A stretch of DNA of 64,000 nt from an uncultured Eubacteriales bacterium (lineage in GTDB: Bacteria; Bacillota; Clostridia; Lachnospirales; Lachnospiraceae): positions 124,001 to 188,000 of the forward strand of contig CATOIK010000001.1 of NCBI GenBank assembly GCA_951800645.1, read 5' to 3'. The notes below the pieces were generated by a model. The model worked only from the letters and a program-made list of their open reading frames with translations. It did no database searches and was not told where the DNA came from. Shown here in pieces: positions 1 through 64,000 of the stretch (the stretch's first letter is position 1; each line of letters begins with the position of its first letter). Position numbers and translations under genes: made by a program.

Positions 1-836
1 GATTTTAGCGAAGTAAGTGCCAGAGAAAATGCATCGGCGCCGCTTAAACTGGTCATTCCCTTTAAGCTCTGGCCGTCCCGCTCTAATCCTTTTAACCCCT
101 CAAATTCCGTCAGGTGCGGTTCTAAGGACAAAAATCCCCTATATCCTTGCACCTGCAGTCGCCGCAGAATTTCTTCTATCTGTCCGTCTCCGGTTCCTGC
201 CGGAACGATAACGCCGGTATCGGCTTTGGCATCTTTGATATGGACATAGCCAATGTACTCTTTTAACAGCTCATACGCTGGAAGCGTATCTTCCCCACAC
301 TGGATAAAGTTTGCAAAATCAAACGCCATCCGAAGCGGTTTTCCTGCAAATGAGTCCATGAGAAGCTTGCACCGGGCTGCTGTATCGCCGTAGATCCCCT
401 TTTCATTTTCGTGAAGCAGGGTAATTCCGGCTAAGCCTTCATATGAAACAATGGCATCCATCCGTTTTAACACCTCATCCGTCCACACATTCGGATCCTG
501 ATGCTTCGGCATAAAAAAACTGAACATCCGGATATAAGGCGTTTCCAGAATGTGCGCCAGCTCCACCACATGCTTCATATGCTCGAAATGAATCGCAAAA
601 GGCTGGTCAATATCATATTTTCCGATAGGTGATGCCAGAGATGATACCTTCATCCCCATATCATCCAGCCGTTTTTTGATAAGCCTTGCCTCAGATACAG
701 AATAGGTATCCATACCTTTGCCATCCACGCCCCGCACTTCCGTATGGGTAAATCCAAGAGACTTCATCGTGCTTAACTGTATGCTAAAATCCGCAGAAAT
801 TTCATCTGCAAAGCCAGTCAGACAAATCTGTTTCAT
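1..836 (-). CDS. Sugar phosphate isomerase/epimerase (TIM barrel), 3' end outside window
   Basis: About 278 residues are visible; the reading frame is still open at base 1, so the C-terminus is missing. Translation from the ATG at 836 begins MKQICLTGFADEIS and shows the xylose-isomerase-like TIM-barrel pattern (AP endonuclease family 2 fold). Strands carry the usual acidic and His residues, for example LLHENEKG and YVHIKDAKAD, where metal ligands sit in this family. An AGGAGG site lies directly upstream. It is the last gene seen of a sugar-use operon and follows a second TIM-barrel gene by 11 bases. Family assignment is firm; the substrate (an inositol- or keto-sugar-like compound) is inference. 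Confidence 0.8.
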   Translation of the reverse strand, partial: MKQICLTGFADEISADFSIQLSTMKSLGFTHTEVRGVDGKGMDTYSVSEARLIKKRLDDMGMKVSSLASPIGKYDIDQPFAIHFEHMKHVVELAHILETPYIRMFSFFMPKHQDPNVWTDEVLKRMDAIVSYEGLAGITLLHENEKGIYGDTAARCKLLMDSFAGKPLRMAFDFANFIQCGEDTLPAYELLKEYIGYVHIKDAKADTGVIVPAGTGDGQIEEILRRLQVQGYRGFLSLEPHLTEFEGLKGLERDGQSLKGMTSLSGADAFSLALTSLK

Positions 837-847
837 AAAAATTCCTC

Positions 848-1711
848 CTAGAAATAGGACGCAAAGCCTAAGTCTTTGATATTTTTCACACTGGTCTTTA
901 AACAGTCGAACGGGTCTTTTCCGTAGCACTGGTCCTGTTCAATCGGAAGATAAATTGCTCCGCCCTGAACCGCAGCCTCGATAATTGCCCTCATATCCAG
1001 ATTGCCCTCGCCGATTTCTGCAAACTGAATGCACTGCTCCTTATGGAAAATCTCCGGCGTCGGTTCCCCATCCGGAAAGTAAATCCGGTAGTCCTTTAAA
1101 TGCACCAAATCTTCCCGTCCAGAAAGCTTCTGAATCCATTTCACCGGATCCTGGCCGGCTCTCTGAATCCAGTGTACATCCAGCTCAAAACCCACATAGT
1201 CCGGATTAGTATTCTCAACCAAAAGCTCAAAACCAGTCTTTCCATGGAACTTTTCAAACTCAAAATGATGGTTGTGATAATAAAGCTTGATGCCCTCGTC
1301 TTTTAAAATTTTACCATAACGGTTCAAATCCTCTGCTGCCTGATAATACCCGTCCTCATTATGAACACAGGTGCGGGGAATTAAAGAGTCCCGAACATAG
1401 GTTACACCCAGCTTTTTATTGGCAGAAATAATTTTGTCTAAATCTCGCTCAATGTCAAAGCCTTTTGCATTTCCGCCAAATAACGGCTTATAATTTAAAC
1501 TTGTGGACATCACCGTCACACCATGCTTGGCAGACGCTTCCAGCACTTCTTCGATAAATTCGTCCGTCATATCCACTTGAGAAAGCTCAAAATAGGAAAT
1601 CCCTGCATCTTTCACCCGTTCAAAGGTATAATCCGGTCCTTTATCCCACATGATAGTTTTTACCATGGACATATTCAGAGCGATTTTCGGTGTTGTTTTC
1701 ACATTACTCAT
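848..1711 (-). CDS. Sugar phosphate isomerase/epimerase (TIM barrel)
   Basis: A 287-residue cytoplasmic enzyme of the xylose-isomerase-like TIM-barrel superfamily, to which IolE, IolI and hexulose epimerases belong. Probable metal-site segments are YYHNHHFEF, FELDVHW, VHLKDY and IEQDQC, giving His/Asp/Glu ligands in strand order. The frame is open further upstream, but the ATG at 1711 is chosen because GGAGG lies about 9 bases before it and the longer form would overlap the previous gene by about 70 bases. With this start it overlaps the upstream dehydrogenase by 8 bases, which implies translational coupling. It is a paralogue-like partner of the next gene; the substrate is unknown. Confidence 0.82.
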   Translation of the reverse strand: MSNVKTTPKIALNMSMVKTIMWDKGPDYTFERVKDAGISYFELSQVDMTDEFIEEVLEASAKHGVTVMSTSLNYKPLFGGNAKGFDIERDLDKIISANKKLGVTYVRDSLIPRTCVHNEDGYYQAAEDLNRYGKILKDEGIKLYYHNHHFEFEKFHGKTGFELLVENTNPDYVGFELDVHWIQRAGQDPVKWIQKLSGREDLVHLKDYRIYFPDGEPTPEIFHKEQCIQFAEIGEGNLDMRAIIEAAVQGGAIYLPIEQDQCYGKDPFDCLKTSVKNIKDLGFASYF

Positions 1712-2729
1712 GCTGTACTGCCTCCTTCCAGAGTAAGGTTCTTCCCTCTTGTGAAGAACGACGAATGGCTTCAATCAGAAGAATGACCTGCCCTTCTTCG
1801 GAAATAGTCACCCAGCTTCCTTCTTTCCCATCCAGTCGGTTATAGAAATCCCGAATCAACTCCACATGGCTGGAGCCATAATAGGTTTTGCTGCCCGGAA
1901 GCCGTCTGTCCTTGATAAGCAGGGTCTTTTCATTTTCCTCTTCTTTATCCGCATACCAGAGACTATAATCTTTAATCGTAAAGATTCCTTTCTCGCAGAC
2001 CGCCTGCAGCTCAATACTGGAATTTTTCGTGTAAGTAATGGTTCCGAAAAAGGTTCCTTCTACACCGTTTTCAAATGTAATGTGTGCTGCTGCCGTATCT
2101 TCCACTTCAATATTCATATCCGAAAGGTTGCAGATTTGTCCCTTTACAGACTGAATGGTGCCGCCAAGAAGCTGCATCTGATCCAAGGTATGAATTGCCT
2201 GATTTATCATACAGCCGCCACCTGCCTGTGCCATCAGACCGCGCCACGGAGCTTCGTCATAATAGCTCTGGGTTCTGGACCAGATAGCCACTGCCTTGAT
2301 GCCGAGAAGCTTTCCGTATATCCCGGACTGAATGGATTCCTGCAATTTTAAAAAGGTTGGATTGAAACGATTCTGCAGACAAATCGCCAGTTTAAAATCA
2401 TAATCCTGCTCCAGTTTTTTCATCATGGCAAGCTGCTTTGAATTCATGGTGCTTGGCTTTTCGCATAAGACATTTACACCGTGTTTTGCACACGCAAGCG
2501 CTGCCTCATAGTGAAGATAATGGGGCAGACAGATATGAACAGCATCCAGGTCTTCATTCTCCAGCATATCTTCATAATCCAGATAGAAATGTACGCCCTC
2601 CGGCAGCGTTTTCCCCTTTTCCGGCTTTACATCACAGGCAGCCACAAGCGCAGTATTCTCCACCTGTGCCAGTGCGTTTCGGTGGGTTTTAGAAACAGTG
2701 CCAAGACCGATGATTCCTGTTTTAAACAT
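1704..2729 (-). CDS. Gfo/Idh/MocA family oxidoreductase (first of a pair)
   Basis: A 341-residue NAD(P)-dependent dehydrogenase. The N-terminal Rossmann motif is IIGLGTVS at about residues 6-13. The family EKP signature (CEKPSTMN), with its catalytic-site Lys, is near residue 90. The C-terminal half is the alpha/beta substrate domain, with a Gly-rich GGGCMINQAIHTLDQ segment carrying the usual catalytic His. An AAGGAG site precedes the ATG. It overlaps both neighbours by 8 bases, so the operon is translated as a coupled unit. Such enzymes oxidise or reduce a hydroxyl of a sugar or inositol; the pairing with TIM-barrel isomerases is typical of keto-sugar routes. The exact substrate cannot be read. 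Confidence 0.85.
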   Translation of the reverse strand: MFKTGIIGLGTVSKTHRNALAQVENTALVAACDVKPEKGKTLPEGVHFYLDYEDMLENEDLDAVHICLPHYLHYEAALACAKHGVNVLCEKPSTMNSKQLAMMKKLEQDYDFKLAICLQNRFNPTFLKLQESIQSGIYGKLLGIKAVAIWSRTQSYYDEAPWRGLMAQAGGGCMINQAIHTLDQMQLLGGTIQSVKGQICNLSDMNIEVEDTAAAHITFENGVEGTFFGTITYTKNSSIELQAVCEKGIFTIKDYSLWYADKEEENEKTLLIKDRRLPGSKTYYGSSHVELIRDFYNRLDGKEGSWVTISEEGQVILLIEAIRRSSQEGRTLLWKEAVQHE

Positions 2730-3879
2730 GGCTGTTCTGCTCCTTTTCTACTCGTTTTTGCAGCTCTTTATAGAACTTTGTGCCGTCTACCGGAAGACTT
2801 ACCATCTCGCCGCACCAGTCGGATAAGAACATGGCGTTGGCAATTTCTACCGCTTTGATGCCTTCTGTTCCCGGTGCAATCAGTTCCTCACCACATAAAA
2901 TTGCATTGGTAAAGTTTATCAGAACATCAATATGCTGCTGCTCCCAGTTCTCCGGACAGGAAAAACTTTCTTCATCATAAAGCTTTTCGCCAGCCTGACC
3001 TTTCACCAGCGCTAACATCTGACGAAAATCCAGCTCGTGATTTAACACATCCTCCGGTTTCCGAAGCTTCTTCACTGTTACATGCTGGCTGTCCGTAATG
3101 ATGATTTTTCCGTTGTCACCGTGAATTTCCAGACGGTCTGTGCCCAATGCATCATGGGTACAGGTGATAAAGGAGCCGGTCGCCCCGTTTTCGTATTCAA
3201 AATAAGCAGTTACATCATCTTCTACCGTAATATCACGGTGAGAGCCGTATTTTAAATGCGCTTCCATTTTCACCGGCATACCGCAGAGCCACTGCAGCAA
3301 ATCCAACTGATGCGGCGCCTGATTCACGAGTACACCGCCGCCCTCACCGCTCCAGGTTGCTCTCCATGCACTGGAATCATAATATTTCTGAGTACGCCAC
3401 CAACTGGTAATCATCCAGCTCACCCGGCGCAAATCACCAATCGTACCATCCTCTAAAATTGTCTTTACTTTCTGATACAGCGGATTGGTGCGTTGGTTAA
3501 ACATCATGGCAAATTTCAGCTCCGGGTGTTTCGCAGCCTCCACATTCATTTCCCGAATCTGGTCTGCATAGACTCCGGCCGGCTTCTCTACCATCACATG
3601 AAGTCCTCGCTTTAAACCGGCAATAGCCATCTCCGGATGCAGATAATGAGGTACTGCAATCAGCGCTGCATCCACAAGACCGCTGTCCAGCAGTTCCGTA
3701 TAATCTGCGAATACAGCCACCTTATCTCCCCATTCATCCTTCGCCCACTGACGGCGTTTTTCATCAGTATCACAGACAGCAGTCAGTACCGCGCCTTCTA
3801 TCTGTCCGTTTACCAGCCAATTACTGTGACTGGTACCCATATTTCCGATACCAATCACGCCAAATCTTACTTGATTCAT
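2722..3879 (-). CDS. Gfo/Idh/MocA family oxidoreductase (second of a pair)
   Basis: A 385-residue NAD(P)-dependent sugar or cyclitol dehydrogenase. The Rossmann start VIGIGNMG lies at residues 8-15, and the VEKPAG signature is near residue 97. The segment GGGVLVNQAPHQLDLLQW carries the conserved catalytic His region. It is longer than its downstream partner and clearly diverged from it, so the two probably act on different carbons or intermediates. AAAGGAG lies about 8 bases before the ATG. It sits between the MalG-like permease (31-base gap) and the second dehydrogenase (8-base overlap). Family is firm; substrate is inference only. Confidence 0.85.
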   Translation of the reverse strand: MNQVRFGVIGIGNMGTSHSNWLVNGQIEGAVLTAVCDTDEKRRQWAKDEWGDKVAVFADYTELLDSGLVDAALIAVPHYLHPEMAIAGLKRGLHVMVEKPAGVYADQIREMNVEAAKHPELKFAMMFNQRTNPLYQKVKTILEDGTIGDLRRVSWMITSWWRTQKYYDSSAWRATWSGEGGGVLVNQAPHQLDLLQWLCGMPVKMEAHLKYGSHRDITVEDDVTAYFEYENGATGSFITCTHDALGTDRLEIHGDNGKIIITDSQHVTVKKLRKPEDVLNHELDFRQMLALVKGQAGEKLYDEESFSCPENWEQQHIDVLINFTNAILCGEELIAPGTEGIKAVEIANAMFLSDWCGEMVSLPVDGTKFYKELQKRVEKEQNSHV

Positions 3880-3910
3880 AAATCTGTACTCCTTTCGTTT
3901 TTGGGATACC

Positions 3911-4762
3911 CTATCCTTTTACGCCAGCGGAAGCAAAGCTTTCGATGAAATATTTCTGGGTAAATAAAAACAGGATTATCAAAGGAATCAATGATACCGT
4001 TGCTCCTGCCATAATCAGCGCATAGTTGGTGGATGCATCCTCCTGAAAGCGCTGCAGCCCCACAGTAAGGGTAAATAGCTCCTCGTTGGATAAAAATACC
4101 AGAGGATTGATATAATCGTTCCAGCTCCAGGTAAATCCCAAAAGAAGCGTAGTCATAAGCCCCGGCTTTGCAAGCGGCAGAATCAGATTCCAGAAGATTC
4201 TTAAATGGGACGCGCCATCAATATAGGCGGCTTCTGTATACTCAAATGGAATTTGCATAAACACCTGCCGCATCAGCAGTACGCCGAACACGGAAAACAG
4301 GCTTGGCAGAATCAGCGCCAAATGAGTGTTCGTGATGTGAAGCTGGGAAAAATAAATGTATTTCGGCAGAAGAAGCACCTGTCCCGGAACCATCATGGTC
4401 GACAGATATAAGGTGAACAAAAACTTCTTTCCGCGGAAATTTAACCGTCCGAACGCATACGCCGCCATCGTGGTGATGCACAGTTCTCCTGCTACGGCGA
4501 AAAAAGTGACTTTGATAGAGTTTAAATAGTAGCCTGGAAAATCACTCTTTAAAAAGACCGTTGCATAGTTTTTGAAATTCCAGTTTTTGGGAATTAACCG
4601 CACCGGAAATTCCATAACATCAATCTCGTATTTAAACGATGTGGAAAGCATCCACAAAAATGGAAATACAAACATGAGAGCAAGTCCGCCAATGATAACG
4701 GTCGCAATGATGCGTCCCGCCAGCCGTTTTGCCTTATAATTACCGTTCAACTTTTCTTTCAT
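3911..4762 (-). CDS. Carbohydrate ABC transporter permease, MalG type
   Basis: A 283-residue inner-membrane permease with about six hydrophobic segments. The cytoplasmic EAA loop is visible as EAAYIDGASHLRIF with the downstream Gly and Pro (LPLAKPG), the site where the ATPase docks. The C-terminus is hydrophobic and ends FASAGVKG, as is common in the CUT1 sugar family. AGGAGGGCGG precedes the ATG. It pairs with the MalF-type permease 12 bases upstream. No ATPase gene is in the cluster, so a shared MsmK/UgpC-type ATPase encoded elsewhere is the likely partner. Confidence 0.9.
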   Translation of the reverse strand: MKEKLNGNYKAKRLAGRIIATVIIGGLALMFVFPFLWMLSTSFKYEIDVMEFPVRLIPKNWNFKNYATVFLKSDFPGYYLNSIKVTFFAVAGELCITTMAAYAFGRLNFRGKKFLFTLYLSTMMVPGQVLLLPKYIYFSQLHITNTHLALILPSLFSVFGVLLMRQVFMQIPFEYTEAAYIDGASHLRIFWNLILPLAKPGLMTTLLLGFTWSWNDYINPLVFLSNEELFTLTVGLQRFQEDASTNYALIMAGATVSLIPLIILFLFTQKYFIESFASAGVKG

Positions 4763-4774
4763 ATGGCCGCCCTC

Positions 4775-5680
4775 CTAATAGGTTAATTTTTCTTCTGCCT
4801 TCTGCAGAATCGTAGAGAAGACAAAAATCACCAGAAACAGGACGATTGCCACAGCTGCTGCATAACCGATTTTGTATTCCTTAAATGCATAGTAATAAAT
4901 TGCCTGTACCAAAACAGTGGTGGAAAATCCGGGACCACCTTCTGTAATGATGTTTACCTGGTCAAAAATTTTAAACGAGTTAATCGTTGCAAGGGTAATA
5001 CAGAAAAATAAACTGGAGGACATCATCGGGATGGTAATCCGGAAAAATGTCTGAATGGGGCTTGCGCCGTCCACGGCTGCGGATTCATACACTTCCTGCG
5101 GAAGCCCCTGCATATTTGCCAGTAAAATAATGCAGTAATACCCCACATCATGCCAGACCGACATCATGATAATACCGATAAGCGCCCACTGGGAGCTAAC
5201 AAACCATTTTGGCGGATCTGCCACATGAAATACATTCGTCAAAATACTGTTAACCGGACCGCTTTCCGGATATAAAAGTACCATCCATACGGTTGCAACC
5301 GACACCAGAGAAGATATGTAAGGCATAAAGGTCATCATACGGATGGGAATTTTGAAAAAGACATATTTATTCAAAAAAGTAGCCAGAACCAGGGCAATGG
5401 AAATGGTTAAAGGAACATAGGAAAAGGAATAGATCAGGTTGTTTCGCAGCGCAGAAACCACGCGCTCATCATCCACAATATTCTTAAAATTTTCCATTCC
5501 CACAAATTCCAGCCCGGCAAGTCCCTTCATCGGATTCCACTCTGTAAATCCAAGAAGCAGAGACATGACGATAGGAATGATGATAAAAATAGTTGTTCCG
5601 ATTAAGCTAGGGAGAAGGAAGGCGTAGCCCGCCCTCTCCTCACGCAGTTGAATCTGAGTTAATTTTCGTTTTCTTTTCAT
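4775..5680 (-). CDS. Carbohydrate ABC transporter permease, MalF type
   Basis: An inner-membrane permease of about 301 residues with a basic N-terminus (MKRKRKLTQ) and six predicted membrane spans. The EAA loop is ESAAVDGASPIQTFFRITIP, matching CUT1 sugar permeases. The ATG at 5680 is preferred over the GTG at 5689, which is only three codons longer; the ribosome binding site is weak in both cases. It lies between the binding protein (23-32 bases upstream) and the MalG-type permease. Together the three form an importer for an oligosaccharide, glycoside or polyol. Confidence 0.88.
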   Translation of the reverse strand: MKRKRKLTQIQLREERAGYAFLLPSLIGTTIFIIIPIVMSLLLGFTEWNPMKGLAGLEFVGMENFKNIVDDERVVSALRNNLIYSFSYVPLTISIALVLATFLNKYVFFKIPIRMMTFMPYISSLVSVATVWMVLLYPESGPVNSILTNVFHVADPPKWFVSSQWALIGIIMMSVWHDVGYYCIILLANMQGLPQEVYESAAVDGASPIQTFFRITIPMMSSSLFFCITLATINSFKIFDQVNIITEGGPGFSTTVLVQAIYYYAFKEYKIGYAAAVAIVLFLVIFVFSTILQKAEEKLTY

Positions 5681-5712
5681 AAGCGACACCGCTTTCTTTC
5701 GACTTGTAACAT

Positions 5713-7035
5713 TTATTCTGCCAATGCTTCGTTGACACGGCGTTCTACATTGTCCAAGGTTTCCTCCAAGGTTTTCTCGCCGTTAAAATACTGCTCGATT
5801 TCTTCTTTTGCAATCTGCATATACTCAGTACCGCCGGATTCAATAATCTTATTGGTGGTTAAGTTTACGCTGTCGCTAAAGAACTTCTGGCCGTCTTCCG
5901 GAGAAAGCGGGGAGCCGTCACAGAAAATAGTAGCAATATCATCGGTATATGCCGGCAGATAGGTCGGCAGATTACCGGACGCTGCGATATAATCAGAGCA
6001 CTCCTCTACATAGTATTTGATAAATCTCCATGCTTCCTCTTTGTGCTGGGAGTTAGCCGGAATGCCAAGCACGGATGCAGAGTAGTTGCTGCACGGACCT
6101 TCCACGGTTTCATCAAAACGCGGCAGATAAGCAACGCCTACTTCAAAATCAAACGGGAATTTCTCTTTGTTCTTCATATCGCGAACCAGCCAGCTTCCTG
6201 CGTTTGCCATGGCTTCCTTTCCGCCTAAGAAGGAACTGTTGATCACTGCTTTTGCAGCGACAATCTGACCATAGGGCATCTGGATATTCTCGTCGTCTAA
6301 CATTTTACGGGTTTCCAAAGCTTTCACCCATGCCGGATCCTTGATGTTGCACTTGCCGTCCTGAGTAAACCATTTCCCCTTCTGCGCCGCTACGGTTGCC
6401 CACTCATTTGCATAGGTATGCAGATAGGTTCCGTAAATGCCGTCATCTTTGCCCCACTCCGCCATCTTTCTTGCCGTTTCGATGTATTCTTCTAATGTCC
6501 AGTCATCAGACGGATACGGAACACCTGCTGCGTCAAACATATCTTTGTTGTAATAAACGCCGCTCTGGGTTGCTCGGAACGGAATGCCATAATAAGTACC
6601 GTCTAACTGTCCCCAGATCGCATATTTTCCGAAGGAAGCTTCCATATCTATGCCGTCTCGTTCAATAAACTCATCTAACGGAGCAAGCATACCAGATTCA
6701 AAACGGGTAAACTGGTCGCCGTCAGAAATCGGCATAACATCCATATCACCGCCGCTCATTGCCAGGATGTCTAACTTGGTCAGTCGTTCGCCGTTTGCCG
6801 GAATACTGTGAACCACTACTTTGATGTCCGGGTTTGCCGCATTAAAATCATCGATAAACTTCTGGTCCGGAATATCCCAATCATAGTAGTTAATAACTAC
6901 CGGTTCTTTGGATGCTTCTGCTGCCGGAGCATTGTCTGCCGATGCCTGCGTACCTGCTGAATCAGCACTGCTGCCGCATCCTGCAAGCGCACCTGCTGCT
7001 GCGAGACACAGCATAAACATGGTTCTTCTTTTCAT
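5713..7035 (-). CDS. Extracellular sugar-binding lipoprotein of the ABC importer
   Basis: A 440-residue family 1 solute-binding protein. The N-terminus is a lipoprotein signal: basic MKRR, a hydrophobic stretch and lipobox LAGC with Cys20 as the lipidated residue, followed by a Ser/Ala-rich linker. The mature part has the usual two-lobe pattern, with segments such as GIPFRATQSGVYYNKDMFDAAG. AAAGGAGG precedes the ATG. It is the first gene of the sugar operon and has its own promoter and leader hairpin, so it is probably the most highly expressed component. The ligand is unknown. Confidence 0.9.
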   Translation of the reverse strand: MKRRTMFMLCLAAAGALAGCGSSADSAGTQASADNAPAAEASKEPVVINYYDWDIPDQKFIDDFNAANPDIKVVVHSIPANGERLTKLDILAMSGGDMDVMPISDGDQFTRFESGMLAPLDEFIERDGIDMEASFGKYAIWGQLDGTYYGIPFRATQSGVYYNKDMFDAAGVPYPSDDWTLEEYIETARKMAEWGKDDGIYGTYLHTYANEWATVAAQKGKWFTQDGKCNIKDPAWVKALETRKMLDDENIQMPYGQIVAAKAVINSSFLGGKEAMANAGSWLVRDMKNKEKFPFDFEVGVAYLPRFDETVEGPCSNYSASVLGIPANSQHKEEAWRFIKYYVEECSDYIAASGNLPTYLPAYTDDIATIFCDGSPLSPEDGQKFFSDSVNLTTNKIIESGGTEYMQIAKEEIEQYFNGEKTLEETLDNVERRVNEALAE

Positions 7036-7072
7036 AGTTTTTTCCTCCTTTGGTTTATAAAATATATCGTCA

Positions 7073-7103
7073 AGAGAATAAACGGTGTTTCCGTTTATTC
7101 TCT
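7073..7103. promoter_or_regulatory. 13-bp perfect inverted repeat, leader hairpin or operator
   Basis: Arms AGAGAATAAACGG and CCGTTTATTCTCT are perfectly complementary around the five-base loop TGTTT. The repeat begins about 8 bases downstream of the predicted start of transcription and ends about 38 bases before the binding-protein ATG. On the minus strand no clean T run follows it, so it is a poor terminator for the sensor gene. An operator or a 5' mRNA stabilising hairpin is the better reading. Confidence 0.6.
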
Positions 7104-7117
7104 CAAGTTATATTGTT

Positions 7118-7146
7118 ATCATACCAAGGAATAATTTTGGCAACAA
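7118..7146 (-). promoter_or_regulatory. Predicted sigma-A promoter of the sugar operon
   Basis: Read on the minus strand: -35 TTGTTG (7141-7146), 17-base spacer, -10 TATGAT (7118-7123). Transcription would start near 7111, just before the inverted repeat at 7073-7103. The -35 is imperfect, which fits activation by the adjacent AraC-type response regulator, but that link is inferred from position. Confidence 0.5.
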
Positions 7147-7207
7147 TGTATAATGTTTCCGATTTGTTCAGAAAATTTCACAGAAATTATGATAAAAGAA
7201 TAAGAAA

Positions 7208-9025
7208 TCAGGAATTGGATTTTGTGTAATATGGAAAAACAATCTCAATACAGGTTCCATGCTCTTTGTCACTGGTAATTAAAAACTGTACCTGGTCTCC
7301 ATAACAAAGCTTTAACCGCTTCATAATATTGCGAATTCCAACACCTCCGTTTCCGGCATCTTCCTTCCGCTCCTCTTCGGTATGAATTTCCTCCCAGAGA
7401 TTTCTCAGAGACCGTAAGGTTTCTTCCTTCATCCCCTGCCCATTATCAGAAACCTGAATCTTCATGGTTTCATCTGCATGGTTAAAGGAAATGTGGATAT
7501 GCCCCTTGCAGTCATAAGGCTCAATCCCGTATTTGATGGAATTTTCCACAAGAGGCTGCAGCATATGCTTAAGCATCTGCGTATCCATAATCTCATCGGC
7601 TGCGGTAATTTCATAATCCAGCCGCCCGCCAAAACGCACCTGCTCCAGATACATGTAAAGCCGTACCTGTTCGATTTCCTCTCTTGCTGTGGTAAAAATA
7701 TGTTCCCGGTCCATATTGCTGCGGAACAGATGCCCCAGCGCCAGAATCATTTTGGAAACATCTTCATTCCCTTCCATCAGCGCCATCCAGTTGATGGAAT
7801 CCAGCGTATTATAAAGAAAATGCGGATTGATCTGCATTTGTAAGGACTGAAGCTGCGCCTGTTTGGTAGCGCCGATCAACTTCTGCTCCTTTAATTCCGC
7901 CTCATAAACCTGATGAATCAAAGTATCCAAACGGTTCGCCATCACCCCAAAACGCTCAAACAAATTATTGATTTCCAGAATATTAGCTGGTTCGCTGATA
8001 AGATCATCAAATTCCCCCTGCTCCACCTTCTCAAATTCCCGCTCCAGAAGATGAAGAGGATGACTTAATGCATTCGCATTCTGTACTGAATAATATCCCA
8101 GGACTACAAGCAGCACCACCGATGCCAGAATACAAATTGCAATAGCCGTATACGCATCCTGGAAGATAATATCCCGATCGGTTACCTGAACTACAAATAA
8201 TTCTAACGGACCGTCAATGGCAGAAGAAGTCATCAGATAATTCTTCCCCTGCAGGGAAATAAACGAACCGTCCTTCTCACGAATCTGACTTCCGGAAAGC
8301 AGGATTTCTCCCAGATGACTGTTGTCGCTTCCCCCCAGAATACGCCCGTTTTCATCCACTACATAGATATGCCGCCCCTGTTTTGACAAATCCGGTTCTC
8401 CAAAATGCAGAAGACTGTCCAGATTCAGCGTCAAATACACATATCCCAGATTCTCTCCAATATTTCGGTTGTCAGAGGCATAAATAGAACGAATCTTTTT
8501 CACCCCGTCAATTGCAATATGATGCCCATAGGTATCTTTTACAATGTTTGCCGTATCCATCAGCCAGATCGTATCGCCGGTAGACTGTGCCGCCTGTTCA
8601 TACCATGGATAATCCTGAATGGGCTTTGTCAAATCAATTTCAAACATACTGCCAAGCATCTGGCCGTCCGCAGAAAAAACAGCAATATTATCCGTCATGG
8701 AAAGGGCGTTTGTCGCACGGGAAATAATCCGGCTGATTTCCAGATTGCGGATATAATAATCCTCGCTCTCCTGTTTCTCTGTCAAAAGCCTTTGCATATC
8801 CCGGTTGTAGATTAAATCCAGCACCGTCGTTTCCACACTGGAAATCCGGGTTTTAATATCTTCACTTTTCTGTCGTACTGCGTCCTCACTTCTGGAATGG
8901 GCAAACTGCAGTGCCATACTTCCCAAGAACGCATAACTGATGATACAGATTGCGATTAGGGACAGCAAAATCGACAAAAAAGAAGTGAAAATAAATTTCT
9001 TTTTTAAAGTGACAGCCTTTTTCAT
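7208..9025 (-). CDS. Sensor histidine kinase, YesM/LytS-like family
   Basis: A 605-residue membrane kinase. The first membrane span is at about residues 12-36, followed by an extracellular Cache-like sensor of about 250 residues. A second span near 285-310 is followed by a HAMP linker. The phospho-acceptor motif is LQMQINPHFLYNTLDSINW. The ATPase domain has N-box QPLVENSIKYG and G boxes SDNGQGM and GGVGIRNI. It overlaps the response regulator by 4 bases (ATGA). Position next to the sugar operon suggests that it senses that sugar or its binding protein. Confidence 0.92.
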   Translation of the reverse strand: MKKAVTLKKKFIFTSFLSILLSLIAICIISYAFLGSMALQFAHSRSEDAVRQKSEDIKTRISSVETTVLDLIYNRDMQRLLTEKQESEDYYIRNLEISRIISRATNALSMTDNIAVFSADGQMLGSMFEIDLTKPIQDYPWYEQAAQSTGDTIWLMDTANIVKDTYGHHIAIDGVKKIRSIYASDNRNIGENLGYVYLTLNLDSLLHFGEPDLSKQGRHIYVVDENGRILGGSDNSHLGEILLSGSQIREKDGSFISLQGKNYLMTSSAIDGPLELFVVQVTDRDIIFQDAYTAIAICILASVVLLVVLGYYSVQNANALSHPLHLLEREFEKVEQGEFDDLISEPANILEINNLFERFGVMANRLDTLIHQVYEAELKEQKLIGATKQAQLQSLQMQINPHFLYNTLDSINWMALMEGNEDVSKMILALGHLFRSNMDREHIFTTAREEIEQVRLYMYLEQVRFGGRLDYEITAADEIMDTQMLKHMLQPLVENSIKYGIEPYDCKGHIHISFNHADETMKIQVSDNGQGMKEETLRSLRNLWEEIHTEEERKEDAGNGGVGIRNIMKRLKLCYGDQVQFLITSDKEHGTCIEIVFPYYTKSNS

Positions 9026-10116
9026 CCTTTTGATGCTCCATTCCCCCGGTTCATCCGGTTCAGATAATCCACGGGAGAAATTCCATAACGCCGTTTAAAC
9101 GCATCTGTAAAATACCGCGAACTGCCGTAGCCGGTCCTATCTGCAATTTCATAAATTTTGTATTTCCGTTCCATTAAAAGCTCTCTGGCATGCTCTGCCC
9201 GCACATTGGCCAGATAAGATTTAAAATTTTCTCCGTAGGTTTTGGCAAATGCCGTAGAAAGATAACCGTAGCTGACCCCAAGCTCTGAAGCTACCTGCCG
9301 CAGAGACAGATTCTTATCTTCGTAATGCCCATCAATATAAAGCTTCGCACGGCGGCTGATAAGCAGCACGGTACTTTCCGAATGCTCTCTAAGACAGGAA
9401 AGAATCATACGAATATCCGACTGAAAGCAGGTCTTTACCCGTTCTTTGTCCTGTTCTTCGTTCTCACTTAACCTGTAAATTTGAAAATAAGGAGGATTTT
9501 CCAACCGGAAATACAAAACGGAATTCCGAAGAATCTTCAGGCAGATTTCGTTCATCTTATCTCCGTCAGCTGCTGCACGGAACATTTCTTCCACCAGCGT
9601 ATCTATTTCACTGTTTTTTCCTTCTTCCATTTTCCGAATCAGCTCTGTCTGGAAATCACAATGCCCAGTCTCCGAGCTGCGTCGAAGCTCATATTCCGAG
9701 CGCAGATACTGTTCTCGTTTCTGATTCTTCTGTTCTTCATCCAGAACCTCTCGCAGATGTTCAAATATTTCTGTGATTTTTTGCGGGTCCAATGGTTTTA
9801 AAATATAGTTTTCTACTTTTAATTTGATTGCTTCCATGGCATAGTCAAATTCGCTGTAACCACTAATAACCACCGTTTTCATGCGGGGATGCAGCTCCTT
9901 TGCACGGCGAATCAGCTCCAAACCGGTCATCTCCGGCATACTGATGTCCGTAAGTAAAACATGGACCCTGGTTTTTTGTAAAATCGCCAGTGCCTCCGCG
10001 GCTGTCCCCACCGCCCCGGAAAGCTCATAACCAATCTCATTCCATTTGATGATTTCTGCCAGTCCCCGGCGAATCATGATTTCATCATCCACCACCAGCA
10101 CATTATATTTTTCCAT
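9022..10116 (-). CDS. Response regulator with AraC-type DNA-binding domain (YesN-like)
   Basis: About 364 residues from the ATG at 10116, which is preferred over an upstream TTG because GAGGGG lies 7 bases before it. The N-terminal receiver domain has acidic DDE at residues 10-12 and phospho-acceptor Asp57 in LLTDISMPEM. The switch Ser and Lys are visible in VISGYSEFDY and YILKPLD. A coiled linker leads to two helix-turn-helix units: LSLRQVASELGVSYGYLS, then IYEIADRTGYGSSRYF. It probably activates the adjacent sugar operon when phosphorylated by its partner kinase. Confidence 0.92.
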   Translation of the reverse strand: MEKYNVLVVDDEIMIRRGLAEIIKWNEIGYELSGAVGTAAEALAILQKTRVHVLLTDISMPEMTGLELIRRAKELHPRMKTVVISGYSEFDYAMEAIKLKVENYILKPLDPQKITEIFEHLREVLDEEQKNQKREQYLRSEYELRRSSETGHCDFQTELIRKMEEGKNSEIDTLVEEMFRAAADGDKMNEICLKILRNSVLYFRLENPPYFQIYRLSENEEQDKERVKTCFQSDIRMILSCLREHSESTVLLISRRAKLYIDGHYEDKNLSLRQVASELGVSYGYLSTAFAKTYGENFKSYLANVRAEHARELLMERKYKIYEIADRTGYGSSRYFTDAFKRRYGISPVDYLNRMNRGNGASKG

Positions 10117-10162
10117 AAGAAGCCCCTCATTTTTCGGCAATCAGTTTCTATTATTTCGTTTC

Positions 10163-10783
10163 TCAAAAAGCATGACAATCAATCGGCCCTGCTTCGGTAA
10201 TAATCCTATCTATTAACCGGTCATGTGCTTCCGCCGGCAAAGCATCCCGCATCTGAAATGCATAAGCCAGTGCAACTTTCTCATGCTCCGGCTCTGCTGT
10301 CAGAAAACGGTCATAAAAACCACCGCCATAGCCCAGTCGCTGCCCGTTTTTAGTAAATGCCGCGCCGGGCATCAGCAGCAGGGATGTTTTATAAGCTGCA
10401 GGCAGACAATCGGCCTTTGGTTCTAAAATCCCCCGAAATCCCGGTTCCAGATCATGCATCCCCCAAATCCGGTAAAAACGAATCTGTTTACCTTCCACAC
10501 GGGGAACTGCCACTATAATTTCCTCTTTGCAAAGTTCTTCTATCAGCCTTCTGGTATCTGCTTCATTTCCAAACGATACATAGCTGTAAACTGCAAACGC
10601 AGCATTCTGCTTTTTCCGTTTGCGGCAAAGCTCCATTACCTGTGTGAAGATTGCATGATCCATACGGTTTTTTTCTATGTTCTGCAAATCAGCGCGCTGC
10701 TTCCGGATTTCCATGCGAACCGCCTTTTTCTCCGCCGGAATGTCCTCGAAAGAAACAGTTTCAGAACAGTTGTTTTTCTCCAA
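10163..10783 (-). CDS. 5-formyltetrahydrofolate cyclo-ligase
   Basis: Converts 5-formyl-THF to 5,10-methenyl-THF using ATP. The family signature LPGAAFTKNGQRLGYGGGFYDRFL (here split across the Gly-rich loop) is in the C-terminal half, and an N-terminal EIRKQRADL matches the usual start region. The start is uncertain. A TTG at 10783 lies 8 bases after AGAGAGG, while the ATG at 10714 gives a size of 183 residues, nearer the family's usual 180-200. It follows the DUF896 gene closely and could be co-transcribed with it. Function is confident, the N-terminus is not. Confidence 0.85.
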   Translation of the reverse strand: MEKNNCSETVSFEDIPAEKKAVRMEIRKQRADLQNIEKNRMDHAIFTQVMELCRKRKKQNAAFAVYSYVSFGNEADTRRLIEELCKEEIIVAVPRVEGKQIRFYRIWGMHDLEPGFRGILEPKADCLPAAYKTSLLLMPGAAFTKNGQRLGYGGGFYDRFLTAEPEHEKVALAYAFQMRDALPAEAHDRLIDRIITEAGPIDCHAF

Positions 10784-10798
10784 AATCAATGCCTCTCT

Positions 10799-11026
10799 TT
10801 ATGACTCTGTATCTGTCACACCGCCGAATTTCTTTCCCAGATCGGTGACGCTTCCGTCCTTTTCCAGGATGGAAATATTATTTAAGTTAGCCCGCATATT
10901 GGCCCGTACAGCTTCGACATATGCCTTTCTAAGGGCTGCCTGCTCCGTTTTTTCCTCCTCTGTCAGGCCTTCTGCCTTGGATTTGTGATACAGCTCATTG
11001 ATTCGTGCAATTTCTTTTTCTGTCAT
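10799..11026 (-). CDS. DUF896 (UPF0291) small protein
   Basis: A 75-residue protein of the YnzC-like DUF896 family, which forms a short helical hairpin. The typical pattern is seen: EIARINELYHKSKAEGLTEEE, then a charged helix containing RKAYVEAVRANMRANL, and a C-terminal DLG element. The ATG at 11026 is chosen over the one at 11044 because AGGAGG lies 6 bases before it. Family members in Bacillus are linked to the SOS-associated yneA/yneB locus or are of unknown role; no function can be assigned here. Confidence 0.88.
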   Translation of the reverse strand: MTEKEIARINELYHKSKAEGLTEEEKTEQAALRKAYVEAVRANMRANLNNISILEKDGSVTDLGKKFGGVTDTES

Positions 11027-11112
11027 TTCTGCCTCCTGTTTCATGTAACCTTTAGAAATAGTAACAGTTCAGCCTTGTATCTTCATGTTACTAAAAGGAT
11101 TCAACTTAGTGC

Positions 11113-11958
11113 TTAATAGTCCCGGTTCATATATTCCATTAAATCAAAGTCCAGATTGGGATGGGCCATAAACAGGGTTCCTCTATTTTCTCCTGCCATC
11201 AACTGATGAATAATATCCACATCCTCTGCGTTGGCAATAATCATATCCGAACCACTGTCTGTGGCAATTCTGGCTGCCAGAAGTTTCGTGGACATGCCTC
11301 CGGTTCCTACATCGCTGGCAGAGCTGTCCTTTCCCATTTCCATCAGCTCAGGAGTAATCTCCCGCACCAGGCTGATAAAGGATGCGTCCGGATTCCGGTG
11401 AGGGTCATCGGAGTACAGTCCGTCGATGTCGGACAAAAGGATCAGCAAATCCGCGCCGATCAAAGCAGCCACAATGGCGGAAAGCCGGTCGTTATCCCCA
11501 AACTGGATTTCATGGGTGGAAACCGTATCGTTTTCATTGACAATCGGCACCGTCCCCAGCTTTAACAGCTCGTCAAAGGTATTCTGGGCATTGTAGCGGG
11601 ACACATCGTTAATCATGGTGTCCTTCGTCATCAGTACTTGGGCCGCCACACAGTTGTACTCAGAAAACAGCTTCTGATACACCATCATCAGCCTGGCCTG
11701 GCCCACGGCTGCATAAGCCTGCTTCTCAGACACAGTAACCGGCCGTTTCTGGCCTCCTAATGCCTGCCTTCCGGCTGCAATGGCTCCGGAGGATACCAGC
11801 ACTACCTCCCGGCCTTCTCCCTTTAAGTCGCAGATAATCCGCACCAGCCGCTCAATTTTCCACAGATTCAGTTCTCCTGTCTCCGGATGGGTTAAGGAGG
11901 ATGAGCCGATTTTCAGCACGATCCGTTTCTTATCCACCATGTTTTTTCTCTCGTCCAT
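11113..11958 (-). CDS. proB: Glutamate 5-kinase, short form without PUA domain
   Basis: The 281-residue amino acid kinase domain catalyses the first step of proline synthesis. Visible motifs are VLKIGSSSLT at the N-terminus, VSSGAIAAGR, the substrate segment IVNENDTVSTHEI and FGDNDRLSAIVA, and the ATP-site GTGGMSTKLLAA. It ends after the kinase domain, where many ProB proteins carry a further RNA-binding PUA domain of about 100 residues. GGAGG lies 10 bases before the ATG and overlaps the end of the preceding flavoprotein gene. No proA gene is adjacent. Confidence 0.9.
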   Translation of the reverse strand: MDERKNMVDKKRIVLKIGSSSLTHPETGELNLWKIERLVRIICDLKGEGREVVLVSSGAIAAGRQALGGQKRPVTVSEKQAYAAVGQARLMMVYQKLFSEYNCVAAQVLMTKDTMINDVSRYNAQNTFDELLKLGTVPIVNENDTVSTHEIQFGDNDRLSAIVAALIGADLLILLSDIDGLYSDDPHRNPDASFISLVREITPELMEMGKDSSASDVGTGGMSTKLLAARIATDSGSDMIIANAEDVDIIHQLMAGENRGTLFMAHPNLDFDLMEYMNRDY

Positions 11959-11963
11959 ACTGT

Positions 11964-13580
11964 TTATTCCTCCCTGTCCGGTCTGGCGTACCGGCCTGCA
12001 ATGGCTTCCGCCGCCTTAACACCGTCCATAGCCGCTGAGGTAATGCCTCCTGCATAACCGGCACCTTCTCCGCAGGGGTAAAGGCCCAGAATCTCACTTT
12101 CCATGTTCTCTCCCCTCCAGATTCGCAACGGAGATGAAGTCCGGCTCTCAATACCTGCAAATAAAGCATCCGGCCTGTCAAAGCCATGTATCATCTGTCC
12201 GAAGCCTTCCATTGCCTCTAAAAGGGCTGTATTGAAAGGTTCCGGCATAATGGACCGTACATCACCAAAGGCCCACTGCCCCCGCATCTGGGGCTCTGTA
12301 TCCCCTATCTGGCGGCTGATTCGTCCTGCCTTAAAATCTTCATAAAGCTGTACCGGAATTTTTCCCTCTGCCGCCTGAAAGGCCCGCTCCTCCAACTGCC
12401 TCTGAAAGGCTACGCCTGCCAAAGGGGAATCCTCTGGAAAATCCTCCGGCGTTACAGTTACAATAAGGGCGCTGTTAGCGTTTTTGCCTGCCCTGGCATG
12501 ATAGCTCATACCGTTGACTGCCAGTCTGCCCGGCTCTGAGGACGCATCCACCACATAACCGCCGGGACACATACAAAATGAATATACGCCCCTTCCGGAG
12601 GAAGTCTGCCTTGTCAGCTTATAGCTGGCTGCTCCCAGGTTTCCAGCCTCTTTCCGCCCATACTGGGAAAGGTTAATCAGTTCTTGCGGATGCTGGATCC
12701 GAAGCCCTACAGCGAAGGCCTTTTTATCCATGGGGACTCCCCTCCTGTAAAGCATTTCAAAGGTGTCTCTGGCACTGTGGCCGATAGCCAGCACCGCCGC
12801 GTCTGCCGGAATAGTCTCTGTTTCACCAGTTGACCTATCCGTCACTTCCAGTCCCCGGAGACAGCCGTTTTCCACCTTTAAATCTGTTACCTGGCAGGAA
12901 AACCGCACTTGTCCGCCCAGGCGGATAATCTCCTGCCGCATGGATTTTACAATCCCTGCCAGCACATCGGTTCCAATGTGAGGCTTATAATCATAAAGAA
13001 TGGAGGGATCCGCACCAAATTCCCAAAACAGCTTAAGTACCAGGGAATTCCGCTTAAAGGAATCCTTCACCAGGGTATTTAATTTGCCGTCAGAGAAGGT
13101 GCCTGCGCCTCCTTCACCAAACTGGACATTGGACACCGGATTTAACTTTCCGGTCTCCCAAAACCGGTCTACTGCCTGTCTTCTCTGATCCACATCCTGG
13201 CCCCGTTCCAGAATTACCGGACAGTAGCCTGCTCTGGCCAGCATAAGCCCACAAAACAGCCCTGCAGGGCCGCAGCCGATAATCACCGGCCTGTGAATCA
13301 GCTTTTCCGTTCCAGGCTTCGGAAATATGTAATCCTCCTGTTTACAGAGCACTGCCTGAGGATTTTTCGCTTTATGTAATACCTGACTTTCCCCCTCTGT
13401 CTCCACAGCCACAGTGTAACTGTAAAACAGCTCCGGCTTTTTCCGGGCATCCAGAGACTGACGGCGTATAGTCAGGTTTTTAATTTCCTCCGGTTTGATA
13501 TGCAGCGCCCTGGCTGCCTTTCTTTTTAAATCCTCCGGGGTATGGTCCGCCGGAAGCTTTAACTGACTGATCTGTATCAT
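11964..13580 (-). CDS. FAD-dependent oxidoreductase of the COG2509 type
   Basis: A 538-residue soluble flavoprotein. The N-terminal 90 residues form a small domain (ALHIKPEEIKNLTIRRQSLDARKKP) that is typical of this family. The FAD-binding motif VIIGCGPAGLFCGLMLARAG comes next, with a second nucleotide-site GHSARDTFEML. Cys-rich CMCPGGYVV and the C-terminal GEGAGYAGGITSAAMDG are also characteristic. The substrate is not known for the family. It abuts the HI0933-type flavoprotein directly, stop next to start, so the two are made together. Confidence 0.88.
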   Translation of the reverse strand: MIQISQLKLPADHTPEDLKRKAARALHIKPEEIKNLTIRRQSLDARKKPELFYSYTVAVETEGESQVLHKAKNPQAVLCKQEDYIFPKPGTEKLIHRPVIIGCGPAGLFCGLMLARAGYCPVILERGQDVDQRRQAVDRFWETGKLNPVSNVQFGEGGAGTFSDGKLNTLVKDSFKRNSLVLKLFWEFGADPSILYDYKPHIGTDVLAGIVKSMRQEIIRLGGQVRFSCQVTDLKVENGCLRGLEVTDRSTGETETIPADAAVLAIGHSARDTFEMLYRRGVPMDKKAFAVGLRIQHPQELINLSQYGRKEAGNLGAASYKLTRQTSSGRGVYSFCMCPGGYVVDASSEPGRLAVNGMSYHARAGKNANSALIVTVTPEDFPEDSPLAGVAFQRQLEERAFQAAEGKIPVQLYEDFKAGRISRQIGDTEPQMRGQWAFGDVRSIMPEPFNTALLEAMEGFGQMIHGFDRPDALFAGIESRTSSPLRIWRGENMESEILGLYPCGEGAGYAGGITSAAMDGVKAAEAIAGRYARPDREE

Positions 13581-14858
13581 CTAATTTTTCCATCCTCCTG
13601 CACAGCGGCCTGCTATAATTCCCGTAGACCAGGCCCACTGCAGATTGTACCCACCGCAGATGCCATCTACATCCAGAATCTCTCCAGCCAGATAAAGTCC
13701 CGGCACCAGCCTGGACTCCATGGTTTCCGGCTTCACTTCCCTGGTATCTACTCCTCCGCAGCACACCTGAGCCTGTTCAAAGGAATTGGTGGCCGTTACC
13801 GGCATCTCAAACTGCTTGATATTCTGAATCAACTGATGCAGGCGCTCTGCATCAATCCCGCTTACCGGTTCTTCCGCCGAAATCCGGGACTGCTTTAAAA
13901 GCACAGCTGTCAGTTTTTTATTTAATACTCCTGTAAGGAAATCCCCTGCAATCCGGTAGGCCATCGTCCTGGCACGCCGGCTGATAAACCGGCGCGTCTC
14001 CTCCATGCTTTTTGCAGGCAGAAAATCTAACACCACCGATACTTTCCGCCCCTGATGAAGCGCTACGGAAGCATAACGGCTGATTTGAAAAGTAGGAATC
14101 CCGGACACGCCGTAATCCGTTAGCTGCAGCTCTCCATTGTCTGCCGCCAGAATCTTTCCCTCTGACTTTAGCTTTACTACCGCTTCGCAGCGAATACCTG
14201 CCAACTGCTTTAAAAACGCTCCCTGGCACCGTAGCTGCACAAGAGCCGGAAGCGGAGTAATGATCCGGTGCCCCAGGGCTTTTGCCAGCTCATAGCCGCT
14301 GCCGTCTGAGCCGGTAACCGGAGCCGCTTTAGAGCCTGCAGCCAGAATGACCCTGCTGCAGGAAAATGTACCTTTGTCTGTCAATACCTGAAACCCGGCT
14401 TTCTTTCCTTCCGGTTTTTCAGGCTGCTTTCCTTTTCCATTGGACCGTCCGGAAGGTATGATGGATATTACATGGCACTCTGTAATCACTTCCACTCCCT
14501 GATGCGCTGCCTCCAGCCGCAAGGCGTCCAAAACAGCGGAAGCCTGTTCTGAATTGGGGTAAATATAGCCGTTTTTGCTTTTTGTAATGACTCCGATTTC
14601 ATCAAAAAAGGTCAGGGTATCCCATACGGAAAACCGGTCCAGCACCTTCATGGGAAACTGCCGCTGGCTGCACCGGTAATGCTCCTCACGGACAGACAGA
14701 TTTGTCATATTGCACCGTCCGTTTCCAGTGGAGAGAATTTTCTTTCCCACCCGGTCCATATGTTCCAGTATGGTTACCTGGGCTCCTTCCATAGCTGCTG
14801 CAATGCCCGCTGCCAGTCCGGAAGCTCCGCCTCCGATGATGATTACCTGTCTTTTCAA
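13581..14858 (-). CDS. NAD(P)/FAD-dependent oxidoreductase, HI0933 family
   Basis: About 425 residues from a TTG at 14858. The FAD motif IIIGGGASGLAAGIAAAMEG follows four residues later, which is where the family normally starts. An in-frame ATG at 14939 would lie at the predicted transcription start and gives an atypical extension. Other signatures are STGNGRCNMTN, LAAGSKAAPVTGSDG and the C-terminal LAGEILDVDGICGGYNLQWAWSTG (family FAD and substrate contacts). The family's substrate is unsettled; some members reduce conjugated double bonds. It has its own predicted promoter. Confidence 0.85.
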   Translation of the reverse strand: MKRQVIIIGGGASGLAAGIAAAMEGAQVTILEHMDRVGKKILSTGNGRCNMTNLSVREEHYRCSQRQFPMKVLDRFSVWDTLTFFDEIGVITKSKNGYIYPNSEQASAVLDALRLEAAHQGVEVITECHVISIIPSGRSNGKGKQPEKPEGKKAGFQVLTDKGTFSCSRVILAAGSKAAPVTGSDGSGYELAKALGHRIITPLPALVQLRCQGAFLKQLAGIRCEAVVKLKSEGKILAADNGELQLTDYGVSGIPTFQISRYASVALHQGRKVSVVLDFLPAKSMEETRRFISRRARTMAYRIAGDFLTGVLNKKLTAVLLKQSRISAEEPVSGIDAERLHQLIQNIKQFEMPVTATNSFEQAQVCCGGVDTREVKPETMESRLVPGLYLAGEILDVDGICGGYNLQWAWSTGIIAGRCAGGWKN

Positions 14859-14898
14859 GATAGTACCCCTTTTCTTTCCGGTATTTCCGGGCCTATCA

Positions 14899-14923
14899 TC
14901 TTGACCGGTATAACCTGTCAAGA
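14899..14923. repeat. Inverted repeat in the flavoprotein leader
   Basis: Arms TCTTGAC and GTCAAGA are perfect, with an inner GG/CC pair, around TATAA. It lies between the predicted transcription start (about 14939) and the TTG start at 14858. It may be an operator or leader hairpin; nothing in the sequence names a regulator. Confidence 0.4.
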
Positions 14924-14945
14924 CGCATCGAATGTTCATTCCCCT

Positions 14946-14974
14946 ATTCTATCGGCTTTCCACTATCTTTTCAA
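14946..14974 (-). promoter_or_regulatory. Predicted sigma-A promoter for the two flavoprotein genes
   Basis: On the minus strand: -35 TTGAAA (14969-14974), 17-base spacer, -10 TAGAAT (14946-14951). It lies in the 149-base gap before the HI0933-type gene and implies a start near 14939. Confidence 0.5.
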
Positions 14975-15007
14975 GCAGTTTTTTCCCATCCGACGGTATT
15001 TGCCCTT

Positions 15008-15403
15008 CTAGCTGGTATAGGATTCCAGATACTGAAACACCTCCATCATAGAAGGAAACCAGATTCCCTCCCGCAGCTTCTCCTGCTCCTTTTCCGGAAA
15101 ATCCATCAGCGGCACATGGGTATACAGATTGATCGTTTTTTTATCCTTCAAAAACACCAGCAGAAAGCCGTCTTCCGATACCAGATAATATTCCTCCCGA
15201 ACCGGCGCCTCTGTCTCATGGCCCACGCCCTCTACTCTGGCAGCCTCCATCCCCTCCGGAGCTGTCTCAGTTATCATCTCTCCAGTCGGGCGGACCGCCT
15301 CTCTTTGGTTCTTTTCGTACTGCCGTCCGGCTGCCAGTCCAACGCCGCCGCAGACAATACTGACTGCCAAAAATAAAAACAAACAGATTCTATACTTTTT
15401 CAT
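15008..15403 (-). CDS. Membrane-anchored protein with BofC C-terminal-like domain
   Basis: A 131-residue protein from the ATG at 15403, with GGAGG 8 bases before it. An N-terminal membrane anchor or signal (CLFLFLAVSIVCGGVGLAAG) is followed by an acidic linker. The C-terminal 60 residues begin YYLVSEDGFLLVFLKDKK and end LMEVFQYLESYTS-like (seen as MMEVFQYLESYTS). That pattern matches the C-terminal domain of BofC, the intermembrane regulator of SpoIVB/sigma-K signalling in Bacillus. The N-terminal BofC domain is absent. The neighbourhood contains other sporulation genes (yqfC, yqfD). Domain match is judged by eye; the role is inferred. Confidence 0.65.
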   Translation of the reverse strand: MKKYRICLFLFLAVSIVCGGVGLAAGRQYEKNQREAVRPTGEMITETAPEGMEAARVEGVGHETEAPVREEYYLVSEDGFLLVFLKDKKTINLYTHVPLMDFPEKEQEKLREGIWFPSMMEVFQYLESYTS

Positions 15404-15474
15404 GGAATTTACCTCCGTCAAGTATAGTATCTGTCTGTTTTTACCTGTTTATCCATCCATCGACAAAAAATCTG

Positions 15475-16638
15475 TCACGGAGAAGCATTCTGCCCTTCCG
15501 CCTTTAAGGGAATGCAGTCATCTGTGGGAATGATGCACACCCAGGTCTTTCCCGGATTCAGCACAATCTCCCGGCCGGAAGCATCGTAATAATGGGTTAC
15601 ACCAAAATCTCCATCCTTCTTCCAGGTAATGTCCTCCATCATCCCCTCAGTAATAAAATATCCCCAGGAGTCCTCGTGGACATTGATATTCCGATAATCT
15701 GTAGAGGCATAATATCCGGCAGAGCAATACTGAATAATGATATTTTTTACCTTAATCTGCCCTTCGCTGCCTTCGTGAGGTCCGCCGTACTGATACCGAT
15801 AGTAAAGTCCGTCCTCCGGATTGTATTCAAACCAGGGCTGATTCAGCTTGTAGCCCGGCGTAATCTTCCAGGCCTCTCTGGCGTCCGCTCCGTTTAAACG
15901 GACATGCTTACCAGGCGCCACAAATCGGAAATGGCCCTGATAGCCTTCATCATACTCCTGCGAGTATCCTAACCGGCTGACTGCCTGCTGAATCCCGGAA
16001 AAGCTGGCGTAGGCATTATGGGGAGAGCGTTTGTCCCTGGCCCGGAAATAAGCCCCGCTTCCTTCTCCGGAAATCCCGTTGATATTGTCGATATATTTCA
16101 GATAAGGTTTTGCAAAGGTGCTCTGACCGTAATGGGCGTATAAAGCGTCATACTCTTTCGCCAGATATATGTAATAGTTGCGGCAGCTTCGCACAGAACC
16201 AATCCGGTCTAATGTATCATAGTCCTCTATAATCGCCAGATACCGGTTCATATTTGCCTCCACCGGCGCCTCGTAAACGACTCCGGCCCGGTTGATGCCG
16301 TACTGAGGCAAGGCTGCCCGGTCATTGCTCATCATAATAGCCAACGGCCTTCGTTTCCCCTGGGATACCGGCACCAGTTCCCCGGTGAGATAGCTGTGGA
16401 TCATGCCGTCCTGCTCTGTCCGAACCTGGATTTCTTCCTCCTCAGTTTCCTCCTCAGGCTGGCTTTCTGCCTGGGTCTCTGGCTCTGTCTCAATAACCAC
16501 CAGCCTGGTTTCCCGGGTTTGTGTTTGCTCCTCTGCTGAAGAAACGGCAACAAAAGCCTTCTTAGGCCCTGCACATCCGGACATACAAAGTCCCAGACAA
16601 ATTATCAGCAACCTGAAAAAAGCGCCTGTTTTCTTCAT
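15475..16638 (-). CDS. DUF3048 lipoprotein (YerB-like)
   Basis: A 387-residue exported lipoprotein: basic N-terminus, hydrophobic stretch and lipobox MSGC with Cys22. An acidic Glu/Thr-rich linker follows to about residue 80. The DUF3048 domain starts at RPLAIMMSNDRAALPQYGI, with RIGSVRSCRNYYI and ALYAHYGQS typical of the N-terminal half. The C-terminal half holds the YerB C-terminal domain, ending near VLNPGKTWVCIIP. The ATG at 16638 overlaps the ybeY stop (ATGA). Function is unknown; a role at the cell surface is all that can be said. Confidence 0.88.
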   Translation of the reverse strand: MKKTGAFFRLLIICLGLCMSGCAGPKKAFVAVSSAEEQTQTRETRLVVIETEPETQAESQPEEETEEEEIQVRTEQDGMIHSYLTGELVPVSQGKRRPLAIMMSNDRAALPQYGINRAGVVYEAPVEANMNRYLAIIEDYDTLDRIGSVRSCRNYYIYLAKEYDALYAHYGQSTFAKPYLKYIDNINGISGEGSGAYFRARDKRSPHNAYASFSGIQQAVSRLGYSQEYDEGYQGHFRFVAPGKHVRLNGADAREAWKITPGYKLNQPWFEYNPEDGLYYRYQYGGPHEGSEGQIKVKNIIIQYCSAGYYASTDYRNINVHEDSWGYFITEGMMEDITWKKDGDFGVTHYYDASGREIVLNPGKTWVCIIPTDDCIPLKAEGQNASP

Positions 16639-17132
16639 CGGCAATATCCCTCTTGATTTAAAATCTCGCTCTGTTTCTGCTCCATAACCATCCGTTCGTC
16701 ATCTTCCATGTGGTCGTAGCCGCACAGATGCAGCATGCTGTGCGCAATTAAAAACGCCAGTTCACGCTCTTTGGAATGGCCGTATTTTTCTGCCTGTTCT
16801 ATCACCTTTTCTACAGAGATAATGATGTCCCCCAGCACCAGTTCTCCTGTTTCCGGGTTAAAATAATCCTCTGCAGCATCCTCTAAATGGGAAAAATCCG
16901 CCTCTTTCTCATAGTCCACCATAGGAAAGGATAATACATCCGTAGGCGCATCAATCTGCCGGTAATCCCGGTTAATCTCCTGGATGGCGCCATTGTCTGT
17001 CAGAATTACATTTACCTCCGACTCATAAGGACATTCCTCATAGTCCAGGGCTGCCGGAATGATCTGCCGGATGATTTTTTCATAATCAATATTCAGTTTT
17101 TTCTCTGTTTCATATTCAATGGTAATCGTCAT
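16635..17132 (-). CDS. ybeY: Endoribonuclease YbeY (16S rRNA maturation)
   Basis: A 165-residue metalloprotein needed for 3' end maturation of 16S rRNA and ribosome quality control. The zinc-binding motif HSMLHLCGYDH is at the C-terminus, with its three His ligands in HxxxHxxGxxH spacing. The N-terminal part carries the family segment YRQIDAPTDVLSFPM. It follows phoH by 16 bases, the usual arrangement in Firmicutes, and overlaps the next gene by 4 bases. Confidence 0.95.
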   Translation of the reverse strand: MTITIEYETEKKLNIDYEKIIRQIIPAALDYEECPYESEVNVILTDNGAIQEINRDYRQIDAPTDVLSFPMVDYEKEADFSHLEDAAEDYFNPETGELVLGDIIISVEKVIEQAEKYGHSKERELAFLIAHSMLHLCGYDHMEDDERMVMEQKQSEILNQEGYCR

Positions 17133-17148
17133 ACTTTATCCTCGGTTT

Positions 17149-18171
17149 TCATTTTTTCCGGCTGTGGCTTTCCTTTTTCGGCAGCCGATCCCGCACAAGA
17201 GGCCTGGCCGCCTCCGTTCTCCGCTCGTAATCATCGTAAGCCTGTACAATCTTCTGCACCAGCGGGTGACGCACCACATCGCTGCTGGTTAAATTACAAA
17301 AGCCGATGTCATCAATCTTTCCCAGCACCTTCATGGCCATATCCAGACCAGAGGTTACTCCGCTTGGCAGATCCTTCTGGGTCTTGTCTCCTGTGACGAT
17401 GACCTTAGACCCAAAACCGATTCGGGTCAGGAACATCTTCATCTGTGCCGGAGTAGTGTTCTGAGCCTCATCCAGAATGATGTAAGCATTATCCAGGGTT
17501 CTTCCCCGCATGTAAGCTAAAGGCGCCACCTCAATCAGGCCTTTTTCTGAATTATGGAGGAAGCTTTCTGCCCCCATAATCTGATACAGGGCGTCATAAA
17601 GGGGACGCAGATAAGGGTCGATCTTGCTCTGCAGATCTCCCGGCAGAAAGCCTAGCTTTTCCCCTGCTTCAATGGCCGGGCGAGTTAAAATAATCCGGTT
17701 TACCTCTCCGTTTTTAAAGGCGGAAATTGCCATAGCCATGGCAAGGTAAGTCTTTCCTGTTCCCGCCGGGCCAATGCCGAACACGATCATCTTTTTCCGG
17801 ATGGTGTCCACATACTGCTTCTGTCCTACTGTCTTTGGCTTTACCGGCTTTCCCGTAACCGTACGGCAGATAATGTCTTTATCAATCTCCAAAATAGCGT
17901 CGTCTGACTCTGTGAAGGATAAAGACAGGGCATAGTCCACATTCTGCTCTGTTATGGTGTTTCCCCGTTTGGAAAGCTCCACCAGGTTGTTAAATACGCT
18001 TTTCGCCTTTTTAATCATCTGTTCCGGGCCAATCAGCTTAATGGCTCCGTCACGGGCTACAATGGTGACATGCAGGGTTCTCTCTATTTTCTTTAAATAA
18101 CTGTCAAACTGACCGCATACATTTTTCTCATGTTCTACTGGAATATCAATAATCGTTTCAATTACGCTCAT
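17149..18171 (-). CDS. phoH: PhoH family ATPase (YbeZ-like)
   Basis: About 340 residues from the ATG at 18171; a longer open frame reaches 18255 but would overlap yqfD further and is Arg/Lys-rich nonsense. An N-terminal KH-like segment (HVTIVARDGAIKLIGPEQ) is followed by Walker A GPAGTGKTYLA and Walker B YIILDEAQNTT. The sensor-like VTGDKTQKDLP segment comes next. PhoH/YbeZ works with YbeY in ribosome maturation in other bacteria. It overlaps the end of yqfD by 14 bases, suggesting coupled translation. Confidence 0.93.
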   Translation of the reverse strand: MSVIETIIDIPVEHEKNVCGQFDSYLKKIERTLHVTIVARDGAIKLIGPEQMIKKAKSVFNNLVELSKRGNTITEQNVDYALSLSFTESDDAILEIDKDIICRTVTGKPVKPKTVGQKQYVDTIRKKMIVFGIGPAGTGKTYLAMAMAISAFKNGEVNRIILTRPAIEAGEKLGFLPGDLQSKIDPYLRPLYDALYQIMGAESFLHNSEKGLIEVAPLAYMRGRTLDNAYIILDEAQNTTPAQMKMFLTRIGFGSKVIVTGDKTQKDLPSGVTSGLDMAMKVLGKIDDIGFCNLTSSDVVRHPLVQKIVQAYDDYERRTEAARPLVRDRLPKKESHSRKK

Positions 18172-19405
18172 CTGGCAAAACCGTCTCCTCTTCCTGTTTC
18201 TGTTCTTGTGACATCTCTGGCGGCTGTCCTGTCCCCACCGGCTGTTCCAGGACAAAACGGCCCTGTACTTCCCAGTGAGTTTGTTTATCTAATATTTTAA
18301 CATCATTTTCAATTATTTGTACCCCTTTTTTCATAAATGTTTGCATTTTTTGCTGATGAATCTGATTTTTTAGGATTTCCAGCTCTTCCAGACGCCAGGG
18401 ACGCTCCGCCAGACTGTACTCCCTGGCTGTAATCCGGTCAAACCAGATGGGCAAATAAAAATCCTGAAACAGACAGGCCTGACTGGATTTTGCCGTAAAT
18501 TCCCAGAAAAGTTCTCCGGTTCTGGGAAGCAGGAACAGGGCAGAGCGGTTAAAAAAGCGCACCCGGATCCCCCGGCGCATCCGTCCGGTCCGAACCCGCT
18601 CTTTTGCAAGCTTTGGGATCCGCTCTGCATACACCTCCTCGGTCTTTGCGTAAATGTCCGCATCTGCCCGCACATACTGGACATTGACAGTCTCTCCTGC
18701 GTCATTTACAATGGGCACCTGGCCGCTTACTAAAATCTGTCCGGGGGTAATCTCATCCCCTGCCGAAACCTGGGCTTTCCCCTTTCTTACCACCATCCGG
18801 GTGACGATTCCAGCCCGGTCTGCTGTCAAATCCTGCGGCGATTCATCCTTTACCGGAATGGTTCCCATCACTTCATTTTCTTTCACTCGGATCAAAAGGC
18901 GCGTACCGGAAATCCGGGCCGACACCCAGATGATTTCCGGATACTGGCTGCGGATAGATTCTTCCAGCAGATCGCAGTCCACTGCCTCCTTCCGCATTCC
19001 ATACCGGACATTTAAAGTATCCAGATATTGAAGCAGCATATCATCTGTAAAACGCCGGTTTCCCTCCAGGCTGATGTTCCAGATGAACTGAGACATCAAA
19101 AATAAAATGAGAAAAAAGCAGACCACTCCGGCTCCATAAAGCTTTCGTTTCCGGTTCCGCTGTAAAAAAAAAGGAAGTCCCTGCTTCCTCAGAATCTTCA
19201 AATGGATTTTTGCTTTCCGGGCCAGAGGCCGCACCCGTCTATAATCCTTTACCTCCACATAAAACTGGCAGCCACCATCCCGAAACACCAAATCCCACAG
19301 AACGATCTGATTTGCCATACATAGATTGAGAAACCGCTCCGGCGTAAAACCGGTCAGACGAATATACAGATACCCGCCTAACATCCGTTTTATTTTTTGC
19401 CACAT
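18158..19405 (-). CDS. yqfD: Sporulation protein YqfD
   Basis: About 415 residues, counted from the ATG at 19405 because GGGAGTG lies 5 bases upstream; the ATG at 19420 is five codons longer with a weaker site. The N-terminal GGYLYIRLTGFTPERFLNLC is the family signature. A membrane span of about 18 residues (GAGVVCFFLILFLMSQFIW) precedes the large extracytoplasmic part. A Glu/Gln-rich tail follows, ending QKQEEETVLPDERN. YqfC and YqfD are conserved, sigma-E-linked spore-former proteins needed for full sporulation in Bacillus. The exact activity is unknown. Confidence 0.92.
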   Translation of the reverse strand: MWQKIKRMLGGYLYIRLTGFTPERFLNLCMANQIVLWDLVFRDGGCQFYVEVKDYRRVRPLARKAKIHLKILRKQGLPFFLQRNRKRKLYGAGVVCFFLILFLMSQFIWNISLEGNRRFTDDMLLQYLDTLNVRYGMRKEAVDCDLLEESIRSQYPEIIWVSARISGTRLLIRVKENEVMGTIPVKDESPQDLTADRAGIVTRMVVRKGKAQVSAGDEITPGQILVSGQVPIVNDAGETVNVQYVRADADIYAKTEEVYAERIPKLAKERVRTGRMRRGIRVRFFNRSALFLLPRTGELFWEFTAKSSQACLFQDFYLPIWFDRITAREYSLAERPWRLEELEILKNQIHQQKMQTFMKKGVQIIENDVKILDKQTHWEVQGRFVLEQPVGTGQPPEMSQEQKQEEETVLPDERN

Positions 19406-19425
19406 CCGTATCACTCCCATCCTGG

Positions 19426-19695
19426 TTAATCGCCAAATTCCAGCCGCAGAATCTGCCCTGTGATCCGCATTTCCTCGTAGTTATAATAATCAATATGAAG
19501 ACGCCGCCCATAAATCTGAAGCTTGCAGTTTTTGGCCTGCAGCTTTACCGTACTATCGTCATAGATAAGGATTCCCCGGTAATTTTCGATGGTAACGCTG
19601 TACCGGCCTACAAAGGAAATCAGCACCTCTCCTAAAATCACATCCCTGGACAGCTTTAATTCCTCCACTGCCGCCATCTTAACCCGTTCAAACAA
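19426..19695 (-). CDS. yqfC: Sporulation protein YqfC
   Basis: An 89-residue protein. The core LKLSRDVILGEVLISFVG and IENYRGILIYDDSTVKL match the YqfC family. The start is a TTG at 19695 with GAGG 8 bases before it; this gives the family's usual length before the LSRDV motif. An ATG six codons later is the alternative. It is separated from rpsU by a strong terminator, so it must use its own promoter; no clear sigma-E site could be confirmed by eye. Confidence 0.88.
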   Translation of the reverse strand: MFERVKMAAVEELKLSRDVILGEVLISFVGRYSVTIENYRGILIYDDSTVKLQAKNCKLQIYGRRLHIDYYNYEEMRITGQILRLEFGD

Positions 19696-19734
19696 AATAC
19701 CGGCCTCGCAGCACGCTTTCTTTCTATATGTACG

Positions 19735-19765
19735 AAAAAATCCCCAGTCTTATGACTGGGGATTT
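19735..19765 (-). terminator. Rho-independent terminator of rpsU
   Basis: On the minus strand the stem AATCCCCAGTC / GACTGGGGATT closes a small loop and is followed by a run of six T. It begins about nine bases after the rpsU stop codon and clearly separates rpsU from yqfC. Confidence 0.92.
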
Positions 19766-19773
19766 GAAAACCA

Positions 19774-19950
19774 TTAGTTAAATTTGCGTTTTCTAGCCGC
19801 TTCGGATTTCTTTTTCCGTCTTACGCTGGGCTTTTCGTAATGCTCTCTCTTACGAATCTCCTGCTGAATACCAGCCTTTGCGCAGTTTCTTTTGAATCTG
19901 CGTAATGCGCTGTCCAGACTCTCGTTCTCTTTAACGATTACATTTGACAT
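19774..19950 (-). CDS. rpsU: 30S ribosomal protein S21
   Basis: A 58-residue basic protein translated from the ATG at 19950. It begins [20 protein letters not shown], contains [18 protein letters not shown] and ends in the Arg/Lys-rich tail [15 protein letters not shown], all typical of S21. An AGGTG site precedes the ATG, with a GGAGGGAGG run further up. It has its own promoter (20027-20054) and terminator, so it is a single-gene transcript between alaS and yqfC. Confidence 0.97.
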
Positions 19951-20026
19951 AGCTTACACCTAACCTCCCTCCAGTTGTGTACTTGTGCATAATACAACTG
20001 TTTGGGTATTTTTTCGCACTGAAACA

Positions 20027-20054
20027 ATTATAGCATAAATTTCCCATTCGTCAA
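20027..20054 (-). promoter_or_regulatory. Predicted sigma-A promoter of rpsU
   Basis: On the minus strand: -35 TTGACG (20049-20054), 16-base spacer, -10 TATAAT (20027-20032). It lies about 75 bases before the rpsU ATG and just after the end of alaS. Confidence 0.7.
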
Positions 20055-20079
20055 CACTTTTTTACTGCTTTTTACATTT

Positions 20080-22722
20080 TTATGCGTGAATCTGCTCTGC
20101 CGCCGCCTCATAAGCTTTCTCCAGCGCCTGTTCAACTCCGGCCGGGTTCTTTCCGCCGGCCTGAGCCATGCCGGGACGGCCTCCGCCGCCTCCGCCAACG
20201 AAGGATGCAATCGCCTTGATCAGGTTTCCTGCGTGAGCCCCCTGCTTCTGAGCCGCGTCAGTAGCGGCTGCCATCAGGTTTACTTTATCGCCCTGTACAG
20301 ACGCCAGTACGATAACGCCGTCGCCCAGCTTTTCCTTTAACTGGTCGCCCAGGTTTCTAAGGCCGTTCATGTCCACATCCACTACCTTGGCAGCCAGAAC
20401 CTTAACGCCGTTTACTTCCCGCACCTGGTTCATAACATCTCCCAGGGATTCGTTAGCCAGCTTGCTCTTTAACTTCTCATTCTCTGCCTGCAGGGCCTTT
20501 AACTCTGCCTGCAGGGCTTCAATTTTAGCCTTCAGCTCTGCCGGAGAAGTCTTGGCTGCCTTGGCTGCCTCGTGAAGGTCTTCCTCGGTCTTTTTGTAGT
20601 AAGCCATCAGGCCGTCTCCGGTCAACGCCTCAATTCTGCGGACGCCTGCGGCGATGCCTGCCTCGGAAAGAATCTTGAATGCGTGAATTGTACCAGTATT
20701 GCCAACATGAGTACCGCCGCAAAGCTCGGTAGAGAAGTCCCCCATTTTAACCACACGAACTTTCTCCCCATATTTTTCGCCAAACAGCGCCATAGCGCCA
20801 GTCTTCTTTGCCTCATCCAGCGTCATCTCCTGTGTTACAACATCCAGACCTGCCTGGATTTCCTGATTTACCAGCTTTTCTACCTGCTCAATTTCCTCTG
20901 CAGTCATAGCAGAGAAATGGGTAAAGTCAAACCGCAAACGGTCCGGAGTTACCAAAGAACCTGCCTGCTCTACATGGTCTCCCAACACAGTCCGCAGCGC
21001 TTTCTGCAGAAGGTGGGTAGCGCTGTGGTTTTTCTCCGTAGAACGGCGGCCAGACTCCTCCACCTCCATGGAAACTGTCTCGCCGGTGGTAAACATACCG
21101 CTGATCATGCGGCCCACATGGCCTACCTTGCCTCCCTGTAAATGAATGGTGTCCTCTACCTGAAAGCTGCCGTTTGCACTCTTAATCACGCCGGTATCGC
21201 CGGTCTGACCGCCCATAGTGCCGTAGAATGGAGTTTCATCCACCAGAATGGTGCCGCTCTGCCCATCTGTCAATGCCTCTACAATATCCGTGTTTGTGGT
21301 CAGCACCAGAATCTTTGCGTCATGGGTCAGACGGTCATATCCTACAAACCGGGTAGAAATCTCTGCCGGAATGGACTGGTAAACCGTAACATCGGCGCCC
21401 ATGTAGTTGGTGGTCTTTCTGGCTGCGCGGGCTTTCTCACGCTGCTCCTTCATAGCAGCCGCAAAACCGTCCTGATCCACAGTCAAATTCTTTTCTTCTA
21501 AAATCTCCACAGTCAGATCCAGGGGGAATCCATAGGTGTCGTAAAGCTTAAAGGCATTCTCACCGGAAAGGACAGTCTCGCCCTTTGCTGCCATCTCAGA
21601 CTCCATCTCAGTCAGAATAGCCAGCCCCTGGTCTATGGTCTTGTTGAATTTTTCTTCTTCTTCTGCCAGAACCTTTAAGATCATGGCTTTCTTTTCTTCT
21701 AACTCCGGATAGCCGTCCTTGGAAAGCTCGATCACGGTCTTGGAAAGCTCTGCCATAAATCGGCCCTGGATGCCTAAAAGTCTTCCATGGCGGGCAGCCC
21801 GGCGCAGCAGGCGGCGCAGCACATAACCGCGGCCTTCATTGGAAGGCATGATGCCATCGGAAATCATAAAGGTGCAGGATTTTACATGGTCTGCGATAAT
21901 ACGCAGGGAAATATCCTTCTTTGCATCAGCCTGGTACTGGGTGCCTGCCAATGCGCACACCTCGTCCAACAGAGCCTTGTTGGTGTCTACGGTAAACAGG
22001 GAGTCTACATCCTGAACCACTACAGCCAGACGCTCCAGACCCATGCCGGTATCGATGTTTTTCTGAATCAGCTCGGTGTAGTTGCCGTGACCATCATTCT
22101 CAAACTGGGTAAACACATTGTTCCAGACCTCGATGAAACGGTCGCACTCACAGCCTACGGTACAATCCGGCCTGCCGCAGCCGTATTTCTCACCACGGTC
22201 ATAGTAAATCTCAGAACAGGGGCCGCAGGGGCCTGCGCCGTGCTCCCAGAAGTTATCTTCCTTGCCGAAACGGAAAATCTTCTCTGCCGGGACACCAATC
22301 TCCTTGTTCCAGATCTCAAAGGCTTCATCATCCTCCAGATAAACGGAAGGGTATAAACGATTCGGATCCAGTCCTACCACCTCAGTTAAAAACTCCCAGG
22401 ACCAGTGGATGGCCTCAGTCTTGAAATAATCGCCGAATGAGAAGTTGCCCAGCATCTCAAAGAAAGTACCGTGACGGGCAGTCTTTCCGATGTTCTCAAT
22501 ATCTCCGGTGCGGATGCACTTCTGACAGGTAGTCACCCGTTTGCGGGGCGGAATCTCCTGACCGGTAAAGTAAGGCTTTAAAGGCGCCATACCGGAGTTG
22601 ATCAGCAGCAGGCTGTTGTCGTTATGAGGCACCAGGGAAAAGCTTTTCATAGCCAGATGCCCCTTGCTCTCAAAGAACTCCAGGAACATTCTTCTCAATT
22701 CGTTTACACCGTATTTTTTCAC
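20080..22722 (-). CDS. alaS: Alanyl-tRNA synthetase
   Basis: 880 residues, the usual full length. The class II catalytic core opens with ELRRMFLEFFESKGH and has the motif-2 region TCQKCIRTGDIENIG. The editing domain has HSATHLLQKAL and the zinc-site ELCGGTHVGNTG. The C-terminal DHHA1-type domain ends in the Gly-rich GGGGGGRPGMAQAGG. No T-box-like leader is evident: only 20 bases separate it from the small membrane ORF upstream. It probably shares that gene's promoter. Confidence 0.98.
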   Translation of the reverse strand: MKKYGVNELRRMFLEFFESKGHLAMKSFSLVPHNDNSLLLINSGMAPLKPYFTGQEIPPRKRVTTCQKCIRTGDIENIGKTARHGTFFEMLGNFSFGDYFKTEAIHWSWEFLTEVVGLDPNRLYPSVYLEDDEAFEIWNKEIGVPAEKIFRFGKEDNFWEHGAGPCGPCSEIYYDRGEKYGCGRPDCTVGCECDRFIEVWNNVFTQFENDGHGNYTELIQKNIDTGMGLERLAVVVQDVDSLFTVDTNKALLDEVCALAGTQYQADAKKDISLRIIADHVKSCTFMISDGIMPSNEGRGYVLRRLLRRAARHGRLLGIQGRFMAELSKTVIELSKDGYPELEEKKAMILKVLAEEEEKFNKTIDQGLAILTEMESEMAAKGETVLSGENAFKLYDTYGFPLDLTVEILEEKNLTVDQDGFAAAMKEQREKARAARKTTNYMGADVTVYQSIPAEISTRFVGYDRLTHDAKILVLTTNTDIVEALTDGQSGTILVDETPFYGTMGGQTGDTGVIKSANGSFQVEDTIHLQGGKVGHVGRMISGMFTTGETVSMEVEESGRRSTEKNHSATHLLQKALRTVLGDHVEQAGSLVTPDRLRFDFTHFSAMTAEEIEQVEKLVNQEIQAGLDVVTQEMTLDEAKKTGAMALFGEKYGEKVRVVKMGDFSTELCGGTHVGNTGTIHAFKILSEAGIAAGVRRIEALTGDGLMAYYKKTEEDLHEAAKAAKTSPAELKAKIEALQAELKALQAENEKLKSKLANESLGDVMNQVREVNGVKVLAAKVVDVDMNGLRNLGDQLKEKLGDGVIVLASVQGDKVNLMAAATDAAQKQGAHAGNLIKAIASFVGGGGGGRPGMAQAGGKNPAGVEQALEKAYEAAAEQIHA

Positions 22723-22742
22723 AATATTCTCCTCCGTACTGT

Positions 22743-22880
22743 CTATTTCTGGCTGTCTCCAGCCTTCTGATTCTTAGAATCCCTGTATTTTTTTCCGCAG
22801 AGAATTCCTGCATAGGCAATTACCGCAAAAACAACTGCCTTTACTGCGCTTCCGATAAAGCTACTTGCAATCGCTGACAT
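22743..22880 (-). CDS. 45-residue single-span membrane peptide before alaS
   Basis: Translation starts at the ATG at 22880, six bases after GGAGGAAATCAC's SD core, and reads MSAIASSFIGSAVKAVVFAV onward. A single hydrophobic helix of about 20 residues (centred on residues 12-28) is followed by a charged tail KKYRDSKNQKAGDSQK. No family is recognised. It has a good ribosome binding site and a promoter of its own, and it ends 20 bases before alaS, so it is likely a real leader gene of the alaS transcript. Function unknown. Confidence 0.7.
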   Translation of the reverse strand: MSAIASSFIGSAVKAVVFAVIAYAGILCGKKYRDSKNQKAGDSQK

Positions 22881-22937
22881 GTGATTTCCTCCTGAATAGA
22901 ATCTGATTTTCTTCTACAGACACACTTTCATCCTTGT

Positions 22938-22966
22938 ATCATATCATAGGAATGGGGATTCTTCAA
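22938..22966 (-). promoter_or_regulatory. Predicted promoter of the small ORF-alaS transcript
   Basis: On the minus strand: -35 TTGAAG (22961-22966), 17-base spacer, -10 TATGAT (22938-22943). It lies about 50 bases before the small ORF and just past the terminator of the LprI-domain gene. Confidence 0.6.
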
Positions 22967-22981
22967 GTACAAAACACCGCA

Positions 22982-23011
22982 GAAAAAGAGACGGATTACT
23001 TTTCCGCCTCT
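22982..23011 (-). terminator. Rho-independent terminator overlapping the stop codon of the LprI-domain gene
   Basis: On the minus strand the 9-bp stem AGAGGCGGA / TCCGTCTCT (one G-U pair) encloses AAAGTAA, whose TAA is the stop codon of the preceding gene. It is followed by TTTTT. Coding sequence and terminator are therefore shared. Confidence 0.85.
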
Positions 23012-23823
23012 GAAAGAATCTCTCTATATTCCTGCGCCAACTCATATACCCGGATCCGGGTAGACTCTGCCATGGAAATATTATACTCCAGTTCCTGCCG
23101 CACACTGCTGTTCTGCTTTCCGGACGCCTCTAACGCCGTATTCTCCCGCTGCCGGATCCACTCGTTCTGCTCCTTCATCAGAGCGTCCTTTTCTTCTTTT
23201 TCAAGCTTCGCCTCCAGCACATCCAGAAACTGGGAAAGCTCTGCCTCCCACAATTTCCGCTCTGTCTCAGAAGCTGCCTTCTGGGAATTGGTGGTGTCTC
23301 CTGCCTTTTGGGACTGGCTTTTTGCAATCTGTTCATCCAGATCATTCAGACGGTTCAAAACAACGGACGGCGCCGTTTCTGATTCCATCTCTGCAGCTTT
23401 GTCTTCTGCTGCACTGAATGCCGCCGGTGCTGCGGGAGCCATAACCGAATCCTGCGCTCCTGCCGCCGGTGCTCCTGCTTCCTCCGGCATTTCTGACTCC
23501 GATTCTGCAAAAGCCTGTGCCGGAGCTGCCAAAACGGCTCTGTTGGCCGTCTCTGCCATCGGTTCTGACGCTATCTCTGCCCCAAAAGCTTCTTCCTCGT
23601 CCGCTTCCTCTGACTTTCCAGGAAGAATTTTTGCCATGGCAGCACCGTCACTTTGGGGGGCCTCCTCCTCACTGACCGACGCAGCAGCTGTTTCACCTAA
23701 AGCCTGTACCTGCCTTATTTCCACCAGCTCCGTATTTTGAGTATAATCCCGGATATAAGCTGTAGTCCCGATCCCGATTACCAGAATCAGTCCGATAATC
23801 ATCCATATTCCTCTTGGTTTCAT
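22996..23823 (-). CDS. Membrane-anchored protein with LprI-type (DUF1311) C-terminal domain
   Basis: A 275-residue protein. An N-terminal membrane anchor (WMIIGLILVIGIGTTAYI) is followed by a long low-complexity linker rich in Ala and Glu, residues about 40-160. The C-terminal 95 residues (from KLWEAELSQFLDVLE) show the helical pattern of the lysozyme-inhibitor LprI N-terminal-like domain, including EQNEWIRQRENTALE and the late TRIRVYELAQEY. The conserved Cys residues of some LprI proteins are missing. A GGTGG site precedes the ATG. It is a single-gene unit with its own terminator. Domain assignment is by eye; the role at the cell surface is unknown. Confidence 0.6.
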   Translation of the reverse strand: MKPRGIWMIIGLILVIGIGTTAYIRDYTQNTELVEIRQVQALGETAAASVSEEEAPQSDGAAMAKILPGKSEEADEEEAFGAEIASEPMAETANRAVLAAPAQAFAESESEMPEEAGAPAAGAQDSVMAPAAPAAFSAAEDKAAEMESETAPSVVLNRLNDLDEQIAKSQSQKAGDTTNSQKAASETERKLWEAELSQFLDVLEAKLEKEEKDALMKEQNEWIRQRENTALEASGKQNSSVRQELEYNISMAESTRIRVYELAQEYREILSEAEK

Positions 23824-23941
23824 ATATCATCCACCTTGTCTTTCTCATATGGTTTTTGTCTGTTCTAACAATATCACAAACCATCTGGAAAGAAAATACA
23901 AAACCAAAAGAAGTAAGCAATCGTAAGATTTACTTAATTTC

Positions 23942-24424
23942 TTACAGATCCACCCCTTCATCCACCAACAGCCCGCTTCCGTCCGCTGCCGCTGTAGCCA
24001 GCTTGTCACAACGCTCGTTTTCCGGGTGGCCGGCGTGTCCCTTCACCCAGAAAAACTGCACTCTATGGGGTGCTTTGGCGGCCAGAAGCCGCTCCCAAAG
24101 GTCAATGTTTTTCACTGGGCCGCTTTTCCCCCGCTTCCAGTTGTTTGCTACCCAGTTGTCAATCCAGCGCTGGTTGAAGGCGTCGGTCAGATACTTGGAA
24201 TCCGAGTAAAGTTCCACCTCACAGGGACGGTTTAAGGCCTCCAGCGCTGCAATGGCCGCCATCAGCTCCATTCGGTTGTTGGTGGTTCTCACATAACCGG
24301 CAGACATGGTCTTCTCGTGAAGCTGGCCCTTGCTGTCGGTAAACTGGAGAACCGCCCCATAGCCGCCTGGTCCGTCCGGATTTCCTCTCGCCGATCCGTC
24401 TGTAAAAATCTGTACTTTTGACAT
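23942..24424 (-). CDS. rnhA: Ribonuclease HI
   Basis: A 160-residue enzyme that degrades RNA in RNA-DNA hybrids. The catalytic acids are visible: Asp in [12 protein letters not shown]-like segment ([13 protein letters not shown]), Glu in [10 protein letters not shown], Asp in LYSDSKYL and the late Asp in [17 protein letters not shown] carries the catalytic-loop His. It has no N-terminal hybrid-binding domain. AGGAGC precedes the ATG. It lies 37 bases downstream of the metallo-beta-lactamase gene, so RNA-processing functions are grouped. Confidence 0.97.
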
Positions 24425-24461
24425 AGTTTTTTCATGCTCCTCTTTTTATTTTCTCTGGTTC

Positions 24462-26063
24462 CTAGCGGTCCCACTTATCGCATAAAGTGTTAATCTGGTC
24501 TGCAAATTTAGCCAGGTCTTTGTTGGCTCCGCCTTCGTTCCGGTAAATCACGCTCATCAGGCGCTCTCCGGCAGCCAGCAGTCTGGCAAAGACGCCGCTG
24601 GCCTTTTTAGCTGCTGCAGACTTCTTCTGAACAGGAATGCCTGCAGGCTCCTTCACCCATACGCCTCTGGCCAGGTCATACTCAGCTCCGGAGAAAGGCG
24701 CTTTTGCCGGCACACCGGTTTTTTCCTGCACCAAGGCTGCAAACCGGTCGCAGACCTCATCGCTTCCGTGAATGATAAAATACTGGCTGGGCTTTTTTTC
24801 AAAGCCGTCTGCCCAGGCCAGAAGGCCGTCCCGGTCTGCATGGCCGCTGATGTCGTGAAGAGTCTCAATGTGAGCCTCCACATCGATGGTCTCTCCAAAC
24901 AGCTTCACTGTCTTATTTCCGTCTACCAGGCTGCGGCCAATGGTTCCCTCTGCCTGGTATCCGGCAAAGATTACCGTACATTCCTTCCGCCACAGATTGT
25001 GCTTCAGATGGTGCCGGATTCGGCCTGCATCACACATGCCGGATGCAGAAATAATTACCTTCGGCTTGCTGTCAAAGTTGATGTTGATGGACTCGTCGCT
25101 GGTAACGGAAAGCTTCAGCCCTGGGAAAGCAATGGGGTTGATTCCCTGGCTTACCAGTTCCCTGGTTTCGTCATCGTAGCACTCCATCTGATTTTCTTTG
25201 AACACATGGGTGGCCTCTACTGCCAGAGGGCTGTCTACATATACTTCAAATCGGTCATGGCCTTTAATCAGCCGCTGGCTCTTAATATGGCGGAAGAAAT
25301 ACAAAAGCTCCTGGGTCCGGCCAACGGCAAAGGCAGGGATTACCACATTGCCGCCCCGGTCCAAAGTCTCCTGGACAATCCGCACCAGCTCCGTAATATG
25401 ATCGGCCCCTTTCTGATGCAGCCGATCTCCGTAAGTGGATTCCATTACAACATAGTCGGCTTCCTTGGTCTGCTGAGGATCCCGAATCAGAGGCTTGTTC
25501 TGGTTTCCGATGTCTCCGGAGAATACAATTTTCTTCTGCAGCCCATCCTCCCGCATCCAGATTTCAATAGAAGAAGAACCCAGCAGATGGCCGATGTCCG
25601 TAAACCGAATGGTGATATTCTCATTCAGTTGAATCATCTCTCCATAGTTGTAAGGTTCAAAATGCTCCAGCACACCTAAGGCGTCGTTCATTTCATAAAG
25701 AGGCGGAACCTCCGGCTTACCGGCCCGGCGGGCCTTCCGGTTCTTCCACTCTGCCTCTGTCTCCTGAATGTGGGCGCTGTCCTTTAGCATGATGTTGCAC
25801 AGGTCGCAGGTAGCTGTAGTAGCAATGACCCGGCCGCGGAAGCCGCGGGCATAAATGTAGGGCAGCATTCCTACATGGTCGATGTGGGCATGGGTCAGAA
25901 GCACCATTTGGATTTCCGAATAGGGAGCCGGCGGCTCGATATTTTCATACAGGTTGGTGCCCTGCTCCATACCGCAGTCTACCAGCAGCCTGGTATTTCC
26001 CACTTCCAGATAGTGGCAGCTTCCTGTTACTTCATGAGCTGAGCCTGAAAATACTAATCTCAT
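24462..26063 (-). CDS. MBL-fold RNA-processing-type metallohydrolase (CPSF/beta-CASP family)
   Basis: A 533-residue cytoplasmic enzyme. Motif 2 of the metallo-beta-lactamase fold is LTHAHIDHVG, followed by later His ligands in DIGHLLGSS and the Asp in FSGDIGNQN. The beta-CASP part has YVDSPLAVEATHVF and ISASGMCDAGRIRHHL. The RMMBL segment ends with the late His in IHGSDEVCDRF. A C-terminal extension of about 70 residues is Ala/Lys-rich. The architecture fits an endoribonuclease of the CPSF73-like family; the RNA targets are unknown. Confidence 0.92.
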   Translation of the reverse strand: MRLVFSGSAHEVTGSCHYLEVGNTRLLVDCGMEQGTNLYENIEPPAPYSEIQMVLLTHAHIDHVGMLPYIYARGFRGRVIATTATCDLCNIMLKDSAHIQETEAEWKNRKARRAGKPEVPPLYEMNDALGVLEHFEPYNYGEMIQLNENITIRFTDIGHLLGSSSIEIWMREDGLQKKIVFSGDIGNQNKPLIRDPQQTKEADYVVMESTYGDRLHQKGADHITELVRIVQETLDRGGNVVIPAFAVGRTQELLYFFRHIKSQRLIKGHDRFEVYVDSPLAVEATHVFKENQMECYDDETRELVSQGINPIAFPGLKLSVTSDESININFDSKPKVIISASGMCDAGRIRHHLKHNLWRKECTVIFAGYQAEGTIGRSLVDGNKTVKLFGETIDVEAHIETLHDISGHADRDGLLAWADGFEKKPSQYFIIHGSDEVCDRFAALVQEKTGVPAKAPFSGAEYDLARGVWVKEPAGIPVQKKSAAAKKASGVFARLLAAGERLMSVIYRNEGGANKDLAKFADQINTLCDKWDR

Positions 26064-26168
26064 ATGATGTCCTCCTTTGTTGTAATGTGTGATTAGATGA
26101 ATGGATATTTACGCAGTGCACACCTCCATTCCGCTTCGCTTCATGTCGGTGACGGGCTTTCGCCCTAT

Positions 26169-26233
26169 CAGCCAGGACTGATGCATTCTTCCTTTTATGC
26201 AAGCATAACGGAAGTATGCTTCAGTCCTGGCTG
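26169..26233. repeat. Long imperfect inverted repeat after spoIVA
   Basis: The outer arms CAGCCAGGACTGA and TCAGTCCTGGCTG are perfect (13 bp). The next 11 bases (TGCATTCTTCC against GGAAGTATGCT) pair with two mismatches. The loop itself contains TATGC-AA-GCATA. It starts 7 bases beyond the spoIVA stop. No T run follows on the minus strand, so it is not a classic terminator. The rest of the 176-base gap holds a small GGGC/GCCC hairpin and the ribosome binding site of the next gene. It could be a REP/MITE-type element or a transcript-stabilising hairpin. Confidence 0.6.
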
Positions 26234-26239
26234 GCACTG

Positions 26240-27715
26240 CTAAATGATAATACATATCATCCCTCCGTTGCTGTCGTTGATGATTTTCTGCAGGGCGTCT
26301 TGCAGCTTGGACTGGCAGTCTTCAGTCATCTGGTTTACTTTGGCCTGGATGCCGTCTTCCACAATCTGTTCGATGGACTTGCCGAAGATATTGGTCTCCC
26401 AGATGCCGTTTTCCTCTTTTCTGGCGTTTTCCTTCATGTAGGCGATCAAATCCTCTGCCTGCTGCTGGCTGCCTACGATAGGGGCGATTTCTGTCTGGAT
26501 ATGGGCTTTAATCAGGTTGATGGAAGGAGCCTCTGCCCGCATTTTCACACCATACTTGTTGCCGTGGCGGATCACCACCGGCTCATCCAGCACAATCTCC
26601 GACTTATCCGGCGTCACCACGCCGTAGCCCTTCATCCGCACCTGGTTCATGGCATTTAACACCTTATCATACTCTCCCTGCATGGACGCCAGTTCTTTTA
26701 ATTTCTCCATCAACTGGTATTCGTCCTCAATGGGAATCCCGGCAAAATCGCTTAAGGTCTGGAAATAATAACCGTCTTCCAGGATAACCTGCAAAGAGAC
26801 CTTTCCGTCCGACATGCCCATCTTCTCTGCCTTTACAGCCCTTATAGCCTGGCTTTCACCGCCGTCCCACACAGACGGCACATCCTTCATGTGCCGCACC
26901 CGGCCCATCAGTTCTGCAGCAGCCCGGATTACCTGTTCTTTTAACCAGTGACTGCCCGGCAGAATCTCCAGCCATTTGGGAATGAAAAAGTCCATCTCCG
27001 TCACTGGGAACTCCATCAGCACCCGCTCTAAGATCCTGTGGATGTCGTCTGGCTTTAACTGCTCACAGTTGACCGGAAGCACAGTCACATCGTATTCCTG
27101 TTCCATCTGCTCCGCCAGTTTTCTGGTTTCTTCCGAGTAAGGACGGTCCGAATTTAAAAGCACCACAAACGGCTTTCCGATAGCCTTTAATTCCTCAATG
27201 GCGGTCTTCTCTCCGTTTATGTAAGCAGCTCTGGGCAGGTCTCCAAAGGAGCCATCTGTAGTCACCACAATACCGATGGTAGAATGGTCTTTGATCACCT
27301 TTCTGGTTCCGATTTCCGCAGCCCTGGTAAAAGGAATCTCCTCCTGGAACCAGGGGGTCTTCACCAGCCGTTCCTTGTCGTTTTCCACATGGCCGCCTGC
27401 CCCCTCTACCATAAAGCCTACGCAGTCAATCAGACGAACCTTCACATTGATGCCGTCTCCCAGACGAATCTGAGCCGCCTCCTTGGGAATAAATTTCGGT
27501 TCTGTGGTCATAATAGTTTTTCCGGCTGCGCTCTGGGGCAGTTCGTCCCGTGTGCGGCCAAGAACATGTTCATCTGTCATGGCCGGCAGCACCATCTGCT
27601 CCATGAACCGTTTGATAAAGGTAGATTTTCCGGTGCGCACGGGACCAACCACACCTAAGTAAATCTCACCGCCGGTCCGCGCGTTCATATCTTTGTATAA
27701 ATGAAATTGATTCAT
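26240..27715 (-). CDS. spoIVA: Stage IV sporulation protein A
   Basis: A 491-residue ATPase that polymerises on the forespore surface as the base of the spore coat. Walker A is GPVRTGKSTFIKRF at about residues 24-37, with the conserved N-terminal ARTGGEIYLGVVGP. Switch-like segments TTEPKFIP and DCVGFMVEGAGGH follow. The C-terminus ends in the very hydrophobic GGMICIII, as the family's membrane-surface-binding tail does. The gene is full length, strong evidence for a spore-forming lineage. The ribosome binding site AAGGGGG is buried in a leader hairpin (27721-27762). Confidence 0.97.
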   Translation of the reverse strand: MNQFHLYKDMNARTGGEIYLGVVGPVRTGKSTFIKRFMEQMVLPAMTDEHVLGRTRDELPQSAAGKTIMTTEPKFIPKEAAQIRLGDGINVKVRLIDCVGFMVEGAGGHVENDKERLVKTPWFQEEIPFTRAAEIGTRKVIKDHSTIGIVVTTDGSFGDLPRAAYINGEKTAIEELKAIGKPFVVLLNSDRPYSEETRKLAEQMEQEYDVTVLPVNCEQLKPDDIHRILERVLMEFPVTEMDFFIPKWLEILPGSHWLKEQVIRAAAELMGRVRHMKDVPSVWDGGESQAIRAVKAEKMGMSDGKVSLQVILEDGYYFQTLSDFAGIPIEDEYQLMEKLKELASMQGEYDKVLNAMNQVRMKGYGVVTPDKSEIVLDEPVVIRHGNKYGVKMRAEAPSINLIKAHIQTEIAPIVGSQQQAEDLIAYMKENARKEENGIWETNIFGKSIEQIVEDGIQAKVNQMTEDCQSKLQDALQKIINDSNGGMICIII

Positions 27716-27720
27716 GAAAG

Positions 27721-27762
27721 ATACCCCCTTGCTATACTGTTAAAGTATATGCCAGGGGGGAT
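27721..27762 (-). promoter_or_regulatory. Leader hairpin that covers the spoIVA ribosome binding site
   Basis: On the minus strand the left arm ATCCCCCCTGGCATATACTT pairs with the right arm AGTATAGCAAGGGGGTAT around a four-base loop, with one bulge and two weak positions. The right arm contains AAGGGGG, the apparent Shine-Dalgarno of spoIVA, eight bases before its ATG. Whether it blocks translation in vivo is inferred. Confidence 0.55.
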
Positions 27763-27773
27763 CTGTTCCATTC

Positions 27774-29012
27774 TTATTTTTTCGATGACATGTATAAATG
27801 GCGCGGAATACCGTCTACCATTACAGACGGAGAATCTCCCTGAATCAGGGGACGCACATAATCAATAAACTCCTCCGTCACATAAGTTCCGTCTTTGGTG
27901 ATCCAGTCTCTGGGCACCAGCTTCTCGCCGTTGGCGATCTTGTGAACATCATAAATACCGGTAGCGCACTGATAAGGATCGTCGGAAACCCGCTCAATGA
28001 CTACCATCTTTCCGGAATCTCCCTCGTCTGCCGCCTTCACTGCAGCGCCGCCTACCATAAACGCCTCGTTTACATCCACACGGGAAGCCAGGTGGGCCGC
28101 ACTTCTCTGCAGGGTGGAGAATTCTACTGCCCTGGTCTTACAGCCGATTTCCTGGTTTATCATATTAGCCAGATAGCTGGCGGTTCCAGTCAACTGCTTG
28201 TGGCCGAAAGCGTCCACATAGTCTACTCCGGCACCCAGCTCGCTGACATAGCGGCCGTCTGCTGTACGGATTCCCTCGGAAACCGCTACTACGATCACAT
28301 CTTTTTTCTCCAACAACTTCTTTACCTTGTGCTGGAATTTGACAATGTCAAAGGGCAGCTCCGGCAGATAAATCAGATCCGGTCCGTCGCAGTCCTCTCC
28401 TTTGGAAAGAGCGGAAGCGCCGGTCAGCCAGCCTGCATTACGCCCCATGATCTCGATGATAGTCACCAGTTTTTTCTTGTAAGAAAAGCCCAAGCCGTCC
28501 CGGATGACCTCCTTGGTAGAGGTGGCAATATACTTGGCTGCACTGCCGAAGCCCGGCGTATGGTCTGTAAGAGCCAGGTCATTGTCAATGGTTTTCGGAA
28601 CACCCACAAACTTCTGGGTTTTTCCAGTAAGGATTGCATAGTCAGACAGCTTTTTGATGGTATCCATAGAGTCGTTTCCACCGATATAGATAAAGCACTC
28701 GATATTCAACTTCTCCAGAATCTCAAAAATCTTTACATAAATCTCCTGATTTTCGTGAATATCCGGCAGCTTATAACGACAGGTACCTAAAAATGCCGAT
28801 GGCGTCCGCTTTAAGATTTCCACATCCAAATCGCTTTTAATGTGTTTGGACAAATCCACATACTGTTCGTCTAACAGTCCCTGGATGCCGTACTGCATTC
28901 CATAAACCTTCTTGGCCCCTCGGTCTATGGCTGTGCGGTACACGCCTGCTAAGCTGGAGTTAATCACTGCGGTCGGTCCTCCCGACTGTCCTACAATCAC
29001 ATTACCCTTCAT
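27774..29012 (-). CDS. 6-phosphofructokinase with PPi-type active-site residues
   Basis: A 412-residue glycolytic kinase starting at the ATG at 29012, with AAGGAGG eight bases upstream. The N-terminus VGQSGGPTAVINSSLAG, the substrate loop PKTIDNDL (residues 139-146) and MGRNAGW are clear. At the phosphate-donor site it reads GGND (111-114) and PKTID, giving Asp at E. coli position 104 and Lys at position 124. Those residues mark pyrophosphate-dependent enzymes; ATP-dependent ones have Gly at both. The donor assignment is therefore a strong inference, not proof. Confidence 0.9.
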   Translation of the reverse strand: MKGNVIVGQSGGPTAVINSSLAGVYRTAIDRGAKKVYGMQYGIQGLLDEQYVDLSKHIKSDLDVEILKRTPSAFLGTCRYKLPDIHENQEIYVKIFEILEKLNIECFIYIGGNDSMDTIKKLSDYAILTGKTQKFVGVPKTIDNDLALTDHTPGFGSAAKYIATSTKEVIRDGLGFSYKKKLVTIIEIMGRNAGWLTGASALSKGEDCDGPDLIYLPELPFDIVKFQHKVKKLLEKKDVIVVAVSEGIRTADGRYVSELGAGVDYVDAFGHKQLTGTASYLANMINQEIGCKTRAVEFSTLQRSAAHLASRVDVNEAFMVGGAAVKAADEGDSGKMVVIERVSDDPYQCATGIYDVHKIANGEKLVPRDWITKDGTYVTEEFIDYVRPLIQGDSPSVMVDGIPRHLYMSSKK

Positions 29013-29103
29013 AAAAAACCCTCCTTGTTTCAACCGCCGCCCCGGACTGCTGTCTCTTAAGACGCCTTCCCCACTGCCGGAGCCTGCTGTTGGTGTTGAA
29101 AAC

Positions 29104-29109
29104 ATCATA
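29104..29109 (-). promoter_or_regulatory. Extended -10 element for the phosphofructokinase gene
   Basis: On the minus strand TGG-TATGAT forms an extended -10, with a poor -35 (TAGACT, 18 bases upstream) that falls in the loop and right arm of the livF terminator. The start would be near 29097, giving a leader of about 85 bases. Confidence 0.45.
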
Positions 29110-29113
29110 CCAC

Positions 29114-29148
29114 AAAAATAAGGGAAAAGTCTAGCACTTTCCCCTTAT
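29114..29148 (-). terminator. Rho-independent terminator of the liv operon
   Basis: On the minus strand the 13-bp stem ATAAGGGGAAAGT / ACTTTTCCCTTAT (one G-U pair) closes GCTAG and is followed by TTTTTG. It begins 24 bases after the livF stop. Confidence 0.9.
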
Positions 29149-29171
29149 CTATCTGCAATATTCTGACACCT

Positions 29172-29882
29172 TTATTCACTTAAATATGCTTTTTTCACAG
29201 CGTCGTCGTTCATCAGCACACTGGCTTCGCCGCTTAAGGCAATGGATCCGGTTTCCAGTACATAGGCCCGATCTGCAATGGAAAGAGCTTTCTTTGCATT
29301 CTGCTCCACCAAAAGCACGGTTACTCCGTCCTCGTTGATTTTCTGAATGATGTCGAAAATCTCGTTGACATAGATGGGAGACAGGCCCATGGAAGGCTCA
29401 TCCAGCACAATCAGCCTGGGATGAGACATCAAAGCCCGGCCCATAGCCAGCATCTGCTGCTCACCGCCGGAGAGGGTTCCCGCCATCTGGTTTTTCCGTT
29501 CCTCCAGACGGGGAAAGCGCCTGTAGATCATCTGCAGGGTTTCCTCCAGCTCATTTTTATCGTTTCTGGTATAAGCCCCCAGCTTTAAGTTCTGAAGCAC
29601 CGACAGGGTGGCAAACACCCGGCGGCCCTCCGGCACATGGGCGATGCCCATAGATACCAGCTTGTGGCCTGGAATCTTCGTAATATCCTGCCCTTCATAG
29701 ACGATTTTTCCCGCCTTGGAGGGAATCAGACCGGTAATGGTCTGCAGGGTTGTGGTTTTTCCCGCTCCGTTGGCGCCGATCAGCGCAATAATCTCCCCCT
29801 GGTTTACTTCAAAGGAGATTCCCTTAATTGCCTGGATTACGCCGTAATATACTTCCAGGTCTTTTACCTCAAGGATTGCCAT
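29172..29882 (-). CDS. livF: Branched-chain amino acid ABC transporter ATPase LivF
   Basis: A 236-residue cytoplasmic ATPase. Walker A GANGAGKTT, signature LSGGEQQMLAMGRALM, Walker B LIVLDEPSMGLSP and the switch His replaced by VEQN (the LivF-type VEQNAKKAL) are all present. It is the last gene of the livKHMGF operon, 13 bases after livG. AGGAGGAGC precedes the ATG. It forms the ATPase heterodimer with LivG. Confidence 0.95.
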   Translation of the reverse strand: MAILEVKDLEVYYGVIQAIKGISFEVNQGEIIALIGANGAGKTTTLQTITGLIPSKAGKIVYEGQDITKIPGHKLVSMGIAHVPEGRRVFATLSVLQNLKLGAYTRNDKNELEETLQMIYRRFPRLEERKNQMAGTLSGGEQQMLAMGRALMSHPRLIVLDEPSMGLSPIYVNEIFDIIQKINEDGVTVLLVEQNAKKALSIADRAYVLETGSIALSGEASVLMNDDAVKKAYLSE

Positions 29883-29895
29883 AATCCTGCTCCTC

Positions 29896-30654
29896 CTACT
29901 CTCCCAGATATGCGGTAATTACCCGCTTGTCGTTTAACACCTCAGAGGTTTCGCCCTGAGTCAGCACCTGGCCGAAGTTTAATACGGTCAGCTTTTCGCA
30001 AATGCCGGACACCAGCTTCATATCGTGCTCAATCAGAAGGATTGTCATGTCAAACTCATCCCGCACAAAGCGGATGGTGTCCATCAGCTCCGCCGTCTCG
30101 TTAGGGTTCATACCGGCTGCTGGCTCGTCTAAAAGCAGCAGCTTCGGATCTGTAGCCAATGCTCTGGCAATCTCCAGCTTCCGCTGCTTGCCGTAAGGCA
30201 GATTGGAAGCCTTGTAATCCCACTCCTTATCCAGATCAAACACCTTCAAAAGCTCCATAGCCCGCTCATTCATCTCCCGCTCTACCTTGTGGTACTTAGG
30301 CAGACGAAGAATGCCTGTAACAGCAGAATAGGAATAATAATTGTGAAGCCCGGCTTTTACATTGTCCAGCACACTTAATTCCTTAAACAGACGAATATTC
30401 TGGAAAGTCCGGGCGATACCGGCCTTGTTGATCTCAATGGTGCTCTTTCCGGTCAGATTCCGGCCATCCAACTGGATAGAACCGTTGTCCGGCTTATACA
30501 CGCCGGTCAGCAGGTTAAACACAGTGGTTTTTCCTGCGCCGTTAGGGCCGATCAAACCATATAACTGTCCTTTTTCAATGGCAACACTGAAATCATCCAC
30601 TGCTTTCAGACCGCCAAAGGAAATGCCTATATTTCTTACATCCAGCATAGCCAT
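29896..30654 (-). CDS. livG: Branched-chain amino acid ABC transporter ATPase LivG
   Basis: A 252-residue ATPase with Walker A GPNGAGKTTVFNLLTG, the LivG-type extended insert (YKPDNGSIQLDGRNLTG and GIARTFQNIRLFKELSVLDN), signature LPYGKQRKLEIARAL and Walker B LLLLDEPAAGMNP. The family ILLIEHDM switch His is intact. The signature reads YGKQ rather than SGGQ, as is usual for LivG proteins. It starts directly after the livM stop. Confidence 0.95.
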   Translation of the reverse strand: MAMLDVRNIGISFGGLKAVDDFSVAIEKGQLYGLIGPNGAGKTTVFNLLTGVYKPDNGSIQLDGRNLTGKSTIEINKAGIARTFQNIRLFKELSVLDNVKAGLHNYYSYSAVTGILRLPKYHKVEREMNERAMELLKVFDLDKEWDYKASNLPYGKQRKLEIARALATDPKLLLLDEPAAGMNPNETAELMDTIRFVRDEFDMTILLIEHDMKLVSGICEKLTVLNFGQVLTQGETSEVLNDKRVITAYLGE

Positions 30655-30655
30655 A

Positions 30656-31726
30656 TTACGCAGCCTCCTTTGTAGTGGATTTTCTGTTTTTCCGCAGTTT
30701 TTCCATAAATACTGCCCGCATCTCGATTGCCTTGGGACTGGAATTGAAGATCATCATTACAATCAGCACCACTGCGTAAATCAGCATACGATAATCGTTC
30801 AGTCCGCGCAGCAGCTCCGGAAGCATAGTGAGCACTACTGCTGCAATTATGGAACCCCGGATATTGCCCAGTCCGCCTAACACCACAAATACCAGAATCA
30901 TAATGGACATGTTGTAGCCGAAACTTTTGGGCGTTGCCGCCAGGCTGGATAAGTTGTGGGCATATAAAACGCCGGCCACACCGGCCAAAGCTGCAGAGAT
31001 GGCAAAGGCCATCAGTTTATACTTGGTAATGTTGATGCCGATGGACTCGGCCGCAATCCGGTTGTCACGGATGGACATAATGGCCCGTCCGGTACGGGAA
31101 TTGATCAGATTCAGCACAATAAACAAGGTTAGCAGCACCAGCAGAACGCCAATGGTAAAGGTGGCCGCCTTAGGCGTTCCCGTAATCCCCTGGGCGCCTT
31201 TAATCAGCACTACGCCGCTCTCATCAAGTCCCAGAGACAAGGTATCTTTGGTGGAAAAATGAAAGCCTGTGGAGTCCTTTCCCACATACATGACATTGAT
31301 CAGGTTTTTGATAATCTCGCCAAAGGCCAGGGTTACAATGGCTAAGTAGTCTCCCTTTAACCGCAGCACCGGAATGCCGATGAGAATACCAAAGATGCCG
31401 GCCACTGCCGCACCGATCAAAAGGGCCAGGAAAAACCGCAGTCCTACGCTGGGAATCACAGTTTCCATTACCTTGGTAAAGAAAGCGCCGGAAAAAGCGC
31501 CTACGCACATAAAACCTGCATGGCCTAAGCTCAGCTCGCCCAGAATTCCCACTGTCAGGTTTAAGGAAACGGCCAGGATCACATAGATACATAAGGGCAC
31601 CAAAAGCCCCTTCATCAGACTGCTCATATTTCCTGTCCGGATCAGTACCTCTGCCAGAATCCAGCAAAGGATTACCAGGCCGTATGTAATACTGTTCTGA
31701 ACCAGTATCTTATTTTTACTTTTCAT
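30656..31726 (-). CDS. livM: Branched-chain amino acid ABC transporter permease LivM
   Basis: A permease of about 356 residues with around ten hydrophobic segments. It starts at the ATG at 31726, with AGGGGG six bases upstream; the open frame extends 24 codons further but that part overlaps livH. The signature stretch LGEIIKNL-like (LAFGEIIKNLINVMYVG) follows GDYLAIVTLA, typical of LivM. The C-terminal half has GLGNIRGSIIAAVVLTMLPE. It pairs with LivH in the membrane channel. Confidence 0.94.
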   Translation of the reverse strand: MKSKNKILVQNSITYGLVILCWILAEVLIRTGNMSSLMKGLLVPLCIYVILAVSLNLTVGILGELSLGHAGFMCVGAFSGAFFTKVMETVIPSVGLRFFLALLIGAAVAGIFGILIGIPVLRLKGDYLAIVTLAFGEIIKNLINVMYVGKDSTGFHFSTKDTLSLGLDESGVVLIKGAQGITGTPKAATFTIGVLLVLLTLFIVLNLINSRTGRAIMSIRDNRIAAESIGINITKYKLMAFAISAALAGVAGVLYAHNLSSLAATPKSFGYNMSIMILVFVVLGGLGNIRGSIIAAVVLTMLPELLRGLNDYRMLIYAVVLIVMMIFNSSPKAIEMRAVFMEKLRKNRKSTTKEAA

Positions 31727-31736
31727 CTTGCGCCCC

Positions 31737-32618
31737 CTACACTTTCTCCATAATCTTTTTACCCAGAATGCCGGTAGGCCGCACCAGCAGCACCACAATC
31801 AGCACGGAAAATACAATGGCGTCTGACAGCTGGGAGGAAATATACGCCTTAGACAGGTTCTCGATCACGCCAAGAAGCACGCCTCCGATAAACGCTCCCG
31901 GAATAGAGCCGATGCCGCCGAACACGGCAGCCACAAACGCCTTGATGCCCGGCATGGAACCGGTATAGGGAGTTAAGGACGGATAGGTAGAGCAAAGCAG
32001 GGCTCCTGCTACAGCCGCTAAGGCAGAGCCGATGGCAAAGGTAATGGCAATGGTGCGGTTTACATCGATTCCCATTAAGGTTGCCGCCCCCTTATCCTCT
32101 GATACTGCCAGCATAGCCTGACCTACCTTGGTCCGGTTAATAAACTGAGTGAGAGCTGCCATGATCACAATACAGGTAACAATGGTTACCATGGTAACGC
32201 CGGAAATGGTCAAAGCCCCGTCTGCCAGCTTTAAGCCAGGCACATTGACAACAGAAGTAAACTGCCGGGCGTTGGAGCCGAAAATCAGAAGGGCCACATT
32301 CTGAAGCAGATAGCTGACGCCGATGGCTGTGATCAGCACAGCCAGGGAGGACGCCCCGCGCAAAGGCTTGTAAGCCACCCGCTCAATTACCACACCCAGA
32401 ATGGTACACAGCACCACTGCCGCCAGAATTCCCAGAGCCGGCGGCAAGCTCAGGGTGCTGACCACGGTGAAGATGACAAAACCGCCTACCATAATAATAT
32501 CGCCGTGGGCAAAATTCAGCATTCTGGCGATACCGTACACCATGGTATATCCCAGTGCGATAATTGCATAGATGCTGCCCAGACTGATTCCATTTATCAA
32601 ATACGACAGAAAACTCAT
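31737..32618 (-). CDS. livH: Branched-chain amino acid ABC transporter permease LivH
   Basis: A 293-residue permease opening with the family signature NGISLGSIYAIIALGYTMVYG and LNFAHGDIIMVG. EDKGAATLMGIDVNRTI is the cytoplasmic coupling region, and AAVFGGIGSIPGAFIGG is also diagnostic. GAGGTG precedes the ATG. It follows livK by a 134-base gap that contains a stem-loop, which may lower its expression relative to the binding protein. Confidence 0.95.
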   Translation of the reverse strand: MSFLSYLINGISLGSIYAIIALGYTMVYGIARMLNFAHGDIIMVGGFVIFTVVSTLSLPPALGILAAVVLCTILGVVIERVAYKPLRGASSLAVLITAIGVSYLLQNVALLIFGSNARQFTSVVNVPGLKLADGALTISGVTMVTIVTCIVIMAALTQFINRTKVGQAMLAVSEDKGAATLMGIDVNRTIAITFAIGSALAAVAGALLCSTYPSLTPYTGSMPGIKAFVAAVFGGIGSIPGAFIGGVLLGVIENLSKAYISSQLSDAIVFSVLIVVLLVRPTGILGKKIMEKV

Positions 32619-32708
32619 GTACCCTGCACCTCTTTATCTTATTTGCGTTACTGCTTCTCCGACAGCAATTCCATTCCCAGTTTTCTTGCTGCCTGATAAC
32701 GAATACAA

Positions 32709-32734
32709 GGGGATGTTGCTATTGCAATATCCCC
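32709..32734 (-). terminator. Stem-loop between livK and livH (attenuator-like)
   Basis: An 11-bp stem, GGGGATATTGC / GCAACATCCCC on the minus strand with one G-U pair, closes ATAG... a four-base loop. No strong T run follows. A hairpin here commonly protects the binding-protein mRNA and reduces read-through into the permease genes. Confidence 0.5.
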
Positions 32735-32752
32735 CGCATTCGATCTCACAAA

Positions 32753-33928
32753 TTACTGCATTTCATATACGCCGTTTACAATCTTTGCAGCCTTCGGATC
32801 CTTGTTAGGCTCGCCTGCTGCATTCCAGGTCATGCCTGCGCCGGTCAGTCCGTCAATAGAAATCTCGGTCATAGCGGCTTTCATGGCGTCGCACATAGCG
32901 GAAACATCCATATCTGCGGTGATGCCAGCCTTCTCTGCAGCTGCTGCGATGGCATAAACTGCATCGTAAGCGTCTGCTGCAAACTGGTTCGGCTCTGCTC
33001 CATATGCTTCGATGTAATCCTCTGTGAACTTCTTGCTGCTCTCCTCAGTGGGGGAGAACGGAGTCAGAAGCATCAGGCCTTCTGCCAGGGAGGTATCGAA
33101 GTTTTCTACAGTCAGGATACCGTCCATACCGTCGCAGCCGAAGAAGATGGGATCAAAGCCCTTGTCGGAAGCCTGTTTTAAGATTACAGATGCCTCCTGA
33201 TAGTAGATGGGCAGGAATACCAGCTCTGCGCCAGCCTCTTTTGCCTTGTCAAGCTGTACGGAAAAATCAGTGTTGGTGTCTGCAGTAAACGCCTCGTCTG
33301 CTACTACCTCAATGCCCTCGTTGGACGCTTCTTTTACGAATGCCTCACGGATGCCGGAGGAATACTCGCTGGAGCTGTCATAGATGATAGCAACCTTAGC
33401 AGCCAGCTTGTTCTCACCAATGTATTTTGCAGATGCAGTTCCCTGATCCGGGTCTGCGAAGCAAACGCGGAATACATTGTCATTGGCTACGCACTCTACT
33501 GCGGAACCGGAGGGAGTGATCTGGAACATGTTGTCGTTAGCAGTTTCTGCTGCAACGGAGATGGAAGCGCCGGAAGTGGTTGCTCCTACGAACATCTGCA
33601 TGCCCCAGTCCTTTAAGTTGTTGTATGCGTTGATTACTTTCTCAGGATCTGCTTCGTCATCCTCAGCCTTCACCTCCAGGGTCATACCATTTACTCCGCC
33701 GGCTGCGTTAATCTCTTTTGCTGCCAGATCTGCGCCGTTGGCTACTGCGCTGCCGTAAGCTGCGTTGGGGCCGGTTAAGGGGCCGGTTACGCCAAGCTTC
33801 AGAACATCGCCTGCAGTTTCTGTACCTGCTGCATTGTCTGCCGGAGCAGTTTTTTCTTCTCCGCCGCCGCATGCAGTCAGGGACATTGCCATAACAGCTG
33901 CTAACCCTAAACTAAGTACCTTTTTCAT
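32753..33928 (-). CDS. livK: Branched-chain amino acid ABC transporter substrate-binding lipoprotein
   Basis: About 391 residues, starting at the ATG at 33928 with GAGGAGG upstream. The signal has lipobox LTAC with Cys20, then Gly/Ala-rich linker. The mature domain starts LKLGVTGPLTGPNAAYG, the leucine-binding-protein pattern, and ends WNAAGEPNKDPKAAKIVNG. The two-lobed type I fold binds Leu/Ile/Val or related amino acids. It heads the liv operon and has a consensus promoter. Confidence 0.93.
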   Translation of the reverse strand: MKKVLSLGLAAVMAMSLTACGGGEEKTAPADNAAGTETAGDVLKLGVTGPLTGPNAAYGSAVANGADLAAKEINAAGGVNGMTLEVKAEDDEADPEKVINAYNNLKDWGMQMFVGATTSGASISVAAETANDNMFQITPSGSAVECVANDNVFRVCFADPDQGTASAKYIGENKLAAKVAIIYDSSSEYSSGIREAFVKEASNEGIEVVADEAFTADTNTDFSVQLDKAKEAGAELVFLPIYYQEASVILKQASDKGFDPIFFGCDGMDGILTVENFDTSLAEGLMLLTPFSPTEESSKKFTEDYIEAYGAEPNQFAADAYDAVYAIAAAAEKAGITADMDVSAMCDAMKAAMTEISIDGLTGAGMTWNAAGEPNKDPKAAKIVNGVYEMQ

Positions 33929-33965
33929 AATTGTTTCCTCCTCTTTTAAATAAAGCTTTTCCTCG

Positions 33966-33994
33966 ATTATAATCAGTCTGTGCAAGACTGTCAA
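33966..33994 (-). promoter_or_regulatory. Consensus sigma-A promoter of the liv operon
   Basis: On the minus strand: -35 TTGACA (33989-33994), exactly 17 bases, -10 TATAAT (33966-33971). The spacer contains a 6-bp inverted repeat CAGTCT...AGACTG, so a repressor could sit on it. The start would be near 33959, 30 bases before the start codon. Confidence 0.85.
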
Positions 33995-34082
33995 GCGCTT
34001 TTTCACGCTAAAACATAAAACTGGTAAAAAGTTAAAATCCGCAAACAGCGAAAGCCGGGCAAGAAGACCGGGCCGTCCGTCC

Positions 34083-35090
34083 CTACTCCCAGGAAAGCGC
34101 CTGGCTCTCTGCGGTCTTATCCCGCAGCATCAGATCTTCCAACGCTTCTCTTGCCGATTTCCCTTCAAACAGTACCTTATTCACCTGCTGAATAATCGGC
34201 ATGGGAATATTGTATTTTTCCGCCAGAGTAAGACCTGCTTTGGCAGAATAAACGCCCTCTACCACCATCTGCACCTGCTCCATGGCCTCCTCCATGGAAG
34301 CCCCCTGTCCAATCAGGATTCCTGCCCGCCGGTTGCGGCTGTGCATACTGGCGCAGGTAACAATCAAATCTCCGATGCCGGTCAGGCCGCAGAAGGTTTC
34401 AAACTTTCCGCCCATAGCCATACCCAGCCGGGCAATCTCATAAATTCCGCGGGTGATCAAAGCCGCCTTGGTATTATCTCCGCAGCCTAAGCCGTCTGCA
34501 ATACCGGCCGCCAGCGCAATCACATTCTTTAAAGCGCCGCCGATTTCAATTCCTTCTACATCCGGGCTTACATAAACCCGGAACGCAGGGCTCATAAACA
34601 GGTTCTGGATCAGCTCTGCAGTCTCCTTCTTCTCCGCTCCCGCCACACAGGTGGTTGGAAGACCCCGGCTCACTTCTTCTGCATGGCTGGGGCCGGAAAG
34701 CACGGCAATTTCCGCCATGGGAAGCTCCTCCTGCAAAATCTGGGAAAGAGTCATTAAGGTAGCTTCCTCAATGCCTTTTGCCACATTGACCACAACCTGT
34801 CCATTTTTGCAGAACGGACGCATCCGGGCAGCCGTCTGACGCACATAAATAGACGGAACCGCAGTCACCAGAAGCTCCTTGTTCTCCATGGCAGCTTCCA
34901 AATCCCCGGTAAATTCTATAGTCTCCGGGATTTCCAGCTCCGGCAGAGTCTTTAATTTTCTGGTCTCCTTAAGAGCCGTGATTTCCCCTTCAATAGCAGA
35001 CCATACCGTTACACGATGTCCGTTATTATGCAGAAGGACCGCAAGTGCGATCCCCCAGCTTCCAGAGCCGATAATACTGATTTCAGCCAT
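34083..35090 (-). CDS. gpsA: NAD(P)-dependent glycerol-3-phosphate dehydrogenase
   Basis: About 335 residues from the ATG at 35090, chosen because GGAAGGAG lies 8 bases before it. The dinucleotide motif is IIGSGSWGIALAVLL. The catalytic Lys region GGALKNVIALAAGIADGLG and GDLIVTC are typical. It makes glycerol-3-phosphate from DHAP for phospholipids, and directly follows plsY, which uses that product. The order gpsA after plsY after der is common in Firmicutes. Confidence 0.96.
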   Translation of the reverse strand: MAEISIIGSGSWGIALAVLLHNNGHRVTVWSAIEGEITALKETRKLKTLPELEIPETIEFTGDLEAAMENKELLVTAVPSIYVRQTAARMRPFCKNGQVVVNVAKGIEEATLMTLSQILQEELPMAEIAVLSGPSHAEEVSRGLPTTCVAGAEKKETAELIQNLFMSPAFRVYVSPDVEGIEIGGALKNVIALAAGIADGLGCGDNTKAALITRGIYEIARLGMAMGGKFETFCGLTGIGDLIVTCASMHSRNRRAGILIGQGASMEEAMEQVQMVVEGVYSAKAGLTLAEKYNIPMPIIQQVNKVLFEGKSAREALEDLMLRDKTAESQALSWE

Positions 35091-35134
35091 TGTACCTACT
35101 CCTTCCAATTATACATTTTTTGATAGCAGCCCTT

Positions 35135-35770
35135 TTATTCCTTTTTTGCCCCCAGTTTATTTTCCGTGCCGGTTAAAAGCCGCTTGATATTGGTTCTGTG
35201 GCGCCAGATTCCCATAAAGCTGATGACTGCTGCCACAATATAAAATTCCGGCAGGGCACCGGCTGCCAGCCCATAATCTCCTCTGTATCCGTAGAAACAC
35301 ATGCCGATGAAAAACAGAATCATCACCAGGATCGAGCCCAGGGACACATAGCGGGTTATGGCTACGGTTGCCACAAACACTACCAGGCAGATCAACATTA
35401 CCCGCCAGTCTAAGGAAGCTAACAGCCCGGCAGACGCCGCAATGCCCTTGCCTCCTTTAAATCCCATATAGAAAGGGAAATTGTGACCCAGAATTACGCC
35501 AAACCCGGTGTAAAGCAGATAGAGATACAGGTACTCCGGCTGCTTCTGAAACAGCAGACCAGTCAGCACACAGGCCAGTATCATCTTTCCAGCATCTCCT
35601 GCAAATACGATCAGGGCCGCTTTCTTTCCCATAACCCGCAGCACATTGGTACTTCCGGCGTTCCCGCTTCCATAGTTACGGATGTCCATATTTTGGGACT
35701 TGCTGTAAAGATAGCCGGTTTGAAATAAACCAAACACATACCCTAATACCAGACAGATTCCTCGTTCCAT
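35135..35770 (-). CDS. plsY: Acyl-phosphate:glycerol-3-phosphate acyltransferase PlsY
   Basis: A 211-residue membrane enzyme with about five to seven hydrophobic segments. Conserved motifs are visible: SGNAGSTNVLRVMGKKAA (acyl-transfer and phosphate-binding loop), HNFPFYMGFKGGKGIAAS and the C-terminal GIWRHRTNIKRLLTGTENK. It acylates glycerol-3-phosphate, the first step of phosphatidic acid synthesis. AAAGGAGC precedes the ATG. It ends 44 bases before gpsA. Confidence 0.96.
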   Translation of the reverse strand: MERGICLVLGYVFGLFQTGYLYSKSQNMDIRNYGSGNAGSTNVLRVMGKKAALIVFAGDAGKMILACVLTGLLFQKQPEYLYLYLLYTGFGVILGHNFPFYMGFKGGKGIAASAGLLASLDWRVMLICLVVFVATVAITRYVSLGSILVMILFFIGMCFYGYRGDYGLAAGALPEFYIVAAVISFMGIWRHRTNIKRLLTGTENKLGAKKE

Positions 35771-35771
35771 A

Positions 35772-37100
35772 CTACTGCTCCTTTCCTGACCGTTCCCGAA
35801 TCAGAAACTTCAGCGCCGTTCCCTTAAATCCAAAGGATTCCCGAATCTTGTTTTCCAGATACCGCACATAGGAAAAATGCATCAGTTCCTTGTCGTTTAC
35901 AAAGATGACGAAGGTAGGCGGTTTTACCGCTACCTGAGTCATATAATAAAGCCGCAGGCGCTTGCCCTTGTCAGACGGCGGCTGCTGCATGGCTACAGCC
36001 TCAGTCATAATCTCGTTTAAGACGCCGGTTGCCACCCGCATGGTCTGATTCTCCCGTACCATGTCGATTAAATCAAACAGCTTATTCATCCGCTGCCCGG
36101 TTGCTGCAGAAATGAACACCATCTCTGCATAGGGCATAAAGGACAGTATATCCTTGACTTTTTTGGTGTGCTCGTAGATGGTCTTATCGTTCTTCTCTAC
36201 TGCGTCCCACTTGTTCACTGCTACAATAATGCCTTTGCCCCGGTCATGGGCAATGCCGGCAATCTTGGCATCCTGTTCCGTAACCCCTTCTACGGCGTCA
36301 ATCACCAGAATCACCACATCGGCCCGCTCTACTGCTGACACAGTGCGTATAATGCTGTACCGCTCTAAATCTTCCTTGATCTTGCTTTTCCGGCGCAGTC
36401 CTGCCGTGTCGATAAACACATACTCGGTGCCGTTGTGAACCACCTCTGTATCTACTGCGTCCCTGGTGGTTCCTGCAATGTTGGAAACGATGACCCGGTT
36501 CTCACCAATCAGCTTATTGATAATAGAAGATTTTCCTACATTAGGCTTTCCTACAATAGCGATTCTGGGCCGGTCATCCTCTGCGTCCTCCATCTGGTCA
36601 GCAGTAAAATGCTTTACCACCTCATCCAGCAAATCTCCGATTCCCAGTCTGGAAGCGGCGGAAACAGCGATAGGATCTCCAATTCCCAGATTATAAAACT
36701 CGTAAATGTCGTTTCCGAACTTCTGGAAGCTGTCTACCTTGTTGACAGCTAACACCACCGGCTTCCCGGATTTTCTCAGCATGTCGGCCACCTTGGAATC
36801 TGCATCCTGCAAGCCCTGGCGCACATCTACAATAAAGATGATCACATGGGCCGTGTCAATGGCAATCTGAGCCTGTTCCCGCATCTGGGACAGGATAATA
36901 TCCCGGCTGTCCGGCTCAATACCGCCGGTATCCACCAGTGTAAAATTCATATTCAGCCAGGAACAGTCTGCATAGATCCGGTCCCTGGTTACCCCTGGCG
37001 TATCCTTTACAATGGAAATCGTCTCCCCTGCCAGCACATTAAACAGGGTGGACTTTCCCACATTGGGACGCCCTACAATGGCTACAATCGGTTTGCTCAT
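35772..37100 (-). CDS. der: Ribosome assembly GTPase Der (EngA)
   Basis: A 442-residue double GTPase. The first G domain has [19 protein letters not shown] and NKVD; the second has [20 protein letters not shown] and NKWD. The C-terminal KH-like domain ends [22 protein letters not shown] (KH-type fold). It is needed for 50S subunit maturation. It lies two bases from both plsY and the PDZ/radical-SAM gene, so the four genes form one operon. Confidence 0.97.
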
Positions 37101-37102
37101 AT

Positions 37103-38503
37103 CTATATCTCCTTCAATTCATATCCCTGGTAATCTTCTAAAATCCAGCCGTCTTCTTCCTCGTCCTCAAACCAGGACTCATCCAGTCCCAGCACAGCGG
37201 CCACCAGATCCTGTCCGCTTGATTTTACAATATCCACCGGGACTTGTAAAGCGTTTTGAACATCCTGGCGGGTTACATCGTCCAGGAAAACTTCCTCTCC
37301 GCTGCGGAACATGCAGATGGGAAGTAAAAGCCGGTCTCCCAGCGCCTTACCGGAAAGCTGCTTTTTAATATCCTGACCGGTGATCAGCCCTGCTACCGTA
37401 ATCATCTCCCCGAAAAATTCATTGCGGATGGGAAATACCTGAATTTTAATTTCCGGGTACTGAGCCATGATTTTTTCTGCCTGAGCGGTTACATAGGGAG
37501 CTGCTAAAAGGCCTGTGGCAATGGAGATTTTCTCAGGCTCTGCCTCTCCTTCAAATTCCTCTGCAATATAGGCAAGAGCCTGGTCTACTTCATCGTCTAA
37601 CAGACGAAGCATGCCTACGCCGTTTTCCAACTGGGGAAAGCCGTCGTACCGCTCTGTCTCCGGCAACTTCCGCTCTGCTAAAATGTAAAACTCGTCGCTG
37701 GCGTGGATAAAGTGGGTGCCGTGACTGGCGTACAGCCTTTCCTGCCACTTTTCTATGATTTCCAGTGCGGCGATGGCCGATTCCTTGTCAAAAGGCTCTA
37801 AAGGATACAGTCCGTCCCGGAATTTGGAAAGTCCTACTGGTACCACAGACACACTTTCCATATAGGGAAGGTATTTTGCAAGGTCCCCGATGGTCCGGTC
37901 TAACTCTGCTCCGTCATTGATCCCCCGGCACAGCACGATCTGGCCGTTCATGGGAGTTTCCGCCTTATAGAGCACATCGATTTTCTTTAAGGATTCCCCG
38001 GCAAACCGGTTGTGAAGCATTTTGCACCGCAGCTCCGGATTGGTGGTGTGAACAGAAATATTGATGGGGGATAATTTAAAATCAATGATACGCTGCAGGT
38101 CATGGTCCTTCATATTGGTAAGGGTCACATAGTTTCCCTGAAGGAAGGACAGGCGGGAATCATCGTCCTTAAAATACAGGGTTTCCCGCATACCTGGCGG
38201 CATCTGGTCAATAAAGCAGAAGATGCACTGGTTGCTGCAGGATTTATAGTCGCTCATCAGACCGTTTTCAAAGGTCAGCCCCAGGTTCTGATAATCGTGA
38301 TTTAAGGGAATTTCCCGCTGGCTGCCTCCCTCCTGCTCCACCAGCAGAGTCAGGGAGGGGCTGTCCATATAGTATTCGTAATCAAAGATGTCTTCAAGAA
38401 GATGGCCGTTTATGGAAAGAAGTTTATCTCCCGGCTTGATTCCTGCCGCTTCTGCAAGGGAGCCGGAATCCACCGCCTTGATTAAATGTCCGTCGTTTTT
38501 CAT
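37103..38503 (-). CDS. PDZ-containing radical SAM protein (DUF512 family)
   Basis: A 466-residue protein. An N-terminal PDZ-like domain ([20 protein letters not shown]) is followed by the radical-SAM-like cluster motif [10 protein letters not shown]3CX2C, in [17 protein letters not shown]. The rest matches the DUF512 family, including [17 protein letters not shown] and the Cys-containing VLCRGINDG. The family is conserved beside der in Clostridia and its reaction is unknown. It is the first gene of the der-plsY-gpsA operon, with a predicted promoter at 38552-38580. Confidence 0.92.
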
Positions 38504-38551
38504 ATATTAAAATTTTCCTTATCGTTTCCTGTTTGGTTCTTATTTTTATTC

Positions 38552-38580
38552 ATTCTAACATTTTTTTCTGAATATAGCAA
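38552..38580 (-). promoter_or_regulatory. Predicted promoter of the DUF512-der-plsY-gpsA operon
   Basis: On the minus strand: -35 TTGCTA (38575-38580), 17-base spacer, -10 TAGAAT (38552-38557). It is divergent from the prs promoter 110 bases away. The 282-base gap between the two genes otherwise shows nothing recognisable. Confidence 0.55.
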
Positions 38581-38693
38581 TGCTTCTCCTTTTGTATCTC
38601 TTTTAAGCCCCGCGTTTTGTTGCTGCTTAGGGCAGCTGTTCAGAGCCAGCCTTCAAAATGCTGCCATTTTTCACAAAAACTGACAGGAATCTA

Positions 38694-38723
38694 TTGACGG
38701 TCTGCTGGCCCAAATGGTATAAA
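38694..38723 (+). promoter_or_regulatory. Predicted sigma-A promoter of prs
   Basis: -35 TTGACG at 38694-38699 and -10 TATAAA at 38718-38723, 18 bases apart. It leaves a leader of about 55 bases with a short TTCTA/TAGAA hairpin before GAGGAG and the prs ATG. Confidence 0.6.
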
Positions 38724-38785
38724 TGTAATGATGTTCTATTTTTATATAGAAAGTACAGCACAATTTTCGAGGAGTTATTGAACCT

Positions 38786-39994
38786 ATGGCAAACAATTAT
38801 GTTTTTAACGACACCTTACCGGTAGCACCCTTAAAAATTGCAGCGCTGGAAAGCTGCAAGGATCTGGCAGAGAAAGTCAACAGCCACATTGTGGAATTCC
38901 GCAGAAACGATACGGAAGAGTTGATTCGCCGTCAGAAGGATTTAAACTACCGTGGTTACGATGTAGATTCTTACCTGTTAAACTGTAAATGTCCCCGCTT
39001 CGGCTCCGGCGAAGCCAAAGGCGTAATTTTAGATTCTGCCCGCGGCGCTGATCTGTTTGCCATGGTGGATGTAACCAACTACAGCATTCCATATACGGTG
39101 TGCGGCTACACCAACCACATGTCCCCGGACGATCATTTCCAGGACTTAAAGCGCATTATCGGCGCATCTGTAGCCACTGCCCACCGGGTAAATGTTATCA
39201 TGCCGTTCCTCTATGAGGGCCGTCAGCACAAGCGCACCCACCGGGAGTCTTTGGACTGCGCCATGGCTCTGGAGGAGCTGATCGCCATGGGCGTTTCCAA
39301 CATCATTACCTTTGACGCTCATGACCCCAGAGTACAGAACGCCATTCCCTTAAACGGATTTGACAACTTTATGCCTACCTACCAGTTTGTAAAGGCCCTG
39401 TTCCGCCACGATCCTACCCTGAAGATTGACAAGGATCATCTGATGGTCATCAGCCCGGACGAAGGTGCCATGAGCCGCGCCGTATACCTGGCAAATAACC
39501 TGGGCGTAGATATGGGTATGTTCTACAAACGCCGCGACTACTCCCGCGTCATCAACGGACGGAACCCCATTGTAGCTCATGAATTCTTAGGCGCTTCTGT
39601 GGAAGGCAAGACCGTGCTGATTATTGACGATATGATTTCCTCCGGCGAAAGTATGTTGGATACTGCCAGAGAGTTAAAGGAACGGAAGGCGTCCAAAGTG
39701 ATTGTCTGCTGTACCTTCGGCCTGTTTACCAGCGGCCTGGAGAAGTTTGACGAGTTCTACGATAAGGGTTACATGGACTGCGTTATTACTACTAACTTAA
39801 ACTACCGTCCTGCCGCCCTGTTAGAGCGCCCCTGGTATGTAGAGGCAGATATGAGCAAGTACATGGCCGCTATCATCAACTCCTTCAACCACGATATTTC
39901 CATCGGAAATGTACTGTCTCCCACGGAGAAGATCCAGAAGCTGGTGCAGAAGTACCAGTCCGGCGGTTACGAGTATTTCCAGACCATCGGTTAA
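38786..39994 (+). CDS. prs: Ribose-phosphate pyrophosphokinase, long Clostridia form
   Basis: A 402-residue enzyme making PRPP from ribose-5-phosphate and ATP. The PRPP-binding loop is TVLIIDDMISSGESMLDTA near residue 275, and FDAHDPRVQN is the pyrophosphate-loop region. It is longer than the usual 310-320 residues, mainly through an N-terminal region (first ~70 residues) and a C-terminal extension, as in related Lachnospiraceae proteins. It is the only core gene on the plus strand here. GAGGAG lies 10-11 bases before the ATG. A strong terminator follows. Confidence 0.92.
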   Translation: MANNYVFNDTLPVAPLKIAALESCKDLAEKVNSHIVEFRRNDTEELIRRQKDLNYRGYDVDSYLLNCKCPRFGSGEAKGVILDSARGADLFAMVDVTNYSIPYTVCGYTNHMSPDDHFQDLKRIIGASVATAHRVNVIMPFLYEGRQHKRTHRESLDCAMALEELIAMGVSNIITFDAHDPRVQNAIPLNGFDNFMPTYQFVKALFRHDPTLKIDKDHLMVISPDEGAMSRAVYLANNLGVDMGMFYKRRDYSRVINGRNPIVAHEFLGASVEGKTVLIIDDMISSGESMLDTARELKERKASKVIVCCTFGLFTSGLEKFDEFYDKGYMDCVITTNLNYRPAALLERPWYVEADMSKYMAAIINSFNHDISIGNVLSPTEKIQKLVQKYQSGGYEYFQTIG

Positions 39995-40009
39995 TCACAT
40001 TTCTAATAT

Positions 40010-40052
40010 AAAAACGCCCTGCATGATCATTGATTACGTGCAGGGCGTTTTT
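40010..40052. terminator. Bidirectional terminator between prs and pgeF
   Basis: The stem AAAAACGCCCTGCA / TGCAGGGCGTTTTT has an A run on one side and a T run on the other, so it can stop transcription from both converging genes. Confidence 0.92.
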
Positions 40053-40080
40053 ATGTACACTTCCGCGAAGATGAAGTATG

Positions 40081-40938
40081 TCACTTCAGGCATAGAAATG
40101 CAGCCAGATTTCCTCTCTTATCGCCCACAGTCCGGTGGGAAAACAAAAGCTCTGGATTACAGTGGGTACAGATGTCGGTGGTGTGGATGTTTTCCGGACG
40201 CACTCCCGCCTCTGCAAAAATAATCTGATTGGCCCGCCACAGATCCAGCTGGTACTTTCCGTTTTTCTTCCGGTAAAACAGCTCTGGATGATAGATCTCT
40301 GCAAAGGAGCCGGCAAAGGCCTCCGCCACTTCCTCTCCCACCTCAAAGCAGCTCTGGCAGATGCTGGGGCCGATGCAGCAGATTACATCTGCCGGATTAG
40401 TTCCGTAGACTTCTGCCATTTTCTTTAGAGTTTGACTGCCCATCCGGTTTACGGTTCCCCGCCAGCCGGAATGAGACAGGCCGATAGCACGGTGCACCGG
40501 ATCCACCAGATAAAGAGGCACGCAGTCTGCATAGAAGGTAACCAGGGTAATGCCAGGTACATTGGTAACCAGTCCGTCCACATCCCGGTAATCCCGGTCT
40601 TTTACAAGTCCCTTCCCAGCGTCTTCTTCTGTTACAACCCGCACATTGGTGGTGTGGGTCTGATAAGAGAGCACCATCCACTCTGGGTCTGTATCCAGCA
40701 CAGCGGCCATCCTCCGGTAGTTTTCCATTACATGCTCCGGGTTATCTCCTCTGGTGAAGGTAAAATTCATGGTGGAATAGATGCCCTCGCTTACTCCTCC
40801 CAGGCGGGTGGAAAAAGCGTGGCTTACTATATCAAGAGCTTCCAGGGCAGGAAAGCTGAGATAAGTAACACCCTGTTTCTCTCTTACATTCAGCTTTTCT
40901 CCAGCCTGTACCGATGGCTTCCGAATCCAGTCACTCAT
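40081..40938 (-). CDS. pgeF: Purine nucleoside phosphorylase of the YfiH/PgeF (LACC1) family
   Basis: A 285-residue zinc protein once annotated as a polyphenol oxidase or laccase-domain protein. The metal-site motifs are YADCVPLYLVDPVHRAIGLSHSGWRG (Cys and His) and CIGPSICQSCFEVGEEVA. Family members phosphorolyse purine nucleosides; other Gram-negative homologues edit peptidoglycan precursors. AGGAGG precedes the ATG. It ends at the terminator shared with prs. Confidence 0.93.
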   Translation of the reverse strand: MSDWIRKPSVQAGEKLNVREKQGVTYLSFPALEALDIVSHAFSTRLGGVSEGIYSTMNFTFTRGDNPEHVMENYRRMAAVLDTDPEWMVLSYQTHTTNVRVVTEEDAGKGLVKDRDYRDVDGLVTNVPGITLVTFYADCVPLYLVDPVHRAIGLSHSGWRGTVNRMGSQTLKKMAEVYGTNPADVICCIGPSICQSCFEVGEEVAEAFAGSFAEIYHPELFYRKKNGKYQLDLWRANQIIFAEAGVRPENIHTTDICTHCNPELLFSHRTVGDKRGNLAAFLCLK

Positions 40939-40970
40939 ACGCTGTCCTCCTGTGTTCCTATTTCATTTCC

Positions 40971-41321
40971 CTAAAAAGCGTCCCGAATCCACCGCAGTTC
41001 TTCGCCTAAAATACCGATAATATCAAACCGGCATGGGGCGTCTTCTCCATGCCGGCGGCTGTACAGATAGTAACTGGCAACGCTGCGGATCCTCTGCTGC
41101 TTTAAGGGCGTCACCGCCTCAGCAGGCTCTCCCTTTGCAGCAGTTTTGCGGTACTTGACCTCCACAAATACAAGGACTCTGCCATCCTGGGCAATCAGAT
41201 CAATTTCCCCCTGACGGCACCGGTAATTTCTTTCTAAAATCCGAAGCCCCTGCTGCTCCAGATACCTGGCCGCCGCCTGTTCGTAGCGGCTGCCGGTATC
41301 CCGCTTATTTTCTGCGTTCAT
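40971..41321 (-). CDS. UPF0102 nuclease-fold protein YraN
   Basis: A 116-residue protein with the restriction-endonuclease-like core GEIDLIAQDGRVLVFVEVKYRK, carrying the Glu/Asp/Glu-X-Lys catalytic set. The N-terminal GSRYEQAAARYLEQQGLRILERNYRC is also typical. The role is not established; it sits with rnhB in most Firmicutes. It follows rnhB by 12 bases. Confidence 0.93.
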   Translation of the reverse strand: MNAENKRDTGSRYEQAAARYLEQQGLRILERNYRCRQGEIDLIAQDGRVLVFVEVKYRKTAAKGEPAEAVTPLKQQRIRSVASYYLYSRRHGEDAPCRFDIIGILGEELRWIRDAF

Positions 41322-41333
41322 TCCATATTCCTT

Positions 41334-41972
41334 TTACACAAAGTTTTTGATGAAACTCCTTCGATGGATTGGGCTGGGCCCTAATTCCCTGATGGCTGCA
41401 ATGTGAGCCGCCGTGCCGTAGCCCTTGTGCTTTGCGAATCCGTATTCTGGAAACAGGATGTCATATTCTGCCATCATCCGGTCTCTGGTTACCTTGGCCA
41501 TAATACTGGCTGCAGCGATGGAAACGCTCTTTGCATCTCCCTTAACAATCGGCACCTGGTTTATTTCCACTTCCGGTATCGTAACTGCATCGTTTAACAG
41601 CAGATCCGGCTGAACCGAAAGTCCTGCAATGGCCTGGCGCATAGCCTGATAGGTAGCCTGCAAAATATTGATTTCGTCAATTACATCTGGCCCAACCACG
41701 CCTACGCTCCATGCTGCCGCCTTCTCCCTGATTTCCTCAAACAGGGCGTCCCGGCGTTTCTCGGAAAGCTTCTTGGAATCGTTCAGAAACAGGATTTCGC
41801 AGTCTTTTGGAAGAATGACCGCACCAGCCACCACCGGCCCGGCCAAAGGCCCTCTCCCGGCCTCATCGATACCGCAAATGGCCTGGCAGACTGCATAGGT
41901 GTCCTCATACTCCCGCATCAGCGCCAGCCGCTGCCGCTCAGCCTGAAGTTTTTCTTCACTTATTTTCCTCAT
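41334..41972 (-). CDS. rnhB: Ribonuclease HII
   Basis: About 212 residues from the ATG at 41972 (GGGAGC upstream); a longer frame overlaps rbgA and is rejected. The catalytic motif [22 protein letters not shown] carries the first Asp-Glu pair, and later acids occur in LLNDAV and [15 protein letters not shown]. It excises ribonucleotides from DNA. The coding region overlaps the rbgA stop by 17 bases. Confidence 0.96.
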
Positions 41973-42852
41973 GCTCCCTTTGCTCCTTCTCCTCCGGCGG
42001 GAACTCCAGCGTAACCCGTCCCAGCTTTCCGCTGCGGAAATCATCGATCACCAGCAGGGCGGCCTTCTCGTAATCCGGCTGGCCGCCTTTCATCAGACAG
42101 CCCCGGATTTTAGCAATGTGGGCCAGAAGTTCTTCTTCTGTCCATTCATCAAGCTTTTTTTCTTCCTCTGGTACGGAATACCGCTCTGTCAGATTCTTCG
42201 GATAATGCTTCATCATAAAACGAATCAGCTCCACAGCCAGCTCGTCTTTATTTAAAATCTCATCATTGATGGAACCGATAAAGGCCAGTAAAAGGCCAAC
42301 CCGCTGATCCTCAAACTTGGGCCAGAGGATTCCCGGAGTGTCCAGAAGCTCCAAAGTTTTATTTAACCGAATCCACTGGTTTCCCTTGGTTACGCCGGGC
42401 TTGTTTCCGGTTTTGGTACAGGCTTTTCCGGCAAAGGAGTTGATGAAGGTGGATTTTCCCACATTAGGAATGCCTACCACCATAGCCCGTACCGGACGGT
42501 TTAGAATCCCCCGGCGGCGGTCCCGCTCAATCTTTTCCTTACAAGCCTCCTGCACCACGCCGTTAATCTGCTTTAAACCGGAACCGTTTCTGGCGTTGAC
42601 CTTAACTACAAAGCAGCCCTGCTTCTGGAACCAGGCTGTCCAGGCCTCGTTCATCCGCTCGCTGGCCAGATCTGACTTATTTAACAAAATCAGCCGGGCC
42701 TTTCCCTTGCCCAGCTCATCTATATCCGGATTCCGGCTGGCTAAAGGCACCCGCGCGTCCACCAGCTCGATAATCAGATCAATCAGTTTAATATCTTCCT
42801 TCATGGCACGCTTGGCTTTCGTCATGTGCCCCGGATACCACTGTATATTCAA
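41956..42852 (-). CDS. rbgA: Ribosome biogenesis GTPase RbgA (YlqF)
   Basis: A 298-residue circularly permuted GTPase. The order of motifs is NKSDL (G4) first, then [12 protein letters not shown] (G1) and DTPGILWP (G3), as in YlqF. The N-terminus [16 protein letters not shown] is diagnostic. The C-terminal helical domain contacts the 50S subunit. It lies between lepB and rnhB, the standard Firmicutes order. Confidence 0.97.
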
Positions 42853-42868
42853 TCTATTCCCTCCTGTT

Positions 42869-43417
42869 TCACGGCGACCGGATCAGACGGATGTCAATCA
42901 GGGGAAGCAGCTTCAGCCACACCTTTCCCACAATCTGATCTTCTGTCACATTTCCCACATTGGCAAAACGGCTGTCCTCGCTGCTGTCCCGGTTATCTCC
43001 CAGGAGAAAATACTCTCCATCTTCCAAAAGAATGGGATTTTCCGCCAGACCGGCAAGAGCCACATGCCCCAGACCCTCCGCATCTACCGCTTCGCCGTTT
43101 ACATAGACCAGTCCGTCTTTAATCTGTACCTGGTCTCCGGGAATTCCGATAACCCGCTTTACATTGGCCTTTTTATCTTCCCGCTCAAACACAACCACAT
43201 CCATGCGGTCCGGCGTTCCAACATCGTAAGCCAGACGGTTTATAAGCACCACATCCCCGGAATTGAGAAGCGGCTGCATGGACTGTCCGCTTACCTTTAC
43301 CTGGACGCCGAAGCTGTTTAAACAGAACCAGGCAAAAGCCAGCGCTACGGTGATGTCCACCACCCAGCAGGCAAGGCGCCTGATCAGATTTGGTTCGTCA
43401 CTCTGATAAAACTCCAC
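42869..43417 (-). CDS. lepB: Signal peptidase I
   Basis: A 182-residue membrane protease. An N-terminal span (WVVDITVALAFAWFC) precedes the catalytic Ser in VSGQSMQPLLNSGDVVLINR. The catalytic Lys is in ANVKRVIGIPGD, and GDNRDSSEDSRF is box E. It cleaves signal peptides, including those of the lipoprotein-free exported proteins. The start is a GTG with GGAAGG nine bases before it. It is separated from rplS by a stem-loop. Confidence 0.95.
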   Translation of the reverse strand: MEFYQSDEPNLIRRLACWVVDITVALAFAWFCLNSFGVQVKVSGQSMQPLLNSGDVVLINRLAYDVGTPDRMDVVVFEREDKKANVKRVIGIPGDQVQIKDGLVYVNGEAVDAEGLGHVALAGLAENPILLEDGEYFLLGDNRDSSEDSRFANVGNVTEDQIVGKVWLKLLPLIDIRLIRSP

Positions 43418-43439
43418 CTATGTCATCCTTCCATGATAG

Positions 43440-43467
43440 AAAAGGGACAATTTTCATTGTCCCTTTT
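43440..43467. terminator. Stem-loop between rplS and lepB
   Basis: A 12-bp stem AAAAGGGACAAT / ATTGTCCCTTTT with a four-base loop. On the minus strand the T run is only four long, so it probably terminates part of the rplS transcripts and allows some into lepB. Confidence 0.7.
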
Positions 43468-43477
43468 TTCAACGCAA

Positions 43478-43825
43478 TTATTTTACTAACTCTTTTACCT
43501 TAGCAGCCTTACCTACTCTGTCTCTTAAGTAGTTCAGTTTTGCTCTCCTTACTTTACCGCGTCTAACAACTTCGATGTTGTCAACAAACGGAGAATGTAC
43601 AGGCCAGGTCTTCTCTACGCCGATGCCGTTAGAGGTCTTACGAACGGTGAAAGTCTCTCTTGCGCCGCCGTTCTGTCTCTTGATTACGGTTCCCTCGAAT
43701 ACCTGGATTCTCTCCCGGTTGCCCTCTTTGATCTTGTTGCAAACCTTAACGGTATCGCCAACATGGAACTCCGGTACGGAAGCCTTTAACTGTGCTGCTT
43801 CAATGTTCTTAATAATTTCGTTCAT
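43478..43825 (-). CDS. rplS: 50S ribosomal protein L19
   Basis: A 115-residue ribosomal protein. Segments [31 protein letters not shown] and [15 protein letters not shown] are typical. The C-terminus ends in the usual Lys/Arg-rich stretch ([17 protein letters not shown]). GAAGGAGG precedes the ATG. It heads the lepB-rbgA-rnhB-yraN group and has a long leader that could hold an L19-type autoregulatory structure. Confidence 0.97.
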
Positions 43826-43913
43826 TTGTGTGAACCTCCTTCATATGTTTGATGTTCTATAATGCTTTTCAGGGCAACAGAGGACCATCTCTTTTTCTAG
43901 TCACAACATTCGT

Positions 43914-43942
43914 ATGATACCATAGGAAATATGAAAATGCAA
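43914..43942 (-). promoter_or_regulatory. Predicted promoter of rplS
   Basis: On the minus strand: -35 TTGCAT (43937-43942), 17-base spacer, -10 TATCAT (43914-43919). The leader of about 80 bases between the start and the ATG could be an L19-leader; this was not folded, only noted. Confidence 0.55.
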
Positions 43943-43997
43943 GTATTTTATTGACATTTTTCTCTGGAGTTTCCTGCTGAAACCGGTTTGTCATATT

Positions 43998-46005
43998 TTA
44001 GAATATCTCTATGTATTGCCAATTTTCCGGCTGTTCCTTCCCTTCCAGACACTGTTCGCAAAGATAGAAATACTGCCTTGCAGCCCGGTCATCCCGATTC
44101 TTATAAAGCACGCGGACAAACCGGTTTCTGGCTTCCATAAATTCTCCGCTCATAAAGAGGTGGATTCCCTCCTCAAACAGCGCTCTGGTCTGTTCCTTTT
44201 TCTGCCTGGTGTCTGCGTCCTCACCGTCGTAGACATCGTACAGCACATCCACCACATCCTTGGAGCGGAAATAGGCATATCCCAGAATCCGGAAATGGTA
44301 TCCCTGTTCAAAATTCCGGGTCCGCTTCGCTGCCTCTCCCGTAATCAGAACGCTGGAACCGTACTTTACTGCCAGATTCTGCAGCCGGGAGGCAAACTGG
44401 CAGTTTAAAGACATGGCTAAAGCCTCTGTCCTATGTCCGGCTCCAACAAGGCCCAGCCGTACAGGGCCAAAACTCATGCCTGCCGTATACTTAAGCCGTC
44501 CTGCTGTAAGTCCCGCTTCATTCATGGATGCCACAGCCTGAATTGCCGCAGTCAGAGCTTCTCCCTTTTCCTGATACAGAGCTAACGCTCCGCTGTTTTT
44601 AAATCCTGCAATCATACCACCCCGCTTCTCCAGAATGGGAACCATACAATCCAGAGACTCTTTAATGAACTCAAAGGCTTCCTGTCCCGTAATATCCAGA
44701 GCAATGGATTCAAAGTCTGTACTGCCTACCTGCATAACCAGAAATTTTTTTTCTGCATAATCGCCCCGCTCTGTCTCCAGAATATTATCCTTTCCCAGAT
44801 ATAGGAAGAACTGAGGCGGAACAAATAAGGCATACTTTTTCCCTGTCTCTGAAAGTTCCCGGACGCTCCGCCCGATATTCTCCGCCATTTCGTTGAATAC
44901 TTGAAAAATCCGCCCAATCTCCGTAAATTTAAGCCGGATCTTCACTCTGGCGTCCAGCTGCCCCCGGGCCATGGCTTCTACAGCACGGCTTAACTGGGTC
45001 AGGGGGAACAGGCCAATCAGAAGAAAAAGTACAACCGCTGCCATGAGAACTCCCAGCCAGGTCACAATCCCTCTGGTTACCTGCTCAATGGACACGGCAA
45101 TCTGCTCCATGCTCATTTTCAGATCCTTACGCAGCTCAATTACTGCCCGCTCGTGCCCCGTCTCATCCCGGTAAACCAGGAAAACAGACAGCCATTTACC
45201 GTTAATATCCTGATGAAACAGGGTTACCGGTAGATTGATGTCCACAGCTCTGCGAATAGCTCTGTAAACATCTTCTTCCCGATTATACTGAATCGGCACC
45301 GTTTTATTGGCGCTCTCTGTCAGTTCATAGATCTGTCCGTCCCGACAACTGTAATACACAGTTTCGGTATAGGCGGACATTCCTCCGATTACCGTATTAT
45401 CTGAATCGTAATACTCTGAAATATGAATAGCCTCTGCACTTTCCCGAATGCTGTCCCAATCCACATCAGACTCAAATACCTCAGGCAGAATTTCCTTATT
45501 GATTCCCAGGCGGCTCTGATAAGCGCTTTCAATCAGATTTTCTTTCTCCATCTCCAGAAAACGGTTTATCAGAATCCGGTTCATGGCAGCAGAAGCCAGA
45601 TACTCTACTGCAAAAAGCATTGGTACACAGAGAAACAGCATCTGGACAAACAAGGGGATTTTTCTGTTATTAAAACGATAGATTCCGTAAATCAGCAGGA
45701 CAGCTCCGCCATAGGCAGCCAGAATCAAGGCAAAAATCAGCATCGTCAGTTTTGCCTGATCCCCCGGAGACCGGGTCAGCTTCGGAAAGGTCCAAATCTC
45801 ATCTCCCCACAAAAACGGAATGCTGATTCCATCTTTCCAGACATAACCGGCTGCCAGTTCATCTTTTACATACCGCACTTCCGTTACATAGCCAAGCTGC
45901 TCCTGAATGGCTTCCACATCCGGGCATTCCTCACACTCCCGGACGGAAAAAGTTCCATCCAGTTCACGGATCACATAGTTTTTTCCCGTATCTACATTGT
46001 AAAAA
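43998..46005 (-). pseudogene. Degenerate cyclase-like membrane sensor, 5' end lost to an insertion
   Basis: An open frame of about 668 codons lacks a plausible start. It is open from the boundary with the inserted element and carries FYNVDTGKNYVIRELDG upstream of the first GTG. Membrane spans lie near residues 76-100, 108-130 and 304-326, with an extracytoplasmic part between and a HAMP-like linker after. The C-terminal half resembles class III adenylate/guanylate cyclases, but the metal-binding Asp positions are changed (VMQVGSTDFES and GFKNSGALALY where GD-type motifs occur). The C-terminus is TPR-like. It is both truncated and probably enzymatically dead. Confidence 0.65.
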
Positions 46006-46092
46006 ATAGGCTTCGCCTATTCAACTCCCCTGCCCCTCAATCTTGAGGGATAGGGGGGTTCTTTTTCTTACTTTTTCCTGCATAATAGAGTT

Positions 46093-47243
46093 ATGAATAT
46101 CTTACAAAGAATCTTTACCGACTATTATGAAGAAATTAAATATACTCTTCATCCCAGAGATACTGAGATGGAAAATATCGATAAGATGTTAGGCTGCGGC
46201 GATTCTTCCTTCGGTGGTGCAATGTATGTCTGCACCCATTGTGGCAATTTAAAATTTGTTCCCTTTCGCTGCCACAGCCGCTTTTGTCCCACCTGTGGCA
46301 ACAAATATGCCATGGAACGCACTACCAATATGGCTTTTAAACTGGTCAATGTTACTCATCGACATTGTGTGTTTACCATTGATGAAAATCTCCGAGATTT
46401 TTTTCTTCATGACCGTTCTCTGCTTCACTGTCTTTTTCATGCTGTGAACAGCGTTATTTCTCGTATGTTTTTTACAATGAATAAATCCAAAAATTTCACT
46501 CCCGGCTTCATCATGGTTTTGCACACCTTCGACAGAGACCTCAAATGGCCCCCCATATCCACTGCCTTCTTTCAGAAGGTGGGGTTAGTAATGATGGCTT
46601 CTGGCGTCATGTCAAACACTTTAACTACCACTACCTTCGCAATGCTTTCCGCACCGCACTCTTGAATGAAATGGAATCTAAGATTGGACCTGCTTTTAAA
46701 AAAGTCAAGTCCAAATGTTACAGCGAGCATAAGCAAGGGTTCTATGTTTATGCCAAACCTAATCTTTGTGATCCTAAAGCAGTTATCAAATATATTTGTC
46801 GTTATCTTGGTCGACCTGTTATTGCTACTTCCAGAATAGACAACTATGATGGTGATACTGTTACTTTCCACTACAACCGGCATGAGGATAATAAATACAT
46901 AGAAGAAACACTCCCTTCCATTGAGTTCATCAAAAGGTTAATCCGACATATCCCTGAAAAACACTTTAAAATGATTCGATATGGCGGCTTATATGCCAGA
47001 CACCGAAAAACAGATGAAAAACTTTATCGTGCCATTTCGAAAAGCAAACAGCGCTTTTACCGAAGTTTCAACCAATGGCGAACTGCCATTCTTTCTTCTT
47101 TTGGTTACGATCCTTTAGAGTGTCCTGACTGTAAACACAAAATGGAGCTTTTGGAACTTTATTACAATCATAAATGCGTATCCCTCGAAGAACTCTATGA
47201 GAAAGCAATGTCCAAATCTCTCGGAAAGCGTTCTTCTGCATGA
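46093..47243 (+). pseudogene. IS91-family transposase, frameshifted in a C6 run
   Basis: The first frame (46093 to about 46554) encodes the zinc-binding N-terminus. Cys47, Cys50, Cys60/His61, Cys65 and Cys68 lie in YVCTHC...FRCHSRFCPTC. It then runs to VLHTFDRDLKW. The second frame (from 46545 to 47243) continues with MAPHIHCLLSEGG, holding the HUH-type His-X-His, and KYICRYLGRP, the catalytic Tyr region. Read together they give the normal IS91/Y2 transposase of about 380 residues. The break is at six C residues (46549-46554); a seventh C restores the frame. It may be a pseudogene or a slippery site. Confidence 0.8.
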
Positions 47244-47294
47244 TTTCTTTTTTCATGTTCTATGATATAATCCTCTGGAAGGAGGACGAATACC

Positions 47295-47471
47295 ATGAAA
47301 CCTAATATCGGGGAATTACGCAAAAAATACATGGATAATCCACCAGAAGGAATGACATCTAAGGACATTCGCAATATGAGCGAGGATGAACTTCTGGATA
47401 TGGATTACTTCTTAAATGAAGATGATTTGTTTAATGACGAGGCTGGTGTAGAAGATTTTTATATCTTCTAA
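47295..47471 (+). CDS. Small acidic protein downstream of the IS91 transposase
   Basis: A 58-residue ORF with a strong AGGAGG seven to eight bases before its ATG. It begins MKPNIGELRKKYMDNPPEG, then a helix-like NMSEDELLDMDYFLNEDD, and ends in an acidic FDEA-type and aromatic tail (VEDFYIF). There are about 16 acidic against 6 basic residues, so the peptide is strongly negative. It lies 52 bases after the transposase with a terminator beyond. It does not match any family I can name; an accessory role in transposition or a DNA-mimic is only a guess. Confidence 0.6.
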   Translation: MKPNIGELRKKYMDNPPEGMTSKDIRNMSEDELLDMDYFLNEDDLFNDEAGVEDFYIF

Positions 47472-47499
47472 ATCGTGTCGTCTTGTTGCCATTCCCTTG

Positions 47500-47542
47500 C
47501 AAGAGTTTATCTAACATATGTTCGGTAAACTCTTGTTTTTTT
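47500..47542 (+). terminator. Rho-independent terminator after the small acidic ORF
   Basis: The stem CAAGAGTTTA / TAAACTCTTG is followed by seven T. It closes the transposase and small-ORF transcript on the plus strand. The gap 47472-47926 holds this, an IS256-type remnant and hairpins, and no other gene. Confidence 0.85.
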
Positions 47543-47575
47543 AGAAGCATGAAAAATCGAAATTTCCTATTATTC

Positions 47576-47662
47576 AAAAAATGGACTGGGCACCGTCAGG
47601 ACTGGGGCCAGATCCATTCACAGCTGGAGATTTTCTTTGAAGAACGTCTGGCAGGATTATAA
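47576..47662 (+). pseudogene. C-terminal fragment of an IS256-family transposase
   Basis: About 28 codons (from KKWTGHRQDWGQIHSQLEIF to the stop) resemble the extreme C-terminus of mutator-type IS256 transposases, which usually end with a W...W..I..QL.I.FE.RL pattern. The rest of the gene is missing, its upstream side being the right end of the IS91-type element. The match was made from the pattern alone. Confidence 0.45.
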
Positions 47663-47804
47663 GCTGAAACCGGAAAATAGGGCTGCATAAGCAGCCTGTC
47701 TTGACATGCCCGGAATCTGCATTATAATACAAGCAGAGGGCAAAGCCCGAAAAATGGTTTTGCCCTTCAGTAACTAATGACATATCTTACAGTCAGTTTT
47801 TCTT

Positions 47805-47831
47805 GTTTACACAGACTTTGAAACATTCTCC
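47805..47831. repeat. Candidate right terminal repeat of the IS256 remnant
   Basis: The 27 bases from GTTTACACAGACTTTG to CATTCTCC look like an IS256-type end, where a GTTTACACA-like stretch leads to a GAGA...-type end. It lies 140 bases after the transposase fragment. Between them a perfect-looking TTGACA-16-TATAAT promoter (about 47702-47729) and a GGGCAAA/TTTGCCC hairpin are seen. Confidence 0.4.
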
Positions 47832-47835
47832 AATA

Positions 47836-47873
47836 AAGGGCAAGAGACACTCCGATGAGTACTCTTGCCCTGC
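47836..47873 (-). terminator. Hairpin at the 3' side of the acetyltransferase gene
   Basis: The stem AGGGCAAGAG / CTCTTGCCCT has an inner ACTC-CGAT-GAGT hairpin. On the minus strand it is followed by TTTATTGG, a weak T run. It could terminate the acetyltransferase transcript, 50 bases after its stop. Confidence 0.5.
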
Positions 47874-47926
47874 TTCACAAACTGGAATTTTTCTCAACTC
47901 TACACCCTGAGATTTGACTTTCCTAA

Positions 47927-48433
47927 TCACAAATATAAATTCATTAAATCAAAATCCACATACTTACCGTTAATCTTAAAGAAACCACGGAATGAACCTA
48001 TTTTTTCAAAACCATACTTTTCATACAATCTGATGGCTCTGGTATTATCACTTCTGACTTCTAATGAAATAATCTCTGCGTGAGCGATATTTTTTGCAAA
48101 ATCAATAATATAATCTATCAACATACTACCAATTCCTTTGCTCCACTCAGCTCGTTTTACAGAAACAGCCAGTTCACCTCTATGTTTTAGGCGTTCTCTA
48201 TTCATGCTACTAAAACTGGCAGTGCCAACAATTTCCTTTTCTTTTTTTGCCACATACATTACAGATGATGTTGAATTCAGAAGAGAAGCAATATAATCTC
48301 GTTCTGCCTCAACGGAAATTGGCATTCCTTCTGCTCCAAATGTAAGATTATCAGTTTCTCCACCAACAATTTTCAGATATTCTAATATGTTTACAGCATC
48401 TTCCGGTAATGCTTTTTCAATTTTAATTTCCAT
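47927..48433 (-). CDS. GNAT family N-acetyltransferase
   Basis: A 168-residue cytoplasmic acetyltransferase from the ATG at 48433 (GAGGTAAG upstream). The acetyl-CoA site is AEWSKGIGSMLIDYIIDFA, and the later SLEVRSDNTRAIRLYEKYGFEKIG is the C-terminal GNAT core, typical of RimI/RimL-like and small-molecule acetyltransferases. It is AT-rich compared with the core genes and sits between mobile-element debris and a replication gene, which suggests it was acquired. The substrate is unknown. Confidence 0.88.
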   Translation of the reverse strand: MEIKIEKALPEDAVNILEYLKIVGGETDNLTFGAEGMPISVEAERDYIASLLNSTSSVMYVAKKEKEIVGTASFSSMNRERLKHRGELAVSVKRAEWSKGIGSMLIDYIIDFAKNIAHAEIISLEVRSDNTRAIRLYEKYGFEKIGSFRGFFKINGKYVDFDLMNLYL

Positions 48434-48631
48434 CACATTCTTACCTCAAAATTCAGATTTGTCTTTCTGTCTATTTCTTATAGTTTATCATAAGTCATCA
48501 ATTATAGCTACAATATTTTTCTATTTTCCACCCCAAAAACCATCGTAGGGGCACTTCTGTCTCACTTTTTTCCTAACAAGCCCCACCCCTTCGCATAATT
48601 CAACATATACGAATTAACGGAGGAAAAAACT

Positions 48632-49444
48632 ATGAACCAAAGAACCGATCAAGACCGATTAAACAACGCTATACGGAACGCCCAGTGCCGTGCTAGAAAG
48701 GTCATCACAGCAAACAAATGGACTTATTTTGTCACACTCACTTTTGCAGACGCAAAAACAAGGGAAAACTATCAGCAATGCGTAAACCAGATGAAAGAAA
48801 TCAACAAACTAATGAAAAGCCTTGGTTACTCCTTTTTCTACACAATCGGCTTAAACAAGGACAAGCAAGGCTACCATGTCCATGGTCTTATACTGCAATC
48901 AATGAAAGGACTTCGCCCTCTGTCCGGGGAAGTACAGAAAAACATTGTTCATATAAAAACCGCAGGCAGGTGTTTTGAATTTCCGGTATTGGATTGTTAC
49001 GGTGTAGGCTGGCAAGTATTCCAGGAAATCACACCCGCAGAGCAGAATCTGGACGACTATATGCGTATTGCATGCTATATTCTTATGCACTTCGCTCCCA
49101 TGAAAATCCATCTTTTGGAGAAACTGCACATGAACTATTGTCATCTATACTACCCGCCCCGAAGTGTAGCAAGGTCAAAGTCACGCTCTTATTGTATGCA
49201 GGGCGGTTTCCGGGCAAGACTGTATAACAACATCAATAACGCGGCGGCTGTTGTTACAAAATGCACTCACAGTCTTTTTGCAGATGTATTGAAGCAATCC
49301 GGGAAGGTTGAAGTATATAAAAAATTTGGACTATGGTATATGCGGGTAGTTGGAGAATATCAAGTTATAAAAGCACTCATAGAGATATTTGCAGAGCCCT
49401 ACGAATTATACAGACGCAAAATCGTGATCTCATCAAGTAAATAA
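48632..49444 (+). CDS. HUH-type rolling-circle replication initiator-like protein
   Basis: A 270-residue protein with GGAGG upstream. Motif 1 is YFVTLTF (residues 32-38). Motif 2 is the HUH metal site in GYHVHGLIL, with His82 and His84. Candidate catalytic Tyr residues are Y143 and Y149 in DDYMRIACYILMHF. No helicase domain is present. Such proteins nick DNA to start rolling-circle replication of small plasmids, filamentous or micro-phages. The C-terminal 100 residues are not recognised. It is AT-rich and stands next to the tRNA cluster; an integrated plasmid or phage remnant is the best reading. No coat or mobilisation gene is nearby. Confidence 0.55.
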   Translation: MNQRTDQDRLNNAIRNAQCRARKVITANKWTYFVTLTFADAKTRENYQQCVNQMKEINKLMKSLGYSFFYTIGLNKDKQGYHVHGLILQSMKGLRPLSGEVQKNIVHIKTAGRCFEFPVLDCYGVGWQVFQEITPAEQNLDDYMRIACYILMHFAPMKIHLLEKLHMNYCHLYYPPRSVARSKSRSYCMQGGFRARLYNNINNAAAVVTKCTHSLFADVLKQSGKVEVYKKFGLWYMRVVGEYQVIKALIEIFAEPYELYRRKIVISSSK

Positions 49445-49551
49445 TAGGCAAAAAGCAAAAATTTTGGCGGCTACATAATGTATTTTCCAAACTGCGACAG
49501 TAAAAAGAGCATAAGCAACGCATTTTCACAAAAATCAGACCGTCCAAAGAT

Positions 49552-49582
49552 AAAAAACAGACCACCAAAAAACTGATGGTCT
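49552..49582 (-). terminator. Rho-independent terminator of the tRNA-Thr gene
   Basis: On the minus strand the stem AGACCATCA / TGGTGGTCT (one G-U pair) is followed by six T. It begins nine bases after the tRNA-Thr. Confidence 0.85.
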
Positions 49583-49590
49583 ACTTAGCA

Positions 49591-49663
49591 AGCTTCCAGC
49601 CGGACTCGAACCGGCGACCCCTTCATTACGAGTGAAGTGCGCTACCAACTGCGCTATGGAAGC
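49591..49663 (-). tRNA. tRNA-Thr (anticodon CGT)
   Basis: A complete 73-base cloverleaf. Acceptor GCTTCCA/TGGAAGC, D arm GCGC...GCGC, anticodon stem CTTCA/TGAAG with loop CTCGTAA (CGT at 34-36), T arm GCCGG-TTCGAGT-CCGGC. The CCA end is not encoded. It reads codon ACG. Confidence 0.95.
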
Positions 49664-49680
49664 ATAAAAAATATTGAATT

Positions 49681-49716
49681 TTGGGTGCAAATATGGTAAA
49701 ATATTGGGTGCAAATA
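49681..49716. repeat. Two direct copies of TTGGGTGCAAATA
   Basis: The 13-base copies are at 49681-49693 and 49704-49716, a 23-base period. They lie in the AT-rich spacer between intact and broken tRNA-Thr genes. On the minus strand each reads TATTTGCACCCAA, containing a TTGCAC that resembles a -35, so they may be promoter elements or protein-binding repeats. Confidence 0.4.
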
Positions 49717-49772
49717 AAATTCCATACCAATTCTTCCATATTTTATGGGCTTTCCCGCAATATCACACAATA

Positions 49773-49812
49773 CATTACGAATGCGTTGCGCTACCAACTG
49801 CGCTACGGAAGC
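49773..49812 (-). pseudogene. 5' half of a second tRNA-Thr gene
   Basis: Forty bases match a tRNA up to the start of the 3' anticodon stem: acceptor GCTTCCG, TA, D arm GCGC...GCGC, stem ACGCA, loop TTCGTAA (CGT). The T arm and 3' acceptor are missing, replaced by unrelated AT-rich sequence. It differs from the intact tRNA-Thr in acceptor base 7 and the anticodon stem, so it was a separate gene. The break lies at the anticodon region. Confidence 0.75.
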
Positions 49813-49821
49813 GTTTAAAAA

Positions 49822-49847
49822 TGCTTTGGATGAATTCATCCAAAGCA
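49822..49847. terminator. Perfect 26-bp palindrome after tRNA-Glu
   Basis: TGCTTTGGATGAA and its exact complement TTCATCCAAAGCA form a complete palindrome. On the minus strand it is followed by TTTTTAAA, so it can act as a terminator for the tRNA-Pro/tRNA-Glu transcript. Confidence 0.7.
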
Positions 49848-49852
49848 CCGAA

Positions 49853-49924
49853 TGACCTCACCGGGAATCGAACCCGGGTTTACGCCGTGAGAGGGCGTCG
49901 TCTTGACCGCTTGACCATGAGGCC
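49853..49924 (-). tRNA. tRNA-Glu (anticodon CTC)
   Basis: A complete 72-base gene: acceptor GGCCTCA/TGAGGTC, anticodon stem ACGCC/GGCGT with loop CTCTCAC (CTC at 34-36), T arm with TTCGATT. No encoded CCA. It reads GAG codons. Confidence 0.93.
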
Positions 49925-49953
49925 GTATAAAAAAACTTGCCAGTTAAGGCAAC

Positions 49954-50027
49954 TCGAGGCGACAAGATTTGAACTTGCGACCTCTGCGTCCCGAACGCAG
50001 CGCTCTACCAAACTGAGCCACGCCTCG
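49954..50027 (-). tRNA. tRNA-Pro (anticodon CGG)
   Basis: A complete 74-base gene: acceptor CGAGGCG/CGCCTCG, D arm GCTC...GAGC, anticodon stem CTGCG/CGCAG with loop TTCGGGA (CGG), T arm GCAAG-TTCAAAT-CTTGT. No encoded CCA. It reads CCG codons and is first in the array. Confidence 0.93.
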
Positions 50028-50038
50028 CTACAATCGGT

Positions 50039-50067
50039 AGTATACTATGAATTGTACTAATTGTCAA
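50039..50067 (-). promoter_or_regulatory. Consensus promoter of the tRNA array
   Basis: On the minus strand: -35 TTGACA (50062-50067), 17-base spacer, -10 TATACT (50039-50044). Start near 50033, just before tRNA-Pro. The gap from here to copA (50068-50214) shows nothing recognisable. Confidence 0.8.
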
Positions 50068-50214
50068 GAAAAATTTTACAATATCCTTGTCCGCTGTAAG
50101 CATGCAGACAGGTGCAAGGCTGAACTGTTGCCAATTTATTGCTAAGAGTTTGCGGGGGCTGTACTCTGAAAATGAATCCAGCTCCCGTCTCCAAAATAGC
50201 CTGGTTCAGACTGA

Positions 50215-50424
50215 TCACTCAACAGCGAGTACCTTATAATCCTGTGCTTCTACAGCCTTTTTCAGCGTCTCATCGGAAACTTCCGCGTTTAAGGTTACTA
50301 CTGCCGTTCCTGTCTCATGGCTAACTGCTGCTTCAGCCACGCCCTCTAAGGCTTCCAGCGTCTTTTTTACCCGCGCCTCGCAGTGTCCGCACATCATTCC
50401 CTCGATTTTCATAGTTTTTGTCAT
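50215..50424 (-). CDS. copZ: CopZ-like copper chaperone, nested in frame at the end of copA
   Basis: The last 69 codons of copA form a complete heavy-metal-associated domain starting [19 protein letters not shown], with Cys residues 12 and 15 of the domain and a typical length for free CopZ. AAGGAGG (CCTCCTT at 50433-50439) lies exactly eight bases before the ATG at 50424, and translates as Lys-Glu-Glu in the fusion. A ribosome could start here and make free CopZ. No stop codon divides it from copA, so either both products are made or the fusion is a recent loss of a stop. Internal initiation is inferred. Confidence 0.6.
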
Positions 50425-52764
50425 TGTTTCTTCCTCCTTGTTTGCCTGGATTGTTTCTATCTGTACTGCATTCTTAAGTTTTTTATCCTTCGATGCATGA
50501 TACATTTGGAATAAATTCAGCCGCAGGGCGTTGGTTACTACACAGAAGCTGGACAGGCTCATAGCCGCTGCACCGAACATAGGGTTTAACTTCCATCCGA
50601 ATATAGGATACCACACGCCGGCTGCCAGCGGGATGCCGATTACATTGTAAATAAACGCCCAGAACAGATTCTCGTGAATATTCCGTAGTGTAGCACGGCT
50701 TAAACGGATGGCAGCCGGCACATCGCTTAAACGGCTCCTCATCAGAACCACATCCGCCGCGTCAATGGCAATGTCCGTACCGGCGCCGATGGCAATGCCG
50801 ATGTCTGCCCTGGTAAGGGCCGGCGCATCGTTGATGCCGTCTCCCACCATAGCTACCATGCCCTGCTCCTTCAAGGAGCGGATCACCTGCTCCTTTCCCT
50901 CCGGAAGCACTCCGGCAATGACCTGGTCTACGCCGGCCTGAGTACCGATAGCTCTGGCAGTCCGCTCATTGTCTCCTGTCAGCATAACCACCCGGACGCC
51001 CATATTCTGCAGCTCCTTAACGGCTCTGGGACTGTCTTCCTTAATCACATCCGCCACGGCGATGATTCCCGCCAGCTTTCCTTCTCTGGCAAAGAACAGG
51101 GGAGTCTTGCCTTCCTCTGCCAACTGCTCCGCCTTCTGTTTCAGGTTTTCCGGAACTATGGTTTTTCCGGAAATAAACTTCTGGCTGCCGCCTAACAGCT
51201 CTGCCCCATGCAGCCGGGCAGAAAGTCCGTTTCCAGGAAGGGCTTTAAAATCCTCAACCTCCTCTGCCGTCATTTTCAGCTCCTGGCCTTTAGCCAGAAC
51301 CGCCCTGGCAAGAGGATGCTCGCTTTTAGCTTCCAGCGCATAGGCCAGAGCCATTAGGCTTTCTAAAGTCTCTCCCTCTGCCGGATGAACATCCGTCACC
51401 TTCGGTTCCCCGCTTGTGATAGTTCCAGTTTTATCCAAAGCCACAATCTGCACCTTTCCGGTCTGTTCCAGGGAAACTGCGGTTTTAAACATAATACCAT
51501 GTTTTGCGCCCATACCGTTTCCTACCATGATAGCTACCGGCGTAGCCAGTCCCAGAGCACAGGGGCAACTGATCACCAGCACAGAAATGCCTCTGGCTAA
51601 GGCAAAACCAAAGCTTTCCCCAACCAGCAGCCATACGATGGTAGTAATGGCTGCAATGGTAATAACTGCCGGCACAAACACGCCGGAAACCTTGTCTGCC
51701 ACCTTGGCGATCGGCGCTTTCGTGGCCGCAGCATCGCTTACCATCTGAATAATCTGTGACAGGGTGGTGTCCTCTCCCACCCGGATGGCCTGGCAGCGGA
51801 TAAAGCCGGACTGGTTGACTGTGGCAGCAGACACCTTATCTCCCTCTGCCTTATCCACCGGAATGCTCTCTCCTGTCAACGCCGATTCATTGACAGCGCT
51901 GTGTCCCTCTAAAACAACGCCGTCCACCGGAATATTCTCTCCGGGGCGCACCACGAATATATCTCCTTTTGCCACCTGCTCAATGGAAACTGTAACCTCT
52001 TTTCCGTCCCGGATCACATTGGCAGTTTTCGGCGCCAGCTTCATCAGGCTTTTTAAGGCGTCCGTAGTGCGGCCCTTGGAGCGGGCCTCCAGCATCTTTC
52101 CAACAGTGATCAAGGTGAGAATCATGGCTGCTGACTCAAAGTAGAACTCGTGCATATACCCCATAACCCCATCCATATCCCCCCGCATCTGGGCGTCTGT
52201 CATGGCAAACAGAGCGTAGGTGCTGTAGACGAAGGCTGCTGTAGAGCCTAACGCCACCAGAGTATCCATGTTGGGGGATCTATGCCACAAGCTCTTGTAG
52301 CCGCTGATAAAAAACTTCTGGTTAATAACCATGACAATAGCCGTCAGAATCAGCTGCAAAAGTCCCATAGCCACATGGTTGCCCTTTAAAAAGGAAGGCT
52401 CCGGCCAGCCCCACATCATGGTTCCCATGGAAAAATACATCAGCACTGCCAGAAAGCCTACAGACCCATAGAGCCGTTTCTTTAAAACCGGCGTCTCGTG
52501 ATCCTTTAGCATCTCCTCTGCTTCCCCATTATACCCGCCCCCAGTACCGGCCTCCCGGCCTGCTGCTCCTTTCACCGCTGCACCGTAACCGGCGTTCTCC
52601 ACTGCTGCAATGATCTCCTCCGGGGAAGCAGTTCCCTCTACCCCCATGGAGTTGGTCAAAAGGCTGACGGAGCAGGAAGTAACGCCAGGCACATTGCCCA
52701 CTGCCTTCTCTATCCGGGAGCTGCAGGCAGCGCAGCTCATTCCTGTTACTGAATATTGTTCCAT
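50215..52764 (-). CDS. copA: Copper-translocating P-type ATPase with HMA domains at both ends
   Basis: An 849-residue P1B-type ATPase that exports Cu(I). The N-terminal HMA domain has the metal site [10 protein letters not shown] (Cys11, Cys14). The actuator has TGES. The membrane metal-binding CPC is in [10 protein letters not shown]. The phosphorylation site is DKTGT and the hinge is [10 protein letters not shown]. An extra C-terminal HMA (from residue 781) has [10 protein letters not shown] and is preceded by an internal ribosome binding site. The upstream csoR gene and CsoR operator suggest copper-induced expression. Confidence 0.95.
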
Positions 52765-52776
52765 ATTCCATGCCTC

Positions 52777-53076
52777 CTATTTCATCAGTTTCTGAAGGAC
52801 TGTCACCAGCTCGTCTATGGCCTCGTCCTTCCCAACACGAATATCCTGGGCCACGCAGGTGCGGATATGGTTAGCCAACAGCACCTTGTTAAAGCTGTTT
52901 AAGGCGGCGTTGGCAGCAGCTACCTGCACCAGGATTTCCGGACAGTAGCAGTTTTTCTCCACCATCCCCTTAATTCCTCGAATCTGACCCTCGATCCGGC
53001 TTAACCGGTTGATTAAATCCTTATATTCCTTCTCTGACCGTTTCTTGGTCTTGTGACAACAACAGTTTTCTTCCAT
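52777..53076 (-). CDS. csoR: Copper-sensing repressor CsoR
   Basis: About 99 residues from the ATG at 53076; a longer frame runs upstream but lies across the promoter and operator. The all-helical DUF156 domain has the Cu(I) ligands in order: Cys in NCYCPEIL, and His plus Cys in NHIRTC. RLSRIEGQIRGIKGM is the family's DNA-contact helix. Cu(I) binding releases DNA. It precedes copA by 12 bases and would regulate itself and copA through the operator at 53132-53148. Confidence 0.95.
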   Translation of the reverse strand: MEENCCCHKTKKRSEKEYKDLINRLSRIEGQIRGIKGMVEKNCYCPEILVQVAAANAALNSFNKVLLANHIRTCVAQDIRVGKDEAIDELVTVLQKLMK

Positions 53077-53131
53077 AATGCCCGCCTTTCCGGTTCCGGC
53101 GGCTGGTTTGGGTAATAGAAAGGAAATCCAT

Positions 53132-53148
53132 ATACCCCCACCGGGTAT
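53132..53148. promoter_or_regulatory. CsoR operator
   Basis: ATACCC-CCACC-GGGTAT: a perfect 6-bp inverted repeat with five bases between, the usual CsoR site. It covers the predicted start of transcription of csoR-copA, so bound CsoR would block initiation. Confidence 0.8.
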
Positions 53149-53152
53149 CAAT

Positions 53153-53181
53153 ATTATAAAAAAGAAAGGGGAACCTGTCAA
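53153..53181 (-). promoter_or_regulatory. Consensus promoter of csoR-copA
   Basis: On the minus strand: -35 TTGACA (53176-53181), exactly 17 bases, -10 TATAAT (53153-53158). The -35 lies in the loop of the polC terminator hairpin. Confidence 0.85.
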
Positions 53182-53197
53182 TAGGATTCCCCTTTTT
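53161..53197 (-). terminator. Rho-independent terminator of polC
   Basis: On the minus strand the stem AAAGGGGAA / TTCCCCTTT, extended by CCT/AGG, closes a loop containing the csoR -35. A run TTTCTTTTTT follows. It begins about 30 bases after the polC stop. Confidence 0.85.
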
Positions 53198-53226
53198 ATG
53201 TTACAAAATTCAGCGCAGCATCCCAA

Positions 53227-56200
53227 CTAAAAATCAAACAGGGAAAGCTGATTGCTCTCTGGCAAATCTCCCAGAATCCCCAAATCTCCCATCAAATCGC
53301 AGATAGTCTTACTGACCTTGGAGCGGTTTCTGAAATCCTCTCTGGAAAGGAACGGGCCGTCCTGGGCGGCGTACACGGCGCTCTCTGCTGCTGTCAGACC
53401 CAGGCCTGCAATGCTGCTTAAAGACGGCATCAGCTTTCCGTCTATGATCTGGAACCGGTCCGCCTGCACCCGATAGATGTCTATGGGCATAAAGTCAAAG
53501 CCTCTGGCGTACATCTCCTGGACAATCCGCATATCCCGCAGGGTATCCTGCTCTGCCTTGGACAGGGAATCTGCCCGGCGTTTAAAGTCTGCCAGATGAT
53601 ACTCCAACTTATCCCGCCCCTGGCACATCAGCTCATAAGAAAAACCATTTGCCCGGATGCTGAAAAAGGCCGCATAGTAAGCCAGGGGATAAAATACCTT
53701 GCAGTAGGCCACACGCCAGGCCATCATAACATAGGCGGCTGCATGGGCCTTAGGGAACATGTACTTGATCTTTAAACAGGAATCAATGTACCACTGAGGT
53801 ACATCGTGAGCTTTCATCTCCTCAATCCAGTCCGGCTTTAATCCCTTGCCCTTTCGGACGCTTTCCATAATGGTAAAGGATAAGCCTTCCTCCAGCCCCT
53901 GGTTGATCAAATACACCATAATATCATCTCGGCAGCAGATGGCAGTCTGAATGGTAGCCTGTCCGCTTAAGATCAAATCCTTGGCGTTTCCCAGCCACAC
54001 ATCGGTACCATGGGCCAGTCCTGCAATCCGCACCAGGTCAGAAAAGTATTTCGGCTTGGCGTCCAGAAGCATCTGCATTGCAAAATCTGTACCGAACTCC
54101 GGAATTCCAAGGGCCCCCAGCTTACAGCCGCCAATGTCGTCCGGCGTGATGCCAAGAGCAGAAGTATTCTGAAACAAAGACATCACCTCCGGGCAGTCCA
54201 GGGGAATGTCCTGTACCGGATCCAGACCGGTTAAATCCTGCAGCATACGGATCATGGTTGGATCCTGATGCCCCAGAATATCCAGTTTAAGCAGGTTATG
54301 ATCGATAGAATGGTAGTCAAAATGGGTGGTTACCGTAGAGGTAGTCATATCGTTGGCAGGTCTCTGCACCGGGGTAAAGGAATAGATCTCCTCTCCAATA
54401 GGCAGCACTACAATACCGCCGGGGTGCTGGCCGGTAGTCCGGCGCACGCCTACGCAGCCCTGAACAATCCGGTCAATCTCGCAATTTCGCTTGTGGATTC
54501 CCCGTTCCTCATAGTAGCGCTTTACAAAGCCGAAAGCTGTCTTATCCGCCAGAGTACCGATGGTTCCCGCCCGGAAGGTCTGCCCTTTTCCGAAAATAAC
54601 CTCTGTGTAATCGTGGGCCTTACTCTGGTACTCGCCGGAGAAATTTAAGTCAATATCCGGCTCCTTATCTCCTTTAAAGCCCAGGAATGTTTCAAAGGGA
54701 ATGTCAAATCCCTGTTTTGTCAGCGCCTCCCCGCAGACCGGACAGTTCCTGTCCGGCATGTCGCAGCCTGCCATACCGGAAAATGCTTTAACCTCCTCTG
54801 AGTCAAAGTCGCTGTAATGGCACTTGGGACACAGATAATGAGGGCTTAAGGAATTTACCTCTGTAATACCTGCCATATTAGCCACAAAGGAAGATCCTAC
54901 AGAACCGCGGGAGCCAACCAGATAACCGTCCTCGTTAGACTTCCACACCAGTTTCTGGGCAATGATATACATCACTGCAAAACCGTTGGAAATAATGGAA
55001 TGAAGCTCCTTTTCCAGTCTGGCCGTCACGATTTCCGGCAGGTTTTCGCCGTACATTTCGTGAGCCTTGTCGTAACATATTTTCCGCAGGGTCTCATCGG
55101 AATTTTCGATGACCGGCGGACACTTATCCGGCCGCACCGGCGCAATCCGCTCACACATATCCGCTACCTTGCGGGTATTGGTGATAACCACCTCCTCCGC
55201 TTTATCCGGCCCCAGATATTCAAACTCCTTTAACATCTCCTCTGTAGTCCGCAGATACAAAGGCGCCTGCTTATCTGCGTCAGAAAAGCCCTGACCTGCC
55301 ATCAGGATCCTCCGGTATACCTCGTCCTCCGGATTTAAAAAGTGGACATCGCAGGTGGCGCAGACCGGTTTTCCCAGCTCCTCTCCCATAGCGATAATCC
55401 GCCGGTTCAGATTCTTTAAATCCTCCTCCGTTTTCACCGTGCTTTTTTCATCCCGCAGCATAAACGCATTGTTTCCCAAAGGCTGAATCTCTAAAAAATC
55501 GTAGAAGGCAGCTATCTTCATCAGCTCCGTCTGCGGCAGTCCCCGCAGCAGAGCCTGGTAAAGCTCTCCCGCCTCGCAGGCAGAGCCGATAATCAAACCT
55601 TCCCGGTACTTATTAAGCAGACTTTTGGGTATCCTGGGACGCTTGGAAAAATAGTCGATATGGGACCAGGACACCAGCCGGTACAGGTTGATGCGCCCCA
55701 CCTCATTTTTTGCCAGAAGTATTACATGATGAGTAGGCAGCTTTTTTACCATATCCCCGCTGATAGTATTCATGGCATTCAGCTGATTCAAATCCTCTAC
55801 CCCTCTGGCCTTAAGCATCTCAATGAATTTGACAAAAATCTCCGCCGTACAGCCGGCGTCGTCCACTGCCCGGTGATGGTTCTCCAGAGAGATATTCAAA
55901 GCCTTCGCCACTGTATCCAGCTTAAACCGGTTCAGATTCGGCAGAAGCTGTCTGGCCAGAGCCACTGTATCCAGCACGGTCGGGTCAAATTCCAGTCCCT
56001 GCCGCCTGGCCTGATTGGCTATAAAACTAATGTCAAAGGAGGCGTTGTGGGCCACTAAAGCACAGCCTTTGCAGAACTCTAAAAACTCCGGCAGCACCGC
56101 CTCAATGCGGGGGGCGTCCAGCACCATGCTGTCGTTGATGCCGGTCAACTGCTCGATTTCAAAGGGAATAGGCTCGTTGGGGTTCACAAAGGTACTGAAC

Positions 56201-57717
56201 TTATCGGTAATCACTCCCTGTTCTACTTTTACAGCGCCGATTTCAATGATCTGGTTTTTTTCTGGACTGAAGCCGGTGGTCTCAATGTCAAACACCACAT
56301 AACCGTCTTTAAAACTCTGGCCTCTGGAATTTTCCACCAGATCCTTCATATCGTCTACCAGGTAGCCTTCCATGCCGTAGATGACCTTAAACTCGTCCCC
56401 CTTATCCAGAGCATGGCTGGCGTCCGGGAAGGCCTGAACGCAGCCGTGGTCTGTTACTGCAATAGCCGGCATTCCCCAGGACTTGGCCCGCTTCACAATG
56501 TCCTTTACCTCAGAAACCCCATCCATATCGCTCATCTTGGTATGGCAATGAAGCTCTACCCGCTTCACCGGGCTGTTGTCCACCCGCTTGCTGGTGAAGT
56601 CCTCCGCCTTCTTAATGCCCCGAACAGAACCGATTGTCAGTTCTCCGTCAAACCGGTCAATGGTAGTCATGCCGCAAAGCCGGATAAAACGGCCTTTTTC
56701 AATGGCGTTGTTTAAATCCTCCAGAGTATCCTCATTGGCAAACAGCTTTACCGTAATGGTGTCCGTAAAGTCTGTGATATGGAAAATAATGATCGTCTTT
56801 CCGCTCCGCAGCAGCCGGCTGTCCTTGTCCAGGATTTTTCCCCGGATCACTACCTCACCGATCTCTCCTTCAATCTTCTCGATCTCGATGAAATCGTCTT
56901 CAAAATCCCGGCCAAAAAGCATGTCCGGGTTGTCGGTTTTCTTCCTGTAGCCGCCGTGGCTCCAGTCGTTTTTCTTAAACTCTTTCTTGCCTCCCAAACG
57001 CAGGGTTCCGGCCTTTGTTCCCTCCCCCCGGATAATGGAAGGCTCTGCGCCGGAAGCCCCGGAAGCCTTAGATGAGCCAGCCCTATTGACCGCTCCATTG
57101 GCGTCTTGGGAACCGCCGGCACCATCTGCTTTTAAAGCCGCCATACTGCGGGCTGCCATCTCCTCTGCCTGCCGTATGGCCTGAAGCTCCCGCTCCACAG
57201 AAGCCTTGGCTCTGGTAGGAGCCACATACTCATATTCCACCTCCACCGGCAGTCCGCACCGCTCATGGAATACCTTTTCCAGAATCCGCTTTAACTCTCC
57301 GGCCTTCTCCTTGTTTACCATGGTATTTTCCACAGTCATATGAAGCACATCCGGTCTGGGAAAGGTACATTCTGCCTTCCGGAATATGGAATACTCCACA
57401 ATGCTGTAGTTTTTAAGCTCCATAAGCAAGCTCTCCTGATAAGCCTTTAAAAGCTTTTCCGGTGTATACTGCTCCGAAAGCCGGAACCGTTCAAATATCT
57501 TAATCTGAATCTGTTTCCCAGGAAACAACTGATCTTTTATGCCCTTTTCCAAATCCCACAGGGTACTTTTATGAATCAGTCTGGGACTTAGCAGATAAAC
57601 ACGAATAGAGCTTCTATCCCTGGTCATGGAAACTCGTTCCACCTGCACCAGGGTTAAAAGCTCCTGCATCTGATCCGTCATATGTAATCCGGGAAACACT
57701 TCTAAAAATGCTTTCAT
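53227..57717 (-). CDS. polC: DNA polymerase III alpha subunit, PolC type
   Basis: A 1496-residue replicative polymerase of Firmicutes. Domain order is: N-terminal domain, a low-complexity Ala/Gly linker near residues 190-230, OB fold (VVIRGKILDKDSRLLRSGK), PHP domain (VELHCHTKMSDMDG), inserted DEDD exonuclease (VVFDIETTGFSPEKNQ, with HNASFD and HHRAVDDAGC), then polymerase (EPDIDLNFSGEYQ). The zinc site has CPKCHYSDFD and CPVCGEAL. It ends in QLSLFDF, a beta-clamp-binding motif. The start overlaps the ispG stop by 4 bases. Confidence 0.98.
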   Translation of the reverse strand: MKAFLEVFPGLHMTDQMQELLTLVQVERVSMTRDRSSIRVYLLSPRLIHKSTLWDLEKGIKDQLFPGKQIQIKIFERFRLSEQYTPEKLLKAYQESLLMELKNYSIVEYSIFRKAECTFPRPDVLHMTVENTMVNKEKAGELKRILEKVFHERCGLPVEVEYEYVAPTRAKASVERELQAIRQAEEMAARSMAALKADGAGGSQDANGAVNRAGSSKASGASGAEPSIIRGEGTKAGTLRLGGKKEFKKNDWSHGGYRKKTDNPDMLFGRDFEDDFIEIEKIEGEIGEVVIRGKILDKDSRLLRSGKTIIIFHITDFTDTITVKLFANEDTLEDLNNAIEKGRFIRLCGMTTIDRFDGELTIGSVRGIKKAEDFTSKRVDNSPVKRVELHCHTKMSDMDGVSEVKDIVKRAKSWGMPAIAVTDHGCVQAFPDASHALDKGDEFKVIYGMEGYLVDDMKDLVENSRGQSFKDGYVVFDIETTGFSPEKNQIIEIGAVKVEQGVITDKFSTFVNPNEPIPFEIEQLTGINDSMVLDAPRIEAVLPEFLEFCKGCALVAHNASFDISFIANQARRQGLEFDPTVLDTVALARQLLPNLNRFKLDTVAKALNISLENHHRAVDDAGCTAEIFVKFIEMLKARGVEDLNQLNAMNTISGDMVKKLPTHHVILLAKNEVGRINLYRLVSWSHIDYFSKRPRIPKSLLNKYREGLIIGSACEAGELYQALLRGLPQTELMKIAAFYDFLEIQPLGNNAFMLRDEKSTVKTEEDLKNLNRRIIAMGEELGKPVCATCDVHFLNPEDEVYRRILMAGQGFSDADKQAPLYLRTTEEMLKEFEYLGPDKAEEVVITNTRKVADMCERIAPVRPDKCPPVIENSDETLRKICYDKAHEMYGENLPEIVTARLEKELHSIISNGFAVMYIIAQKLVWKSNEDGYLVGSRGSVGSSFVANMAGITEVNSLSPHYLCPKCHYSDFDSEEVKAFSGMAGCDMPDRNCPVCGEALTKQGFDIPFETFLGFKGDKEPDIDLNFSGEYQSKAHDYTEVIFGKGQTFRAGTIGTLADKTAFGFVKRYYEERGIHKRNCEIDRIVQGCVGVRRTTGQHPGGIVVLPIGEEIYSFTPVQRPANDMTTSTVTTHFDYHSIDHNLLKLDILGHQDPTMIRMLQDLTGLDPVQDIPLDCPEVMSLFQNTSALGITPDDIGGCKLGALGIPEFGTDFAMQMLLDAKPKYFSDLVRIAGLAHGTDVWLGNAKDLILSGQATIQTAICCRDDIMVYLINQGLEEGLSFTIMESVRKGKGLKPDWIEEMKAHDVPQWYIDSCLKIKYMFPKAHAAAYVMMAWRVAYCKVFYPLAYYAAFFSIRANGFSYELMCQGRDKLEYHLADFKRRADSLSKAEQDTLRDMRIVQEMYARGFDFMPIDIYRVQADRFQIIDGKLMPSLSSIAGLGLTAAESAVYAAQDGPFLSREDFRNRSKVSKTICDLMGDLGILGDLPESNQLSLFDF

Positions 57718-58757
57718 ATAGCCTTCAGCTCCTCCCGCAGAGCATTTAGAAGCTCTCCCTCCGGCAGCTTTTTCACCACCTGGCCGCGCTTGATCAAAAG
57801 TCCTTCTCCGATGCCTCCGGCAATACCTAAATCCGCCTCTCTGGCCTCTCCCGGACCATTTACCACGCAGCCCATGACAGCCACTTTTACATCCAAATGG
57901 TCAAACTCCGTTACCATATTCTCTACCTGGTTTGCCAGGCTGATCAAATCAATCTGGGTGCGTCCGCAGGTGGGACAGGACACCACCTCCACGCCGCCTT
58001 TTCTAAGACCCAGGGTTTTTAAAATCAGCTTGGCAGACTTGATTTCCTCCACTGGATCTCCGGTTAAGGATACCCGGATGGTATCGCCGATGCCCTGGTT
58101 TAAAATGATGCCCAATCCCACGGCAGACTTAATATTTCCAGAAGTCAAAGTTCCTGCCTCAGTAATGCCCACATGAAGAGGATAGCCGGTTTTTTTGCTG
58201 ATCAGCTCATGGGCCTTTACGCACATCATCACATCCGAGGATTTGATGCTGATCACCAGATTGTCATAGCCCATCTGCTCAATCATGGCTGCCTTATCCA
58301 GAGCGCTTTCCACCAGTCCCTCTGCTGTAACACCGCCGTATTTTTCTATCAAAGGCTTCTCCAGGGAACCGCTGTTGACGCCGACCCGGATAGGCACGCC
58401 GTATTCTTTTGCCTTATCCACAACAGCCTGAACCCGGTCTTTGCTTCCAATATTTCCCGGATTGATGCGGATCTTGTCTGCGCCGCACTCCATAGCCGCT
58501 ATAGCCAGCCGGTAATCAAAATGAATATCTGCCACCAGGGGAATGTGGATCTGCCGCCTGATCTCCTTTAATGCAGCAGCAGCCTCCATCGTAGGCACTG
58601 CCACCCGGATAATGTCACAGCCAGCCTGCTCAAGCCTTAAAATCTGAGCAACCGTAGCCTCCACATCCTCTGTCTTTGTATTGCACATAGACTGGATGAG
58701 AATCGGGTTTCCGCCGCCGATCACCCGGTTGCCAATACGAATCTCTTTCGTTTTCAT
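57714..58757 (-). CDS. ispG: (E)-4-hydroxy-3-methylbut-2-enyl-diphosphate synthase
   Basis: A 347-residue iron-sulfur enzyme of the MEP isoprenoid pathway. The TIM-barrel half starts IRIGNRVIGGGNPILIQSMCN. The C-terminal cluster-binding half has SCPTCGRTQID and GCVVNGPGEA, giving the three Cys ligands, with Glu in the latter. AGGAGAA precedes the ATG. It follows rseP by 18 bases. Confidence 0.97.
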   Translation of the reverse strand: MKTKEIRIGNRVIGGGNPILIQSMCNTKTEDVEATVAQILRLEQAGCDIIRVAVPTMEAAAALKEIRRQIHIPLVADIHFDYRLAIAAMECGADKIRINPGNIGSKDRVQAVVDKAKEYGVPIRVGVNSGSLEKPLIEKYGGVTAEGLVESALDKAAMIEQMGYDNLVISIKSSDVMMCVKAHELISKKTGYPLHVGITEAGTLTSGNIKSAVGLGIILNQGIGDTIRVSLTGDPVEEIKSAKLILKTLGLRKGGVEVVSCPTCGRTQIDLISLANQVENMVTEFDHLDVKVAVMGCVVNGPGEAREADLGIAGGIGEGLLIKRGQVVKKLPEGELLNALREELKAI

Positions 58758-58775
58758 TGTCTTTCTCCTCGCTTT

Positions 58776-59843
58776 TTAAAACAGCCTGCGGATGTCATTG
58801 AAAAGCACAAACACCATAAACGCCATCAAAAGGGCCATGCCCGCCATATGAACCATGCCTTCCTTCTCCGGATCCATCGGCTTTCCCCGCACCAGTTCGA
58901 TCAGCAGAAAGAATAACCGTCCGCCGTCTAAGGCCGGTATGGGAAGCAGATTCATAATGCCTAAGCTGGCACTTAACAGTAAAATCCAGTTGGACAGCAC
59001 CAGTATCACCGCCATACCGCCGGCCTCACTGCTCTCCTGCACCGTCTCTCCCACCATATCCACAATGCCGATGGGACCGGTTACTGCCTCGTCTACCTTG
59101 ATTTTCTGACTGAGCATCATTCCAATGCTGTCGATGGTGGAAACAATACAGTATTTCACCTCATAGGCACTGTACTTTAACAGCTCCCAGACCCCTTCCA
59201 CCGGCTGGTAGCCCATAAACTGAACTCCCAGCATATAAGAGTTGAATTCTTCCACATATTCCGGGGTCATAACTGTCTTCCGCTTTTCCGCAGCTCCGCC
59301 GTTTTCCCAACTGCCTCCTGCCGGCCGCTCGTACTGCAGCGTTACTGTTTCTCCCGGATGGGAAAAGTTATAAAGCATCACATCCCGGTAAGCCGTCACC
59401 TTCCGATTGTTGATCCGGGTGATTTTATCTCCCGGCAAAAGGCCTGCTTCCTGAGCCGGAGAACCTTCCTCCACGCCATAAAGCACAGGCGCGTCGTGAC
59501 CGGTCTGAGCCACTAAGAGCATGGCAAAGAGAAACGCCAGAATAAAGTTGAACACCGGGCCGGCTGCAATGACCAGAATCCTGGCCCACACCGGCTTATT
59601 GTTAAATGCTTTGGGATTTTCGTCTGCGCTGTCCTCTCCCACCATCATACAGGAGCCGCCAAAGGGCAGGGCCTTTAAAGAATAGCGGGTCTCTCCCCGT
59701 ACGGCACTGAGAAGCCTTGGCCCCATACCAACAGAAAATTCAATGACGCCAACGCCGTTTAATTTCGCCAGAAGAAAATGACCGAACTCGTGAACCAAAA
59801 CAATCAGTCCAAATAACAAGATTGCTGCTAGAATACTCAGCAA
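58776..59843 (-). CDS. rseP: Site-2 RIP metalloprotease RseP
   Basis: A 355-residue membrane protease. The N-terminal span holds the zinc motif HEFGH (VLVHEFGHFLLAKLNG). A single PDZ domain (GSPAQEAGLLPGDKITRIN) lies in the middle. The C-terminal motif is NLLPIPALDGGRLFF, with the third metal ligand Asp. It starts with a TTG, AGGTGG just upstream, one base after the dxr stop. In this class it cleaves anti-sigma factors or signal-peptide remnants; the target is unknown. Confidence 0.95.
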   Translation of the reverse strand: MLSILAAILLFGLIVLVHEFGHFLLAKLNGVGVIEFSVGMGPRLLSAVRGETRYSLKALPFGGSCMMVGEDSADENPKAFNNKPVWARILVIAAGPVFNFILAFLFAMLLVAQTGHDAPVLYGVEEGSPAQEAGLLPGDKITRINNRKVTAYRDVMLYNFSHPGETVTLQYERPAGGSWENGGAAEKRKTVMTPEYVEEFNSYMLGVQFMGYQPVEGVWELLKYSAYEVKYCIVSTIDSIGMMLSQKIKVDEAVTGPIGIVDMVGETVQESSEAGGMAVILVLSNWILLLSASLGIMNLLPIPALDGGRLFFLLIELVRGKPMDPEKEGMVHMAGMALLMAFMVFVLFNDIRRLF

Positions 59844-59844
59844 T

Positions 59845-60987
59845 TTACCACCTGCTTTCTATAAACTCATAGGTTTCCTGCTCTGCAGCCAAAATTTCAT
59901 TTACATCCGGCTGCTCCACCACTTTGTGGTGCTCCATAGCCGCCTGAATCATGTCGGTGATGGTCAGATAGGAAATCTCTCTCTTTAAAAACTTTGCTAC
60001 TGCATACTCATTGGCAGCATTGAACACCGTAGGCAGACTTCCGCCTCTGCACCCTGCCTCATAAGCCAGCTGAAGGCCGCGAAACGCTTCCATATCCGGC
60101 GCTTCAAAGGAAATCTGTTTCAAAGCTGCAAAATCCAGCCGGTCTCCCGGCAAAAACCTTCGCTCCGGGTAATACAGGGCATACTGGATAGGAAGCTTCA
60201 TATCCGGCGTACCAAGCTGAGCCATAACTGCTCCGTCCTCAAATTCCACCATAGAGTGAATCACGCTCTGAGGCTGAACCACCACCTGTACCTGGTCCAT
60301 TTCTACGCCAAACAGCCATCTGGCTTCCATTACCTCTAAGCCTTTATTCACCATAGTAGAGGAATCAATGGTAATCTTCCGTCCCATTGCCCAGTTGGGA
60401 TGCTTTAAGGCGTCCTCCAGCTTCACATCTGCCAGTTGCTTTTTGGTCCAGCCTCGGAAAGGGCCGCCAGACGCAGTCAGAAGAAGCTTGTGAACCGCCC
60501 TCTTATCCTCTCCGTTTAAGCACTGGAAAATAGCGCTGTGCTCGCTGTCTACCGGCAGAAGGTTTACATTCCGCTCCCTGGCCAGAGGCATAATAATATG
60601 ACCTGCTGTTACCAGGGTTTCCTTATTAGCCAGGGCAATGTCTTTTCCTGCCTCCATAGCTGCAATGGTGGGACGAATGCCAATCATGCCTACTACGGCA
60701 GTTACCACAAGCTCTGCCTCTGGCTCCACAGCCGCCTGGATCAGGCCGTCCATGCCGGAAACCACCTTTACATCCAGATCCTTAATCTTTTCCCGCAGTT
60801 CTTTGGCCTTATCATCTTCCCAGACGCAGGCCAGGGACGGACGGTACTTTCGTATCTGCTGCTCCAGCAAGACAATGTTGCTTCCTGCCGCCAGGGCAGT
60901 TACCTGAATATCATCATTGTTATCCACCACCTCCAGGGTCTGTGTACCGATGGATCCGGTGGAACCTAAAATTGCAATTTTTTTCAT
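59845..60987 (-). CDS. dxr: 1-deoxy-D-xylulose 5-phosphate reductoisomerase
   Basis: A 380-residue NADPH enzyme of the MEP pathway. The dinucleotide motif is ILGSTGSIGTQTLEV. The catalytic metal site is LPVDSEHSAIFQCL (Asp and Glu), with ASGGPFRGW and the later PNWAMGRKITIDSSTMVNKG. The C-terminal part has NAANEYAVAKFL. It is grouped with ispG and uppS, so the isoprenoid supply and its use in wall lipid carrier are encoded together. Confidence 0.97.
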   Translation of the reverse strand: MKKIAILGSTGSIGTQTLEVVDNNDDIQVTALAAGSNIVLLEQQIRKYRPSLACVWEDDKAKELREKIKDLDVKVVSGMDGLIQAAVEPEAELVVTAVVGMIGIRPTIAAMEAGKDIALANKETLVTAGHIIMPLARERNVNLLPVDSEHSAIFQCLNGEDKRAVHKLLLTASGGPFRGWTKKQLADVKLEDALKHPNWAMGRKITIDSSTMVNKGLEVMEARWLFGVEMDQVQVVVQPQSVIHSMVEFEDGAVMAQLGTPDMKLPIQYALYYPERRFLPGDRLDFAALKQISFEAPDMEAFRGLQLAYEAGCRGGSLPTVFNAANEYAVAKFLKREISYLTITDMIQAAMEHHKVVEQPDVNEILAAEQETYEFIESRW

Positions 60988-61024
60988 GTGTATTCTATCT
61001 CCATTATGGTATTGCTGTGCCTTA

Positions 61025-61837
61025 CTACACTGCCATCACTGCCAGAAAACGGATGGCAAAGTAAATGGCAGGCGCCGTAAACAGCATACTGTCAAACCGG
61101 TCTAAAATTCCGCCGTGACCGGGAATCAGATGGCCGTAATCTTTTATTTCATGGTTCCGTTTGATGGCCGACGCCGCCAGATCTCCGATCTGGGAGATGA
61201 CTGCCGCAATGGCGCAGGAAACAGTACAGGTCACCTGAGGATTTGCAATAGAGCCCATCTGCTTTCCAAACAGCACCGCAAACAGCCAGCCAAGTAAAGC
61301 CGCGCCGACTACGCCGCCAACTGCTCCTTCTATGGATTTTTTGGGGCTTAAAACCGGCGCCAGCTTGTGCTTTCCAAGCAGCATCCCCACACAGTAGGCG
61401 CTGGTGTCGCAGCCCCAGGAGCTTAAGAAAATCAGCCATACCAGATAGGATCCGTGAACCATGGAGCGCACCTGGTAAAGATAAGACAGCATGACAGCTA
61501 CATAGAACACGCCGAAAAATGCCGTAGTCACTTCTTCTGTCTTGTACTTGGGAAACTGGAACACATAAAGGCTCATCAGCACCATCAGGGTTGCAATGGA
61601 AAGAAGGGTTACATACTCCTCCTTCTGAAACCAGATCAGACCATAGTAAGCCAAAGCGGCTCCATAGCCCACAAAGCCTGCCAGGCTTTTTTCCACTTTC
61701 ATAACCCGGTACAGCTCAAACAGGCCAATGAGAGACACTAAAATCGTGGTGCCAAATAAAAGAGCTCCGCCCTGCCCCACTATTATGATAGCAAGAATCA
61801 CCAGAATAATACCACTAATCAGCCGTTTTGTGAACAT
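61025..61837 (-). CDS. cdsA: Phosphatidate cytidylyltransferase
   Basis: An integral membrane enzyme of about 270 residues with around eight hydrophobic segments. The C-terminal signature is SQIGDLAASAIKRNHEIKDYGHLIPGHGGILDRFDSMLF (seen across the last 50 residues in pieces: QIGDLAAS, KRNHEIKD, PGHGGILDRFDS). It makes CDP-diacylglycerol. An ATG at 61837 is preferred over a GTG one codon earlier since GGAGGG then lies six bases upstream. Confidence 0.95.
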   Translation of the reverse strand: MFTKRLISGIILVILAIIIVGQGGALLFGTTILVSLIGLFELYRVMKVEKSLAGFVGYGAALAYYGLIWFQKEEYVTLLSIATLMVLMSLYVFQFPKYKTEEVTTAFFGVFYVAVMLSYLYQVRSMVHGSYLVWLIFLSSWGCDTSAYCVGMLLGKHKLAPVLSPKKSIEGAVGGVVGAALLGWLFAVLFGKQMGSIANPQVTCTVSCAIAAVISQIGDLAASAIKRNHEIKDYGHLIPGHGGILDRFDSMLFTAPAIYFAIRFLAVMAV

Positions 61838-61860
61838 CACGGCCCTCCTTTCTGGTTTGG

Positions 61861-62583
61861 CTATTTCACGCCGCCAAACCTCCGGTCCCGTTTATTGTAG
61901 GCGATGATTGCCTGCTTTAACTCGTCTTCATTAAAATCCGGCCACAGGCAGTCCGTAATGTAAAACTCAGTATAAGCCACCTGCCACAACAGATAGTTAG
62001 ACAGACGAAGTTCCCCGCTGGTACGGATCAACAGATCCGGATCCGGGATTCCGGCTGTGTCTAAGTAAGACGCCACTGTGCCTTCTGTTACAGTCTCAGG
62101 ATCCAGACGGCCGGATGCACAGTCAGCAGCCAGCCGTTTTACTGCCCTGGTAATCTCATCCCGGCCGCCGTAGTTTACGGCAATCACAAAGGTCAGTCCT
62201 GTATTGTCTGCCGTCTCCCGCTCCAGCTTATTGATACCTTCTATAATATCCTTATCAAACCGGGTTCTGTCTCCAATCATCTTAACCCGCACATTGTTGG
62301 CCTTAGCCACTTTTAAAAGCCGCACCATATAGTAGCGGAACAACTGCATCAGCGCTCCCACCTCGTCAGCAGAGCGGTTCCAGTTTTCTGTGGAAAATCC
62401 GTAGACCGTCAGATATTCAATCCCCAGCCTGGCTGCTGTCTCTACAGTTTTCTCCACTGTGGCACAGCCTTCCTTGTGCCCCATGGTCCGGGGCAGTCCC
62501 CGCTTTTTTGCCCAGCGGCCGTTACCGTCTAAGATCAGGGCCACATGCTTTGGAACCACCATTCCGTCTAGGTTCAGACCCAT
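61861..62583 (-). CDS. uppS: Undecaprenyl diphosphate synthase
   Basis: A 240-residue cis-prenyltransferase. The catalytic Asp is in HVALILDGNGRWAKKRG; GHKEGC, YLTVYGFSTENWNR and LLIRTSGELRLSNYLLWQ are the usual substrate loops. It makes the C55 carrier for peptidoglycan. AGGGAGG precedes the ATG. It lies 20 bases before cdsA and 113 bases after frr; that gap has two small hairpins but no obvious terminator. Confidence 0.97.
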   Translation of the reverse strand: MGLNLDGMVVPKHVALILDGNGRWAKKRGLPRTMGHKEGCATVEKTVETAARLGIEYLTVYGFSTENWNRSADEVGALMQLFRYYMVRLLKVAKANNVRVKMIGDRTRFDKDIIEGINKLERETADNTGLTFVIAVNYGGRDEITRAVKRLAADCASGRLDPETVTEGTVASYLDTAGIPDPDLLIRTSGELRLSNYLLWQVAYTEFYITDCLWPDFNEDELKQAIIAYNKRDRRFGGVK

Positions 62584-62696
62584 TCAAATTCCTCCCTTTA
62601 TGAAAGAGCTCGCCGCTCTTTCCTATGAACAAATATACGACAGCGGGACAGGGATCTTTCCCTGCCCCGTTATCCAAACCGGCTGTCTCTGCCGTT

Positions 62697-63251
62697 TTAC
62701 ACTGTCATAATTTCCTTGGTCTTGGCTTCTACTGCCTTGTCGATCTTTTCAACCATCTTGTCCGTCAGCTTCTGGATCTTATCATTGCCCAGTTTTAAAT
62801 CGTCCTCGGAAATGTCTCCGTTTTTCTCCATCTTCTTGAAGTTTTCGTTGGCGTCCCGGCGCACATTGCGGACAGCTACCTTAGCAGCCTCTCCTTTTTT
62901 CTTTACATCCTTAGCCAGCTCCTTACGGCGCTCCTCAGTCAGCTCCGGGAAAATCAGGCGGATTACGCTGCCGTCGTTGGTAGGGTTGATGCCCAGATCA
63001 GAGGTAAGGATTGCTTTCTCAATCTCTTTTAACAGAGATTTCTCCCAGGGCTGGATCACGATCATACGGGCCTCCGGCACATTGATGTTTCCTACCTGCT
63101 GTAAAGAAGTGGGGGTGCCGTAATAATCTACCTTGATCTTATCCAGTACATGAGGATTTGCCCGTCCTGCGCGGATGGTGCCGAAATCCTCCTGCAGCAC
63201 CTCCAATGTTTTCTCCATCTTACTTTCACAAACCTTTAATTCGTCCTGCAT
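62697..63251 (-). CDS. frr: Ribosome recycling factor
   Basis: A 184-residue three-helix protein that splits post-termination ribosomes with EF-G. Segments typical of the family are [46 protein letters not shown] and [21 protein letters not shown] precedes the ATG. It follows pyrH by 12 bases, the conserved order. Confidence 0.97.
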
Positions 63252-63263
63252 AAAGCCCTCCTG

Positions 63264-63968
63264 TTATTCGACGGTCACAATCGTGCCATTTATTTTTCCC
63301 TGCATTGCATTGGCAATGCCGTCTTTTTCGTTTAGATCAAATACTGCCATAGGCATCTTGTGCTCCATACACATAATGGAAGCCGTTAAATCCACTACGG
63401 CAAGCTGCTTGTCAATGACCTCCTGAATACTGATGGTGTCATACTTCTTTGCATCCGGATTCTCAGCCGGGTCGCTGTCATACACGCCGTCAATGGACTT
63501 AGCCAGCAAAATACAGTCTGCGTCCATCTCTACTGCCCGCAGGGTAATGCCGGTGTCTGTAGAGAAATAAGGATGGCCGGTTCCGCCTGCAAAGAACACT
63601 ACCTCCCGGTTCTCAAAGCATTGGTTTGCCCGATCCTTGGAAAACAGCTCCGTCATAGTGCCACAGGCAAATGGGGTAAAAATATGGGTCTTCATTCCTG
63701 CATTCCGGAAAATCTCAGACACATAAATACAATTCATAATGGTAGCCAGCATTCCGATCTGGTCTGCATGGGTCCGCTCAATAGCCTCACTGGTGCGGCC
63801 TCTCCAGAAGTTTCCGCCGCCGATGACAATGCCTACCTGAACGCCTGCGTCCACGGAAAGCTTCACCTGTCTGGCTACTTCTTTTACCGTATCTTCATCA
63901 AAACCGGTTTTTTTAGGCCCTGCCAGCGCCTCGCCGCTTAATTTCAAAAAAACGCGTTTCAAATTCAT
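63264..63968 (-). CDS. pyrH: Uridylate kinase
   Basis: A 234-residue amino acid kinase-fold enzyme that phosphorylates UMP. The N-terminus FLKLSGEALAG, the GIVIGGGNFWRG loop, ATIMNCIYVSE and FFAGGTGHPYFSTDTGITLRAVEMDAD-type pieces (GGTGHPYFSTDT, RAVEMDADCILLAK) are clear. GGAGAAAG lies upstream of the ATG. It is the first gene seen of the pyrH-frr-uppS-cdsA-dxr-rseP-ispG-polC group; tsf would be expected beyond the edge. Confidence 0.97.
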   Translation of the reverse strand: MNLKRVFLKLSGEALAGPKKTGFDEDTVKEVARQVKLSVDAGVQVGIVIGGGNFWRGRTSEAIERTHADQIGMLATIMNCIYVSEIFRNAGMKTHIFTPFACGTMTELFSKDRANQCFENREVVFFAGGTGHPYFSTDTGITLRAVEMDADCILLAKSIDGVYDSDPAENPDAKKYDTISIQEVIDKQLAVVDLTASIMCMEHKMPMAVFDLNEKDGIANAMQGKINGTIVTVE

Positions 63969-64000
63969 GAAATCTTTCTCCTTTGCTCTGCTGCCTTCGT

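Follow-up and report, generated by a model that had tools for sequence, protein, structure and literature searches.

Escherichia coli reportedly produces the free copper chaperone CopA(Z) from its copA gene by programmed −1 frameshifting, as Meydan and Drees are said to have described in 2017. The frameshift by −1 is described as efficient and gives a product of 70 aa in addition to the pump of 834 aa (PMC5009743). For CopA of Archaeoglobus fulgidus an additional C-terminal copper site has been described, for which a regulatory function is suggested (PMC7558416). Internal initiation within one reading frame is described for Haloferax, where Cas11b is produced as the C-terminal part of cas8b (PMC11899642).

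The copA gene analyzed here lies in a window of 64,000 nucleotides from an uncultured Eubacteriales bacterium. It resembles the E. coli gene in that a single copA would yield both the pump and, as a separate protein of about 70 aa, a copper chaperone. In E. coli, however, the chaperone comes from the 5′ end by a frameshift, whereas here a second start in the same frame would yield it from the 3′ end, and the lineage differs as well. The gene product shares with A. fulgidus CopA that it is a copper ATPase with an additional C-terminal metal-binding site, but that site is suggested to be regulatory and its description makes no mention of an internal start. Like Cas11b, the short protein would begin at a methionine within a longer ORF; the Haloferax case is archaeal and concerns other genes, whereas the proteins here are the metal pump of a bacterium and the chaperone belonging to it. 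In members of the same class with separate copA and copZ genes (L209, L219, L226 and others), copA is likewise followed by a CopZ-type domain that has a start of its own and an equally strong Shine-Dalgarno (SD) sequence. Their two genes are divided by a stop codon that is missing here, hence a fused product would be made here as well. Among the titles and abstract openings of the open-licence PMC literature no description of an internal-start copZ was found, although one may be in print elsewhere. The production of two proteins from one gene by internal initiation is thus known from other systems, and the genomes compared below suggest that the copA/copZ case is widespread in the class to which the window belongs.

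We consider it highly likely, with a probability of about 0.87, that this is one gene for two proteins, the pump and a free CopZ, produced by in-frame internal initiation. According to this model copA and the nested copZ would give two proteins from one mRNA. Ribosomes initiating at the copA start would produce the copper pump of 849 aa, to which a CopZ domain is tethered, and other ribosomes would bind the AAGGAGG sequence near the 3′ end of the reading frame, start at the ATG 8 nt further on, and release CopZ as a free copper chaperone of 69 aa. Free CopZ would gather cytosolic Cu(I) and pass it to the pump, while the tethered copy would serve as a C-terminal metal-binding or docking domain. 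Initiation in cells, the ratio of the products, the distinct functions of the free and the tethered form, and the handing over of copper to CopA by a soluble free CopZ are parts of the model that we infer.

A preliminary description of the locus had reported an AAGGAGG sequence 8 bases ahead of an in-frame ATG that is not divided from copA, and its coordinates, spacing and 69-residue length all proved correct (Table 1). Translation of the minus strand gave 69 sense codons ending at 50218, followed by a TGA stop at 50217-50215. The nested ATG shares its frame with the copA ORF (52764-50215), with no stop codon between the two starts, so that SD and start codon lie inside a longer ORF in the same, stop-free frame. 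The two products proposed in the same description, an ATPase fused to a chaperone and a free chaperone of 69 residues, receive strong comparative support from the related sequences discussed below.

Table 1. Features of the copA locus and its upstream region (positions in the window)
Feature	Position	Strand	Remarks
copA, Cu(I)-type P1B ATPase, 849 aa	50215..52764	−	ORF and domain search
copA protein domains: N-terminal HMA domain; C-terminal CopZ-type HMA domain	50215..52764	−	
Internal Shine-Dalgarno sequence AAGGAGG	50433..50439	−	spans K-E-E codons of the fused protein
Spacer between SD and nested ATG, AAGAAACA, 8 nt	50425..50432	−	
Nested in-frame ATG	50422..50424	−	8 nt 3′ of the SD
Nested copZ, 69-aa CopZ-type metallochaperone	50215..50424	−	MMCGHC motif; stop included
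Linker, end of NALRL motif to nested start, 31 codons	50425..50517	−	
csoR-type repressor gene	52777..53226	−	upstream of copA; Pfam PF02583 3.4e-29, residues 68-146
Promoter-like site TTGACA-17-TATAAT	53153..53181	−	12-of-12 sigma-70-like match; 5′ of csoR
Imperfect palindrome ATACCCGGTGGGGGTAT	53132..53148	−	after the promoter-like site, before csoR

The copA product contains the Pfam domains E1-E2_ATPase and Hydrolase and two HMA stretches, and it scored 596.9 bits against TIGR01511 (cut-off 397). The P-type ATPase core domains together with the CPC membrane motif, present in the translation as SCPCALG, place it in the CopA family. Family membership and the csoR-type neighbor suggest that it transports Cu(I). 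When searched alone, the 69-aa domain matched HMA at 2.8e-17 over profile positions 1-58 of 62; it is a complete HMA domain with the CxxC motif (in MMCGHC) and the size of a CopZ. The closest solved structures are HMA domains of copper ATPases, followed at lower rank by CopZ proteins, and the PDB relatives include CopZ entries 6ff2, 1k0v and 2qif. The domain covers the CopZ model NF033795 almost completely (positions 2-65 of 66), but the cut-offs of the named CopZ models were not reached, with 56.1 bits against 91 for NF033795, 54.9 against 85 for NF047957, and 47.8 against 95 for NF033794. The nested domain is CopZ-like and not assignable to these three named families.

Upstream of copA, the listed TTG start of csoR at 53226 precedes the promoter-like site, so the true csoR start is probably located further downstream. 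The palindrome at 53148-53132 is what we take to be a putative CsoR-like operator. A copper-induced csoR-copA mRNA that also carries the nested copZ would be the natural expectation. A promoter scan revealed no convincing promoter directly before the nested start. Inside copA it gave 9-of-12 matches only, at 50628-50600 and 51983-51956, and the scanned region as a whole contained 6 matches compared to 2.8 expected. An internal promoter for a copZ-only transcript is possible.

To describe conservation within the genus, the 69-aa domain was used as query against 24 genomes, including that of the window. In 22 of these the domain terminates an ORF of 847-894 aa, and each of the 22 has AAGGAG, mostly as AAGGAGG, shortly 5′ of an in-frame ATG; the residues ahead of the nested start vary freely among them. 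The other two genomes (G019 and G022) gave weak domain matches only (1.5e-4 and 2.5e-5). In one genus member an ORF of 861 aa (L031, on G014:C17) carries a further, diverged HMA domain at its C terminus, and here too AAAGGAG precedes an in-frame ATG. At the family level 320 of 397 genomes matched the domain at 1e-12 and 77 did not. Among the 150 family matches listed, 142 are located within ORFs of at least 600 aa by a transcribed count, and the other eight are three free copZ-like ORFs and five matches cut by contig ends, three of which stop at a contig end while two run into a contig start according to their coordinates. The true short ORFs of the family are L145-L147, and one of their genomes, G074, also has a fused copy. 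In L146 (G092:C24) a free copZ with an SD directly follows an apparent csoR-type gene, with no copA in between.

A wider set was compiled from the best 80 loci of a contig scan, the family, the genus, the window's own genome and extra regions; the scan records carry the titles Lachnospiraceae, Blautia, Butyrivibrio, Oscillospiraceae, Acutalibacter, Mogibacterium and others. Out of 164 loci (L001-L164), 148 qualified as fused and removal of 12 near-duplicates left 136 non-redundant loci. The 16 excluded loci had a weak or absent domain, fewer than 100 open codons upstream, or a free gene, and include L112, which is cut by a contig start, and the diverged fused paralogue L031. An in-frame ATG was present in all 136 loci, at the aligned domain start in 135 and displaced by a codon in one, a count biased towards ATG because the query domain itself starts with Met. 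The GGAG core occurred in 124 of the 136, where the fraction is biased because most loci were chosen for their top-ranking E-values and the counts are not independent because the loci are related by descent. The distance from GGAG to ATG in these 124 was 9 nt in 105 cases, 6 in 11, 8 in 5 and 12 in 3. Of the remaining 12 loci, seven have AAGGA, three have GAGG, and two have no listed motif within 20 nt, namely L095 and L099, the latter with its SD before an earlier in-frame ATG. Among carriers with a name, Butyrivibrio sp. MC2021 (L065) has a weak SD, GAGG, and Acutalibacter sp. 1XD8-36 (L086) has AAGGAG; in both the gene is fused and the nested ATG is present.

The strength of the SD sequences was compared by calculating duplex energies with the anti-SD sequence. 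The mean energy before the nested ATG was −10.4 kcal/mol for the 136 loci. In these genes the other in-frame ATGs (1735 sites) gave −4.0, and linker windows farther upstream (272 windows) gave −1.9. In a synonymous simulation in which the amino acids were kept and the codons redrawn by each gene's own usage (1000 runs), the mean was −7.32 (sd 0.27, lowest value −8.10) against −10.36 observed, and GGAG appeared in at most 79 loci in any run against the 124 observed. The aggregate was used because the per-locus p-values are uninformative singly (p ≤ 0.05 in 4 of 136 loci, mean p 0.36, combined p 0.006). The strength of the synonymous evidence is in the aggregate, and per locus it is weak.

Conservation at this site could also reflect a protein-level motif, K-E-E...M-T-K-T, that is retained for the sake of the protein, and indeed Lys is present at codon −5 in 80 of 136 loci and Glu at codon −4 in 121. 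These residues are, however, almost always encoded by the codons that build the SD, with AAG for 77 of the 80 Lys and GAG for 117 of the 121 Glu. Linker codons −7 to −30 use AAG in 152 of 560 cases (27%) and GAG in 40 of 181 (22%), and the gene bodies use them in 2142 of 3847 (56%) and 2158 of 3894 (55%) cases, respectively. Furthermore, the GGAG occurs in phase 2 in 119 and in phase 0 in 5 of the 124 loci, and among the 60 fused class and phylum loci with SD and start in phase 2 in 37, phase 0 in 12 and phase 1 in one, being absent from 10. Since the SD sits in different codon phases, the same SD is spelled by different residues (K-E-E, K-E-G-E or K-G-G). Codon choice strongly disfavors the protein-level explanation, to which we give next to no credence. 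The comparison argues that selection acts on the nucleotides of the SD and start beyond what the protein needs, and that the nested SD and start are neither a product of chance nor a recent relic.

Internal SD sequences can cause ribosome pausing, and an SD-like sequence at this position might slow translation after the last membrane helix and aid folding or membrane insertion with no initiation involved. The linker between the NALRL motif and the nested start, which is variable in sequence too, spans 18-77 codons in the 136 fused loci, a region in which pausing could be helpful. Pausing requires no start codon, yet an ATG is kept close behind the SD, or in one case a GTG: in L182 (G492) this GTG follows a strong SD, and Val takes the place of Met in the fused protein. 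The start keeps to the SD while its distance from the last helix differs fourfold among the loci, and in L190, L191 and L252 the SD and the start are displaced together. We regard pausing as a very improbable explanation for the site.

Predicted mRNA folding was weakest at the nested ATG, with −2.38 kcal/mol per 60 nt as compared to about −12 to −17 at positions at least 75 nt away. Composition-matched shuffled sequences gave −2.63, and 88 of 136 loci were less structured than their own shuffles. Because the shuffles fold about equally, base composition explains nearly all of the openness, and open mRNA at the nested start was dropped as separate support.

The maintenance of the reading frame bears on the function of the fused form. 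In-frame stops are absent from all 136 linkers, by selection of the set, and the other two frames contain stops in 103 and 133 of the 136 linkers; with these frames so rich in stops, remaining in frame is not free. It is conceivable that free CopZ is a real second product and that its in-frame linkage to the pump is a functionless, tolerated read-through fusion. The strong SD suggests plentiful free CopZ, and a tethered CopZ may be dispensable. The family data do not agree well with a linkage of no value, as the 150 matches listed comprise the 142 in-frame domains in long ORFs against the three free ORFs. That the frame was kept although the alternative frames of these linkers contain many stops suggests that the fused form is selected too, and we consider a functionless linkage unlikely.

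To examine the distribution at higher rank, a 132-aa CopA core lacking the nested domain was used as query. In the class it matched 131 of 148 genomes and in the phylum 113 of 119. The loci that were classified, 90 from the class and 43 from the phylum, are mostly the closest ones, so that the fractions given for them are biased. The class is presumably Clostridia, with further cases elsewhere in the phylum. Of these 133 loci 63 are fused, 31 have a copA-stop-copZ-like arrangement, and 39 are without a nearby domain, although L240 (G453) was misclassed in the last group, having a CopZ-like ORF directly 3′ of copA. From L165 on, 18 loci were left out of the 133 as repeats or as free copZ only, including L259 (G197), which is fused with an SD and not a repeat. 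A start codon with an SD energy of −5 or below was found in 60 of the 63 fused loci; 8 of these 63 belong to genomes that lie outside the class. In L275 and L277, both outside the class, the SD is read as K-G-G rather than K-E-E, in another codon phase. SD energies of −7 or below were found for 84% of the 63 fused loci, 83% of 30 separate copZ genes, and 5.4% of 1451 control windows, with mean values of −9.0, −9.4 and −3.1, respectively; the separate group is 30 of the 31 loci and includes L283 and L286, which encode a cysteine-motif protein unlike CopZ and are misclassified. In a quick tree of 130 rows, from which 3 of the 133 were omitted as too short, 61 of the 63 fused rows fall within one 68-row group whose deep forks are weakly supported, and the fused versus non-fused state requires 7 changes. 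This suggests that the fusion is old, with a few gains or losses. Fused loci with SD and start occur in 33 families by our own count from the tree.

The preliminary description had proposed a comparison with related Lachnospiraceae for a stop codon ahead of the nested ATG; such stops do occur, in the 31 of 133 class and phylum loci, but mostly outside the family. Separate copA-stop-copZ arrangements and the equal strength of fused and separate SDs make a fusion of the stop-loss type the likely origin of the gene. Both would also fit a mere relic, in which a copA-copZ operon was fused by loss of the stop, the SD and ATG became meaningless, and only the fused protein is made. A meaningless site would have decayed as the linker did, yet this one persists in 33 families and at synonymous positions, which makes a relic quite improbable. 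The same observations leave the earlier idea of a recent fusion that merely retained its old SD unsupported. The sequences point instead to an ancient copA-copZ fusion which probably became a class-wide design, with a nested start kept by selection, a tethered and a free chaperone, replacement of a separate copZ, and an evolution independent of the E. coli frameshift.

Natural exceptions were found in three fused loci without an internal start: L183 and L196, from one family, and L197. All three genomes contain a small HMA gene that is separate and has a start of its own; for L197 (G279) it is located just upstream of copA. Free CopZ-like ORFs were counted up to 110 aa at E ≤ 1e-7, a size limit chosen after the hits were seen. 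Of the genomes with the internal start 8 of 49 had such an ORF, and of those lacking it 14 of 15 (Fisher 9e-8, uncorrected for ancestry). The 15 are 12 genomes in which copA has neither the domain nor a copZ nearby, by our own classing, plus the three exceptions; the fused genome G522 was outside this search. Within the fused group of the tree the counts were 8 of 47 against 8 of 8 (1e-5), and raising the limit to 145 aa gave 14 of 49 for genomes with the internal start. Among the 14 free ORFs those of G479, a fragment at a contig end, and G462, with a stop inside the match, are doubtful, and some of the small free ORFs may not be copper chaperones. Independent pairs for the association number 2 on well-supported branches and 6 on all branches, which is not enough for a sign test. 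On these counts, most genomes that lack the internal start have a CopZ-like gene of its own elsewhere.

If internal initiation occurs as proposed, two distant bacterial lineages use different translational tricks to obtain a pump and a chaperone from one gene, which suggests that producing both proteins from one mRNA is useful in itself. It would add a small protein to many Clostridia that is missed when the long ORF alone is annotated, and it would allow free and tethered metallochaperones to be compared in a natural system. The tests of codon choice, phase and start displacement may serve as a simple screen for functional internal starts that uses genomes only.

Other features were noted in the window. 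An IS91-type transposase at 46093-47243 (plus strand) is split across two overlapping frames, with the zinc-binding domain at 46093-46665 and the Y2 transposase domain at 46545-47243. The protein encoded at 48632-49444 (plus strand) weakly matches the REP_ORF2-G2P replication-associated family, below the cut-off, and adjoins a tRNA cluster; it may mark an integrated element. A tRNA-Thr gene is located at 49591-49663, and an apparent partial repeat of its sequence, seen by eye near 49766-49815, might be a trace such as an integrated element leaves.
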